A DNA stretch of 47,823 nucleotides, taken from IMG/VR virus record IMGVR_UViG_3300034374_010260, positions 1 through 47,823 of that record; one strand, 5' to 3'. This DNA is from a virus. The translations under genes were made by a program, and so were the position numbers. Under the pieces are notes generated by a model. It did no database searches and was not told the origin of the DNA. It worked only from the letters and a program-made list of their open reading frames with translations. Shown here in pieces: positions 1 to 47,823 of this stretch. Numbering within the stretch: position 1 is the first letter of the stretch; the number at the start of each line of letters is the position of its first letter.

Positions 1-10
1 CCCGCCGAAA

Positions 11-190
11 ATTTTTTAAAAAATAAAAGATTCCTTACTCTTTTAAAAATCTTTTTAAAATATCTTTTAAAATCTCTTTTAAAATCTTTTTTAAACTTTA
101 CCTTTAAAACATTTTTTAAACTAAGATTTTACCCTTTAAAATCGATTTTAAAACCTTTTTTAAAACTTATTTTTAAAACTTTTTTTAAAA
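11..190. repeat. Left array of TTTTAAAA palindromes
   Basis: This non-coding stretch is almost entirely runs of T followed by runs of A, separated by short C- or G-containing spacers. TTTTAAAA or the core TTTAAA recurs roughly every 12-20 bases, including an ATCGATTTTAAAA variant near 140. No open frame of note is present. The pattern matches the array at 1231-1512, so the two arrays bracket the gene pair at 259-1086. Such alternating T and A tracts are expected to be easily melted and to alter DNA curvature. Role unknown. Confidence 0.8.
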
Positions 191-203
191 AAATAAATAG
201 ACC

Positions 204-233
204 AAAAAAAAGAGAGAGGAAAAACCTCTCTCT
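204..233 (-). terminator. Intrinsic terminator ending the leftward transcription unit
   Basis: Perfect 9-bp stem: AGAGAGAGG at 211-219 and CCTCTCTCT at 225-233, with a 5-nt loop. Read on the minus strand the hairpin is followed by a run of seven T (204-210). It lies 26 nt past the stop of the 52-aa gene, which fits the end of a leftward transcript. Confidence 0.85.
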
Positions 234-258
234 TTATTAATTAAAACCTCTCTATTTA

Positions 259-417
259 TTAAATGGAATTTTTAATAACTTGATATCTTATCCGATTAAT
301 TTTTCTATCATGATGATCTAACATGAATTTTCGGAATCTTTCAAAACTAATTTCCTTTTTTGATTTTTTCAATGAGAAATCGAAGGATAAAAAATAAAGA
401 ATATCTTTTTTTAACAT
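259..417 (-). CDS. Small basic protein of unknown function (52 aa)
   Basis: ATG at 417, TAA at 259-261. A good Shine-Dalgarno (GAGGAAG) overlaps the stop of the upstream 218-aa gene and sits about 9 nt before the ATG, which supports translation and coupling to that gene. The peptide begins MLKKDILYF and is rich in Lys, Arg, Phe and Ile; HHDRKINRIRYQ near the end could bind nucleic acid. It contains no Ala or Thr, as the GY-free rule of this tract dictates. A terminator follows 26 nt downstream. No family recognised. Confidence 0.6.
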   Translation of the reverse strand: MLKKDILYFLSFDFSLKKSKKEISFERFRKFMLDHHDRKINRIRYQVIKNSI

Positions 418-429
418 TTTTAAACTTCC

Positions 430-1086
430 TCACGAAATTAATTTTTGAAAATTACCACTAGGAATTGGGGACATCCCCAAAATATCACCAAGACCATTGA
501 ATGACTTCAATAATTCTTTATCTTCATCATTTAAGAGATGATCATAAACTCCAGAACGGATATTCTTTCCTTTGGAATAACAAACTTTAGGGAAATCTGA
601 TAAACTAGGAAGGATATTTTGGGAGAGACTTCCATCCCCAACACTAGGATTCTCCATCTTATAGATTTTATAAAGGAGAACATCTCTCGATCTTAATTTG
701 ACTTCATTTCCTCTTCCTCTTCCCTTGGGGGATTCCTTTAGAGACGAAAAGAAAAATTCTTTAATTTCATCTTCTATCTTTAAAACTGAAATCATTTCTT
801 TAACCATATCACTTGGACTTTCAATTTCGGGAAATAGATTTTTGACTTCCTTAGAATTTACGAAATCTTGAATCTTATTAACTCTCTCTTTCCTTTTCTC
901 TTCCTCAAGGATGAAAGACTCTAATTCCCTATCTTCCTCTTCTCTTTTTCTCTTCAATTCCTCTTTTTTCCTCTCTATAGGATCGGAGATTTCGGACAAG
1001 GGAATTAGGACTTTTTCTTCTTTCTTTTCATCTTCCTTAGGACTAGAGATTACTTTTGAATTATTATTATTATTTGATTTACTCAT
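430..1086 (-). CDS. Charged coiled-coil protein of unknown function, no Ala or Thr (218 aa)
   Basis: The start is preceded by an AATAATAATAG leader like those before many other genes here, which supports the call. The N-terminus is a poly-Asn stretch (SKSNNNNNSK). It is followed by a highly charged Glu/Lys/Arg helix at about residues 38-75 (EEKRKERVNKI), probably coiled coil. The C-terminal half is more globular and includes PKGRGRGNEVKLRSRD, a basic patch that could contact nucleic acid. The protein has no Ala, Thr or Trp and one Cys. Asn, Asp, His and Tyr use only AAT, GAT, CAT and TAT, because coding-strand AC and GC are absent. Translation is probably coupled to the 52-aa gene downstream. 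No family recognised. Confidence 0.75.
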   Translation of the reverse strand: MSKSNNNNNSKVISSPKEDEKKEEKVLIPLSEISDPIERKKEELKRKREEEDRELESFILEEEKRKERVNKIQDFVNSKEVKNLFPEIESPSDMVKEMISVLKIEDEIKEFFFSSLKESPKGRGRGNEVKLRSRDVLLYKIYKMENPSVGDGSLSQNILPSLSDFPKVCYSKGKNIRSGVYDHLLNDEDKELLKSFNGLGDILGMSPIPSGNFQKLIS

Positions 1087-1113
1087 TTTTCTATTATTAT
1101 TTTGATTTTAGAA

Positions 1114-1140
1114 TATCAATCAAGACCATCTCGATTGATA
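1114..1140. promoter_or_regulatory. Inverted repeat upstream of the 218-aa gene (candidate operator)
   Basis: TATCAATC at 1114-1121 and GATTGATA at 1133-1140 are perfect 8-bp inverted half-sites, 11 bp apart, 28-54 nt upstream of the ATG at 1086. Centre-to-centre spacing of 19 bp (about two helical turns) suits a dimeric regulator. Regulatory role inferred from position. Confidence 0.45.
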
Positions 1141-1230
1141 AATAACAAAATAAGAAAATTTTAAAAATAGACAAGAAAAAAAATTATTAATATTTTAAAA
1201 CTTTCCTAAAACCTTGATTAATAGGAATTA

Positions 1231-1512
1231 ACTAAAATTAAAAAATTGACTTTTAAAACCTTAAAAAATCGATTTTTTAAAATTTAAAGATTTTCCCTCT
1301 CTTTTTTTCCTCTCTTTTTTCATCCCCTTTTTTCTCTCTTTTGAATCGATTTTTTAAAACCTTTTTTAAAACTTTTTTTTAAAACTTTTTTTTAAAACTT
1401 TTTTTTAAAACCTTATTTAAAAATTGATTTTAAACCTTCCCCCCCCCTTCCCTACTGAAAAAAATTTTTAAAACTTTTTTTAAAACCTTTTTTAATATTA
1501 TTTTTTAAAATC
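1231..1512. repeat. Right array of TTTTAAAA palindromes
   Basis: Non-coding DNA again made of T-run/A-run palindromes. A near-tandem unit of about 13 bp (AAAACTTTTTTTT) occurs about four times at 1366-1410, and ATCGATTTTTTAAAA appears twice (near 1267 and 1345). Pyrimidine-rich stretches (CCCTCTCTTTTTTTCC near 1294; a C-run near 1439) separate the blocks. With the left array it brackets the two GY-free genes. Nothing else is seen in 1141-1560 apart from these arrays. Confidence 0.8.
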
Positions 1513-1597
1513 TTTTATTTCCCTTTAATTAATATTTAAACCAAATAAAAAAAATCAGAACGAGTGCGACCCCCATAACGCCCATTGCGCGTATGTA

Positions 1598-1659
1598 CAC
1601 GAAAATCCGTTGCCGAAATCCGTTGCCTACGCATACCGTATATCACGAAAATCCGTTGC
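1598..1659. repeat. Three direct repeats containing GCAACGGATTT (iteron-like)
   Basis: On the plus strand CACGAAAATCCGTTGC occurs exactly at 1598-1613 and 1644-1659, with a shorter copy CGAAATCCGTTGC at 1614-1626. The cluster starts 35 nt right of the GY-free boundary and lies in the intergenic gap after the DUF3150-like gene. The core word GGCAACG is also scattered through the minus-strand genes. Candidate initiator- or partition-protein sites; this is inference. Confidence 0.6.
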
Positions 1660-1660
1660 T

Positions 1661-1696
1661 AAAAAAAGGGGGAGGGCATTACACCCATCCCCCCTT
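1661..1696 (-). terminator. Intrinsic terminator after the ATPase/VWA/DUF3150 operon
   Basis: Read on the minus strand, a G-rich arm (AAGGGGGGATGGG) pairs with CCCTCCCCCTT, with two small bulges and a 7-nt loop. A run of seven T follows (1661-1667). It lies 25 nt past the stop of the DUF3150-like gene. Confidence 0.75.
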
Positions 1697-1720
1697 ATTA
1701 GGGCAGAGGTAGACTATATA

Positions 1721-2587
1721 CTAACCTGCATACCCACCGAGGTTATCCATAATCATATCTACAGCTTGGTCACAGCATTGTGCCATATTACTCCGCACTC
1801 GCTTATCTGATCGGGCTCGATCTACATCGTCTGGATGCCATGCTACCAACACTCTTAGATTTGATATGGTTAATCGTAGATCGGGATCGTCCATGACATT
1901 CAGCTTGGGTGCGAGTGCCACTAAATCCCTGATCTTATCCGCAGAGGATTTATGAAACACCCTGTCGCTATCTTTGAGGACATCACGCATATGCACTACT
2001 AAATCTTTAAATCGATTTAATATCTCAGCCTGTGTGCCTTTTAACTTTTCTTGTATCTCTACCTCATATCCTTTCTTGATTGAGGCAATATCTGCATCAC
2101 TCAATTCGTTTACACGGAAATCATCCGTCTTAGGCATTGGGGTGACACTGGTCTTCATTTGAAAGCGACTACCTATCTCATCCGCAGTAGGATAATCACT
2201 TTGATTAAACAATCCATTAAGGCGTTGCTTATTACGATATAATATAGCGTCATACTTATCTACGAACTGACTTACTGCGAAATCAAAGTTTGATTTATAT
2301 TCTGACATCTCTGCTTGATATCGTGCGAACACACTACATGGAAGAAGGCGTTGACCTTGATCATTCCATGGCAATGTGTACTTAGCATGAGCATTACGCG
2401 CCATGGTGGCATGACACTTTATCTCTGCTATATCATTCTTATCGAACAGCGTTTTAATCACTTTGACACTATCTGTTGTGGTTGAATGAGATTGAGCATA
2501 TTTATTGCTCTCGTTTTTATCTTTCTTTGATTGACCAAACATAGAGATAGAGGTTTGGGCGAGCATTGCATTACTTTGTATATTCAT
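1721..2587 (-). CDS. DUF3150-like protein, partner of the MoxR/VWA pair
   Basis: This 288-aa protein follows the AAA+ ATPase and the metallopeptidase/VWA gene, the position in which DUF3150 proteins usually occur in phages. It looks largely helical. After a polar N-terminus (GQSKKDKNESNKY) comes a segment with HAKYTLPWNDQGQRLLP, a Pro/Gly turn typical of the family. A helical region around residues 170-215 follows (AEILNRFKDLVVHMRDVL). The start has the AATAATAATAAT leader directly before ATG. I assign the family by position and overall pattern. Its biochemical role is unknown to me; a substrate or adaptor of the ATPase is the natural guess. A terminator follows. Confidence 0.65.
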   Translation of the reverse strand: MNIQSNAMLAQTSISMFGQSKKDKNESNKYAQSHSTTTDSVKVIKTLFDKNDIAEIKCHATMARNAHAKYTLPWNDQGQRLLPCSVFARYQAEMSEYKSNFDFAVSQFVDKYDAILYRNKQRLNGLFNQSDYPTADEIGSRFQMKTSVTPMPKTDDFRVNELSDADIASIKKGYEVEIQEKLKGTQAEILNRFKDLVVHMRDVLKDSDRVFHKSSADKIRDLVALAPKLNVMDDPDLRLTISNLRVLVAWHPDDVDRARSDKRVRSNMAQCCDQAVDMIMDNLGGYAG

Positions 2588-2594
2588 ATTATTA

Positions 2595-2681
2595 TTATTT
2601 TATTATTGTTGATACTAGGTCGTAGATAAACCCACCACCAATTGCACCGCCTAGAAATTGTGCAATTAATTTTATTTTCAT
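2595..2681 (-). CDS. Possible glycine-zipper membrane microprotein (28 aa)
   Basis: In the gap between the VWA and DUF3150-like genes an open frame encodes MKIKLIAQFLGGAIGGGFI followed by a short polar tail. The Gly pattern GGAIGGG is typical of a single membrane-spanning or oligomerising helix. An alternative ATG at 2717, one base after the VWA stop, would add 12 hydrophobic/basic residues. It ends just before the AATAAT leader of the next gene. Support is limited to the plausible sequence and its fit in the gap. Confidence 0.4.
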   Translation of the reverse strand: MKIKLIAQFLGGAIGGGFIYDLVSTIIK

Positions 2682-2718
2682 TCTGATGAGTAGTTTTATT
2701 ATTATTTTGATTATCATA

Positions 2719-3945
2719 TTACATGTGGATTACATCACCATACGGAGGCGAGAAATTCTTATCTCCAGTGTCAGTGATAATCCACACAACCTCACAGCAT
2801 GGGGTATCGGGGAAATCCCAACCATAACCGTCTGTGATATATACCATACCCATAGGAGGGTCTTTCTGCAGTTCTTCAAACACGGGGGTGAATAAAGTAC
2901 CACCTCTACCTGCTGGTTTAGTGACTTGACCCTCATGCTCGATGGTTTCGACTTTCTGCACTCTTGAATCACAATAGATGACTTTGAGCGATGCATCTTC
3001 TTGACCATTCTCCATGAATGTTGCCAGACCTGCGAACACCTCTGATACAGCTTGTTGCAAATCTTTATCTGACATAGAACCCGAAGTGTCGATACCTACT
3101 GCGATATCCGCGAACGCTTCAGATCGAAGAGATGGCATAACCATTCTCCTCTGAATGTGTATTGGATTTGGGTGACTAAATGAATAATCACCACCGCAGA
3201 AACCCTCAACCCACCTAGCGAGTAGCGATCTCCAATCAACTACTGGTTCTAATAACTCATTGAACGCAGCTTCGATATTAGACGGCATCTTACCTTGCGC
3301 TTTCGCGACAGATATGGCTTGCTTTACCATCACTTTGGTTTCTGCTTCTAGTTCACTTTCATCCACACCATTTGGGTTTGGATGTTGCTCTACTACACCG
3401 ATTGATTGTTCATACAATTCATCAATCTTTTCTTGCATCGGATTATTAGAACTTCCATTGTTACTGTCATCGTTGCCACTATCAGATGATTGATTAGATG
3501 TATCATCATCTTCTGATTCTTGTTGATCTTGGTCGTCATCTTTTTCTTTGGATAACTCTTTCTGCAAATCTGAGTATATTCTCTCGGAACTCATACCTGC
3601 ATACTTGGGGTCTAACAACTTCTCATCAGGCAATTGGAACGGGTGACTATCAATGAATTGATTGATTGCATAATCACACGCAACATTGAACAACTTATGG
3701 TCTCGATCACCTTTACGCAGATGATGAAGGTTTGTCACATGGAGTGCTTCATGACATAACAGCGTCATTCTGACTCGCGGAGAGAACTTTGCATACCACT
3801 CAGGGTCATACTTTATCTCGACACCATTGATACCTAGCGTACCCATACCCTCTGCGGGAACAAGTTTGTGCTTTAACAATATCGTTGCGAAAAACGGATG
3901 CTCTATGATTAGGCGCATCCTATCTTTTGACATTAAATCAGACAT
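2719..3945 (-). CDS. Metallopeptidase-like / VWA domain protein (DUF2201 type)
   Basis: 408 aa. The N-terminal half carries a zinc-peptidase-like HExxH (HEALH, residues 65-69), with HHLRKGD shortly after, as in the putative metallopeptidase domain of DUF2201 proteins. A very acidic, Ser/Asn-rich linker follows (about 130-170). The C-terminal half is a von Willebrand A domain with the MIDAS motif DTSGS in VGIDTSGSMSD, and TDGYGW later. In this family the two halves occur together and pair with MoxR-type ATPases, which usually act as chaperones that remodel or insert metals. The ATG overlaps the end of the ATPase gene, so the two are translationally coupled. Confidence 0.85.
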   Translation of the reverse strand: MSDLMSKDRMRLIIEHPFFATILLKHKLVPAEGMGTLGINGVEIKYDPEWYAKFSPRVRMTLLCHEALHVTNLHHLRKGDRDHKLFNVACDYAINQFIDSHPFQLPDEKLLDPKYAGMSSERIYSDLQKELSKEKDDDQDQQESEDDDTSNQSSDSGNDDSNNGSSNNPMQEKIDELYEQSIGVVEQHPNPNGVDESELEAETKVMVKQAISVAKAQGKMPSNIEAAFNELLEPVVDWRSLLARWVEGFCGGDYSFSHPNPIHIQRRMVMPSLRSEAFADIAVGIDTSGSMSDKDLQQAVSEVFAGLATFMENGQEDASLKVIYCDSRVQKVETIEHEGQVTKPAGRGGTLFTPVFEELQKDPPMGMVYITDGYGWDFPDTPCCEVVWIITDTGDKNFSPPYGDVIHM

Positions 3946-4957
3946 TGTTCATATGGTTGTAGAGATCAGATGACCATTCAACATATTCTGGTGTATTGAA
4001 CACTTTTTCTTGGTGCCTACCCTCGACATCTTTTAGAAGTAAGACTTGGAACTCTTCTGGTAATCTTTTACGACCCCACTTACTGATGTTTGACCACTTA
4101 TCTAAATTACCACTCATATGGGCAAGCGCACCACATAGAGCGTACAGCGTATCGGGAGAGGCGGGACATGACTCATCGTTGCCATCTGCGATCTGGCGAG
4201 GTTTATCACCTAATCCGTGGACTATCTTTAAGAACCCGATCAACTCCGCAGCAAACGACTCACCGACACAACCTGTAAGTACATCATAATCTTGAATACC
4301 ATAATTTAATAATCGACCGCAAGCTGCCACCGTACGAGGACATGGTTGATTGACTAAATCCTCACCCGTACTATCTACATGCGATGGATCGAATTTCATT
4401 AAGAGTTCGGGACGAAACCTAATGAATGCGACTAACTCAGGTGGCATATTATTATTACCTGCCCACTTACACCAGTCATCGACATTGACTTCTGCACGGA
4501 CGATGGTTGTAAACCTACTTAATAGAGGCTTAATTAGACCTTTAACACCTGCACGATCTTTTCTACTATTCGTTGCTGCACAGAACACTACCTTATCTGA
4601 TATCTTATGCTCGTTTACTTTACGAGATAAGAACAACTGCATTAGGGCACCTTGGACAGATTGCGTCGCCTGACCCAGATCATCGAAAAAGGCGACTGTC
4701 GGCTTGTCGGCTTCCAATAACTTTCTTAATTGGGAATAAGGAAGGAATACAGCGTTGCCGTCTGACTCACATGGAAGACCTTTATAATTCGTGGGATCAT
4801 CGACTACAGGGTGAAAGATCACCACATCGTGATTAATCTCTTCACATGCTTGTTCTACTACATCGGTTTTACCTAATCCTGGTTCACCGACTATTAATAC
4901 TGGTTCACCCTCATTGAAGAGGCGTACTAGATTTGATTTTAACTTTGATGGTTTCAT
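3938..4957 (-). CDS. MoxR-like AAA+ ATPase
   Basis: 339 aa, a single AAA+ module. Walker A is GEPGLGKT (24-31), Walker B is TVAFFDDLG (87-95), and a sensor-1-like segment CAATNSRKD follows, with an arginine-rich FIRFRPELL region later. It is the first gene of the ATPase/VWA/DUF3150 set, and its stop overlaps the VWA start. MoxR ATPases work with VWA partners to remodel target complexes; the phage target is unknown. The start is preceded by a (CAA)n then (AAT)n leader with no Shine-Dalgarno. It reads as a complete enzyme. Confidence 0.88.
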   Translation of the reverse strand: MKPSKLKSNLVRLFNEGEPVLIVGEPGLGKTDVVEQACEEINHDVVIFHPVVDDPTNYKGLPCESDGNAVFLPYSQLRKLLEADKPTVAFFDDLGQATQSVQGALMQLFLSRKVNEHKISDKVVFCAATNSRKDRAGVKGLIKPLLSRFTTIVRAEVNVDDWCKWAGNNNMPPELVAFIRFRPELLMKFDPSHVDSTGEDLVNQPCPRTVAACGRLLNYGIQDYDVLTGCVGESFAAELIGFLKIVHGLGDKPRQIADGNDESCPASPDTLYALCGALAHMSGNLDKWSNISKWGRKRLPEEFQVLLLKDVEGRHQEKVFNTPEYVEWSSDLYNHMNNV

Positions 4958-4993
4958 TCTATTATTATTATTATTATTTTTGTTGTTGTTGTT

Positions 4994-5479
4994 TTATCCA
5001 TTAAGGATATAAGATTTTAAATCTCGTACAGACATTTTAATTTTGGAATATCTGCCGTATTGATTCCACCTATCACATATAATGGGATAAGAGTGTGCTT
5101 TCGGATTAATTGAAGCGACTCTACAATTATTATTTCCATACTTGAATCGTCGTCCAAACCAATTTTTGGGAATATCATATCGTCGCGATAACCTTGCGAA
5201 CTCTGATGCATCTCTCGATCTTTCGACTAGCGTATCATCATCTAATAACTCATCTGGTGTGAGAGAAATAATTATCTCCATACCATTCGTTATCGTACGA
5301 GACTTAATCTGAGATGACATATTAAAATCTCGTAATATATCATCACCAAGGATACCCGTGATTAAATCTTTAACAACCGCAGCATTATTATATAACGCGC
5401 GATTTATTACTGACTTTTCCATTTGTGACTTATTAACGCGTGGAAGCGTTGTCGTTACTTCTTCTTCTGAATAAAACAT
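4994..5479 (-). CDS. Conserved-looking phage protein of unknown function (161 aa)
   Basis: Starts at MFYSEEEVTT after an AATATAATAAT leader. The C-terminal third (RRFKYGNNNCRVASINPKAH, then ICDRWNQYGRYSKI) alternates basic and aromatic residues like a small beta-rich fold. The terminal MSVRDLKSYIL could be a helix. No catalytic motif is evident. It lies 37 nt upstream of the ATPase gene in the same direction and may belong to the same transcript. Confidence 0.7.
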   Translation of the reverse strand: MFYSEEEVTTTLPRVNKSQMEKSVINRALYNNAAVVKDLITGILGDDILRDFNMSSQIKSRTITNGMEIIISLTPDELLDDDTLVERSRDASEFARLSRRYDIPKNWFGRRFKYGNNNCRVASINPKAHSYPIICDRWNQYGRYSKIKMSVRDLKSYILNG

Positions 5480-5508
5480 ATTATTATATTTTTGAATTAA
5501 TTTTTAAT

Positions 5509-5769
5509 TTATATTTTTTGAAATAATGGAACTGGTTCTTCATCATCTTCTTGTGCGAATCTTTCCCACATTGCATATGATAGAGGTGACTCTTTTTCTA
5601 TAACTTTTACACATGATGTATGTGGTATAATACAAGGGCGATTTAATCTATCTTCTTCTTGATTATCTTTAGTGCATACTAATACCGCACTTATTTCATC
5701 AATATGTATGCATTTATATTCATCCCACTTATCAGTGTATGACTCATTTAATTGGAATTTAATACTCAT
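5509..5769 (-). CDS. Small hypothetical protein (86 aa)
   Basis: Acidic protein (MSIKFQLNESYTDKWDEYKC at the start) with a central CTKDNQEEDRLNRPC segment and a C-terminus rich in Glu, Asp and Pro. No transmembrane segment or known motif. The leader is A-rich with a weak GGATAA element about 10 nt before ATG. It belongs to a run of four small genes (4994-6379) sharing AT-rich leaders. Function unknown. Confidence 0.65.
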   Translation of the reverse strand: MSIKFQLNESYTDKWDEYKCIHIDEISAVLVCTKDNQEEDRLNRPCIIPHTSCVKVIEKESPLSYAMWERFAQEDDEEPVPLFQKI

Positions 5770-5797
5770 TTTTAATTATCCTTTTTATTATTTATTA

Positions 5798-6121
5798 TTA
5801 TCCGTAGATGCATAAGAAGTTTGCATCTCCTTCTACTGATTCTAAATCACCACCATCATTATTAATTATCTCGCGAGTGCGATCGGTGATTAGGAAAGGG
5901 GTAGGGTGTGCGATCTCATCTACACTAATTTGACGAATTGGAAGTTTAGACCCATCGTATTTCTCGACCATTGCGAGTTGTAGTTGATGACCATTCGTAT
6001 CACATGGTGTCCACGTTATTTCTAATAATTTTACGACTGATTGATCTCGTAACCTTACATTCGTGACTCCATTTTCAAACTCTTGTGAGTACTCTTGATA
6101 TTCTTCGTTGTGATTTTCCAT
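5798..6121 (-). CDS. Small hypothetical protein (107 aa)
   Basis: Acidic N-terminus (MENHNEEYQEYSQEFENG), then a segment that looks beta-rich (VRLRDQSVVKLLEITW) and a closing acidic stretch. ATG preceded by AATAATAGTC. No recognised domain. The pattern of a short strand-rich protein in an early phage operon would suit a host-takeover factor, but that is only a guess. Confidence 0.65.
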   Translation of the reverse strand: MENHNEEYQEYSQEFENGVTNVRLRDQSVVKLLEITWTPCDTNGHQLQLAMVEKYDGSKLPIRQISVDEIAHPTPFLITDRTREIINNDGGDLESVEGDANFLCIYG

Positions 6122-6145
6122 GACTATTATTATTTATTTTTATTA

Positions 6146-6379
6146 TTATATTAAACGACCACCATTGGGTGCTTGCCGTCTGAGAACTGATTGATTACCG
6201 ACACGAGATGTGGCGGACTTGATAAGATCATATTGACTAGGTGTACATACCATTAAACTACCACCTGTCTTACCATCGTAGCACATAATACCTCGATACC
6301 GTGGCACATCTCTTTTAATTTGATTACTTGGAAGAAGACCAAGTATATCTAACGCCGTATCTGATAATTTATTTTTCAT
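6146..6379 (-). CDS. Small hypothetical protein (77 aa)
   Basis: The frame is open to an ATG 16 codons further upstream. I choose the ATG at 6379 because AATAATAATAAT sits immediately before it, as at other genes here. In the longer version that leader would be translated as poly-Asn. The protein has a helical N-terminus (KLSDTALDILGLLPSNQ) and a Gly/Arg-rich remainder (RYRGIMCYDGKTGGSLMV). A candidate sigma70-type promoter lies about 60 nt upstream. Function unknown. Confidence 0.65.
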   Translation of the reverse strand: MKNKLSDTALDILGLLPSNQIKRDVPRYRGIMCYDGKTGGSLMVCTPSQYDLIKSATSRVGNQSVLRRQAPNGGRLI

Positions 6380-6434
6380 ATTATTATTATTTTTTTTCTT
6401 ATATATAAATAGACCATCTTGAGACAATCTTGAG

Positions 6435-6464
6435 AATATATAAAAACTAACAAAAATTTCTCAA
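6435..6464 (-). promoter_or_regulatory. Candidate sigma70-like promoter for the 6379-1721 operon
   Basis: Minus strand: TTGAGA (6459-6464), 18-nt spacer, TATATT (6435-6440), each 5/6 to consensus. It lies in the 140-nt gap between RusA and the next gene, upstream of a run of same-strand genes. The same segment contains an inverted TTGAGAA/TTCTCAA pair and a second CTTGAG copy. Not validated. Confidence 0.4.
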
Positions 6465-6518
6465 AAAATCGACCACTTATACACAGGTAGCCTTAAACTT
6501 TTTTAAGTGTTACTACAC

Positions 6519-6989
6519 CTAAATTTTGGATAATTTAATATCTATTAAAGGTCTTTTTCCACGCTGTTTATAGAAACTAATTTTAGACAGCAGCGAATCA
6601 TCCTTAAAAAATATACCATTCATCGAATCTAGTAGTAATTTTAATAAATTATCAGAGTCTGGTCTTGTGGTATGAGGCATATATTCATACTCCAGGTTTT
6701 TACGCGGCTCTGACTTCCTGTAAGCGAAACGATAAATTATCTCTATTGACAATGGGCAGCACAGTGGTTTTACAGGGCGAAAGGGATGCATCATCATCTG
6801 TAATTCCTTTGTGATGCTGTTTGCCTTACTATTTTTATACTTTCCTATAAATTGTCGCCCAGCCTTTGTCTTAATGATTCGCATACTTGCTTGGGCGGTA
6901 CTGCTTGGCGGGCTCCAGCCTTCTTTCTCTAATAATATATGAAGGTCAAAATGCGTTGCCATAACTTTGGCGGGGCAGGGGCTATCCAC
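6519..6989 (-). CDS. RusA-family Holliday junction resolvase
   Basis: About 156 aa. The diagnostic C-terminal half reads RPDSDNLLKLLLDSMNGIFF then KDDSLLSKISFYK: the acidic DxDN cluster and the DD pair are the metal-binding residues of RusA-type crossover-junction endonucleases. The expected role is to resolve branched recombination or replication intermediates before packaging. The start could be GTG at 6989, overlapping the upstream stop, or ATG at 6962 (MATHFDLHIL). It ends the replication gene cluster. Confidence 0.85.
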   Translation of the reverse strand: MDSPCPAKVMATHFDLHILLEKEGWSPPSSTAQASMRIIKTKAGRQFIGKYKNSKANSITKELQMMMHPFRPVKPLCCPLSIEIIYRFAYRKSEPRKNLEYEYMPHTTRPDSDNLLKLLLDSMNGIFFKDDSLLSKISFYKQRGKRPLIDIKLSKI

Positions 6990-7176
6990 CTATTGTTAGC
7001 TTCAGTGGTTTTCTATCACGGGGATCAACATAATGCATACCCTTCTGTGTTCTTCCAAAATTCTGGATAATAGCTAACGCCATAAGCATACGCTTCTGAT
7101 CGTTGCCATAAATTTTTATCGGAGGCTTACCCTCACCCTCTGCATACCATCTTAACTCTTTTTCACTTTTCATCAT
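6982..7176 (-). CDS. Small hypothetical protein (64 aa)
   Basis: ATG at 7176 overlaps the upstream stop by ATGA, with GGAAGA just before it. The protein (MMKSEKELRWYAEGEGKPP) ends LKLTIGG. It contains KIYGNDQKRMLMALAIIQ and FGRTQKG, a basic/hydrophobic helix that may contact nucleic acid. It sits tightly between two small genes in the recombination cluster. No family recognised. Confidence 0.6.
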   Translation of the reverse strand: MMKSEKELRWYAEGEGKPPIKIYGNDQKRMLMALAIIQNFGRTQKGMHYVDPRDRKPLKLTIGG

Positions 7177-7307
7177 TTCTTCCAATCCCAAGGGCAATCA
7201 ATATCATTACTCTCTGGATTGTCATACAGCCTAGCCAAAGCCAAGCAAGTCTCTTCCTCTACTGATAGAGAGCATGCAGACTGACTACTATTATAAGGAT
7301 CAAACAT
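7173..7307 (-). CDS. Very small hypothetical protein (44 aa)
   Basis: An open frame ends at 7173 with the TGA of an ATGA overlap and extends upstream well into the HNH gene. The first ATG after the HNH stop is at 7307 (MFDPYNSSQSACSLSVEEET). A longer start at 7379 (MIWCISTRKK) would overlap HNH by 56 nt and add a Cys-rich segment (GGCCECDN). The acidic C-terminus ends CPWDWKK. The start is uncertain and the function unknown. Confidence 0.45.
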   Translation of the reverse strand: MFDPYNSSQSACSLSVEEETCLALARLYDNPESNDIDCPWDWKK

Positions 7308-7323
7308 ACGAGTGTTATCACAC

Positions 7324-7629
7324 TCACAGCAACCACCCTTTTTCTCTGCTTTCTTTCGGGTACTTATGCACCATATCATGGCATGCTCTACACAACGCCA
7401 TAAAAGTTTTAGTATTAATAAGATTCCTTTCAATATCGCCATTTTCATTTTCACTACTCCCATGCCTACCCGCTTTATGGTGAAGGTCTAAATCCGTTGC
7501 TGGGTTACAATGACAGATTTCGCACCCCTCTACCGTGCTTAGATAAATCTTTTTTCTGTCCCGATAGACACTCTCTAATTTTGCTCTCGTTGAAGTTTTT
7601 GACCTCGGACGCAAAGATGTTCGCTTCAT
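7324..7629 (-). CDS. HNH endonuclease
   Basis: 101 aa. The basic N-terminus MKRTSLRPRSKTSTR is typical of small phage HNH proteins. CEIC (about 36-39) and CRAC (about 83-86) form the zinc-binding knuckles, and LDLHHKAGRH supplies the catalytic His pair. HDMVHKYP closes the fold. In phages such enzymes act as nicking or packaging-associated nucleases; here the context is replication and recombination rather than the terminase. The first 125 nt overlap the 3' end of the preceding gene in another frame. Confidence 0.88.
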   Translation of the reverse strand: MKRTSLRPRSKTSTRAKLESVYRDRKKIYLSTVEGCEICHCNPATDLDLHHKAGRHGSSENENGDIERNLINTKTFMALCRACHDMVHKYPKESREKGWLL

Positions 7630-7858
7630 ATATTTTATTTCTCCATGGTCGATCAGGTCTTGTCCAAAAATGCAAATACCCCTTATCGACAGCTTCTTTT
7701 AATTCTGTAATGGTATGCGGCATATTATAGCCACAGAGTCTCTTAGTGATAATATGCATAGGGCAGGTTTCGAGTCTACGAGCTGGATTTGATGCCCAAC
7801 CCTCGTCATATCCCTTTTGGGTATTATAGATTAGCCATTTCACCCTATGCATTATCAT
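7505..7858 (-). CDS. Hypothetical protein overlapping the HNH gene (117 aa)
   Basis: Starts at MIMHRVKWLIYN, 5 nt after the DnaC-like stop; a second ATG two codons on is possible. The middle contains RLETCPMHIITKRLCGYN and ELKEAVDKGYLHFWTRP. The last ~41 codons lie inside the HNH gene in a different frame and are basic (SGQKKDLSKHGRGVRN). No family recognised. The codons outside the overlap read as ordinary protein, so I think the gene is real. Confidence 0.55.
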   Translation of the reverse strand: MIMHRVKWLIYNTQKGYDEGWASNPARRLETCPMHIITKRLCGYNMPHTITELKEAVDKGYLHFWTRPDRPWRNKIYEANIFASEVKNFNESKIRECLSGQKKDLSKHGRGVRNLSL

Positions 7859-7862
7859 TCTT

Positions 7863-8648
7863 TCAGTTAACTGGATATGTATTAAAAGATACACCATCAC
7901 AAAACTGCCGTATTCTTCGTACTAACGGCTCGATCTTGTGAACATCGATATATCTTTGTGCTATACTTTCCCCAATAAAATTAGTCGTAATAATAATAGG
8001 CTTTTTATAATTCATCCTCCTATTGATTATCGTAAACAAATCTTGCTCCCAAGCATCAGTAGCCTTCTCTTTTCCTAGGTCATCGATACACAATATATCA
8101 CAGGTACATAGCCCATTTATCATATCTTTATGACCATACCTAGAATTATGAGCTTGCCCTAGAACCTCCTTTAATTCCATCGCTTCATAGACACGCACCT
8201 CCCTACCTCTATTTACCATAAGGTCTCTAACTAGAAGCCACATTGATCGAGTCTTCCCCATCCCTGTCTTCCCTATCAATATTAAACCCCTCCCATTCAA
8301 TTGGTGGTTTAACACTTTATCTAAGAGTGGCTTACTCAACCTACTGGCATCAGTTTCCAACATTGCTGGTGGGCACATCTCTAGGAACTCCTTTTCCTTT
8401 CGATCATTATATGAGTCGCCCCTATCCTTAGAGGCATTTTTTTCCTCCATCTCAAGGCATGGCTCACATAGTGGGTACCAAGGATACCAAAGTCCTGACC
8501 CAAAGTCTGGCGCCACGCACTCTTGGATAAAGTCGGGAATCAATTCACTGCAACTCTTGCAGAACCTCTCTCCGAGCGACCTTGTTTCCCCCTTAGAAGC
8601 CTTTTGTATAGTCTTCGGTGCTATGACCTGTCCTATTTGCGTTAGCAT
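7863..8648 (-). CDS. DnaC-like helicase loader (AAA+ ATPase)
   Basis: 261 aa. The N-terminus has a Cys-rich zinc-finger-like segment (CKSCSE about 31-36; CEPC about 64-67), as in phage DnaC homologues. The AAA+ domain follows: Walker A GKTGMGKT, Walker B DILCIDDLGKEK, sensor ITTNF, and a C-terminal RRIRQFCDGVSF arginine finger region. It loads the replicative helicase at the phage origin with the initiator encoded just upstream. No phage helicase is seen, so it probably recruits host DnaB. Its start lies 56 nt inside the initiator gene. Confidence 0.88.
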   Translation of the reverse strand: MLTQIGQVIAPKTIQKASKGETRSLGERFCKSCSELIPDFIQECVAPDFGSGLWYPWYPLCEPCLEMEEKNASKDRGDSYNDRKEKEFLEMCPPAMLETDASRLSKPLLDKVLNHQLNGRGLILIGKTGMGKTRSMWLLVRDLMVNRGREVRVYEAMELKEVLGQAHNSRYGHKDMINGLCTCDILCIDDLGKEKATDAWEQDLFTIINRRMNYKKPIIITTNFIGESIAQRYIDVHKIEPLVRRIRQFCDGVSFNTYPVN

Positions 8649-9291
8649 AATTACCCTCCAATATTTTAATTCTATTTTGTGGCTTTAATACCCAATCAAA
8701 CGAGGCTTTCCATTTACTGGATCGACCCATAAGGAAATCGCTCTCGCTAACCTTCTTAAATAATTCGGCAACGCTAATTTCCTCCTTTTTTATCAACCGT
8801 AAAGCTGATCTTCTTGTTGGGGTTATCTTGGTGACGGATGACAAGGTCTTACAAGTAGAGTTCCATAAATCTACAATCTCTTGCAAATCCTTATCTCCTT
8901 TTGCAGGCGGATCACCCTCTGTCTCTACATCTAAGGCTGACTGGAATTTTACTGGATCAATGCCATGCTTATCAAGTGAACGATAAATCGGAGCACAATG
9001 CTTATACCTGCGACTAATCCCTTTCGGGTTTTGGAAATGTATATAATTAGTTATCCAAAACTTATTATCAGGCAGTGCAGCCACTTTTTCCGTAAGGTCA
9101 TCCATTTTTTTAATTATTTCGTCATCTGAATACTTTACGCCTAAATGGAGGCGTAGCATATCCCCATCAAACTCCCAGATTCCAGCGTGGTCGGATAAAT
9201 CGCAAATATAAAGGTAGATCAACTTTCGATCTGGAGCCAAATTCCTGAACCATCTATCGTCCCACTTCCTACTATCGGTGAATATTTTCAT
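8593..9291 (-). CDS. Phage replication initiator (O/DnaD-like)
   Basis: 232 aa. I choose ATG at 9291 (MKIFTDSRKWDD) because it forms an ATGA overlap with the upstream stop. The N-terminal wHTH-like half contains WFRNLAPDRKLIYLYIC and ends near FQNPKGISRRYK. The C-terminus has FLMGRSSKWKASFDWVLK and NRIKILEGNY, the hallmark of phage replisome organisers that bridge origin and helicase loader. It lies directly before the DnaC-like gene, the classic initiator/loader pair. Confidence 0.85.
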   Translation of the reverse strand: MKIFTDSRKWDDRWFRNLAPDRKLIYLYICDLSDHAGIWEFDGDMLRLHLGVKYSDDEIIKKMDDLTEKVAALPDNKFWITNYIHFQNPKGISRRYKHCAPIYRSLDKHGIDPVKFQSALDVETEGDPPAKGDKDLQEIVDLWNSTCKTLSSVTKITPTRRSALRLIKKEEISVAELFKKVSESDFLMGRSSKWKASFDWVLKPQNRIKILEGNYANANRTGHSTEDYTKGF

Positions 9292-9527
9292 TCGACACCC
9301 CCTCCTTCGGCACAAGCGTTTAAGTGTTTTTTCACTTTTTCTTTGAGCCTAAAGAAAGGCACTAGCTTTAACCTTAGGGCTTCCCTTTCTGATTCTGGTC
9401 TATCTTCAGGGTCTTGGACTGTCGTTAAAAACTCCAAGGCACTCCACACCATAGTCATTTCTTTTATATCTAGGTGCAACACCATCAACTCATCTTCTGG
9501 CTGATAATCTCTATTAATCATAATCAT
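9288..9527 (-). CDS. Small helical hypothetical protein (79 aa)
   Basis: Starts MIMINRDYQPEDE; mostly helical and charged (LHLDIKEMTMVWSALEFL; FRLKEKVKKHL), ending in AEGGGVE. It is linked by an ATGA overlap to the replication initiator gene downstream and lies 3 nt from the preceding gene. Such short helical proteins are common ahead of phage initiators, but I recognise no family. Confidence 0.65.
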   Translation of the reverse strand: MIMINRDYQPEDELMVLHLDIKEMTMVWSALEFLTTVQDPEDRPESEREALRLKLVPFFRLKEKVKKHLNACAEGGGVE

Positions 9528-9530
9528 ATG

Positions 9531-9803
9531 CTAACTAAGAGTTCTGAAGATTTTCACTCCATCTGGAGTCACATCAGTCAGCTCCATATTTTGAGTTAAT
9601 ATATCCACTGCCTCAACCTCTGTCTTTGCATTGGATGCACTAAACTGAGGGTACTCCATATCGATCATACTTTGCATGAACTCTATCTCTCTTTCCTCAT
9701 TTGGGTCTGCATTTCTCTTCATTTCCTCTATCGCAATAGATAAAGCTTTTGATATGAGATAATGCTTATACGGCATCTGCCCTAACTTCCCTAAATCTAT
9801 CAT
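9531..9803 (-). CDS. Small hypothetical protein (90 aa)
   Basis: Begins MIDLGKLGQMPYKHYLISKA and contains an acidic helical middle (NADPNEEREIEFMQSMID) and a short strand-rich end (VTPDGVKIFRTLS). Its ATG overlaps the stop of the upstream wHTH gene, so the two are coupled. No motif of known function. Confidence 0.65.
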   Translation of the reverse strand: MIDLGKLGQMPYKHYLISKALSIAIEEMKRNADPNEEREIEFMQSMIDMEYPQFSASNAKTEVEAVDILTQNMELTDVTPDGVKIFRTLS

Positions 9804-10084
9804 TGGAACAACTCCATTTGATTGGTTCCTATCGCAAGCCTTACTTTACGCACCGTCTTATTGGTAACATCGCAAAGCTCTGTTCCGCATTCCTCTACGA
9901 TGCCGAGCTTTAATAGCTCGGTCACTCGTGGTCGGACATTATTCATATCTGGCAAATTAAGGTGATTTTTAAGTCTTCTATCCGTTGCCACACCTAAATC
10001 GTTGAGTGCTGACACCACCATACGGCATCGCTTATTCAACCCATCTAATTGCCCATAAGAGGCATAACTATTATTATGTATCAT
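9800..10084 (-). CDS. Winged helix-turn-helix DNA-binding protein (94 aa)
   Basis: After a short polar N-terminus the protein has a wHTH layout: SALNDLGVATDRRLKNHL, the recognition-helix region DMNNVRPRVTELLKLG, and a wing (VRKVRLAIGTN). Similar small MarR- or wHTH-like proteins occur in phage early operons as regulators or accessory replication factors. It begins a run of ATGA-linked genes leading to the initiator. Its start has a perfect AATAATAATAATAAT leader directly before ATG. Confidence 0.7.
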   Translation of the reverse strand: MIHNNSYASYGQLDGLNKRCRMVVSALNDLGVATDRRLKNHLNLPDMNNVRPRVTELLKLGIVEECGTELCDVTNKTVRKVRLAIGTNQMELFQ

Positions 10085-10110
10085 ATTATTATTATTATTA
10101 TGTTTTATTA

Positions 10111-10917
10111 TTATGTTTTATACAGCGTTTCGTAACAGGCATGGGCTAGGGTCAGGTCTGTTCTAAGGTAAAACTCCGCCGTATCCTTATCTCCACCAAG
10201 CCAATCTTGAGCAAATTTTAGTGCTGGGTAATTAGCCATCTTACGACCTACCCCTAAGAGTTTACTAAGGTTATCTAATGATATTGTTTCCTTATACCCA
10301 TGACAGCACCACACTCGCATTGTATCGACTATACTTTTATTCCAATAGCGACCACTCATGGCATTTGGAGCTATTGGGACTTTAAGTTGCCAAGACCTTT
10401 TCATGATAAATGGCAGGTCAAAGTTCTCCACATTATGACCTATAATGTGTCCATAAGAACTTGATGCGTGCTTAAAATACTCCCAGAATCTACCAAGAAT
10501 ATTGGCTTCTTCTATGTCATGGTTTCCTGTATCAGATAAGCCATCAATTATAACTTGATCCTGCAATCCCTCTTCGTCAGAAGCGTCTCGGTGATCTGCG
10601 TAAGGAAATAAATATCCTATAGCGACAATACGACCTGTGACCGCATCAAGGGCAGCCCTATCATATTGCTTTTCCCACCAATCAGCTTCTCCGTCGACCC
10701 ATGCCTGATGTTTCTCCTCAAAGAATGCTTGTCTTTTTATGGGGTCTTTTAAATTCCCATACTTAACTTCACTCATAGGAGGGTAGGGCTTGCCAAACTC
10801 CTTTACTTTGTTTGGCACGCCCATAGTTTCTATATCAAACACAAAGGTTTCCTTCCAGTGAGCGACATCCATACGATGCTCGCTCTTTCTGTACCCACTA
10901 TATACTGAATTAGTCAT
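10111..10917 (-). CDS. DnaQ-like 3'-5' exonuclease
   Basis: 268 aa with the ATG at 10917 (MTNSVYSGYRK), just after the upstream stop. A start 10 codons further up is also open. Exo I is FDIETMG, Exo II is GHNVENFDLPFI, and a late YLRTDLTLAHACYETL supplies the third acidic site. IVDTMRVW and TISLDNLSKLLG match the predicted PolB-related 3'-5' exonuclease group. It likely works in recombination or repair alongside the SSB-like and ERF proteins. No polymerase domain is present. Confidence 0.85.
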   Translation of the reverse strand: MTNSVYSGYRKSEHRMDVAHWKETFVFDIETMGVPNKVKEFGKPYPPMSEVKYGNLKDPIKRQAFFEEKHQAWVDGEADWWEKQYDRAALDAVTGRIVAIGYLFPYADHRDASDEEGLQDQVIIDGLSDTGNHDIEEANILGRFWEYFKHASSSYGHIIGHNVENFDLPFIMKRSWQLKVPIAPNAMSGRYWNKSIVDTMRVWCCHGYKETISLDNLSKLLGVGRKMANYPALKFAQDWLGGDKDTAEFYLRTDLTLAHACYETLYKT

Positions 10918-10924
10918 TTTAGAA

Positions 10925-11266
10925 TCAGAATGGGTTGTCCTCTTCAACTAACCCAGAGTCATCATGAGTAGTCTCTTCCTTGGTTTCTTGACCCTCCAAG
11001 ACCTCAACACTCCATGGTTGTAGCGTGAAATATAGCCTATCATTATAATCACGCCCCTTGACGTTAAATTTCACTATTAGTACAGACCCTACCTCTATTT
11101 TTTCAGATAAATCAGCGATACCCTTATCATACATGGTAAACTCCAACATGGTGGGGTATGCTTCATCGGTTCTTAATCTGAAAGTTTGTAGGAACTTCCC
11201 CGAACTATATTCTTTTTTCTCTGATTTGGTGATTACTTCACCCTTAGTTATATTTGTTATTTCCAT
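10925..11266 (-). CDS. DUF3127-like ssDNA-binding (OB-fold) protein
   Basis: 113 aa. The N-terminus MEITNITKGEVITK, then FRLRTDEAYPTMLEFTMY and VKFNVKGRDYNDRLYFTLQP, match the OB-fold pattern of DUF3127 proteins, common in Bacteroidota and their phages. The C-terminus is acidic and ends VEEDNPF, like the protein-interaction tail of SSBs (usually ending in Phe). Inferred role: coat single-stranded DNA for the ERF annealing protein and exonuclease. An AATAATAATA leader precedes ATG. Confidence 0.75.
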   Translation of the reverse strand: MEITNITKGEVITKSEKKEYSSGKFLQTFRLRTDEAYPTMLEFTMYDKGIADLSEKIEVGSVLIVKFNVKGRDYNDRLYFTLQPWSVEVLEGQETKEETTHDDSGLVEEDNPF

Positions 11267-11276
11267 TATTATTATT

Positions 11277-11696
11277 TTATGTTGTTATTTTACCACGCAC
11301 TGCTCTACCTCTGGAAACATCCCATTTGGCGAGTGCGCAAAGTTCTGCGACTTGTCCAACCCTTTCCCTGCTAATATTTAAATCATTAGCGATTGCCGCG
11401 AAGGACTTGTCTTTATTTAAAACCAATTCTTTTACTATAGGTATTAACTTCGATTTTCGTGTTCTACTTACTCTTGTTTGAGTCGTGCTAACTATTTTCA
11501 CATTCTTTGCCTCCCAGTCTGCTTTCCTAACTTGATGAGGTCTTGGGTGATGCAACTCTTTTACAAGTATTTGCCTTGCCCCCTCATAGCTTATGCCATG
11601 CATTCTGGCTAGGTCTACTACAGACGCTCCCTCCATATAGTCGGCGACAAACTGCGCAATTTTTTCAGGTGAAATTAATTTTGATTTAACTTTCAT
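11277..11696 (-). CDS. Double helix-turn-helix DNA-binding protein
   Basis: 139 aa from the ATG at 11696 (MKVKSKLISPEK). A start 7 codons upstream is open but lies inside the small lipoprotein-like gene. Two HTH units are visible: FVADYMEGASVVDLARMHG leading to SYEGARQILV, and KSFAAIANDLNISRERVGQV, which resembles sigma-factor region 4. The middle is basic (RVSRTRKSKLIP). Candidate transcription regulator of the phage early region. Confidence 0.75.
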   Translation of the reverse strand: MKVKSKLISPEKIAQFVADYMEGASVVDLARMHGISYEGARQILVKELHHPRPHQVRKADWEAKNVKIVSTTQTRVSRTRKSKLIPIVKELVLNKDKSFAAIANDLNISRERVGQVAELCALAKWDVSRGRAVRGKITT

Positions 11697-11841
11697 TACA
11701 CAAGTAACAAGGTCCATGACCCTCTTCAGGGCAGGAATGGTTTACTACCTCACGATGGTTGCAACCTGTGAAATACATGATTAACATCATGATTGTCATT
11801 CCGAGAAATATGATTTTCCAATTTAAGTCTTCCCATTTCAT
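11686..11841 (-). CDS. Small lipoprotein-like membrane peptide (51 aa)
   Basis: ATG at 11841 has an AATAATATT leader; TAA at 11686-11688 overlaps the next gene by 11 nt. The peptide starts MKWEDLNWKIIFLGMTIMML, a hydrophobic segment ending in YFTGC, which resembles a lipobox with Cys27. The mature part is Cys/His-rich (CPEEGHGPCYLCNES), with a possible metal-binding CPxxxxxxxCxxC arrangement. Possibly an inner-membrane exclusion or lysis-related factor; this is inference. Confidence 0.55.
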   Translation of the reverse strand: MKWEDLNWKIIFLGMTIMMLIMYFTGCNHREVVNHSCPEEGHGPCYLCNES

Positions 11842-11877
11842 AATATTATTAAGTCTTTTTAAGATTGAGTTAATTTT

Positions 11878-12369
11878 TTAGTACCATTCTGGCTTGAAAG
11901 TTCTTTCCCACTTCGCGAAGGCAGATTTTTCACCTTTATAATAGTCACGATAAGCTTTAACGGCGTTGCCTTTGACCTTATATTGATCAGGCATTGCTTG
12001 GACAAATGAAGTTCTTCTACCTAATGGTATATATTTTCTAAGGTCACACATATCCATGACAGGAGTAATACAAGCATGATGGGTTTTAAACCTATTCCTG
12101 TGCTCAATCGCAATCTGCAACGCATGATCAAGCAACCACATAAAATTCTTACGATTCTTTGATGCCCACCTAGTGCAAGGATGATTCTTATAACCTCCTT
12201 TATAGGGTTTACCACTTTTATTAAGAGGCATAAGATTTGCGGGGCAATTATGCGTTTTTAAAGCTGAAGCTAACATTTGGGCACTTTCCGTGAGCATTTT
12301 CGGAACATGCTTATCACATAAATACTTAGCAGACTGCCAAGGACATTGATCTAACACAAAGATGTTCAC
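11878..12369 (-). CDS. Conserved-looking phage protein, function not assigned (163 aa)
   Basis: GTG start overlaps the stop of the ERF gene. The N-terminus MNIFVLDQCPWQSAKYLCDK followed by HVPKMLTESAQMLASAL resembles a family found repeatedly in marine and other phages. The rest is rich in His, Lys, Arg and Trp (HPCTRWASKNRKNFMWLLDH) and ends YYKGEKSAFAKWERTF. Conserved His/Lys/Glu residues at the N-terminus could be catalytic, but I cannot name the reaction. Position after ERF suggests a DNA-related task. Confidence 0.65.
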   Translation of the reverse strand: MNIFVLDQCPWQSAKYLCDKHVPKMLTESAQMLASALKTHNCPANLMPLNKSGKPYKGGYKNHPCTRWASKNRKNFMWLLDHALQIAIEHRNRFKTHHACITPVMDMCDLRKYIPLGRRTSFVQAMPDQYKVKGNAVKAYRDYYKGEKSAFAKWERTFKPEWY

Positions 12370-13151
12370 ATCGGCACCTCCTCTGCTAACTCTCTGGCAT
12401 CCTTGACCTCTTCAAGTGCTTTTAAGAAGATTGGGTGATTAGGAAAAAACTTCTTTTGTCTTAAATGTAGATAATTAATTTTTACATCATCTAAATCTTT
12501 TAAGATAAGTACTTTACCCTCAACTGGAACAATAGTATTTTCTCCATCATTCTTTTTAACATCTTTAACAACTTTACCAAGCTTAGGTATTATTATAGTT
12601 TTAATATCCTTATCCTTATCCTTATCCTTATCCTTACCTTGGATAGTCTTTAAAGAGTCTTCTAACTCTTTATTTTTTTGGTCTAAATCAGAAGCATAAT
12701 CTGGGCAAGCTTCTCCCGATAAAAGAAATAACGCTCCGAGGGCATACTTTCTAGCATAACTACTAGCAGTACCTGTCATTTGACTCGCAGACATTCCTGC
12801 CTGACTCTTTGGTTCTCTAGCGAATGCCGTTGCCACAATGTTATTAGGATAACCATCATAACTATTTACATCTCTATTTTCCGCGCATTCTAATACGACT
12901 CGCGCTTCAATGTAGACTTCACCATTTGCTTCTTTAATTGAGTCAGAAATTGTCATTGTCAATTTCTCTGCTACTAAAAGAGGCTTTAGCTCTGAAAGTA
13001 TTCCTTCAACATTTCTGTATTTATACTTTCCGTAATTATTTGTGCTATCCTTTTCACCTTTTAACTTGCTCTGTATATCTAAGAGCTTTGTGTTAAGACT
13101 TTTAAACGGCACTATATTGTCATTTACCTTGACGCTTTCTTGTTTTTCCAT
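12366..13151 (-). CDS. ERF-family single-strand annealing recombinase
   Basis: 261 aa. The ERF core spans about residues 15-150: SKLKGEKDSTNNYGKYKYRN, LKPLLVAEKLTMTISD, MSASQMTGTASSYARKYAL and ALFLLSGEACPDYASD are its typical blocks. The expected activity is ATP-independent annealing of single strands during phage recombination. A (KD)5 tract from a 6-bp tandem repeat links the core to a variable C-terminus (about 200-261). Start preceded by an (AAT)n leader. Confidence 0.88.
   Translation of the reverse strand: MEKQESVKVNDNIVPFKSLNTKLLDIQSKLKGEKDSTNNYGKYKYRNVEGILSELKPLLVAEKLTMTISDSIKEANGEVYIEARVVLECAENRDVNSYDGYPNNIVATAFAREPKSQAGMSASQMTGTASSYARKYALGALFLLSGEACPDYASDLDQKNKELEDSLKTIQGKDKDKDKDKDIKTIIIPKLGKVVKDVKKNDGENTIVPVEGKVLILKDLDDVKINYLHLRQKKFFPNHPIFLKALEEVKDARELAEEVPM
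12606..12635 (-). repeat. Hexanucleotide tandem repeat in the ERF gene
   Basis: Five units of AAGGAT (minus strand) encode Lys-Asp five times. Being a multiple of three, slippage would only lengthen or shorten the linker of the ERF protein. Confidence 0.9.
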
Positions 13152-13182
13152 TATTACTATAGTTTATTATTATTATTATGAT

Positions 13183-13214
13183 CCCCTCGTGAGCTGATTT
13201 CAGATCACGGGGGG
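13183..13214. promoter_or_regulatory. Strong hairpin between the RHH and ERF genes
   Basis: CCCCTCGTGA (13183-13192) pairs over 10 bp, with one G-T wobble, with TCACGGGGGG (13205-13214); an inner CTG/CAG pair tightens the loop. On the minus strand the 3' flank is GATCATAATAATAAT, not a U-run. It may therefore be an attenuator, an RNA-stability element or a weak terminator for the short upstream gene. On the plus strand it is followed by TTTATTTAT. Confidence 0.6.
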
Positions 13215-13262
13215 TTTATTTATAAGGATATTACACTAGATTTCATACTTGGTAAATTTCTT

Positions 13263-13445
13263 TTACACGGGTCGTTTTGAAATATTTTCACCCTGTTCTT
13301 TGAGGTAAGCTTCTAGAACCATATTTACATAATCCGACCAAGAAATCCCCAAGAGGCGTGCTTTAGCGAGCGACTTTCGGAATAACTCCTCCCTCATATC
13401 GACAGCCTTTAATATCTGGTGATTTTTTGCAATATTCTCTTCCAT
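13263..13445 (-). CDS. Ribbon-helix-helix-like DNA-binding protein (60 aa)
   Basis: The pattern VDMREELFRKSLAKARLLGI then SWSDYVNMVLEAYLKEQ fits a short Arc/MetJ-type strand-helix-helix regulator. It is the first gene downstream of the 13.45-13.68 kb control region. It could be an early repressor that binds the 11-bp repeats or the palindrome nearby; this is inference. A promoter-like pair ends about 7 nt before the ATG, so the message may be leaderless. Confidence 0.65.
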   Translation of the reverse strand: MEENIAKNHQILKAVDMREELFRKSLAKARLLGISWSDYVNMVLEAYLKEQGENISKRPV

Positions 13446-13451
13446 AATCTT

Positions 13452-13479
13452 ATCTTATTTAGACTCTATAATCCGTCAA
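13452..13479 (-). promoter_or_regulatory. Candidate promoter for the early/replication operon
   Basis: Minus strand: TTGACG (13474-13479), 16-nt spacer, TAAGAT (13452-13457). It points at the replication genes. Predicted transcription start falls at or within a base or two of the ATG at 13445. Confidence 0.4.
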
Positions 13480-13559
13480 GAAAAATAAAAAAATTTTTTT
13501 AACTTGCAACTAATCAATATAAAATTATCGATTATTTGTTTATGAGCAATGAATAAACC

Positions 13560-13569
13560 GTCGTACGAC
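13560..13569. promoter_or_regulatory. Perfect palindrome GTCGTACGAC
   Basis: A 10-bp palindrome in the control region between the tail genes and the replication genes, about 80 bp upstream of the candidate promoter and 14 bp from the 11-bp repeats. Plausible operator; no partner identified. Confidence 0.4.
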
Positions 13570-13582
13570 ACTTAATTCAAAA

Positions 13583-13648
13583 CTTATGTGGAGTTTATGT
13601 GGAGTTTATGTGGAGTTTATGTAGGATTTATGTAGGATTTATGTGGAG
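13583..13648. repeat. Six tandem 11-bp direct repeats
   Basis: TTTATGTGGAG, with the variant TTTATGTAGGA in units 4 and 5 and a C at the first base of unit 1, repeats six times without spacers. An 11-bp period is close to one helical turn, so a bound protein would sit on one face of the DNA. It lies in the only 235-nt gap in the middle of the genome, upstream of the replication operon. Iterons of an origin or a repressor array are the likely options. Apart from this array, the palindrome and the promoter candidate I see nothing in 13446-13680. Confidence 0.85.
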
Positions 13649-13680
13649 TCCTTGTTAACTCATTGCAATAAAAGCACTAA

Positions 13681-14805
13681 CTACTCTTTAATTGCAGGTT
13701 TCCCATCCTTTGGTGACTCATTATCGTCTCCTATTTTAGGTGCTTCTCCAGGCTCAAAAGTATAGTGCTTTCCATGCCTTTGGCGGAGATGACCCTCATA
13801 TTCTCCTTCTAATTCATGGAATACATGAATATGCGTAAAATCATCCCAGAGTTGCTCTTCCCCATCTCTTTTCCTTACTACATGGTCACAGATGCTATGA
13901 GTGGTTACACACATTTTAAGACCAGCTGGCACCCATCTATTCCATCCCAAATATAGGTCTTGTGTCCCTTTACCCTCATAACCATCAAAATGAGCTAAAC
14001 TTAAAGCTTTCTTGGAGAGAATAGTTGCACCTAACCCTACCCAATCCGTAGGCACTATAGCACCTTTTCCTATAGCAGGGTACGCATACTCCATCCATCC
14101 CCTTTTTCTCCACCTTTTTGCATTTAACTCATAAACATTACCTAAAGGCTCACATTTTTTTATTTCCTCATCCGTGTCTCGCAATTCCTTAAACAGAGCT
14201 TCATCCTCTTCAGTGGCTTCCTTTAATTTTTTTTCTAGCTCCTCCCGTTTATCGGAAAGTTCTTTTGGCACTTTTCTTTCCTCTACATGCACATCTTCTT
14301 CAATGTGTTTATACTGCGTGCCCCTTCCCCCTAAAAATGGTCCACCCCCTTGAGATGGATAGCTACACATTGCTACATCATAATATCCATTATCAAATCG
14401 CAGGCAATCTATTGCCACCCTAATTGTATTAGGTTGCACAAGGACATCAGACTCAGCACTAAAAAAATAATCAGCTGACCATTTTCTACCCAACGCAAAT
14501 GCTTCTCCCTGCATCTGTGCAATTAATAACTGCGCATCCTCTTTGTAATTTTTGACATCATCATCGCTGATTGCAATAGGGTGAAAAATGCACTCCACCC
14601 AATCTGGCATATATCTAAATACATCTTGTTGCGCTTGAGCCTTTATCTGTTCACTTGTATCCCCAATAAACAGTAACTTTATATCTAGCCCCAACTCTTC
14701 ACATTCTGCTATAGCAGATGCCATCCTTCTACCAAAGTTTGGTAATGCATAACCATATCGTTTGGTGGCATAGGTTGCTATAACCAATTTATTTCTACTA
14801 TACAT
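13681..14805 (-). CDS. Glycosyltransferase-like protein
   Basis: 374 aa. The N-terminus (VIATYATKRYGYALPNFGRR) and the SADYFFSAESDVLVQPNTI block, with an acidic DxD-like ESDV, resemble GT-A-fold glycosyltransferases. Later LGATILSKKALSLAHFDGY and GTQDLYLGWNRW fit the acceptor/catalytic half. A charged coiled coil is inserted in the middle (about 185-215, ELEKKLKEATEEDEALFKEL). It follows the distal tail genes, so it may modify virion proteins or host surface glycans rather than DNA. Sugar and acceptor unknown. Confidence 0.65.
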   Translation of the reverse strand: MYSRNKLVIATYATKRYGYALPNFGRRMASAIAECEELGLDIKLLFIGDTSEQIKAQAQQDVFRYMPDWVECIFHPIAISDDDVKNYKEDAQLLIAQMQGEAFALGRKWSADYFFSAESDVLVQPNTIRVAIDCLRFDNGYYDVAMCSYPSQGGGPFLGGRGTQYKHIEEDVHVEERKVPKELSDKREELEKKLKEATEEDEALFKELRDTDEEIKKCEPLGNVYELNAKRWRKRGWMEYAYPAIGKGAIVPTDWVGLGATILSKKALSLAHFDGYEGKGTQDLYLGWNRWVPAGLKMCVTTHSICDHVVRKRDGEEQLWDDFTHIHVFHELEGEYEGHLRQRHGKHYTFEPGEAPKIGDDNESPKDGKPAIKE

Positions 14806-14861
14806 ATAAATATTATTAATTGTTTATAATTTATAACTCAAGTAATTAATGATTCCGTATC

Positions 14862-17800
14862 CTAAGTAGATTCGGCGGGCTCCTCATAGTCTGGGCTTAC
14901 CGTATTCAGCATCGATGGGTCATGCCCTATTATATGCTTTGTTCCGAGCCTGACCATTGGCAGCTGCGGGATGGCAACCATGCAAGCATTATAATCGTAC
15001 AACATAACATCTGGGCTTCCACCCGAAAACCCACGGTATGTGCCTTTCTTAATATCATAAGCTTTTGCCCTGTCACTTGTAAAATATTCTAAAGCTTGGA
15101 CAGCCCTTATGTGGCTTACTCTAGTTCCTGCGGTAGTAAATGAAAAATCAAATCTATGATTATTTTTATTAGTTAGCCTCTTTCCATTATTATACTCTGT
15201 ATGGAACATCTCGACTTCAGCATCCTTGAACTCGCAGACGATAGTTGCGCTTCTTTCCCTTCCATTAAATAACACACCGCCGACCGCATACATTGGTCTT
15301 ATCGGCACTCCTGCGACATTATAAGGTAGGTCTGTTCTATTGTTATAGGCACTTTCGTAATAAGTGCTATTCACACCCATAGGTGAAACCTTCATGAAAT
15401 TAAGACTAAACAACTCATCATTTATTTCACCTGCAAGGCTTGTCCTTACTAGATATGTGTTTGCTATGGGTCTTTCATAGGTGAACTGAGAAGCTATAAA
15501 CTTTGTGCTTTGCGTACTAACATCACCTGCAGAACTAGTGGTGGTTGAAGATGTATATGTATCAAACTTGGTGCTAGAGAAATTGTTTATTTCAGCAACA
15601 TGATACATTTTATTAGACGAAACTCTCTCCTCATTAGTAATAGTTGGGGTAAACCCAGTAATGCCAATATTGTCTACAAACTCCGTATCTGATTCTGTGC
15701 TGTAAGTGAATATAGGAAAGTTTGATGAACTCTTTTCCGCAATTAGAGTTCTTGTGCTTTCCACAGATACCCCTTTTCTGAAATGCGAATATGTATAAGT
15801 CTTACTGCTTGAGAATATTAAATAGGGAGCATCTAGGATAGGCAGATTCGCGGCATGACCATTACTGCCATTCCATGCATGGATCGCATTTGTATTATCA
15901 GGGTGAAAATATGGGCTGGAGCCGACATTCGCATAATAATGAGCGCCACCTCTTCTTACTGGAATGAAATTTGTATTAGCGACATCCGTATAGAAAGGTT
16001 TATCGACCCCATAATCCGATTCGTCCTGCCAATGGTTCTGCATATTTATTACGGGCTCATAAACATTTAGATAATACTGCCTGTAGACATGCCTTAATAT
16101 ATCTGAATGAGCATAAAGTACTTTTTGAGGCACATATTCGTAAGTAAATTTATAATCCTTTGAAAATCCATATGCTGTATTGCCTGCACCAGCATCCCAG
16201 ACAGTTGTTGATGTATATGGTTCTTTTTTTGAATTATGCTCATAATATGTATGAGTTATTGTATATGATGATACAGAGGTTGAATCACCCCCATCAGCCT
16301 TCACAACAAGCGTACCCGATATAGTGTCAGTGGTGCGTAATTGACCACTTGTAATTTGGGTAGTTGATCTTCCTGTAATAGAATAACTAGCTGACATGCT
16401 AGCGTTTGAGGTGATGAACTCCTGGTCTAAATATGGAGTATCCCCAATCGAACTAAGAACTGCTTTATACGTTATTGTTTTAGATTGAACCCAATTTGTA
16501 TCATATAGCTTAGTTGAACTAATATTAGAACCTATATTGAATGACATAACATATGACTCATTATTTGGCACAGTTCGTACTGCTCTAGTCGTTTTTACAG
16601 CCTCTTTTCTGCCACAACGATGATATATGGTGCTAAAAGCCCTATAGGTCATTGGCTTATAATAATACGGGATTCCTGCAGGTGAAGTCCTTTCCCCTTC
16701 TTGCAAACCCTCTTGAAAGCCTTGCTGGTAATCCACATACATCTGCCGTGTTTTTAAAGACCCACAAACTCCATCAGTAACTTCTGTTTCACTAAAAGGA
16801 GCATAAGATTGTACGGAGGAACTGGTATATGGATATGTTTCTCCAGTGAAACATATATCGCTAGAAACTCTGAAATGATCTAATTTTTTATATGTAACAT
16901 ATGTTAAATTATACCGCCACCCATGACGCACTGGCACTTCTTCGTAAGTCTCAGATGTATAAGCATGAGAAAATGCTGATGTTGAAACGGTGTCATATAA
17001 ATATCTAACCTTTCTTCCTGCCTCCGCAGGTATATTTACAGTTCTCGCCTCTACGGTCTTATCGGTATCACTCCTATCTGACCCTGTCCCAGTCTGGATT
17101 TTTCCAGTAAATCTGACCGTTGAGCGTATTGTTGTATAGCTTACTTCTAAAGTATTACCATTTGTGTCATAACTCGTATAATCCTTTAGCCCCATTTTGG
17201 TATTCTTATAAGTCAAACCTTCCACCAATTCAGATGGTATCTTGTCTGCACTTATCCCAAAGTATTGAACCGTTTCATACCTTTGACCGATATAATAAGT
17301 CTTCCTCTCATGCTCCGCAGGAGCTAATACAATACTTTTAACTCTGTCGGTATGCCCACACTCCCCAACTGTTGTTTCAACCCAAATCTTATAGCTTTCA
17401 GATTCAGTTTCTCCTAGATTAGCAATAGGCTCACGGGTGAACACATAACTATATGTCGATATATAATCATTGACAGTTAATGTTGAGAACTGTGACTTAG
17501 GAAGCTCGGGTCGAGCAACGAATCTTTTATCTGGTACGAGAGCCACCGTCTCTGCATCATCTTCTGCTCCTACCACTTCTTTACACAGCGTGCCCTTAAA
17601 CTGATGACTGACATGCCTATTAACAAGCTTTTCATACTCGTCAATATCGCAGACCATAAAAGAATGAAAAGGGCTATCAGCACTTAAATTAAACCCAGAT
17701 ATAACAGTTTGATTACCTTCTATGTCACGACCCCTAGGGTCTTCAGCAAATGTTAAAACTTTTTTTGTATCAGTAGTTCTAAACTTAAAATTAGTTGTTC

Positions 17801-18560
17801 TTTCTGTAGTACAAGTATTAGTTATATCATAAATTATTGTTCCACCATTTTCTCTATAGGAGCTAGTGGTTTTATGCGTCGAATAATCTGAATAAGAAAG
17901 CTTTGTTTCCGTGGTAACCTGATGGTCTCCAGCGGTCATAGATGTAGGAGTTGTTGTGGTCATCCACTTACTCGCCTTAATCTTTCGATATTTAGTTATG
18001 GATTTCCTCTGGACAGATGTACCACCAAATTTATGTGAAATACTAACTGTGTCTCCCTCCCCCTCTTTGGTTGGGCGATAAACAGTCTGGTAGGTACTTA
18101 CTAAGCCGACAAAGCCTTCAAATAACCCTTTGACATTACTTGTTTTATAGTTCGACTTTTCATTAACCTCAATAGTCTTACCATCTGGTGCAACTATAGT
18201 GGCACTTTTTCTTGTGTAATTTTGCGTTACACTTTGCCCCCTGTCAAAGGTTCCAGAGGTTCGGTGATTATTATAGTAGCTGGAAGCCCTAAGCTTAGAC
18301 TCAACCTCCGTAGACTTTTCCCTTACCTTAGTCTCTGCTATTACTTGATTCGTGAATGACCGACTGGTCGAATATTTCTCTGTGTCTGATGCGACATATG
18401 TCTCAAACCAATATTTACCATACTTAGAAGTTGTGGTTGTTAGATCAATTACATTTCTACTATTGGAATTACTATTCTGCCTTACGGCAATTAAATCTAT
18501 ATCTCTGTGGTTATTAGCACCACCATGAGGCTCAACAGTTCTGGAAATATTATAGTTCAC
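14862..18560 (-). CDS. Very large distal-tail/fibre protein, unrecognised (1232 aa)
   Basis: Rich in Ser, Thr and Tyr with few hydrophobic stretches, and long alternating segments such as SVSSYTITHTYYEHNSK, suggesting an extended beta-structured fibre. I recognise no domain. Its start overlaps the preceding gene by 4 nt, and it closes the distal-tail series after the tape measure. That position, where central fibre or receptor-binding proteins lie in long-tailed phages, suggests host contact. Confidence 0.7.
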   Translation of the reverse strand: MNYNISRTVEPHGGANNHRDIDLIAVRQNSNSNSRNVIDLTTTTSKYGKYWFETYVASDTEKYSTSRSFTNQVIAETKVREKSTEVESKLRASSYYNNHRTSGTFDRGQSVTQNYTRKSATIVAPDGKTIEVNEKSNYKTSNVKGLFEGFVGLVSTYQTVYRPTKEGEGDTVSISHKFGGTSVQRKSITKYRKIKASKWMTTTTPTSMTAGDHQVTTETKLSYSDYSTHKTTSSYRENGGTIIYDITNTCTTERTTNFKFRTTDTKKVLTFAEDPRGRDIEGNQTVISGFNLSADSPFHSFMVCDIDEYEKLVNRHVSHQFKGTLCKEVVGAEDDAETVALVPDKRFVARPELPKSQFSTLTVNDYISTYSYVFTREPIANLGETESESYKIWVETTVGECGHTDRVKSIVLAPAEHERKTYYIGQRYETVQYFGISADKIPSELVEGLTYKNTKMGLKDYTSYDTNGNTLEVSYTTIRSTVRFTGKIQTGTGSDRSDTDKTVEARTVNIPAEAGRKVRYLYDTVSTSAFSHAYTSETYEEVPVRHGWRYNLTYVTYKKLDHFRVSSDICFTGETYPYTSSSVQSYAPFSETEVTDGVCGSLKTRQMYVDYQQGFQEGLQEGERTSPAGIPYYYKPMTYRAFSTIYHRCGRKEAVKTTRAVRTVPNNESYVMSFNIGSNISSTKLYDTNWVQSKTITYKAVLSSIGDTPYLDQEFITSNASMSASYSITGRSTTQITSGQLRTTDTISGTLVVKADGGDSTSVSSYTITHTYYEHNSKKEPYTSTTVWDAGAGNTAYGFSKDYKFTYEYVPQKVLYAHSDILRHVYRQYYLNVYEPVINMQNHWQDESDYGVDKPFYTDVANTNFIPVRRGGAHYYANVGSSPYFHPDNTNAIHAWNGSNGHAANLPILDAPYLIFSSSKTYTYSHFRKGVSVESTRTLIAEKSSSNFPIFTYSTESDTEFVDNIGITGFTPTITNEERVSSNKMYHVAEINNFSSTKFDTYTSSTTTSSAGDVSTQSTKFIASQFTYERPIANTYLVRTSLAGEINDELFSLNFMKVSPMGVNSTYYESAYNNRTDLPYNVAGVPIRPMYAVGGVLFNGRERSATIVCEFKDAEVEMFHTEYNNGKRLTNKNNHRFDFSFTTAGTRVSHIRAVQALEYFTSDRAKAYDIKKGTYRGFSGGSPDVMLYDYNACMVAIPQLPMVRLGTKHIIGHDPSMLNTVSPDYEEPAEST

Positions 18561-19135
18561 GCATAATATAACTCATGTGTATAAAATGGAATTATTTCTT
18601 TCTGTGAATCATCATAAGAATAGTATGCAATCTTTGGGTAGATTCTAATATGACCACATCCAGTAAACTTTTGAACATAAAAATTTGGTCCAATAAACGC
18701 CAAAAGTATTTGAACATCGGTAGGCAATTCCTTCTCTAGATTGAATAGGGTATCAGGCTTACTATTACTTACTCTATATGTAGCATAATCTACATTATTT
18801 TCCCTCATTTTGACCTCTAGGTACAACCAATTCTCTTCATCCTCTTTTGTTACTGATCCGATGTCTTCCTTGTTTTCTGGGAATAACCCATTAACCATTC
18901 CATTTGGCACTGTCAGGGTGGCTTTCGGATTTTCACCCGATGTCTGATCCTTGAACACAACATCCCAATGCGTGCAGGTTGCCGAAGAAGCTTCTTCTAG
19001 GTTTGTATCAACAACAACTTTGTCACCAAAAGTGCTGACTAGAACATTATTTCCGCCTTGGACTTGTATTTTCTTTCTAGCCCTGGCTTCAAGTTCTATT
19101 TTCCTCTCAAGGTTTCTTAGATGTGCATCATTCAT
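18557..19135 (-). CDS. Distal tail protein, unrecognised (192 aa)
   Basis: A charged helix at the N-terminus (LRNLERKIELEARARKKI) is followed by a beta-rich body (KATLTVPNGMVNGLF; IRIYPKIAYYSY). The short helix could dock on a neighbouring tail protein. Start and stop overlap both neighbours by 4 nt, so it is coupled with the 305- and 1232-aa proteins. Probably part of the tail tip. Confidence 0.65.
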   Translation of the reverse strand: MNDAHLRNLERKIELEARARKKIQVQGGNNVLVSTFGDKVVVDTNLEEASSATCTHWDVVFKDQTSGENPKATLTVPNGMVNGLFPENKEDIGSVTKEDEENWLYLEVKMRENNVDYATYRVSNSKPDTLFNLEKELPTDVQILLAFIGPNFYVQKFTGCGHIRIYPKIAYYSYDDSQKEIIPFYTHELYYA

Positions 19136-20049
19136 AGAAAGCTAGAATCAAAACGAGTATCAGCAATACCACTTTTTTCATCGGATCGGTATAGCAATCC
19201 ATTCCACCCTAAATATCCACTTAGCGTAAAATCTACTTCCTGCCTAAACGCAGACCCTATAACCTCATGGGTTACCGAAGTTACCAACCAATTATAATCT
19301 GCATCAACCCCTCCCTTTGCCTCTGAGAATAACTCCGTATCAACATAATCCACTGGTGGGTCTACCTTTGCACCTACTGCATATATATATCCCCCATCCA
19401 TAGGGTCGTTACTGATCTTTTGCTTAAAATCATTAGGTGCATGGGAAACAATAATAACTTTTAAAACAACTGAGAAATCTAGGTATTGTGTTACGCCTGG
19501 TAGATCATACATCGCTTCCTTTGGGAAATACCTAAAGCGCATACCCCCAGCAGTACCACTACTCTCAAAGAACGCCTGATTTGATCCATTGGGTCCTCCC
19601 CCACTTACCTGCCCTCCGAACTTGTATCCAAATGCCTCATCCTCCTTATGGGCATCTGGGCTATTTGCTGGAATGTCTTTACCTTCCTTAAAAAATGGAT
19701 GCGTCTGGATCGGTTCAGCTTTAGCACTAGACTCGACGCTATACCTCACGAAATAATCACCACTCATGCAACCTTTGTATGTACAAGTAACAGTACCTAA
19801 TCCAGCAGACATTCTCTGCACTCCGTAATTAGTTCTGACCAATGAATCATATGTCGGATGGTTTTCTGATGCCCTTCCGTGCCTAACTACATCACTATAA
19901 GGTCCTATATAACTCACAGTAGCCGTGATAATTCCATCCATATCTTGTGAGAAATTCTCGTTGGTTTGCTTGAGGTTGCCATCTAACTCTCCCGCACTTA
20001 ATGAGGCTGGAGAACCATAAATTGTAATTGGTATTTCTGGGTCTGTCAT
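19132..20049 (-). CDS. Distal tail protein, unrecognised (305 aa)
   Basis: First gene after the tape measure, the usual place of a distal tail (Dit-like) or tip protein. The sequence is Gly/Ser-rich and beta-like (GLGTVTCTYKGCMSGDYFVR; FRQEVDFTLSGYLGWNG) with a Gly-rich loop (GGQVSGGGPNGSN). Residues 225-280, with VGAKVDPPVDYVDTELFSEA, may form a separate lobe. I do not recognise a family. It starts 3 nt after the tape-measure stop. Confidence 0.65.
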   Translation of the reverse strand: MTDPEIPITIYGSPASLSAGELDGNLKQTNENFSQDMDGIITATVSYIGPYSDVVRHGRASENHPTYDSLVRTNYGVQRMSAGLGTVTCTYKGCMSGDYFVRYSVESSAKAEPIQTHPFFKEGKDIPANSPDAHKEDEAFGYKFGGQVSGGGPNGSNQAFFESSGTAGGMRFRYFPKEAMYDLPGVTQYLDFSVVLKVIIVSHAPNDFKQKISNDPMDGGYIYAVGAKVDPPVDYVDTELFSEAKGGVDADYNWLVTSVTHEVIGSAFRQEVDFTLSGYLGWNGLLYRSDEKSGIADTRFDSSFL

Positions 20050-20051
20050 AA

Positions 20052-23000
20052 TTAAAAATTAATTGGCTCAATTGCTGGCTGGGCATCTAAAGACTTCTGC
20101 TTTATACTTGCCTTGAGAATTTCTGCTGATCGTAACAATTCATTCGATGCTTTAACCTGCGCACTTGCACCATTTATCAAGTGATTATTAACTGATGATG
20201 AAACCATCTCCCACTTTCCTGCCTTCTGTCCCTTGATCAATGGTGTCATTTCTTTTGGTGCTGGCTTAAGTTTATAGAAAGGCTCAGCTATGCCTTGATT
20301 AAACGCCGCAAGCACATCTGCGGGCATAGCCTCTCCATCACTACTTTCTGCCCCTTGGTTAAATGCTGCAAGCACATCTGCGGGCATAGCCTCGCTCTTA
20401 CTGCTTTCTTCCTTTACCATCTCCCATCTCCCAGCTTTCTTACCGCCAATCATAGTGGCATTATCTTCCTTATTGGGTTTTAATGTGAAGAAAGGCTTTA
20501 TTACTTTTTTCTGGAAACTTTCACTAATAGGCTCTTCAGTAATACTTGGACGAGTAGGTGCCACGAATGGTCGATCATCAGTCTTCTCTTCACCCAATCT
20601 ACTTTTGGGCATTTCTTGCGTGCCAAACACTCGATTTATTGGCTCTACCTTTTTCATTAAGGTTGCCTTTGTGTCCATTATAGTTGGCGATTCTGGCATA
20701 TTCTTTAGACCCATCCTTTTTAACAACTCATGCACGTTGTCATATTCTGGCATCCCTCCTATATCGATTCTGCTAGGTATCTGCCTGAATACTCCACTTA
20801 AATCCTCTATGCCAGCAACCTTTCTATTTGCATTGGCAATCATTGGGGCTGCACGAAGTTGAGGCATCTCAAGCTCCCTACTTCCTTCAGAATATGCACC
20901 CAACAGCCCCTCCATCATAGCTAATTCTTGATAGCGCTCTAATTGCGTGGGAGCTTTCTGATCTACCTTGTCTCTGAAATTTTCGTCAATTCTACCCTCG
21001 CCCGAACTAGTTCTGCTCAATCGGGTTATAAAATCTAAAAACTCATTATAATTATTAAATCCACCTTTTAGTTCACCATTTATCTTCCCAATAAGAGCAG
21101 CTTCATTCTCAACCAACTGCCCCTTCTCATCATATACTGGCTTCGCGGTTTTCATTATTCTAATAGTATCTAACAATGAAGTGGCTATACTTTCTCCTTG
21201 AGCCTTAAAATCTTCCATAGACCTTTTAAAATTAATTTCGTTATACTCCGTTGCCACACTTTGTGCAATAGGTGCAGAGGGGACTAGCTTGTTCCATTGT
21301 GCTATAAAACCTTTCATTTGATTGGACTGCTCCTCTGGGTCGCCTTTCTTTTGAAAGCTCTTCTTGATATCTTCTAGCTTTAGTTCATCAAGCATCGCGA
21401 TGAACTCTTTTACATTTTCTGCACCAGTAATCGTCGGCACAAACGGAGCTGAATATGAGGCGGTTGCAGCCTGAGTTTCACCTAAAGCGATTTGGTCTGG
21501 TATTTCTGAGAAATTAGAGACAGTTGTATTTAGAGCATCTAATGAATTTTTAAGAGCAAGATTGCTATCAATAAGCTGATCTTCTGGGTCAAATCCATAC
21601 ACTCCTCCACCAGCACCTATCTTTGTTTTGGAATCCCCAGTTACGGACGGCATGAACCCTCTAACTTCATAATCTCCAAGCAACGGGTCTTTTCTCTCAT
21701 AAATATTACCCTCATTCTTTGGCACCCCTGGTGCAAAATCAGATAAAGGTGGCTTATCAAATTCATACGCCTCTATCTCTTTATCAAACGCCGTTATCTT
21801 TTCTTTCAGCTTTTGTATTGCTAAAGAATCTCTAACTGGTGCCATCTCAAGCTCTTTGAGCTCTATTCGCAATCCCTTAGCTCCATCTACAAGTGAATTG
21901 AACGCCTCGGTAATCTTTGCATTAGCATTCTTTACATCCTCGTCATAATTATCATCAAGTGCATTTTGAATATCTCCAGCAAAACTCTCTATGCGTCTTT
22001 TATCCCTTGCATAAACCTCATTAAATAATATCTCGCCTTTATCAATTTTTGGCGTTTTTCCTAAATGCTCATCCGATATCTGCACGATTCTCTCGTAATA
22101 ATTCTCTAAGTCCATCAATGATTTTTTAAGCTTTTTCGCATTCGATATCTCCTTAGCTTTCTCAAAGACTTCTAAGCCTCTTTCGCCTTTCGCATTATGC
22201 TCATTGACCTTTTCTTGTCTACCTGCTGCAAATTTATCTAAATGCGCGAATAGACTACTGAACCCCTTGCTTATACCTCTACTATCAAATAATGTTTGTT
22301 GGTCTTCAAACCCATGCCTTCTTAAAATAAACCTCAGAGAGCCACTATTTAAATTATTAATGTCTTTTAATACCTCTCGCAAGGAACCCTTTACCATCTG
22401 CTCCTCTGGGTTCACCATGTTAATTTTTTGACCCTTCATGCCAGCTACAAGTTCCCTAGCACTTCCCATTATGGAGTGTCCAAGACTGGTATCCATGCCC
22501 TCAAAGCTCCTAAAGGAACTGAGTACTTTATCACCATGCTTTTCATATAAATCATCTACATGACTCACAGCCTTTGCCAGTGCCGCGGGGTCTCCAGATA
22601 GCATCTCCTGTAAATTGCCATGGTTCCTCTTAAACGCTTCAGTTTTAGCCTCTCTTACTGCCGCCATATCCTCTTTATCATCAGGAGTTAAATTTGCCTT
22701 GATTCTCTCAATAGACGCAGAAAAGAATGCTATAAATGGAGATAACGCACTTAACAACATAGGTGATATTTTTGCAAAGCCCAATAATATGCGATCCACA
22801 AAAGCAACAGCAATATCACCAAGGGCATTACCCAACCCACTTACGGAGGATGAGTCAATTGATATCATATTAGCCAAGGTATCAAACACTCTCTGAAATG
22901 TTTGCAATATAAACTTAGCAGCTTTCGCAAAAGCAGACTTCATGATAGCGATCAAATAATCAAAAAACTTATCATCTCTAATAAGCTTCTTTATAAACGC

Positions 23001-24176
23001 CCACTCTTGCTGGAATCTTTGCCCAAGACCCTGCCAATCAAAATTGCGCATTCTCTGCATACCTTGCTCCATGAAATCAAGTATGTCTTTGAATACTGGT
23101 TTTAGAACCTCTCCGAGCTTGATAAAATTATTCATCGAGGTACGAGTTATTCTGGCAAATCTAAAGCCGAGAGTGTCCATCATTTTAGCAGTAGCTTGAG
23201 CTTGCGAACCACTAGGGTCTTCAAGTGCTTCAACCATACCGACAAAATTTGTAGACTTAGCCAAAGTTAAAGCGGCGTTGCCAGCCTCAACTGATCCAAA
23301 TAAATTACGCATAGAAATTTGGCGAGACTTCGCATAATCCCCAAGCATCTTCACCACATCTACAAGCCGTCCACCTTCCTTTATATACTCCTCAAAGGGT
23401 TTTCCACGGGATGCCTGCAAGAAAGCCATATTAGCCTTATCCCCAGTCCTTGATATTTCAATTAAAAACTGCCTTAACTGAGTTGTACCGACTCGAGTCA
23501 AAGTACCAGTCGCTGCTAACGCAGATATAGAACCAAATAAGTCATCCAATCTAAGTCCTAGAGACCCAGCTGTTGGTAATATCTGATACATATAATCAGC
23601 TAATTCTCTGAAAGTAGTCTTAGACATTGCGACCGACTTAAACATTAAGTCAGAAACATATTGCATATCATAAACTCCTTGACCATAAGAGTTCACCACA
23701 TTTGTTAAAGCGTCGACCGATGTTTTAAGGTCAGTAACTCCAGCTATCGCAGCCTCTTGTGCTACCTTTAAAAATCCCTCATCTAAACCTTCTGGTGCTA
23801 CACCCGCAGAGATAGCCTGATACATACCTTTTGAAACTTCTTCTGGCATAATACCAAACTCCTCCGAGAAGGATAACGCATCACGCTTCATCTCCTCAAA
23901 GAATGCTCTATTGGCATTTGGAAGCAAGGTATAGACCTCCATCATGTTCTTCTCAAACTTAGAGAAAGCTTTTGCTGATGCACCTAATACAGCAGGCACA
24001 CCACCTAATATAGTTAAGCCAGCCGTGTTTCCAGCAAAGCTCAATGCTCCCCTTAATGATGCTCCGATACCTCTACTGAGTTTACCTAGCGTCGAGATGC
24101 GATCATTCACATCATCCATTGCTCTCTTAAACTGCTTGGTATCAGCAGCGATTCTTACTTGTGCTGTTGCTGGCAT
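20052..24176 (-). CDS. Tail tape measure protein (TP901 family)
   Basis: 1374 aa. The N-terminal 350 residues match the TP901 pattern: FKRAMDDVNDRISTLGKLSR, a Gly/Ala hydrophobic stretch (ASLRGALSFAGNTAGLTILG), FEKNMMEVYTLLPN and EEVSKGMYQAISAG. Long helical regions follow, with an internal hydrophobic stretch around 440-490. The length sets the tail length; by the usual ~1.5 Angstrom per residue rule about 200 nm would be expected. The C-terminus has a duplicated motif (AMPADVLAAFNQG twice; KAGRWEMV/KAGKWEMV). It starts just after the 210-aa gene. Confidence 0.9.
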   Translation of the reverse strand: MPATAQVRIAADTKQFKRAMDDVNDRISTLGKLSRGIGASLRGALSFAGNTAGLTILGGVPAVLGASAKAFSKFEKNMMEVYTLLPNANRAFFEEMKRDALSFSEEFGIMPEEVSKGMYQAISAGVAPEGLDEGFLKVAQEAAIAGVTDLKTSVDALTNVVNSYGQGVYDMQYVSDLMFKSVAMSKTTFRELADYMYQILPTAGSLGLRLDDLFGSISALAATGTLTRVGTTQLRQFLIEISRTGDKANMAFLQASRGKPFEEYIKEGGRLVDVVKMLGDYAKSRQISMRNLFGSVEAGNAALTLAKSTNFVGMVEALEDPSGSQAQATAKMMDTLGFRFARITRTSMNNFIKLGEVLKPVFKDILDFMEQGMQRMRNFDWQGLGQRFQQEWAFIKKLIRDDKFFDYLIAIMKSAFAKAAKFILQTFQRVFDTLANMISIDSSSVSGLGNALGDIAVAFVDRILLGFAKISPMLLSALSPFIAFFSASIERIKANLTPDDKEDMAAVREAKTEAFKRNHGNLQEMLSGDPAALAKAVSHVDDLYEKHGDKVLSSFRSFEGMDTSLGHSIMGSARELVAGMKGQKINMVNPEEQMVKGSLREVLKDINNLNSGSLRFILRRHGFEDQQTLFDSRGISKGFSSLFAHLDKFAAGRQEKVNEHNAKGERGLEVFEKAKEISNAKKLKKSLMDLENYYERIVQISDEHLGKTPKIDKGEILFNEVYARDKRRIESFAGDIQNALDDNYDEDVKNANAKITEAFNSLVDGAKGLRIELKELEMAPVRDSLAIQKLKEKITAFDKEIEAYEFDKPPLSDFAPGVPKNEGNIYERKDPLLGDYEVRGFMPSVTGDSKTKIGAGGGVYGFDPEDQLIDSNLALKNSLDALNTTVSNFSEIPDQIALGETQAATASYSAPFVPTITGAENVKEFIAMLDELKLEDIKKSFQKKGDPEEQSNQMKGFIAQWNKLVPSAPIAQSVATEYNEINFKRSMEDFKAQGESIATSLLDTIRIMKTAKPVYDEKGQLVENEAALIGKINGELKGGFNNYNEFLDFITRLSRTSSGEGRIDENFRDKVDQKAPTQLERYQELAMMEGLLGAYSEGSRELEMPQLRAAPMIANANRKVAGIEDLSGVFRQIPSRIDIGGMPEYDNVHELLKRMGLKNMPESPTIMDTKATLMKKVEPINRVFGTQEMPKSRLGEEKTDDRPFVAPTRPSITEEPISESFQKKVIKPFFTLKPNKEDNATMIGGKKAGRWEMVKEESSKSEAMPADVLAAFNQGAESSDGEAMPADVLAAFNQGIAEPFYKLKPAPKEMTPLIKGQKAGKWEMVSSSVNNHLINGASAQVKASNELLRSAEILKASIKQKSLDAQPAIEPINF
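20293..20393. repeat. 60-bp-period duplication in the tape measure gene
   Basis: Copies at 20293-20333 and 20353-20393 share a 26-bp identical core, GCAAGCACATCTGCGGGCAT and six further bases. They encode the repeated peptide EAMPADVLAAFNQG. In-frame duplication probably arose by slippage and could alter tail length slightly. Confidence 0.85.
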
Positions 24177-24177
24177 A

Positions 24178-24810
24178 TTACATCCTTAATTTTCTATGCT
24201 TTCTTATGACATAAACCATCATATCTTGTCTTGCACTTTTTAATGCTCTTGCTTCCGCAAGCCTTCGGTGCTTACCACTTACCACTCCTGGAACTCTTGA
24301 TTGCCATAAAGCGAAGGGTTTGTTTCCTGTTGTTTTAATTTTTACTTTAGTATTTGGCTTTGCTCCCGAGTGCTTCTTATCTAATGATGGCGTAAATGAT
24401 CTTGATTTCGGCTTCTCATTGGGTCTCCATTGCTTATATAGCATGGTTGCTTGCAACCACGCAGTGCCTCGATTACTCCTCCATGCGATTGCTTGCTTTT
24501 TACTTTTCTTTAAACCTTTAGCTCTCGGTGATACCGCATGCCTTGGGGGTCTTAAAGTGCCTTTACCAGCGGACTCTCTTTGCTTAAACTCTTGCTTAAT
24601 CTTGGTCTTAGTTGCTCTTTTTTCATACAGAGTCTGACGCATACCAACGACTTTTTTTGCGGATGCAGAACGAGGAGAGAAACCAGTGATGACCTTCCTC
24701 ATCGTATGCTCAACTAATCCAGCCGTAGCTCTCTTATTTGCCTCTACATATTTCTTAAATGCTCGGTCAAATAAATGTCTCTCAAACTTAACTTTTATAA
24801 AGCTACTCAT
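24178..24810 (-). CDS. Highly basic minor tail protein (210 aa)
   Basis: Encoded between the tail-assembly chaperone and the tape measure; its ATG lies inside the end of the frameshifted chaperone frame. Extremely rich in Lys and Arg (KRATKTKIKQEFKQRES; RAKGLKKSKKQAIAWRSNR; RKHRKLRM). Likely structural or nucleic-acid-contacting at the tail/head interface. The wedge position is unusual, because the tape measure normally follows the chaperone directly. No family recognised. Confidence 0.65.
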   Translation of the reverse strand: MSSFIKVKFERHLFDRAFKKYVEANKRATAGLVEHTMRKVITGFSPRSASAKKVVGMRQTLYEKRATKTKIKQEFKQRESAGKGTLRPPRHAVSPRAKGLKKSKKQAIAWRSNRGTAWLQATMLYKQWRPNEKPKSRSFTPSLDKKHSGAKPNTKVKIKTTGNKPFALWQSRVPGVVSGKHRRLAEARALKSARQDMMVYVIRKHRKLRM

Positions 24811-25440
24811 CCTTTAATATAGCCCCAATGTCCTCTACCGCATCGTCAGTCCAGCGAAGCTTGACATCATTGTATTTGTAATAACACCACAGATGCATCC
24901 ATAGCTCAGCCATGGGCATATTCCAGAATATATCCCTAGCCCTTAGTGCATCACCCTTTGCTAGGGCGAAGCATATCATTAAGAGGGTTGGGGGGTGGGT
25001 TGCTTTTTTTTTGGGTCACTTGTTACTAATTCAGCAATACCCTCATCACTTTCCTTCTGATCCTCTCCAGTCGGTTCTACCTTTGGCGACATTGCCTCAC
25101 TTAACATTACACCAATCTTATCCCCCATCTGAGCAATATTGCCTAGGTCTACCTCATCAGCCCATGCTAACACATCGCCTATGAATTTTAAAGAGCATCC
25201 ATTCTCATCGACACCCTGACTTTTATCGAAGAGACTTGCACGCACCTCATTAACAGAATGAGAATGGATGTAAAAGAATGCAACCGCCTCAAAGAATGGA
25301 ACTTCCGACATTCCCCCCGAAGTGATTTTTAACTTAGCAAAATCGCATAAACTTAACGATCCTGCTGTAGGTTTTTTTAACTTAATGCCACCGAAGTCCT
25401 CCGCCTCTGGTGCTAACATATTAACTATATCGCTACTCAT
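24803..25440 (-). CDS. Frameshifted tail assembly chaperone (gpGT-like, 212 aa)
   Basis: A -1 ribosomal frameshift at the slip site A AAA AAG (25003-25009) would join the 146-residue N-terminal part to a second open frame of 66 codons, ending in TAG at 24803-24805. The extension reads ATHPPTLLMICFALAKGDAL, then ARDIFWNMPMAELWMHLWCY, and ends IGAILKDE. The helical, aromatic-rich continuation with no stops, and the position upstream of the tape measure, match the gpG/gpGT arrangement of long-tailed phages. It is not a plain open frame: the zero frame stops at 24979. Confidence 0.8.
24979..25440 (-). CDS. Tail assembly chaperone (gpG-like, 153 aa)
   Basis: Zero-frame product, starting MSSDIVNMLAPEAEDFGGIK and ending in the polar tail KKKQPTPQPS after the slip site. 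It contains LSLCDFAKLKITSGGMSEVP and a long helical stretch. gpG-type proteins bind the tape measure during tail assembly, and a minor share is extended by frameshifting. It follows a TTG-started gene by 4-nt overlap. No Shine-Dalgarno is visible. Confidence 0.75.
   Translation of the reverse strand: MSSDIVNMLAPEAEDFGGIKLKKPTAGSLSLCDFAKLKITSGGMSEVPFFEAVAFFYIHSHSVNEVRASLFDKSQGVDENGCSLKFIGDVLAWADEVDLGNIAQMGDKIGVMLSEAMSPKVEPTGEDQKESDEGIAELVTSDPKKKQPTPQPS
25003..25009 (-). promoter_or_regulatory. Programmed -1 frameshift slip site A AAA AAG
   Basis: On the minus strand, nine A residues (25004-25012) followed by G. The codons CCA AAA AAA AAG place the heptamer in the exact frame needed for tandem slippage, with AAG as codon 146. 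The zero-frame stop lies 8 codons further on. Confidence 0.8.
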
Positions 25441-25835
25441 ATTTTTGATGATAATTTTTTATGCAATGCTGACCCCTCATAAACCAACCATGTATTGCTC
25501 TTTTTCTTAACCGCTACCTTATATGGCTCTTCTTTTATCTTTGCCACTAAATGCGTATGAGCATGTAAGGCTGACATAACTAAAGCCCAAGGGTGGCTTG
25601 GATAGTTTTTATCGAACCAATTATCATCATGCCACCAATCAGCTAGCTCACTTGTGGAGTAAGGGAAGTCATCACTTTGCATCTCAAATGTCCAATGCAC
25701 GACCTCCCTTCCATCGATATGCCTTATCTTTTGAAAGGCTTCCCCACTAAAGGGCACTCCAAAGGCTGCAAGTGCAGCAGCCAACTGCGTATTACGGGTA
25801 CTAAATACCCGATGTTGGGACTGATCTGTTCTCAA
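25437..25835 (-). CDS. Hypothetical tail-region protein with TTG start (132 aa)
   Basis: The only start before the conserved-looking N-terminus (RVFSTRNTQLAAALAAFGVPF) is TTG at 25835; an in-frame stop lies two codons upstream. The protein has an aromatic-rich middle (ELADWWHDDNWFDKNYPSHP) and a basic C-terminus (VKKKSNTWLVYEGSAL). It lies between the tail tube and the assembly chaperone. No family recognised. Confidence 0.65.
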   Translation of the reverse strand: MRTDQSQHRVFSTRNTQLAAALAAFGVPFSGEAFQKIRHIDGREVVHWTFEMQSDDFPYSTSELADWWHDDNWFDKNYPSHPWALVMSALHAHTHLVAKIKEEPYKVAVKKKSNTWLVYEGSALHKKLSSKI

Positions 25836-25864
25836 TTTCTACTAATTTCTACTTTTTTAAATTC

Positions 25865-26323
25865 TTAGTGGTCGTCGTCTCCTCGCTTAAGGTCTTTAGA
25901 TTCACCGAGACTTACATTGTGATAGAACTCACCAGTTACCTCAAACTTCATGAAATCTTCATTTGAGTTGTCTTGTTTAACTGAAACAATGAGGAGTTCA
26001 CGATCTTTAGCGTTACCACCAGATGCGCCAGCATTACCGCCTTGTCCTACAATGTCACCGACATAAAGAGCAATAGACTCTTGGGCACCTAAATCAAAAG
26101 GAGCATTGTCACTGCATCCAGTGATGGTAGCCTCAAGTTTTGGGTCGCCAACTACCTGCCCTACACTAATTCCAACCTCATTTTTGAGCATTTGGTTGGT
26201 TTGAAACGATGATGTAGCTGAGACGGACTCAATTACCTTAAATGATTCCATTTCGGGGCATCCGAATTTAACTTCGGCTGCTTTACCGAATTTCTTTGTA
26301 GGTGTATCTGCTGCAAATCCCAT
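25865..26323 (-). CDS. Major tail (tube) protein
   Basis: 152 aa, beta-rich: PEMESFKVIESVSATSSFQT, GDPKLEATITGCSDNAPFDL and LLIVSVKQDNSNEDFMKFEV fit the single-sheet tail-tube fold. It is encoded between the tail-terminator-like gene and the assembly chaperone, as in lambda-type order (gpV position). High expression expected, though the start (TTTATTATG) has no Shine-Dalgarno. Confidence 0.7.
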   Translation of the reverse strand: MGFAADTPTKKFGKAAEVKFGCPEMESFKVIESVSATSSFQTNQMLKNEVGISVGQVVGDPKLEATITGCSDNAPFDLGAQESIALYVGDIVGQGGNAGASGGNAKDRELLIVSVKQDNSNEDFMKFEVTGEFYHNVSLGESKDLKRGDDDH

Positions 26324-26352
26324 AATAAATAAAAGTTAAGTGTTCACAATAG

Positions 26353-26757
26353 TCAGCTTGTCTCCCTCTCAAATATAATTTCTAGTAATATTTCATTGGA
26401 AAAGAAGTCGTTTATGATTTCTGAATTAATTTCCTCTATGCACGCACGAAAGACATTATAGCTGGAACTGCCCAATTCTTTGGTTAGATTATCGGTAGTA
26501 AACTGATCCATAATTTGCTGAAAATTTTGTGCCACCACTACACTACTCGTATCAGCATAATGTTCATCATACCTTATAGAGACCAAGCCTCTATAAACAT
26601 CAGTGAACCCTTTATTAAAATTTTCTGCACTTTGAGTGTGGATGGCGACACATGGAGCTGGCAGGTCATCACTACGCAACCCCTCGACTACTGGTATTCC
26701 CAGCCCAGCAGTTTCAACTTTTGATTTTATACGAAGAAATAGTAAGGAGGGTATCAT
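26353..26757 (-). CDS. Tail terminator/completion-like protein (134 aa)
   Basis: N-terminus MIPSLLFLRIKSKVETAGLG with VVEGLRSDDLPAPCVAIHTQ resembles small tail-completion proteins that cap the tube (lambda gpU position). The body continues with VYRGLVSIRYDEH and a helical end (FFSNEILLEIIFE). Its ATG overlaps the upstream small membrane protein stop (ATGA). The next gene is the tube protein, consistent with this assignment. Confidence 0.6.
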   Translation of the reverse strand: MIPSLLFLRIKSKVETAGLGIPVVEGLRSDDLPAPCVAIHTQSAENFNKGFTDVYRGLVSIRYDEHYADTSSVVVAQNFQQIMDQFTTDNLTKELGSSSYNVFRACIEEINSEIINDFFSNEILLEIIFERETS

Positions 26758-26903
26758 TTCTCATTATACTCCTTTATAAATTTATAACAAACCCAGGCTA
26801 TGGTGAATAACCCCGCACATATACCGATTGCATGATTCCATTGACCAAGAGTAAAGGTCGAGATTGTGCCTATGACTCCAAAAACTGTAGTATTATCTGT
26901 CAT
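26754..26903 (-). CDS. Small membrane protein, holin-like (49 aa)
   Basis: ATG at 26903, TGA overlapping the next ATG. The peptide is MTDNTTVFGVIGTISTFTLG, then QWNHAIGICAGLFTIAWVCY and a short charged end KFIKEYNEK. Two hydrophobic stretches, or one long amphipathic pair, in under 50 residues fit small phage holins or holin partners. It follows the 153-aa membrane protein in the same direction. Confidence 0.65.
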   Translation of the reverse strand: MTDNTTVFGVIGTISTFTLGQWNHAIGICAGLFTIAWVCYKFIKEYNEK

Positions 26904-26960
26904 TGAAATAGAGATAAATTTCGATAATTATACATGCTATTAAAAAATAAAATAATATGC

Positions 26961-27422
26961 TCACCTTTTAGGGCTTGGTCCAAAATAAAAGCCTAAAATT
27001 CCGCAGAGTGCTGTCTGTCCCATATAGGCGAGGTGTCCAGAAGAAAGATGGATTGGCTCTTGGGAGGAAGGGTAGGAGAGGAGCCCGAAGAACCACTCCG
27101 TTCTTCCTTCTCCACTTGCGTTCGTAATGGAGAGAAATTCCGCTTGAGGGAAGATGGTGCAGAGCAGGACGCAAAGACAAAGAGTGCCAACGCCCATAAA
27201 AGCGATGATGCGACGGCTAACAGAAACAAACTCTGAATTACCTTGAGAATGGATGCTACTTTGGAGTCTAAGAAAATTATCATTCGCTCGACTTTCTCTC
27301 GCAAGCTCAAGCTCATGCTTTTGCCTACGATTCTCGAAAACGAACCCAAATGTACCTTTAAGGATAGCACCCATAGCTGTCGAACCACCTCCCGTAAGTA
27401 ACATAAGCAAGACTTCACCCAT
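26961..27422 (-). CDS. Membrane protein, probable holin (153 aa)
   Basis: N-terminal hydrophobic/Gly-rich segment (VLLMLLTGGGSTAMGAILKG), a charged linker (ENRRQKHELELARESRAND), a clear transmembrane segment (RIIAFMGVGTLCLCVLLCTI, ~88-107) and a C-terminal one (MGQTALCGILGFYFG). Resembles phage holin-type proteins encoded near the tail spike. AGGTGA lies before its ATG. No endolysin gene follows, so the lysis role is inferred from topology and position. Confidence 0.6.
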   Translation of the reverse strand: MGEVLLMLLTGGGSTAMGAILKGTFGFVFENRRQKHELELARESRANDNFLRLQSSIHSQGNSEFVSVSRRIIAFMGVGTLCLCVLLCTIFPQAEFLSITNASGEGRTEWFFGLLSYPSSQEPIHLSSGHLAYMGQTALCGILGFYFGPSPKR

Positions 27423-27423
27423 T

Positions 27424-27774
27424 TCACCTAATCTCTTCCACCTTGTCCCGCAACCGATCTAGCTCTTTCTCAAGATACTTTAATCTTTCAAATTGCTGAT
27501 GATCTGAAGTTATTGGAGCATCTTGCATTTCCAATAAATGATTTAAGTCTGCTTTAGATTGTTCAGCAAACTTCTCTATATGCATCATTCGTGCCGAAAG
27601 ATCGCCCAATAATGTGCCTTCATGTTGGACTCGGTCTAAGCCATTATCTAAAGTTGTAAGCTTATTCCATATGACACTATAACCCCAAACCGCAGCGCCA
27701 ACGATACCGATGACTTTTGCCATAAAAGCAAGGTTTGCCTTAACCTGAACATTCTCGCCAACTTCAGTAGCCAT
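27424..27774 (-). CDS. Membrane-anchored coiled-coil protein, spanin/XhlA-like (116 aa)
   Basis: One transmembrane segment near residues 18-37 (MAKVIGIVGAAVWGYSVI), then a long helical, charged C-terminus (EQSKADLNHLLEMQ; LKYLEKELDRLRDKVEEIR), predicted coiled coil. This layout is typical of XhlA-type or i-spanin-like proteins in lysis cassettes. It ends 1 nt before the probable holin gene. Confidence 0.6.
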   Translation of the reverse strand: MATEVGENVQVKANLAFMAKVIGIVGAAVWGYSVIWNKLTTLDNGLDRVQHEGTLLGDLSARMMHIEKFAEQSKADLNHLLEMQDAPITSDHQQFERLKYLEKELDRLRDKVEEIR

Positions 27775-27776
27775 GG

Positions 27777-29990
27777 CTAGGGTGCATTGTTTTTATATGG
27801 ATGTGAATTGGGCAGGTCTCCCGCCAAACCCCATTTGTGGGCTAGATACCCCTCCATCTTATCCGAATTAGCTGGGGTTAAATTTTCAGTAAATACTAAC
27901 TCCCCCCAATCTGCATCACCATATGCAGTATATTTACCGACTCTTACGCTCATTGTGCCAAAACTACTAAGACTATTATTAGTTACACCCGTATTATAGG
28001 CTGTACCATTTAACCAAGCTGATTGTGTAGAATTTGCTAGATTAAACTCAGCAGACAACATAACATACTGACTTGTAAGGGCTGTAGTATTACCCGTCAT
28101 ATGACCACCAGTAGTATACCACTCAGCTTTAAAATCGGAACCGAATTGGAATAGAATAACTTGAAGTCCATTTCCAGTTATTGTCAAAAGCGCATCATTT
28201 TGATCAGCCTTAGTGACCTTTAATACCATAAAAAACTTATGGACTGCTGTGCTATCAAATGCTATCGGGGTCCAGTTCGTAGCATCTGCATCCCCGTCAA
28301 AACGCAATATACTCTTACCATTTTGAGCACTTGCTATAGACTGAACTGTAGATGAACCTTCTGGACTAAGATTGTAACCATTTCCTGATTTATCGTCTAT
28401 TTGTGTAACCACACCACTTGTGCTAGTGATTGTAGTAGGATCATCTGCATCGAGCCAGAATCTTGTAGAGATTTGACTGGGGTTAAATCCAGAAGAGCCC
28501 ACAGTGGCTAAAGCCATCTCGTCTGCATATGCTTGACCTATCTCAAACATATCATTTACCCCTGTTCCAGTAGTATCAGGGTTAGTAGCCGTTCCAACAT
28601 GATTATTAGTATTTGCGTGCCCATAGGCAGCAGAATCTACTATTCCAACATAGTTATCAGCATTTGCTACTGGCGTTAAATCTGTGCCATAACCTATCTT
28701 TGTGATAACCACAGGAAGCTCATTCTTGGGTATATCCAATGTAAAATTATTATCTAAATGATCCCTTACATGAGAAATAAGAGCTTGAAGGTCGCTTACA
28801 GTAGCTCCACTTTCTCCCTGCCACCATATCATTCCTGCAATGCGATAGGTATATCCAGCGTTTGTTAATTTGCTCAACCCATCAGATATAGCTAACTTCC
28901 ATGCTCTTAATGCGTCTCCTCTACGGCTTCCAGTAGCAGTTAAGTCCCAATCTGAAAATCCACCAGAAGGATCACTAGGATCATCCACCAATGTGCTTGC
29001 ACCAATAGCGTGCTTTAATACACCAATGGGTCTGCCTCCTGTTAGATTGATTGCATTCGCTTGGTTAACGAAACCTAACTCAGGTCCAAAATTACTTGAT
29101 CCCCCCAATGTGGAAGTGCCACTATCCCCCCTTGTATTACCCGCAACCAAACTAGTTGCCCAATCTGAATAATACTGAGTGGAAGAAGCATTTGAAGTAT
29201 TATCATGCCAAGAAGAGTAAAATATACCATCTTGTGTATAAAGCGCTGAGTCTAACGCACTTACATCTGCATGACCATGTGCATTAGACTGACCAGCGAG
29301 TAAATAAATATCAATTGTTTGATCAGATATTTGAGAGTTATCCGTTCCTCTATACCACTTTCCATTGTACCCATAAGCTAGAACTGGGTCAGAGTTTATC
29401 GACCCATCCTCTACGAATATGACCTGCCCATTGGTGACAATTAACGGAAGGCTATTCCTTTGGTATATAGTTGGAGGTTGCTCTAGAGCACCTATGCGAG
29501 TGCCAAGAGATGTAACTTGGGCGGTAGTAGGCTGAGCATCAAACCATGCTTTTCCATAAGCCTCTACATTGCCTGAGTTATCTACAATCTTTAATGAATC
29601 GGGTCCAAGATAAAGGTCACGCACTCTATTTACGGCGCTACCGACATCTTGAAGGTTATCGGTATTTGGCAATATATGTCCGTTGCTATCTTCTGACCAA
29701 TCCGTAAGACCGCCTCCACCGCCTCCACCGCCTCCACCGCCAGCAAGCTGTGCTTCTATATCATCTACTCTATCTCCAACTTCTGCTCTTAATTGTGCCA
29801 GCGCATCCAACGCACTGGCTGCGGTCATATCTGTGCAAGCGCAGGTAGAATAATTAGCTATAGATACAGGAGTGTAACTTACATCCTTAGCATCAAGAGA
29901 ATCAAGCCTCCCACTAAAAAGAGAGACTTTATGATTTAAGCCTTTAGCTATGACACCGACATCAATGCCGATGGACTTGAGGTGGCTCAC
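27777..29990 (-). CDS. Tail spike/fibre with sialate O-acetylesterase-like and LamG-like domains
   Basis: 737 aa. An N-terminal part with LAQLRAEVGDRVDDIEAQLA (coiled) and an 11-residue poly-Gly hinge near residue 90 leads to an SGNH/CE6-like esterase: YLLAGQSNAHGH (catalytic Ser in GQSN, about 235) and MIWWQGESGAT (block III). A C-terminal LamG-like region contains FWLDADDPTTITST and ends LAHKWGLAGDLPNSHPY. Inferred role: receptor binding and de-acetylation of host surface polysaccharide. The end abuts the coiled-coil membrane protein gene. Confidence 0.82.
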   Translation of the reverse strand: MSHLKSIGIDVGVIAKGLNHKVSLFSGRLDSLDAKDVSYTPVSIANYSTCACTDMTAASALDALAQLRAEVGDRVDDIEAQLAGGGGGGGGGGGLTDWSEDSNGHILPNTDNLQDVGSAVNRVRDLYLGPDSLKIVDNSGNVEAYGKAWFDAQPTTAQVTSLGTRIGALEQPPTIYQRNSLPLIVTNGQVIFVEDGSINSDPVLAYGYNGKWYRGTDNSQISDQTIDIYLLAGQSNAHGHADVSALDSALYTQDGIFYSSWHDNTSNASSTQYYSDWATSLVAGNTRGDSGTSTLGGSSNFGPELGFVNQANAINLTGGRPIGVLKHAIGASTLVDDPSDPSGGFSDWDLTATGSRRGDALRAWKLAISDGLSKLTNAGYTYRIAGMIWWQGESGATVSDLQALISHVRDHLDNNFTLDIPKNELPVVITKIGYGTDLTPVANADNYVGIVDSAAYGHANTNNHVGTATNPDTTGTGVNDMFEIGQAYADEMALATVGSSGFNPSQISTRFWLDADDPTTITSTSGVVTQIDDKSGNGYNLSPEGSSTVQSIASAQNGKSILRFDGDADATNWTPIAFDSTAVHKFFMVLKVTKADQNDALLTITGNGLQVILFQFGSDFKAEWYTTGGHMTGNTTALTSQYVMLSAEFNLANSTQSAWLNGTAYNTGVTNNSLSSFGTMSVRVGKYTAYGDADWGELVFTENLTPANSDKMEGYLAHKWGLAGDLPNSHPYKNNAP

Positions 29991-30316
29991 GCAACGACTG
30001 TAACCGATCCAGTTGAGGTTACGATTAGCGAATCTCCAACTGCATTTGAGGCAGCGACACCATAATAATATACACCAGCAGCAGACTCATCATAGCTTAT
30101 AACGAAATACTCGCCTGTTGTAGCTGAATTAGTAGTGTTAGTGCTTGTAAGTGCTACATTGGCTGCTGATCCAGAAACAGACCAAGTTCCTCCAGATAAT
30201 GTTACCTCTGCTATTAAAGCATCACTAGTTGTCACAGGATTGCTGGTGCTCTTATACACCTTGAAACTATCCTCATTATCCGAATTATCTCTCCACGATA
30301 TTTGTACTTTAGCCAT
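29987..30316 (-). CDS. Fibronectin type III-like structural protein (109 aa)
   Basis: VQISWRDNSDNEDSFKVYKS at the start, the classic FN3 strand pattern, and YYYGVAASNAVGDS near the end. One domain, Thr/Ser-rich, no signal peptide. Such single FN3 proteins decorate phage tails and may bind glycans. It is coupled by 4-nt overlap to the spike gene. Confidence 0.75.
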   Translation of the reverse strand: MAKVQISWRDNSDNEDSFKVYKSTSNPVTTSDALIAEVTLSGGTWSVSGSAANVALTSTNTTNSATTGEYFVISYDESAAGVYYYGVAASNAVGDSLIVTSTGSVTVVA

Positions 30317-30358
30317 AATATAAAAAATTTAGATTTCAAGTAAGCCCTATTGTCTCCC

Positions 30359-33300
30359 TCAACTATACGTTGACCTCAAACTTGTCACATTTTCTTGCAT
30401 AATATGTAATTTATTCTCAGCGAATACATATAACTCACTATAATTGCCAAAACGAAAAACCGCACCTAGGGTCATCGGTCCAGCGAAATCATAATTACCA
30501 GTTCTTGTCACTCTGCCTCCCCTACTTGAATCATAAAACCAATTATTCTTAATTGTTTTTATTTCCTGCAACGGAGTCTGCCTTGACCCTTTTGCTCCAA
30601 TAAAATTGTGAACTCTTATTTCAATCGGACGCGGATTATTTGTAACACCATCCGACTTATATAAATTGTATCCACTTTGCACAGCAATTCTACCATCCTT
30701 TGATTGCCTCCAACGCCCTAACGGAAAATTAGGGCTTGGTCCCACTTGGCTGGTTACGACTATATAATCGCCCCCACTTAAATTATGATCAAATTTTGCG
30801 ATAGTAGAATTGCTATCCCGAAATGATCCCGTAGTATTTCCCTCTAATTGCACACCCCGACCATACCCCCACTTCGATCCAACTACTTGCGTAACTACCT
30901 TCCATACGCCATCTCGTAAGGCTAATATTGGCGCAACTCTCGGCTCGGCTCTAATTGAATCGTTGCTTAGCATTAAGCCAGAATTTTCACTAAAAGCACA
31001 ACTATCGAAAAAATCTGTAGAGCCTAAACCATAGACATTGAAATCTTGACCGCGTAACTTAACTGGCTCTGTTTGTGCTAAGACATACCTTCCAGAATTG
31101 TTTTTCTCCCATATATGAAACATTCCCTCCTGCTCTCTGGCTCCTTCAGCGCCATTTGTATAACGAGTTCCCGTACAAACATATTTTCCATCCTTTGATA
31201 TAGCAGCGCCATACCCAAAATAGCTAGAGAAGAAATCATTAGTAGGATGCGGTGAGGTAATAAACTCTATAGATGATATATTATCATTTTCGTCCCAAAA
31301 CCTTACATCTACGCTGTTCGGTCCCGATGTACCTTTATTGCCCAGTAATATATGCGTTCCATCACCGCTTATTTTTGCGCCACTTCTACTAAAATATCCA
31401 AGCTCTCCAGCATATGCTGAATTAGATGTAGCACCTAATGTTAATTTTTCTACAAATTCCCAAGCATCAAATACACCTGATCTTTTATAACAATGCCCGT
31501 AATTTGTGACCATACGCAATCCACTATCACTTATCGTGACTGAGCCATTATAATTAGTGAGATTATTCATATCTATAGATTGAATTACGCTATACTCATA
31601 ATCCAATCCTGCCGTCACTAATGATACATCATTCGATATTATGAACGCATCTACATCCAATGGGTCGCTTACTTGTATTCCAGCCTTTGTTTCCAAGACT
31701 GGTCTAGGCTCTGAAACCAACCTTCTCACCCTTCCCTCAAATTGGTAATCGCCTAGCTCTCTGCGGTGGTAAGATACATAATCATTTAATCTATTAAAAA
31801 ATCCTCTAATTCCGTCAACATCCAAGCTTTTCGGATCATCTCCTGGTTGGTATTTCTGGGATATAATGCACATGTTACCATTATATGTTTTTCTTAAATG
31901 ATCATTATTTACTTCAGTCAAAAGTAAATCACCATCAACTATAGATGTATTATAATTAACAGTTTCTTGATCATCCTCTATCCTAACCATAGGCATAACT
32001 GGAGCTCGCGAGGAACACGAGATAGCGTTTGCCGCCTCGACAGTAGACCCCGATCCTAAATTAATAGCTGCCCCATCCATTATTAAATCCATTTCATCGA
32101 CAGCTATGACGACATCTGTCCCAGTTCTTTTCCCGAGCCTATCGGAGAAAACAAGCTTTCTTGCAAGGGCAGAGGGGTCTTGATTATCAAGACCTTCCAC
32201 AACGCAATAAATATACACATCTTGATTTGGTACCCCGCAATCAAGGTTTGCTATTTTCTTATATCTAAAGAAAGCAAAACCCTCCTCTACAAAATCAAAT
32301 GTCCAAAGGTTTGATGTAGCTTGAAGCCCATAATATTTGAATGTATCCAAAAATTCACCATCATAAAGTTGGTAAGTTGGGTAAACCGATTGCTTATAGG
32401 CTAAGGCATTATGCTCAAACCAAAGGTACACCCCTTGCTCATCATCTACCCTAGCATAGTATCCATCCCTATCATCATTAAAGCCACTTATTTTATGTGT
32501 TATCGTGGAGGTGTCATAAGGGTCGGAAGCCCACGATATTGGTAAATACCTCTGGTACTCTGGTTCACCTATAGGTAATTTTGATAGGGTTAGTGCTCTC
32601 TTTGCATTATCATCTTGTGGATTATAATGACCTAGGTTTACTTGGTTATACCTAAATGACAGCCGATCACTTGTATACACTCCATGCGATGCATCATAGT
32701 ACACCATGCCCATCTCACGGATTACCATATCCAACCTAGACGCACGCCTCCAAAACAACATTGTTCCACTAGCTGAATGCTCCCACAAGACCCCTCCATC
32801 GTCATGAGTCCATCCATCCCTGCCAGGTAACTTAGGCAAATCACCTACACCGCCTGGTGATAACCAAATGCCTCCACTTGGTGTATCTTCAACTATTCCC
32901 TCATTTCTGACAAAAACTGAATCATTAGTTGGCTTGTCCTCTATGACTTCTGGGTAAAAATTTGTTAAATCATACCTCCCTCTTGGTGCAGGGGGTCCAG
33001 TAAAATTAGGAGCAACTGTTAAGGCATTGCTTATTGGCACACTCCACTTATTTGACAAATACGCCTCAATTGATCTTCTAGCGTCTTGATCAATATACGG
33101 CAATACGAGCAGCTCACCAAATTGTCCTTTTGCAGACAAACTCCTACTTAAATCAGTAAAAACGGATATTCTTTTTCTCTCTGCTAAATTATCCTTGTTA
33201 AACGCTTGCGTGAGAGTCTGCACGCCATTGACATAAACGTTTAATAGATAAAGTTCTCTATCAAACTCTAAAGTATAAATATTAAAATCATCATCCCCAC

Positions 33301-34114
33301 TAATAGATAAAGTGCTTGCCGCCACTTGGGTTCCCCCACGAGCTACATTACCGCTTTTAGTAATCTCTACATAAGGATGCTGTGCCATATTACCGCTTAA
33401 CTGCCCACCCAGTAACTGCTCCCTCACATATGCTTCCCAGCCTCCGCTATGATATTGCCTATATGGCAGTGTCCAATTACCCTGATAGTCACCACTATCA
33501 TTTACGCGTAAGTTCCCATTCTGAGTAACTAACTTGAAATAAGAATCTTCTATCGCGTTTCCATATTCATCGGTAAGGTCGTAGTATTTCCATATCCATT
33601 TTAGTGATCCGTTATAGCGATACATAACTGCACCTCCAAAACCCTCGCCGCCTCTCCCCCACAACGGGAACCTGTCACCTTTCCTTATTCCGAGAAACCC
33701 TGTGGTTCGAGGTACGATTCCATTAAAGACAATCTCTCCTGTCGCACTTGCGTCACCTTTTCGATACATGAATGTACCCGCGTCATAGTCATTTCCATAG
33801 GACAATATCCCATGGCTATTATCGGCTAATATATCTACCTTGCTAGTGAATACCCAAGTTTGATTCTCATTTCGTATATTACTATTTTGAGTAAATCCGT
33901 GCTGTTCATCATCAAATGCAATTGTCTGCAACCCTCCTCTTGTTCTTGGATATATATCGTGCGAAAACATCAAATTGGTGCTTTCACTCCCCCTGTCTGA
34001 CTTGTCAATTAATCCACTAACTGATGATATTAGTTTCATTGTAATATCGTCAGGCTCATTATAATGGGGCTGACACAAAACTTGTAATTCGTCTATAGCT
34101 GATGGAACTGGCAT
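30359..34114 (-). CDS. Giant fibre protein: LamG-like N-terminus and beta-propeller-like C-terminus (1251 aa)
   Basis: The N-terminus (ITMKLISSVSGLIDKSDRGS, then VNGVQTLTQAFNKDN and SIEAYLSNKWSVP) matches the LamG-like fold used in phage tail fibres. The C-terminal 400 residues have repeated GYFSRSGAKISGDGTHILLG and YGAAISKDGKYVCTG blocks, like FG-GAP/integrin beta-propeller repeats. It starts two codons after an in-frame TAA that ends the upstream gene. Role: host adhesion, inferred. Confidence 0.75.
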   Translation of the reverse strand: MPVPSAIDELQVLCQPHYNEPDDITMKLISSVSGLIDKSDRGSESTNLMFSHDIYPRTRGGLQTIAFDDEQHGFTQNSNIRNENQTWVFTSKVDILADNSHGILSYGNDYDAGTFMYRKGDASATGEIVFNGIVPRTTGFLGIRKGDRFPLWGRGGEGFGGAVMYRYNGSLKWIWKYYDLTDEYGNAIEDSYFKLVTQNGNLRVNDSGDYQGNWTLPYRQYHSGGWEAYVREQLLGGQLSGNMAQHPYVEITKSGNVARGGTQVAASTLSISGDDDFNIYTLEFDRELYLLNVYVNGVQTLTQAFNKDNLAERKRISVFTDLSRSLSAKGQFGELLVLPYIDQDARRSIEAYLSNKWSVPISNALTVAPNFTGPPAPRGRYDLTNFYPEVIEDKPTNDSVFVRNEGIVEDTPSGGIWLSPGGVGDLPKLPGRDGWTHDDGGVLWEHSASGTMLFWRRASRLDMVIREMGMVYYDASHGVYTSDRLSFRYNQVNLGHYNPQDDNAKRALTLSKLPIGEPEYQRYLPISWASDPYDTSTITHKISGFNDDRDGYYARVDDEQGVYLWFEHNALAYKQSVYPTYQLYDGEFLDTFKYYGLQATSNLWTFDFVEEGFAFFRYKKIANLDCGVPNQDVYIYCVVEGLDNQDPSALARKLVFSDRLGKRTGTDVVIAVDEMDLIMDGAAINLGSGSTVEAANAISCSSRAPVMPMVRIEDDQETVNYNTSIVDGDLLLTEVNNDHLRKTYNGNMCIISQKYQPGDDPKSLDVDGIRGFFNRLNDYVSYHRRELGDYQFEGRVRRLVSEPRPVLETKAGIQVSDPLDVDAFIISNDVSLVTAGLDYEYSVIQSIDMNNLTNYNGSVTISDSGLRMVTNYGHCYKRSGVFDAWEFVEKLTLGATSNSAYAGELGYFSRSGAKISGDGTHILLGNKGTSGPNSVDVRFWDENDNISSIEFITSPHPTNDFFSSYFGYGAAISKDGKYVCTGTRYTNGAEGAREQEGMFHIWEKNNSGRYVLAQTEPVKLRGQDFNVYGLGSTDFFDSCAFSENSGLMLSNDSIRAEPRVAPILALRDGVWKVVTQVVGSKWGYGRGVQLEGNTTGSFRDSNSTIAKFDHNLSGGDYIVVTSQVGPSPNFPLGRWRQSKDGRIAVQSGYNLYKSDGVTNNPRPIEIRVHNFIGAKGSRQTPLQEIKTIKNNWFYDSSRGGRVTRTGNYDFAGPMTLGAVFRFGNYSELYVFAENKLHIMQENVTSLRSTYS

Positions 34115-34117
34115 ATC

Positions 34118-35665
34118 TTATGGTATTTGAGAATTAGTATCACTCGCATCATACCAATGAACTAAATTCAGAGTTGCTGGATCAAATATTTCTTGTGCTA
34201 TTACATCACTAGGGTCGCTTGATGGCTCTGTTATTGCGCTAACATGACTTGGAAACCTTACACTTGATACAACATTTACCTCTGAGGGCTCATCTGCCAA
34301 AATACCTGCTACGACTAAGGTTGGCGGATCATCAGGTGCTACAACTTCATTTGCCCGAACATCACTTACATTATTTGGCTGGATGACTAAAGTGCCATTA
34401 ACCATTGAAGGAGCATTAATATCACTACCAATAGCCCTTACATCAGATGGCGCATCTCCCTCGCTCAATGTTTCTAAGGTTACATTAGATGGCTCTTGAG
34501 GAGGTAATTCAGTATGTATATAGAATTGATCACCATTCTCAAATAGGCGTTCATCTAATATTACATAACCCCCTTCATTTAACTCAAGGGCGGAAACTCC
34601 CGTCCATTCATCATCATCATTTACATACTTAACGATGCCTCCTCCGCTTGAATCCATTGTCGCTGCTGATCCATTTGCAAGCTGTGAAAGGTACTTAAAT
34701 ACGCTAAGTGTATGATTGATATTATCTTCAGAATTAAGTTCAAATTTCGTTGTCAGTCTTACCTCATAAACAAAATTACTTAACTTAAATGAATGACCCT
34801 CTGGTAATACATCTTCACTTAACTGCACTGATATGACTTCATACATCCATGCCTGCTGGGGTCGCGTCAAATAATGATTGTGCCTATACTCCTCGCCGAC
34901 ATTAAATATATCCTGCAACTCATAGAATTGATCAGTATCAAATGTACCATTTTCATCAGTATCGACCGCCAATAACCTTCGGGCATAATCGCGTGGTACT
35001 ATTGAATTGAATCCATAATCCCCATATATTCTGTCTACATACTCAAAATCATATGTCTCAACTGACTCGACTGAAATTTCATCTGGCGGTTCTGGCATGC
35101 ATGTATGGTAATTACCATGCCACAGGTCTACACCATCAGGCATCCAGTAAGTTTTTCCATCAAGGAAATGGCTATGTGCAGTCGGCGGAGCAAGAGGAGA
35201 GCCCAATAATGCTTCCTCTTCTGTGATGTAAATTGGGTAATATCGATCAACTATTATAGGTACACCCCAAAGCCTTGACCTTGCCTCATCTACTTCCAAT
35301 GGCGATATATCTAAAGTTACATCATCTGGTGCTAATGCATCATGAGTAACCGATAGCACAATGTGTGAGGGTAAATCTGGGGCTCGATCATCCCATACCC
35401 CATCACCATCTGCATCTAAATCAAATTGATCAAGGATGCCATCACCATCAGTATCCAGCATACTCTCATATGGTGATTTAAATAATGGCTCATATAAAAA
35501 TCTTATTGTGTCACCAACCGACAATACATGAGAATCTAGTTTTAAAACTATATCACTTCCGTTTGCAGAAATTACCTCAATCTTTTCTGTATCAGTATAT
35601 GCATAGACTTTACCCCCTTCATCTATGGTTCTCTGAATTAATTTCTCAGTGACATCAGTTATCAT
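34118..35665 (-). CDS. Fibre protein with Ca-binding and P-S-x-V repeats, ending in a broken LamG start (515 aa)
   Basis: Residues about 65-95 hold DTDGDGILDQFDLDADGDGV, a thrombospondin-type-3-like calcium motif, and a later DTDENGTFDTDQF. The C-terminal third repeats (A/E/D)PS-x-V units every 11-15 residues, for example EPSNVTLET, APSDVRAIG, EPSEVNVVS and DPSDVIAQE. The last residues LVHWYDASDTNSQIP are the usual opening of a LamG domain, cut by TAA. The next gene continues in the same frame. Confidence 0.75.
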   Translation of the reverse strand: MITDVTEKLIQRTIDEGGKVYAYTDTEKIEVISANGSDIVLKLDSHVLSVGDTIRFLYEPLFKSPYESMLDTDGDGILDQFDLDADGDGVWDDRAPDLPSHIVLSVTHDALAPDDVTLDISPLEVDEARSRLWGVPIIVDRYYPIYITEEEALLGSPLAPPTAHSHFLDGKTYWMPDGVDLWHGNYHTCMPEPPDEISVESVETYDFEYVDRIYGDYGFNSIVPRDYARRLLAVDTDENGTFDTDQFYELQDIFNVGEEYRHNHYLTRPQQAWMYEVISVQLSEDVLPEGHSFKLSNFVYEVRLTTKFELNSEDNINHTLSVFKYLSQLANGSAATMDSSGGGIVKYVNDDDEWTGVSALELNEGGYVILDERLFENGDQFYIHTELPPQEPSNVTLETLSEGDAPSDVRAIGSDINAPSMVNGTLVIQPNNVSDVRANEVVAPDDPPTLVVAGILADEPSEVNVVSSVRFPSHVSAITEPSSDPSDVIAQEIFDPATLNLVHWYDASDTNSQIP

Positions 35666-36417
35666 TACGGAGTAACTGTTACGGTTGCTCCTCCTGCTGC
35701 TATAGCACCTAACGCTGAAACAGTTAGACCAGAGTCTGCAAGAGCTTTACCTTCTAAATAATCTGCATATGTACCTACTTCCGCCCTTAAGCTCTGCATA
35801 CTCATAGCGGCTTCAGCCAACTCATATAGCGTGTCAAACTCTACTGGAGCCCCATCTTTTAAATCTATTATTCTTCCATCTACAATATTTTCGCATAATT
35901 CTTTTACCGTACTGAAAGAACCAATGTTGACCGAAGGCAATCCAAGCTGATTTATATTCTGAGTATCTACAATTGATCTTCTTACCCTAGCATTTCCTTG
36001 GACTGTGTACTGCCTTCCTAGTGCCCCATCTAGGATTACCAGCTCTAAAATGCAATTTATTGAACTACGAGTTCCTAGTGCGGTAATAATTTCCTCGGTG
36101 TTTAACTCCCATTGAGTGTCATACACCATATCCCCATCTTCATCAAAATCCTTATCAAAGGTATTTGTGTAAGCGAGGACGGTCTGCTCCTGCTGGCGTA
36201 AATCATCCTCCAATGATAAGGCGAGAGCAATAGTCTCATTCTCACCGATCTGATGGGGCTCACTACCCGAATCTGTTCTTTTTCTTAAATGAACGCGAAG
36301 GCTATAAGTATCCCCCTCAAAGAAAGTTTCTGAGGTTCCCCCTAGGTTTTTACTTGAAACAAGCCCATCACTTTGCTCGCCAAGATCAAAAAATATTTCC
36401 CTTTGCCCAAACTTCAT
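35665..36417 (-). CDS. Structural protein, fibre attachment-like (250 aa)
   Basis: Beta-rich N-terminal half (REIFFDLGEQSDGLVSSKNL; TYSLRVHLRKRTDSG) with an acidic loop (FDKDFDEDGDMVYD). The end has ALADSGLTVSALGAIAAGGA and SLRAEVGTYADYLEGKALA, close in style to the LRAEVG segment of the 737-aa spike, which suggests a shared docking element. Starts by 4-nt overlap with the upstream gene. No named family. Confidence 0.6.
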   Translation of the reverse strand: MKFGQREIFFDLGEQSDGLVSSKNLGGTSETFFEGDTYSLRVHLRKRTDSGSEPHQIGENETIALALSLEDDLRQQEQTVLAYTNTFDKDFDEDGDMVYDTQWELNTEEIITALGTRSSINCILELVILDGALGRQYTVQGNARVRRSIVDTQNINQLGLPSVNIGSFSTVKELCENIVDGRIIDLKDGAPVEFDTLYELAEAAMSMQSLRAEVGTYADYLEGKALADSGLTVSALGAIAAGGATVTVTP

Positions 36418-36728
36418 CTTTCTGTAGCTCCTATATATTCGATTGCAACCAAAGGATTACCTACGCTCTTTTGGATTGCATGAATCCTGAATAACTCATC
36501 ATCTACTAACATCCTAGTACCAACCCTCGGCATAGTAGTGAAGTTCTTCTTTTCCAGAATGACGGCTCCTTCGGCTTGATCGGACACACCCCCAAGGTCA
36601 AGGTCAGGAGCTATTTCCGCCTCAGCAGGAAGGGCAATATATTCCACCCCTTCTATGGCAACTTTAACAGAAAGAAAATTTAGATGGTCTTTAAACGCTT
36701 CCGTAACAAACGAGGTAAGATTGCTCAC
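36414..36728 (-). CDS. Head-tail joining protein, gpFII-like (104 aa)
   Basis: GTG start at 36728 with AAAGGTG context. Small beta-rich protein: LSVKVAIEGVEYIALPAEA, TMPRVGTRMLVDDELFRIHA and VAIEYIGATER fit the compact barrel of phage head-tail stoppers such as lambda gpFII. It is encoded after the capsid genes, as expected. Identification by size, pattern and place. Confidence 0.55.
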   Translation of the reverse strand: MSNLTSFVTEAFKDHLNFLSVKVAIEGVEYIALPAEAEIAPDLDLGGVSDQAEGAVILEKKNFTTMPRVGTRMLVDDELFRIHAIQKSVGNPLVAIEYIGATER

Positions 36729-36750
36729 CTTTCATTTCCACTTACTGAAG

Positions 36751-38151
36751 TTAAACGCTAGTTTCGTTTTCTAAATCCCAATCACCAGTCGCATAGAATG
36801 CTTGAACTGAATAAGCTTGCCTTACTCTCGTTCCAGCATTGTCAATAATCAATGCGGGGGTACCTCGGGTGACTACAAAGTTTTCAGGTTGTTGCTCGAC
36901 AGATAACCCAGTAACATGGCTTGTGTACTTATCCAAGACTCCCCAAACGATTTTTCTGGCATCACTAGACTCTCCTGCCTCAAGCTCATAAATATCATCA
37001 CGCTTAATCATGATGTATTGTGAGTTTGGATCTAAATCAGATACGGTGGCATCAAGCCCACCAGAAAAAGCTGTCTCACCTAATGCAGTTGGAAGAGTTG
37101 TATTATCACCAGTAAGAGTAATAGTAACAAGCTCACTTGCTTCAGTGCTTCCATCAATCAATTCTTTAATCTTCAATAAAGTTCCAGTTTGCCCAGAAGC
37201 ATCTGCTCCACCAGTCAAAGAGAAAGAACCATTAATTGCTAGAGAAGCATTGGTAGCTGCATTAGTAACGGTTAAGCCGAACTTGGCAGTTGCACCAGAA
37301 AAGTTAGTTGCCCAAGCTTTTGTGCCATCAGTAATAAGAGCAAAAATCTGAGCATTAGTATAATTGGAAATATTATCTACCAAACATACGGAAATGTCAT
37401 CATCAACAGCATGAATCTTAACCTCGTCCTGATCATCTGCACCACCAGTAAAGCTGGTTTGGGCGATTACTGCTTGAGCTTCGCCTCCAGTTTTTCCTGC
37501 ATTAAGAGTAGCTGTGAAATCAGCACCTAATGCTGAATTGTTGAAGAGGGTAATAATATCATTGGAAGTAGATGAAGCTGCAAGATTTTGCAAAGCAATC
37601 GTAATATCATTTCCGACTATACTTACTGCATCAGGTGCACCGTTACCCTCAGTCAATTGAATAGTATGACTAGAAGCACCAGCTACATTCTTTGTGAAAG
37701 TAACATCAGTGGTTACGGCAGAAGCAACAGTAGCATAACCGTTGTCAACTTCATCGATAACATGAAACTGAACACTTCCAGCACCAGTTGCTACTCTAGA
37801 GATAGTAAAGTTATTATTATAAACTAAGCTATCAGAAACTCCTGGCACTGCCATGGCTAAAGTTTTATCAAACTGAATGTCGAGAACTTTGCCGCCTTCT
37901 ACACTCGCATGGTTTCTGACATCAATTTGATCGACTCCAGCTTGAGAGTTTTCGGTAATCTGAAAATATAATTTATTACCAACAGCGCCCTCAGCGACAG
38001 CAGTTATTTCTGCCCCATTCCCTGATCCAAGATCATACACCAATGAAGCTGTTGATCCATCAGCAGACAAAATTTCCTGCAAATCACCGTTACTATCAGT
38101 ACCAATTTCCTTAATGCTAGGAAATACATCTATTGAATTTATTGTCGCCAT
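36751..38151 (-). CDS. Repeated beta-domain virion protein (466 aa)
   Basis: Low in Lys and Arg and rich in Ala, Gly, Thr, Ser and Asp. About three related units end in F(T/S)GGxD: TSFTGGADDQ, GSFSLTGGADAS and TAFSGGLDAT, each preceded by a NNSALGADFTATLN- or TNASLAINGSF-type strand set. The C-terminus (YIMIKRDDIYELEAGESSDA, then GVLDKYTSHVTGLSV) is different and may anchor it. Encoded right after the capsid genes: a capsid decoration or other head or neck surface protein is likely. No exact family. Confidence 0.6.
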   Translation of the reverse strand: MATINSIDVFPSIKEIGTDSNGDLQEILSADGSTASLVYDLGSGNGAEITAVAEGAVGNKLYFQITENSQAGVDQIDVRNHASVEGGKVLDIQFDKTLAMAVPGVSDSLVYNNNFTISRVATGAGSVQFHVIDEVDNGYATVASAVTTDVTFTKNVAGASSHTIQLTEGNGAPDAVSIVGNDITIALQNLAASSTSNDIITLFNNSALGADFTATLNAGKTGGEAQAVIAQTSFTGGADDQDEVKIHAVDDDISVCLVDNISNYTNAQIFALITDGTKAWATNFSGATAKFGLTVTNAATNASLAINGSFSLTGGADASGQTGTLLKIKELIDGSTEASELVTITLTGDNTTLPTALGETAFSGGLDATVSDLDPNSQYIMIKRDDIYELEAGESSDARKIVWGVLDKYTSHVTGLSVEQQPENFVVTRGTPALIIDNAGTRVRQAYSVQAFYATGDWDLENETSV

Positions 38152-38168
38152 TTTCTTTTAATTTAAGT

Positions 38169-38405
38169 TTAAGATAATTTTCTAGAGTTAATGAGCTTTC
38201 CGCCCCCATACCATATTACGGAACTAAATAATGGTTCATTTGTCTTGGTGTCTTCTTCACCATCCTTGCCTTTTACTACTTTGGTAGCCGTAGTCTTCTG
38301 CTTCCAATTTTCTGTAGCCTTTTCTGCATTCCCACAGAAGACTTCTGGTGCGCCTTTCAGCTTAACACCAACAACAAGATGAATCAATTTAGTGCTTAAG
38401 TCCAT
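38169..38405 (-). CDS. Small hypothetical head protein (78 aa)
   Basis: Overlaps the major capsid stop by one base. MDLSTKLIHLVVGVKLKGAP at the start, then a charged middle (KGKDGEEDTKTNEPLF) and IWYGGGKLINSRKLS. Position next to the capsid gene suggests a minor head or decoration protein. No motif recognised. Confidence 0.6.
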   Translation of the reverse strand: MDLSTKLIHLVVGVKLKGAPEVFCGNAEKATENWKQKTTATKVVKGKDGEEDTKTNEPLFSSVIWYGGGKLINSRKLS

Positions 38406-39403
38406 TATGCAATGTCTAAGCTAAAGAGACGATTTGTGGCACCATCATTAGGAGCTTTAAGACCATACATTAAGGTAAGAGCATACTCTTCTTTCGCTGC
38501 AAAGACATCATACTTCCTTCGAAGCTGAAGGGATAGACCGCTATTTGGCTCAGTTGCATTTCCTACATCTCCGATTTGCATGGAGGCATCAGCAAACTCA
38601 GGCAAGCGATTCACCATCGCAAGAGAGCCTTGGTACCCTGCAAGCACCCTCTGACCCCCAGTAAGACCATTCATGCCATTGTAGGTATAAATATCAAATC
38701 CAGCTAATCTTTGATCCAAGAATGCACGATTAATGCCTGGTTTAACATCATAACTCGCATTGCTAATGGTCGTCAAAGATTTGAGAAGAAGATAGTAGGC
38801 GGTGTTATCCAATACCATCCATCTGCCAGCTTTTGGCATATTCGCAGTATCCATAGCTTCAGCTACATCATAAAGATTATCAATATCAAAGGCAGCTTGC
38901 GCGATCTGAGCACCAGCATTTACTATCGTATCACTTGCGAACCCTACTTCTAATAAATCCTCAGTTACTTTTTGTGCCAACGCATGCGCAGCATATTTAG
39001 CAGCCTCAGATACATATTGTACCATTGTTTGCTCGCGCTCAAGATCGGTAAGGTGGAACTTGATGAATTTATGCTTGTCCAATTTAATAGCTACTGGATC
39101 AGCATCTTGATCTTCATTACCAGCATTATAATTCATTGAGGCTGGTGTGGGAGGGATAGCACCTGGGTTCGCTGCATTAAAAGCATCCTGAACATCAGCA
39201 ATAGCTCTTGGTGAGAAGATTCTGGTTTGGAGTGACTGATTGAACCTCATAGCTTCTCCACCGAAATCGCGATGAATACTACCAAGGATACCAAGGTCTT
39301 TCGTGAATGTGTCTAAAGCCTCTTGCAAAATTACATCAACTTGCAAGTTGGGGTTAGCGCCATCTGACGCATACTTTGTTGCGATACTTCCTAAATTAGC
39401 CAT
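38405..39403 (-). CDS. Major capsid protein
   Basis: 332 aa, HK97-like in style: long acidic/hydrophobic N-terminal helix region (VDVILQEALDTFTKDLGI), an E-loop-like segment (FNQSLQTRIFSPRAIADVQD), KFIKFHLTDLEREQTM, LEVGFASDTIVNAG and a final core strand set (VFAAKEEYALTLMYGL). It follows the scaffold and protease genes as in lambda-type modules and has the strongest Shine-Dalgarno in the region. The capsid is probably matured by the S49 protease. Confidence 0.82.
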   Translation of the reverse strand: MANLGSIATKYASDGANPNLQVDVILQEALDTFTKDLGILGSIHRDFGGEAMRFNQSLQTRIFSPRAIADVQDAFNAANPGAIPPTPASMNYNAGNEDQDADPVAIKLDKHKFIKFHLTDLEREQTMVQYVSEAAKYAAHALAQKVTEDLLEVGFASDTIVNAGAQIAQAAFDIDNLYDVAEAMDTANMPKAGRWMVLDNTAYYLLLKSLTTISNASYDVKPGINRAFLDQRLAGFDIYTYNGMNGLTGGQRVLAGYQGSLAMVNRLPEFADASMQIGDVGNATEPNSGLSLQLRRKYDVFAAKEEYALTLMYGLKAPNDGATNRLFSLDIA

Positions 39404-39825
39404 TAGTTAAGTCCTCCAAGGATTTGTTCTTTGTGTTCTCTATAAAATTTTGTTTTTTCTGCTGGGTTTGAAATTGATGCAAACTCTGTTGCATAATCAC
39501 GCTCCTCAACACTCACCGATGCACTTACGGGTTGTACTCCGAGCTCTTGGCAGGTTTCAACTACCTTGACCTCAACGGATGCTTCTTCTTGCGTAAGTTT
39601 TTCTACCTTAGCATAAAGAACATCATACTCATCTTGAATTTTCTCAAATGCATCATTTGATTCTTGTAATTGTTTTTCAAGCTCATCTATTTTTTCACTA
39701 GATTGCTTGATTTGCCCATTAGCTTCATCGAGGAGTTCATTGAGTGCAGTAATCTCAATTGCTGACTCATCTGCCTTCTCCTTTAATTCGGCATGTTCTT
39801 TAACAAGGTTTTTTACATCATTCAT
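39403..39825 (-). CDS. Scaffolding protein (140 aa)
   Basis: A long uninterrupted charged helix (LVKEHAELKEKADESAIEI, then IDELEKQLQESNDAFEKIQ), strongly coiled coil, with a C-terminal region containing EYRD-type basic residues (TKFYREHKEQILGGLN). Located between the S49 protease and capsid genes, the standard place of a scaffold. The protease likely removes it during capsid maturation. Confidence 0.75.
   Translation of the reverse strand: MNDVKNLVKEHAELKEKADESAIEITALNELLDEANGQIKQSSEKIDELEKQLQESNDAFEKIQDEYDVLYAKVEKLTQEEASVEVKVVETCQELGVQPVSASVSVEERDYATEFASISNPAEKTKFYREHKEQILGGLN
39413..39417 (-). promoter_or_regulatory. Strong ribosome binding site of the major capsid gene
   Basis: GGAGG on the minus strand, 9 nt before the capsid ATG at 39403. 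It stands out because many genes in the window have no Shine-Dalgarno at all; it fits high capsid expression. Confidence 0.7.
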
Positions 39826-39854
39826 TGCAATAGCTTTATTGTCTCCCTACTTAT

Positions 39855-40676
39855 TTATTTTTTTAAATTAATTTCGTATTTAAGGAGTTGCATTGCATCT
39901 TCATAAGAGCCGTTAGTATCGACCAATCCGCGCTCCTTTGCTTTCTTCCCTAAAAAAGATTGACCACGCATAGAATCATTGTCTACTTGGTTTCTCGCAG
40001 ACTTAACTGCACCCTTAAAACTATCAAATATATCCTGCACCATTTCAGTCATATATTCCTTCTGCTCTTCTGTTAACGAAGTGCCCTCAAAACCTGCACC
40101 TTTATATGTAGCTTCTTTATTTTTTATAAGTTCTACATGAATGCCTTGTGCCTTATACGATTCCGTACTATCAACCACGGGCAGATAAACCCCTATCGAT
40201 CCAACCTTAGAGCTATTAGTTGCCACAATCATTCTTGCTTGCGAGCCAACCCAATATGCAGCAGATGCCATCATGCCCTCCACCGAGGCATAGACAGGCT
40301 TCTTAGAATTGGCATATGCAACAGCGTTGCCAGCTTCCTCGACTCCCGTGACAGACCCCCCTGGTGAATCTATGTCTAACATAATGCCTTTCACACTTTC
40401 ATCATCTGCCAATCGCATTATTTGCTCCTTAAAAAGGGCAATATCTGCGATTCCGAATAATTTAGCGATTACTGGAGGCACATCCCTCATAACAGTTCCA
40501 TGAAGCCCCACAACCGCAATGTCGTTACTAACTTTCGGCTCATTCGCTTCTGACTCAATTTCTTGAATCTCAAATGATAACTCATTTAAAGCATCCGCTA
40601 TTGTTATATAAGCTTCTTGGGTTATTAACCAAGGATTATTAATCAGCTGTGTCTTGATTTGGTGTATTGTCTTCAT
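39855..40676 (-). CDS. S49-family capsid maturation protease
   Basis: 273 aa, SppA/ClpP-like fold: IMLDIDSPGGSVTGV (oxyanion region), MMASAAYWVG with the catalytic Ser in ASA, and IKNKEATYKGAG with the Lys of the Ser-Lys dyad. Like lambda gpC but with the scaffold as a separate downstream gene. Cleaves scaffold and capsid protein N-termini in the procapsid. Overlaps the portal gene end by 38 nt. Confidence 0.88.
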   Translation of the reverse strand: MKTIHQIKTQLINNPWLITQEAYITIADALNELSFEIQEIESEANEPKVSNDIAVVGLHGTVMRDVPPVIAKLFGIADIALFKEQIMRLADDESVKGIMLDIDSPGGSVTGVEEAGNAVAYANSKKPVYASVEGMMASAAYWVGSQARMIVATNSSKVGSIGVYLPVVDSTESYKAQGIHVELIKNKEATYKGAGFEGTSLTEEQKEYMTEMVQDIFDSFKGAVKSARNQVDNDSMRGQSFLGKKAKERGLVDTNGSYEDAMQLLKYEINLKK

Positions 40677-42165
40677 CTTCTATTGGTTGTGGTGCTGTAC
40701 CTACAAATTCTCCTTTTATCATTAAATTAACGATTGTTTCAAAACTGACATCAGTTTCTTCAGCTATCGTTTTTGCTTTCTCCAAAATGTACTTCATTTC
40801 TTTGGCTTTCTGCTGGCACTCGGATTGCCAATCCATTCCGCGCTTACCGAAGTGCTCCCTCATGGTCATTAGCCCCACCTGCACATCTTCCCTTTCTTGC
40901 GATGCTTCTCTTCCTGCATCAATGGTCAATTCAGCTGGTGCTTGTATACGGCACTTATACCAATCTGGTACGGTTTTTAACTTGCCACTGGCGATAGCAT
41001 CACTAATTACTACTGCCCAAACTTTTCTCAAGAAAGGTCCAAAAAGCCTCTGCCTTTCGTTGAACCTCCTCTGAGCCTTGCCCATTATAAACCTTTGAGC
41101 AGGTCCCGTTATTCCAGCAGGATGCCAAAGAAATTCATACGGCAATCCCATACCTACCGAGAACTCCCTTATGATAAACTCAAGAAAACCTTGAAAGGTA
41201 GGGGAGGGGCGATTGTACGAGAACGGACTTAATTTTTCACCTTTCTTCAAAACAGGAATGCTACCACTCTGTATATCATTTACAGTCAGCCTAGTTGCAT
41301 CTTCCATTATCTCTGCCGTATTCCACGCATCTGGATCAGCCTCTCCAGTCTCCGACTCCAAAACAGCAGCTATAGTACTTAGGTTCTTTACGCCTGTTTT
41401 CTCAAATTCCAATATTTCCTTTATATCACGCAAATGATTGATTGCGTGTTTTATTGCTGGCAAACCTCTCTGCTGTTCAGCTCTCTCTGGGTCAAGCAAC
41501 CAAGACATCGCATTAGCAGGAACTCTCCTTGCCTTAGTAGATTTTGGAAAGAACTCTGACTTTAATGTTTCATCTGCAATTAAATACTCTATTGGTCTGC
41601 CAAACCTATTCGTCCTCACACCATCCATGAAGCCAGCATCCTGCTCGATCCAATCACCAACTCGATGCGACTCAATCATTTGAAGCTTTAATCCATTATA
41701 ACGCACAAACAATGCACCGACATCCCCATCACGATCTATCGCAATAGACATCAATCTTTGCATTTCATCAAAGCCATACCTTCCTCCTATATCTGCGTTA
41801 TGTGACCACTCTTTGAATATAGCTTCTGCGTCTAAATTCCAATACGGGTCATCTGAAATAGCTTGAGGCATAAGCGGCAAACTATATCTAGCCATATCAT
41901 TTATGGCGCCATGCACTATCCCATCATTATCATATAAATAGCGAGATATGCTTGCCATCTCCTTCCTCGACCAAGTGCTATTAGACCTAGCCGACTTAAA
42001 TGTATATGGGATGTTTTTCCTATGCCTGGTTCTTTGTATTCCATCCCAATAGGTGGGGTGATACGCACTAGGTACTGGATTTGGCTCAGATGGCTTACTG
42101 CTGGGTTTCACCAGCCGTTTTAAATTTTCGACTATCTTCATAACGCTACTTGTATTATGTCCCAT
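40639..42165 (-). CDS. Portal protein (lambda gpB family)
   Basis: 508 aa. Portal blocks: RKEMASISRYLYDNDGIVHG, IDRDGDVGALFVRYNGLKLQ, MIESHRVGDW, RAEQQRGLPAIKHAINHL and FIIREFSVGMGLPYEFLWHP. It forms the DNA entry/exit ring at the capsid vertex and binds the terminase. The C-terminus is acidic. Neighbours (gpW-like joiner upstream, protease downstream) match lambda order. Confidence 0.9.
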   Translation of the reverse strand: MGHNTSSVMKIVENLKRLVKPSSKPSEPNPVPSAYHPTYWDGIQRTRHRKNIPYTFKSARSNSTWSRKEMASISRYLYDNDGIVHGAINDMARYSLPLMPQAISDDPYWNLDAEAIFKEWSHNADIGGRYGFDEMQRLMSIAIDRDGDVGALFVRYNGLKLQMIESHRVGDWIEQDAGFMDGVRTNRFGRPIEYLIADETLKSEFFPKSTKARRVPANAMSWLLDPERAEQQRGLPAIKHAINHLRDIKEILEFEKTGVKNLSTIAAVLESETGEADPDAWNTAEIMEDATRLTVNDIQSGSIPVLKKGEKLSPFSYNRPSPTFQGFLEFIIREFSVGMGLPYEFLWHPAGITGPAQRFIMGKAQRRFNERQRLFGPFLRKVWAVVISDAIASGKLKTVPDWYKCRIQAPAELTIDAGREASQEREDVQVGLMTMREHFGKRGMDWQSECQQKAKEMKYILEKAKTIAEETDVSFETIVNLMIKGEFVGTAPQPIEDEDNTPNQDTAD

Positions 42166-42689
42166 CGCCCGCTCGTAGTTAATGGCGAACTGCTAAACTC
42201 TCTCTGGAAATCATATCGGAATCCTGCAATTCCATATATTCCCCATAGACCATTGCCGTTCTTTGCTAAATACGCTGACTCTTCAAAATGCTCATAATAT
42301 CCAAACTCAAAAGTAATTAGTGATTTCTCCGCCTTATATGTAAATGATCCATCTTTTATAAGACCTCCTGTGTGCTTATCTATACCAGTTACCACTAAGA
42401 ATTGTTCAGTTACTCTAGTGCCGATGAATTTATTAAAGTTAGGAACAAGCCTCTTGATTGGCTTACCATAAATGTCAGGCTGTGCTTTTTTTAAGGCATA
42501 TAAAACCTCCTGCAATTCATGCACAATTTCATTGTAAGACATGAGGGCTTTCTTGCCCATTTTGCCCCCCATATCGACTTCACTAAATCGACTACCCTCC
42601 CTCGCAGAGTTAAGAGCCTCAAATAGTTGAGTTCGTATTCTCTCCAATTCAGGTACTGGTAAACCTAGATATATTCCTTTTATGACCAT
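42138..42689 (-). CDS. gpW-like head-tail joining protein with extra domain (183 aa)
   Basis: Residues about 1-75 (LPVPELERIRTQLFEALNSA; MSYNEIVHELQEVLYALKKA) resemble the small helical gpW fold found between large terminase and portal in lambda-like phages. The remaining ~100 residues (VVTGIDKHTGGLIKDGSFTY; WGIYGIAGFRYDFQREFSSS) are an added beta-rich domain that I do not recognise. Starts 1 nt after the terminase stop. Confidence 0.6.
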   Translation of the reverse strand: MVIKGIYLGLPVPELERIRTQLFEALNSAREGSRFSEVDMGGKMGKKALMSYNEIVHELQEVLYALKKAQPDIYGKPIKRLVPNFNKFIGTRVTEQFLVVTGIDKHTGGLIKDGSFTYKAEKSLITFEFGYYEHFEESAYLAKNGNGLWGIYGIAGFRYDFQREFSSSPLTTSGRWDIIQVAL

Positions 42690-42690
42690 G

Positions 42691-44472
42691 CTACTCTAGT
42701 CCTTCAGTCTCCATTTCCATGTCAGCTTGGCTAATTAACTTATTAGCTAATGAGGCTACAAGTATCATTAATTCGCAATCTAACATATGATTGTCTTTCC
42801 TAACTGGAAGCCATTCATACTTACTTCTACCTTTTATATCTATAGTCTGCACTCTTTTTTCTGCCGTAACCTGCCTCGTGTACTCACTTGTTACATCTTT
42901 TGCTATTGTCCAATCACCAATAAAACCTTGCATTAGCTCTGCAAACATATCCTTTAATCCATCATTAGACCAAAGGAATAATCTAATCGCTTTATGCAAA
43001 CCATGCTCTCTCGTTCCAATACCCACCTCTGCTTTTGTCCATGTCCATAGCTGAGTGGACATCCTTCCTGTTTTTTTATTCCTATGCTTAAATCCCGAAG
43101 TGCCTGATCCCTTCATTGGCTTCCACCCGTGTCTTTGGCAGAACTTATACACAGAGGTTGTATCAAAGCCAGAGTCTACTATACAATTATCTGGCGGCAC
43201 ATTATTTAATTCGGCAACTTCAAGAAGTTCTTTATCACCGCCAACCTGCCCATAATCAATAAGTCGCGACCTAGCTCCCTCCCTTGCAAAAGCTCTAACC
43301 ACATACCAATAATGTATCCCCCCTTTGGCTTGCTTATCAGCAGCTAAAAACCTTACTTCTTCATCTTTCCACTCATCCCCTAGGGCATAATCTCCAGTAC
43401 GCTTTTTTAATTGCCCAAAATCCTCAAAGTCGCCTAATCTATCTTCCCATGGCTCCCCCAAGGATTCATTTATAAAATCCTTTAAAGGCGATGTATCTCC
43501 ATTATATGTCGCTCCTTTTGCTATAAGAAATTCTTCAACTAAGTCACGCCACTTAACCCAAGTCGGTAACATTGCATTCCAATGAAATGATTTTCTATTC
43601 TTTGGAGCATTTGGGTTTAATGCTATATATTTCCCACTATTTACAAAATGCCTTCTATCTACTGGGGTATCTCTATAAACCTCCCCACACTTGCACTCAA
43701 ATGTAATTGTCTCTGCAAGCTTATCAAAATCATACCCTTTCTCATTTTTGGTTTCTTCGTTTTCTTCCCATTTCACAGATGACCAACTAAGTGGAAACCA
43801 ATCTTCGCAATTTCTGCATTGATGATGCCAAACCCTTTGATCGCCTTGCAGGTATGCTCGATGAGTTGCATCATTGTGCATATCAGGGGTCGATACAATA
43901 CATCTCCGTGCATTCCAATACGCTCTGGTTCTTTTTAAAACCATTTCTAATGCACCCTCTGGGTAATTTCTTACCTCATCCAGAAATAGCCACCTGACTG
44001 GCTTTGACTGCAACCTTGATGGTGATGATGAGCCTACGACACCTAGAGATGCACCCTTAAGGTGAACTTCCATCTTTGACACCGCCCCCCTGTCCTCGAT
44101 CAGTGTTTCTGCCACTGGTTTGCAGGTTTTTATCGTTGGAATAAGCCTTGTCTTCATTAAAAACGCCGCTTCTTCTGCTGTACTTGTAACCCACATAGTT
44201 GGTGCTGGTTCCTCGGCTAAAGCCCACATCAATAGACAAATCATTGTTTGAGTTTTAGCAGATTGTGCAGAACACATAACGCTAATGTCAGACACTTCAT
44301 TGTCTGCAAAAGTAACCATTAATTCCCTAACCCAAGGAGATATTTCTGACTTCCAAAACCCTTGGTAAGGTGAGGTTGGGTCTAATTTGACATTTTGATC
44401 AGCCCACTCCCAAGTCAAACGGGTGTCTGGAGGCTTCCACGACCTCCGTGCTGCAATTTCTACTACACTCAT
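42691..44472 (-). CDS. Terminase large subunit (GpA family)
   Basis: 593 aa. N-terminal ATPase: Walker A-type VMCSAQSAKTQTM, Walker B PVRWLFLDEVRNYPEG; FECKCGEVYRD is a zinc-knuckle-like pair with CRNCEDWF. The C-terminal nuclease half has AADKQAKGGIHYWYVVRAF, CIVDSGFDTTSVYKF and a late KDNHMLDCELM. Packages DNA into the procapsid through the portal; the GpA type usually makes cohesive ends (cos). No cos site can be identified here. Confidence 0.92.
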   Translation of the reverse strand: MSVVEIAARRSWKPPDTRLTWEWADQNVKLDPTSPYQGFWKSEISPWVRELMVTFADNEVSDISVMCSAQSAKTQTMICLLMWALAEEPAPTMWVTSTAEEAAFLMKTRLIPTIKTCKPVAETLIEDRGAVSKMEVHLKGASLGVVGSSSPSRLQSKPVRWLFLDEVRNYPEGALEMVLKRTRAYWNARRCIVSTPDMHNDATHRAYLQGDQRVWHHQCRNCEDWFPLSWSSVKWEENEETKNEKGYDFDKLAETITFECKCGEVYRDTPVDRRHFVNSGKYIALNPNAPKNRKSFHWNAMLPTWVKWRDLVEEFLIAKGATYNGDTSPLKDFINESLGEPWEDRLGDFEDFGQLKKRTGDYALGDEWKDEEVRFLAADKQAKGGIHYWYVVRAFAREGARSRLIDYGQVGGDKELLEVAELNNVPPDNCIVDSGFDTTSVYKFCQRHGWKPMKGSGTSGFKHRNKKTGRMSTQLWTWTKAEVGIGTREHGLHKAIRLFLWSNDGLKDMFAELMQGFIGDWTIAKDVTSEYTRQVTAEKRVQTIDIKGRSKYEWLPVRKDNHMLDCELMILVASLANKLISQADMEMETEGLE

Positions 44473-44478
44473 ACATCA

Positions 44479-45384
44479 TTAATCAGCTCTTAATGCTTCA
44501 AACTTTAATTTTTCTGATCCTATTTCGGGTATTCTTCCCAAGAAGAACTTGAGCCAGATTGCGCCTAGTGGCTTTGGTGGTCTCCCTTTTTCCATATGAA
44601 ACCCCGAATCCTTGACACCATACTCATTTTTGTAAGTAGGTATTTTGATATGCAATTGTTCATCAATATATTCTTTACCATCCTGAGTAATGCGAGCCCT
44701 AGCATTAGGCAGAATCCAATGATCATGAGTATGACCAGTAGCAACGATGTTAGCGTCTGGCAGGACAACGCCCATACGATTTGCACCAATGACCCCCTTT
44801 GTGACGGGTCCACCTCCTCCTGCCCCGTGGAACATATATAACCATACTGTCCCAAGGCTCCTTGATTTCGCATCTTTCTTATGTCTTCCTCTAATTCCGA
44901 TCCAATTAGCGATTTGACCTGTTTTGACGGTTGCATTTGTTTTTCCATTTAATGAATTAACCAGCCTTTCTGTTAAATCTGTTTCTCTGTGCTTATATAC
45001 AGCAGTTTCATGGTTCCCTTTACCCATGACTAAAATATTTGAAGCATATGGCTTGAGCCACTCCGAATATGTATCGACCAATTTATCTAGGTAATTGCCT
45101 CCCTTGTGCTCCAACTTAATATCATTCTTGCTCGCTCTCGGGTCGCCCTTTCCTTGCATAGCGCAAAAGGCATCACCATTATCTAGAATAAACGCTTTCT
45201 TTTTTATAGCCTCCTCTAAGTGCCTTTTCTCCATAGCATTATCGGAGTGCGGATTATCATGGTGTGCATCACTTCTCAACAAGCACCAGATCGGTTTGTT
45301 AATTTGCTTTGTCTCAAATGTTATATCCACGAAAAAGATGCCTTCTGACACCTTCCTGATTTTGAAAGGTTTATCATCTTTCAT
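44479..45384 (-). CDS. Calcineurin-like metallophosphoesterase
   Basis: 301 aa. Metal-binding motifs in order: LLRSDAHHD, LDNGDAFC, GKGNHETAV, YMFHGAGGG and VATGHTHDHW. Complete and likely active. Substrate unknown; phage enzymes of this type act on nucleic acids or nucleotides. It sits between a glycosyltransferase-like gene and the large terminase, so it may belong to a DNA-modification or DNA-end-processing set. Starts by 1-nt overlap with the upstream stop. Confidence 0.88.
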   Translation of the reverse strand: MKDDKPFKIRKVSEGIFFVDITFETKQINKPIWCLLRSDAHHDNPHSDNAMEKRHLEEAIKKKAFILDNGDAFCAMQGKGDPRASKNDIKLEHKGGNYLDKLVDTYSEWLKPYASNILVMGKGNHETAVYKHRETDLTERLVNSLNGKTNATVKTGQIANWIGIRGRHKKDAKSRSLGTVWLYMFHGAGGGGPVTKGVIGANRMGVVLPDANIVATGHTHDHWILPNARARITQDGKEYIDEQLHIKIPTYKNEYGVKDSGFHMEKGRPPKPLGAIWLKFFLGRIPEIGSEKLKFEALRAD

Positions 45385-46130
45385 TACACGCCTCCTATTG
45401 GTATTTTTATTATAGGGTTTATATCATAGGTGACTTGTCGCTTTCTTTGCGTATTTGAGTTCCCTTTATCTCTCCTAACTATATCTTTTCCCCACTTCTT
45501 TTCTAATAACTCAAACTGGTCTTTCTCTTCGTCTAAAGTCCTATACTCTGCACACCCCCCAATATTAGTATGTTGCTCACAAATATAATGAACATGATTA
45601 ATTCGTAATATTTTTCTATACTTGTTGAGCATTTGAAGGCTAAGATCATAATCCTCCTTTAATGGAAGGTTTTCGTCATACCTACAACTAGGGTTAAGAA
45701 AGCCACCAAACGGTCCTAGTATAACATTCGTCAAACTAAATGGAGTGTACTCTCTATAAGCACCTTTATCTTGTATAATGTTAACACCCCACATCTTAAC
45801 GCCAAATTGTTCGGCAAGCATAAACCCATACTCAATAAATTCTTCAGCTTCATCCCCGCTCATTTTATGACACTCGTTGCCATTCCACCTTGAGAGGCAC
45901 TTTAAATCATCATCTACAATGCAGACATTCTCTTTTTTAGCATAATCAAGTATCCAGTTCCTAACCCTGCTTACATTGCCTTGATCCTTATCCTGGCATG
46001 CCAATACAGGCAAACCTTTGTCTAAGTAGCTCTTCTCCTGCGACTTACAAACTACATATTTAAGGCTGGGGAAATACTTATGGGAAGTGCAAATGTCAGC
46101 CCTCTTCCAACTGGGAGCTAAGATCATCAT
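45384..46130 (-). CDS. GT-A-fold glycosyltransferase-like protein
   Basis: 248 aa. MMILAPSWKRADICTSHKYF at the start and NVCIVDDDLKCLSRW (acidic DDD, metal/nucleotide-sugar site, about 72-76) are typical of phage GT-A enzymes. GGFLNPSCRYDENLPLKEDY DLS (an ED acceptor-base region) follows. It resembles TET-associated glycosyltransferases, which add sugars to hypermodified pyrimidines, but that subfamily is not certain. Next to ParB-like and phosphoesterase genes. ATGA overlap with the ParB-like gene. Confidence 0.65.
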   Translation of the reverse strand: MMILAPSWKRADICTSHKYFPSLKYVVCKSQEKSYLDKGLPVLACQDKDQGNVSRVRNWILDYAKKENVCIVDDDLKCLSRWNGNECHKMSGDEAEEFIEYGFMLAEQFGVKMWGVNIIQDKGAYREYTPFSLTNVILGPFGGFLNPSCRYDENLPLKEDYDLSLQMLNKYRKILRINHVHYICEQHTNIGGCAEYRTLDEEKDQFELLEKKWGKDIVRRDKGNSNTQRKRQVTYDINPIIKIPIGGV

Positions 46131-46735
46131 TTCTTGTTTAAACTCCTAATGTAATCCGATCCCTTTATTACTCGTCCAATGCCCTTACTCCACGGCTTAC
46201 CATTAGCTCTACGAGAATGAACAGAATCAAGGTTAAAATGGGTTTGGGCAGATAGCCAATCAACATCATTGTCGAATGTCAGAACTACATAATTATGCGA
46301 CTCATCAATGTACTCTGAAAACTTAACTTCTGGCTCTTCCTCTGCATCATCTTCGGTTAACTCCTTCAACACATCGTCAGCCTCAAATCCCCAATCAATC
46401 AAATCTTCGGGGTCAAAATTATTGGCAAGCAAATCCCAATCCCACTGCCCACCATTCTTGTTCATGCGTACATTTAATTCCTTTTCTTTCGCTAATGGCA
46501 ACTTGACCTCTACGCAAGGTACGGTGTCATTGCCCATTTCAGACCAGATACGCAATCGCTGATGTCCACCTATAACTATATTTTCTCGCCCCTTGTGCAT
46601 GTTGACGAGTACAGGCTCAACTAAGCCAAATTTTTGTAAGCTATTTTTTAAGTCCTCATATTGCTTTTTAGTAAGCTCCCTCGGATTATATTCGCTTGGC
46701 TTTAATGCACCTATTTTTTTATCTACAGTTTTCAT
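46127..46735 (-). CDS. ParB-like nuclease-domain protein
   Basis: 202 aa. N-terminal ParB/sulfiredoxin-like domain: LKPSEYNPRELTKKQYEDLK, KFGLVEPVLVNMHKG, NIVIGGHQRLRIWSEMG. The GGHQR motif is the signature loop. The acidic C-terminus (LTEDDAEEEPEVKFSEYIDE) is followed by a short folded end. In phages these proteins are usually encoded beside methyltransferases or other modification enzymes and terminases. Here the partner is a glycosyltransferase. Confidence 0.85.
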   Translation of the reverse strand: MKTVDKKIGALKPSEYNPRELTKKQYEDLKNSLQKFGLVEPVLVNMHKGRENIVIGGHQRLRIWSEMGNDTVPCVEVKLPLAKEKELNVRMNKNGGQWDWDLLANNFDPEDLIDWGFEADDVLKELTEDDAEEEPEVKFSEYIDESHNYVVLTFDNDVDWLSAQTHFNLDSVHSRRANGKPWSKGIGRVIKGSDYIRSLNKK

Positions 46736-47130
46736 AATCTTTTTCGTTGACCCCTCCCTTTTATGCTGAACTTTTCAGAGAACTTAATTGCTTGTTTACT
46801 AAGAGATTGCTTGTAGACATTCACACCCTTTGACTTTGCTATCTCCGACAAAGCCAATCCGTTGAATAATTCAGGTCTAAGAACCCAGCACATAGCTATT
46901 GTCTTACGCATTAATGTCTGTCCATAACTTGCTGAATTAACATCACCCATGGTCAACCAAGTGAGCATTTCTCTCAATACTTCACCCAATTGCTGTACCG
47001 AGTCTGGATCATAATTTGGCTCTTCATACTCCCCATCTATTGAGTCATAGTCAAAGTTATGGCACTGACCATCTGTTTGAAAGTCAGCTCTATTTTCGTC
47101 AAAGTGATATAAAGAATTATTTTTCCCCAT
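46732..47130 (-). CDS. Phage HTH-containing protein, unassigned (132 aa)
   Basis: I choose ATG at 47130 (MGKNNSLYHFDE), overlapping the small terminase end; a start 6 codons further upstream is possible. Acidic, Tyr/Asp-rich N-terminus (YDSIDGEYEEPNYDPDSV), a helical middle (EVLREMLTWLTMGD) and a C-terminal helix-turn-helix (LALSEIAKSKGVNVYKQSLS) with a basic end (KGRGQRKRL). Conserved-type gene next to terminase; may help DNA recognition in packaging. Confidence 0.65.
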   Translation of the reverse strand: MGKNNSLYHFDENRADFQTDGQCHNFDYDSIDGEYEEPNYDPDSVQQLGEVLREMLTWLTMGDVNSASYGQTLMRKTIAMCWVLRPELFNGLALSEIAKSKGVNVYKQSLSKQAIKFSEKFSIKGRGQRKRL

Positions 47131-47731
47131 TTGCCCATTCCCCCTCATGCAAAGATCGCAATGCCTCTACGATACTTTGTTTAATTATCTTTTCTGCTTC
47201 TGCAACAGTTTGACCGATAACTTGTGGGGCTAGGGAAGAGGGTAGGGCAAGGAGCTCCCTTTTGGCTTGCTGAACCATTTCGGCAACTTGCTGGTCTATG
47301 TCTACATTAGGCGTATATTCGCCTTTTAATATCCCTACCTGTATTTCTAACTTCTCATTCTGTAATAATATGCTCTTGACTTGCGCAGATTCTTTGCTGG
47401 TTAAATCACCAGCCGTCGATCCCTTTGCATCCTTCCACGCCACCGCTTCACTTACACTATAACGACCATCCGCTCTAGGCTTTGGGAATGTAGGGTCTTT
47501 CCTCCACCTTTGAATAGTTTTCCTATCGACCCCAATTACCTTTGCTAACTCTGTTTGATTCTTTGCGTATGCCCCACTAAATCCAATTTTACTAGATGCA
47601 GTATATTGATCTAGTAATTCCATCTCCATGTTGGTCGGAGTTTTCCCCTCTCTTATTTTTGTAAGTATATTATTAACAACCTTTTGCTTTACCTTCTCGG
47701 CATTTTCCTCAGTAATTAAAGTTGCACCCAT
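47117..47731 (-). CDS. Terminase small subunit (Nu1-like)
   Basis: 204 aa. wHTH of the Nu1 type at about residues 60-97 (QTELAKVIGVDRKTIQRWRK, then DGRYSVSEAVAWK), a charged linker helix (SAQVKSILLQNEKLEIQVG) and a C-terminal helical multimerisation/partner region (MVQQAKRELLALPSSL; EKIIKQSIVEALRSLHE). It binds the packaging site and recruits the large subunit four genes downstream. First gene of the visible leftward late module; the region to the right (47732-47823) holds no gene. Confidence 0.85.
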   Translation of the reverse strand: MGATLITEENAEKVKQKVVNNILTKIREGKTPTNMEMELLDQYTASSKIGFSGAYAKNQTELAKVIGVDRKTIQRWRKDPTFPKPRADGRYSVSEAVAWKDAKGSTAGDLTSKESAQVKSILLQNEKLEIQVGILKGEYTPNVDIDQQVAEMVQQAKRELLALPSSLAPQVIGQTVAEAEKIIKQSIVEALRSLHEGEWANGEK

Positions 47732-47823
47732 TTATTGCTCTTATAAAGTCTTAATCAGAATTAATAAAGAACAAAATGTATGAGACATTTAGAAAATTAG
47801 TTTTTTCAGAGAAGGATCGAACC

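Follow-up and report, generated by a model that had tools for sequence, protein, structure and literature searches.

A clade of cos-type phages keeps a right-end genome module under selection against purine-cytosine steps on the coding strand

Why should one end of a phage genome carry no cytosine preceded by a purine on its coding strand? We examined this question in a 47,823-nt stretch of viral DNA (hereafter the window; IMG/VR record IMGVR_UViG_3300034374_010260, positions 1 to 47,823), for which an earlier note, made from the sequence alone, had claimed a tract without plus-strand GC or GT. Direct dinucleotide counting bore this out, with zero GC and zero GT between positions 6 and 1563 and no GY turned up by the recount. 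The note's rule that every G is followed by A or G was also correct, although its hand count of about 127 G residues was slightly off: the tract contains 128, followed by A (94) or G (34) and never by C or T. Read on the minus strand, which is the coding strand, C thus never follows a purine (RC, i.e., AC and GC, is absent). Both borders are exact, since the closest GY steps are a GC at 4-5 and a GT at 1564-1565, the latter matching the sharp stop that the note had placed at 1564; the runner-up GY-free run within the window measures 130 nt. With the steps of other DNA of the phage family as background (AC, 11.5% of A-steps; GC, 18.6% of G-steps), the chance of finding zero RC on the minus strand of the tract is ~1e-57 (own arithmetic). 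The excluded unit is the dinucleotide, every RC context being missing, and the rule is asymmetric, as previously claimed: AC is absent from the minus strand whereas its frequency on the plus strand is normal (67 occurrences, observed/expected 0.76). As a separate observation involving small numbers, CTG occurs in the tracts at about half its expected frequency (14 vs 34 expected; background ratio 0.89).

The right genome end and its genes

The features of the window that bear on the tract, all on the minus strand, are the following.

1-7 (-): right cohesive-end (cos) border CGGCGGG, which joins window end 47823 with ~8 nt missing (from contig ends; GGTTTCGAGAGG starts contigs L004 and L011)
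6-1563 (-): RC-free tract, forming the right genome end (dinucleotide count; same feature in other lineages)
25-36 (-): cos-associated element AAGGAATCTTTT, 19-20 nt before CGGGTT, seen in tract phages and other phages
41-190 (-): downstream array of 12-13 nt repeats of the same kind as those of the upstream array (sequence)
204-234 (-): intrinsic-terminator-like hairpin AGAGAGAGG-TTTTT-CCTCTCTCT-T run, without RC, identical in L001
259-417 (-): second tract ORF, 52 aa, no Ala and no Thr, present in L005 too (sequence)
430-1086 (-): P0001, a 218-aa tract protein with a predicted coiled coil and C-terminal homeodomain-like helical domain, no Ala and no Thr (AlphaFold2 model, sequence)
1350-1516 (-): upstream array of 12-13 nt repeats of AAAAAAGGTTTT type (sequence)
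1564-1700 (-): flank with abrupt return of RC and three GCAACGGAT copies (plus ATCCGTTGC at 1605, 1618 and 1651; sequence)
2719-4957 (-): VWA/DUF2201 protein and AAA ATPase, left of the tract, kept in tract phages L006, L009 and L010
42691-44472 (-): terminase large subunit, lambda gpA family (PF05876/PF20454)
45384-46130 (-): TAGT-family glycosyltransferase, in all tract phages (PF20691, E 8.6e-8)
46127-46735 (-): ParB_N-domain protein (domain match)
47117-47731 (-): terminase small subunit, first gene at the left genome end (phrog_57)

The two ends of the window adjoin one another in a related contig (L001). Two other contigs (L004 and L011) start at GGTTTCGAGAGG and many stop at CGGGTT plus 8 nt, from which we infer a 12-nt, lambda-like cohesive end with a 12-nt overhang at cos. 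That many contigs stop exactly 8 nt after CGGGTT marks a physical genome end and, together with the lambda gpA-type terminase, the joining at cos identifies the tract as the right genome end; the left end holds the terminase genes. A gpA-type terminase and fixed cohesive ends are the traits of a lambda-like cos phage. The arrangement AAGGAATCTTTT-N19/20-CGGGTT is common to many other phages without the tract, and the spacing in the cos core AAGGAATCTTTTN{17,23}CGGGTT is constant across phages of very different genomes (viral contigs L013-L071). At the left end, the product of 44479-45384 (-) shows, by eye, the motifs of a calcineurin-like metallophosphoesterase (HH, GD, GNHE, GHTH) and is ~70-82% conserved beside the terminase in both tract and tract-less relatives. 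ParB_N followed directly by the TAGT glycosyltransferase is a recurrent pair in unrelated phages (window 45384-46735 (-), L085 14807-16158, L086 43576-44981) and adjoins the large terminase in Javan291.

A coiled-coil protein gene is found in each tract whose left part is preserved, where the intrinsic-terminator hairpins are likewise built without RC, and the protein combines a coiled coil with a C-terminal helical domain in every lineage in which this part of the gene is visible; several contigs break at or inside the tract. In the AlphaFold2 model of P0001 (mean pLDDT 71), a long helix is accompanied by a helical domain at the C-terminus; this domain best resembles, though modestly, the Pax paired domain (Z 6.1) and CENP-B (Z 3.6), so that binding of DNA by P0001 is a reasonable inference from the model. 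Family searches with P0001 gave no significant hit in Pfam, PHROGs, NCBIfam, phages or plasmids, viral structures provided no significant fold match, and searches for RNA families and tRNAs were negative. The pooled tract proteins (1,425 residues) contain 1 Ala and 1 Thr. Short phage-specific repeats lie near the tract ends, namely AAAAAAGGTTTT in the window, AAATTAGTAA in L009/L010, TGTGTGTATG in L006 and TATTTAGTGTAAATATG in L031, the latter also at the right end of L008. Candidate gene promoters occur inside the tract (consensus matches only), and only in L009/L010 does a clear sigma70-like promoter coincide with the tract border.

One feature in six related lineages

The same feature occupies the same genome place in six or more phage lineages, recovered from separate metagenomes. 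L001, the second contig, was found by searching with P0001, and its tract contains RC only in a single 11-nt cluster. The large terminase, used as query, led to further relatives, with RC-free runs of 1315 (L006), 1345 (L008) and 1252 nt (L010) and an interrupted one in L009; the tract of L031 was found by searching for the cos element. In all, substantial tracts are known from six lineages, represented by seven contigs, among which window/L001 form a close pair and L009/L010 a second pair. The number of RC per tract is 0 in the window, L010 and L008, 1 in L006, 3 in L009, and 4 in both L031 and L005, and the exceptions are mostly clustered within a few bases (L005, 632-642; L009, 5063-5066; three in L031 near the end of the tract ORF). 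The pooled tracts thus contain 12 RC in 8.4 kb where background step frequencies predict ~650 (own arithmetic), an under-representation beyond composition as in restriction-site avoidance. The tract sequences themselves are largely dissimilar between lineages and keep the RC rule nonetheless.

These independent contigs from other metagenomes dispose of a data or assembly fault, one of the causes proposed in the earlier note. A foreign element, another of its candidates, is not needed, the tract lying at a fixed place beside cos throughout a clade; for the same reason, we discarded the mobile element in unrelated phages that L001 had first led us to suspect, as the tract position is fixed and the phages are related. 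We scanned 163 loci, among them numerous cos phages without a tract and numerous further TAGT phages, for all 48 dinucleotide classes and found no comparable run in the ~140 other phage loci, the best unrelated score being 21 vs 27-101 for the tract phages. The strongest unrelated run was a stretch of 143 nt without GG/TG at a contig start (L108, 1-143). Among relatives without a tract, the closest (terminase 73%) are without the ParB/TAGT pair as well; where their right end is visible (L081), it carries no tract. Scanning GTDB genomes with the terminase alignment retrieved no relative, and the nearest cultured relatives are distant only.

Selection against RC, probably at the level of DNA

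The earlier note had suggested that RC-to-RT changes might separate relatives. In the L009/L010 alignment, however, positions after a purine comprise 137 T/T, 40 T/A or T/G and a single C/T, whereas those after a pyrimidine comprise 55 C/C and 34 C/T. The common T/A and T/G changes and the near absence of C/T after purines indicate that these positions evolve, but not toward C. Nor has the missing C been replaced by T: at four-fold glycine sites (GGN), T amounts to 31% in the tracts (GGT 26/83) vs 37% T plus 15% C elsewhere, while Val is at 0.79x, Ser at 1.6x and Ile at 1.5x in the tract proteins. After pyrimidines, C is undepleted (TC 20% vs 16% in the background). Since a C-to-T process would raise both T and Val, and neither is raised, a saturated deaminase footprint is disfavoured, contrary to what the earlier note had considered: RT changes freely to RA or RG and not to RC. 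These data establish continuing selection against RC, and thus a cos-type phage clade that keeps a 1.2-1.6 kb right-end module, between flank and cos, under selection against coding-strand RC. Selection per site need not have been strong, as a small cost per RC would be enough in a large population.

The left flank is RC-rich in L006, L009 and L010 and not clearly so in the window, L008 and L031; as it is clear in only three of six lineages, we rejected RC enrichment of the flank as a general feature. Conservation of the flank RC in L009/L010 suggests that RC is a signal there.

The rule covers coding and non-coding DNA alike, as already claimed from the sequence. In the 1109 nt that precede the first gene by 90 nt or more there are 2 RC vs 83 expected, and in the 5.5 kb around the tract genes 6 vs 435 expected; the exclusion is weaker between the last terminator and the cos element (49 vs 165 expected). 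Because non-coding DNA is equally RC-free, a codon- or tRNA-level cause is ruled out. The upstream exclusion, together with the candidate promoters inside the tract, favours a cause at the DNA level, although some transcripts may start from the tract border.

What might read purine-C on one strand?

Several known systems resemble parts of this pattern. The first-step-transfer DNA of phage T5 is devoid of EcoRI sites and, as here, leading DNA has been purged of a restriction target that is kept in the remaining genome; however, that target is a palindromic duplex site avoided on both strands, whereas the one studied here is a strand-specific dinucleotide. To our knowledge, site avoidance has so far concerned sites of several bases, never a dinucleotide. 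Phage T7 escapes EcoP15I by having all 36 sites in one orientation (PMC12707154), a one-way arrangement that confers insensitivity to an enzyme needing two opposed sites. The tract shares this single orientation of the Type III systems (normal AC on the plus strand, none on the minus strand) but not their 5-6 nt recognition site, all RC contexts being missing; in T7 a 6-nt site is biased genome-wide, whereas here a 2-nt class is totally absent from a bounded 1.2-1.6 kb end module. McrBC targets RmC (PMC12707154), and the argument of the earlier note against it holds: avoidance would be needed on both strands, and the plus strand retains its AC. More generally, because plus-strand AC persists, the rule cannot stem from ordinary recognition of duplex DNA on whichever strand the site lies.

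We tentatively favour the view that the module is a target-free leading end avoiding a strand-polar, cytosine-directed enzyme that acts at this end. Coding-strand RC would be the target of that enzyme on the right genome end. Dependence on a given 5' neighbour of the cytosine is typical of base-flipping cytosine enzymes, and it fits a methylase, a deaminase, a glycosyltransferase or a modification-dependent nuclease. For the rule to hold on one strand only, the enzyme would have to act on single-stranded DNA, or track along DNA and read it with strand polarity. The module would probably enter the cell first, carrying, with its own promoter and terminators, the gene for a DNA-binding-like protein, and might survive until this protein, or circularisation, ends the danger to the remaining genome, where RC is normal. 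This reading draws on the lambda-like cos position, where many contigs end, the maintenance of the rule in dissimilar tracts, the RC-forbidding substitutions, the GGN codons in which T has not taken the place of C, the upstream non-coding exclusion, the recurrence of the coiled-coil gene and the tract-less end of the relatives devoid of ParB/TAGT. Entry of the right end first is the usual model for lambda. According to one lambda study, either end may be ejected first in vitro (PMC10287942), which makes 'first to enter' uncertain. Our analysis identified no RC-specific enzyme behind the tract.

Avoidance might instead operate on RNA, if an RC-cutting RNase is active during infection and the tract transcripts must survive it, for instance so that an inhibitor can be made, or go uncut by a host-shutoff RNase of the phage. 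In agreement with this, all tract genes have the RC-free strand as their sense strand, and the depletion weakens after the last terminator. However, the exclusion is just as strong in DNA that precedes the gene by 90 nt or more, candidate gene promoters (consensus matches only) are found within the tract, and the window and L010 are RC-free well beyond their terminators; we know of no RNase with RC specificity and consider this explanation unlikely.

Exclusion of primase offers another route to a one-strand rule, as a GY-free bottom strand would be unprimable and the tract would stay single-stranded or be copied only from outside. T4/T7-type primases begin their primers on template GY (pppRpC). 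T4 primase, with start sites GTT and GCT (PMC10359460), is the best known natural one-strand GY reader, and the left flank of three lineages is rich in RC, the equivalent of GY on the opposite strand. Nevertheless, T4 primase needs a third base, and why one primer here would do harm has no known reason. Moreover, Pfam scans detected no primase gene among the larger window ORFs, and the DnaC-like loader of the phage implies host DnaG, which usually starts on CTG-like sites. We regard primase exclusion as quite unlikely.

The ParB and TAGT proteins of the phage itself could modify the C of RC, perhaps strand-specifically during packaging, in which case the tract would have to stay unmodified for transcription or to escape modification-dependent enzymes such as McrBC, which reads RmC. 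The pair is present in all tract phages and missing from the terminase-73% relatives, the TAGT family takes its name from the glycosylation of DNA bases, and ParBc genes are found alongside genes for cytosine modification (PMC12783734). As in TET/TAGT hypermodification phages, a TAGT and a ParB gene lie beside the terminase; in contrast with these phages, Pfam scans of the larger window ORFs detected no TET/JBP dioxygenase, methyltransferase (C5-methyltransferases included) or hydroxymethylase. The pair also occurs in the tract-less Streptococcus and Microbacterium phages Javan291 and Jayden, so it is insufficient for the tract, and beyond the clade's own loci none of the 80 TAGT loci has one. 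Its presence/absence pattern is that of a single clade event, and the association therefore rests on one clade, which leaves this modification doubtful as the cause.

Saturated mutation by an RC-preferring deaminase that turned every RC of that strand into RT is very improbable: RC preference is that of AID-type enzymes, AID/APOBEC-hypermutated sequences share the one-strand dependence on the 5' neighbour of cytosine, and C/T changes after purines are nearly absent, but conversion predicts ~52% GGT and a raised Val, the adjacent flank is RC-enriched rather than depleted in three lineages, and the tract shows no conversion to T, keeps its coding capacity and maintains the rule in diverged lineages.

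The most far-reaching view, that a previously undescribed enzyme or process reads purine-C from just one DNA strand at the cos end, and that these phages answered with a self-contained, signal-free module carrying an adapted DNA-binding gene, is in our estimation only a little short of an even call. We found no description of a one-strand RC-free feature in the open-access literature, and we know of no described counterpart to the complete exclusion of a dinucleotide class from one strand over more than 1 kb, kept by selection in diverged phages. The tract brings to light selection at phage genome ends that is powerful enough to strip two amino acids, Ala and Thr, from proteins. The combination of RC, strand and segment provides a precise, testable handle for finding the responsible enzyme, which might turn out to be a new defence, a DNA modification of a new kind or a replication rule.
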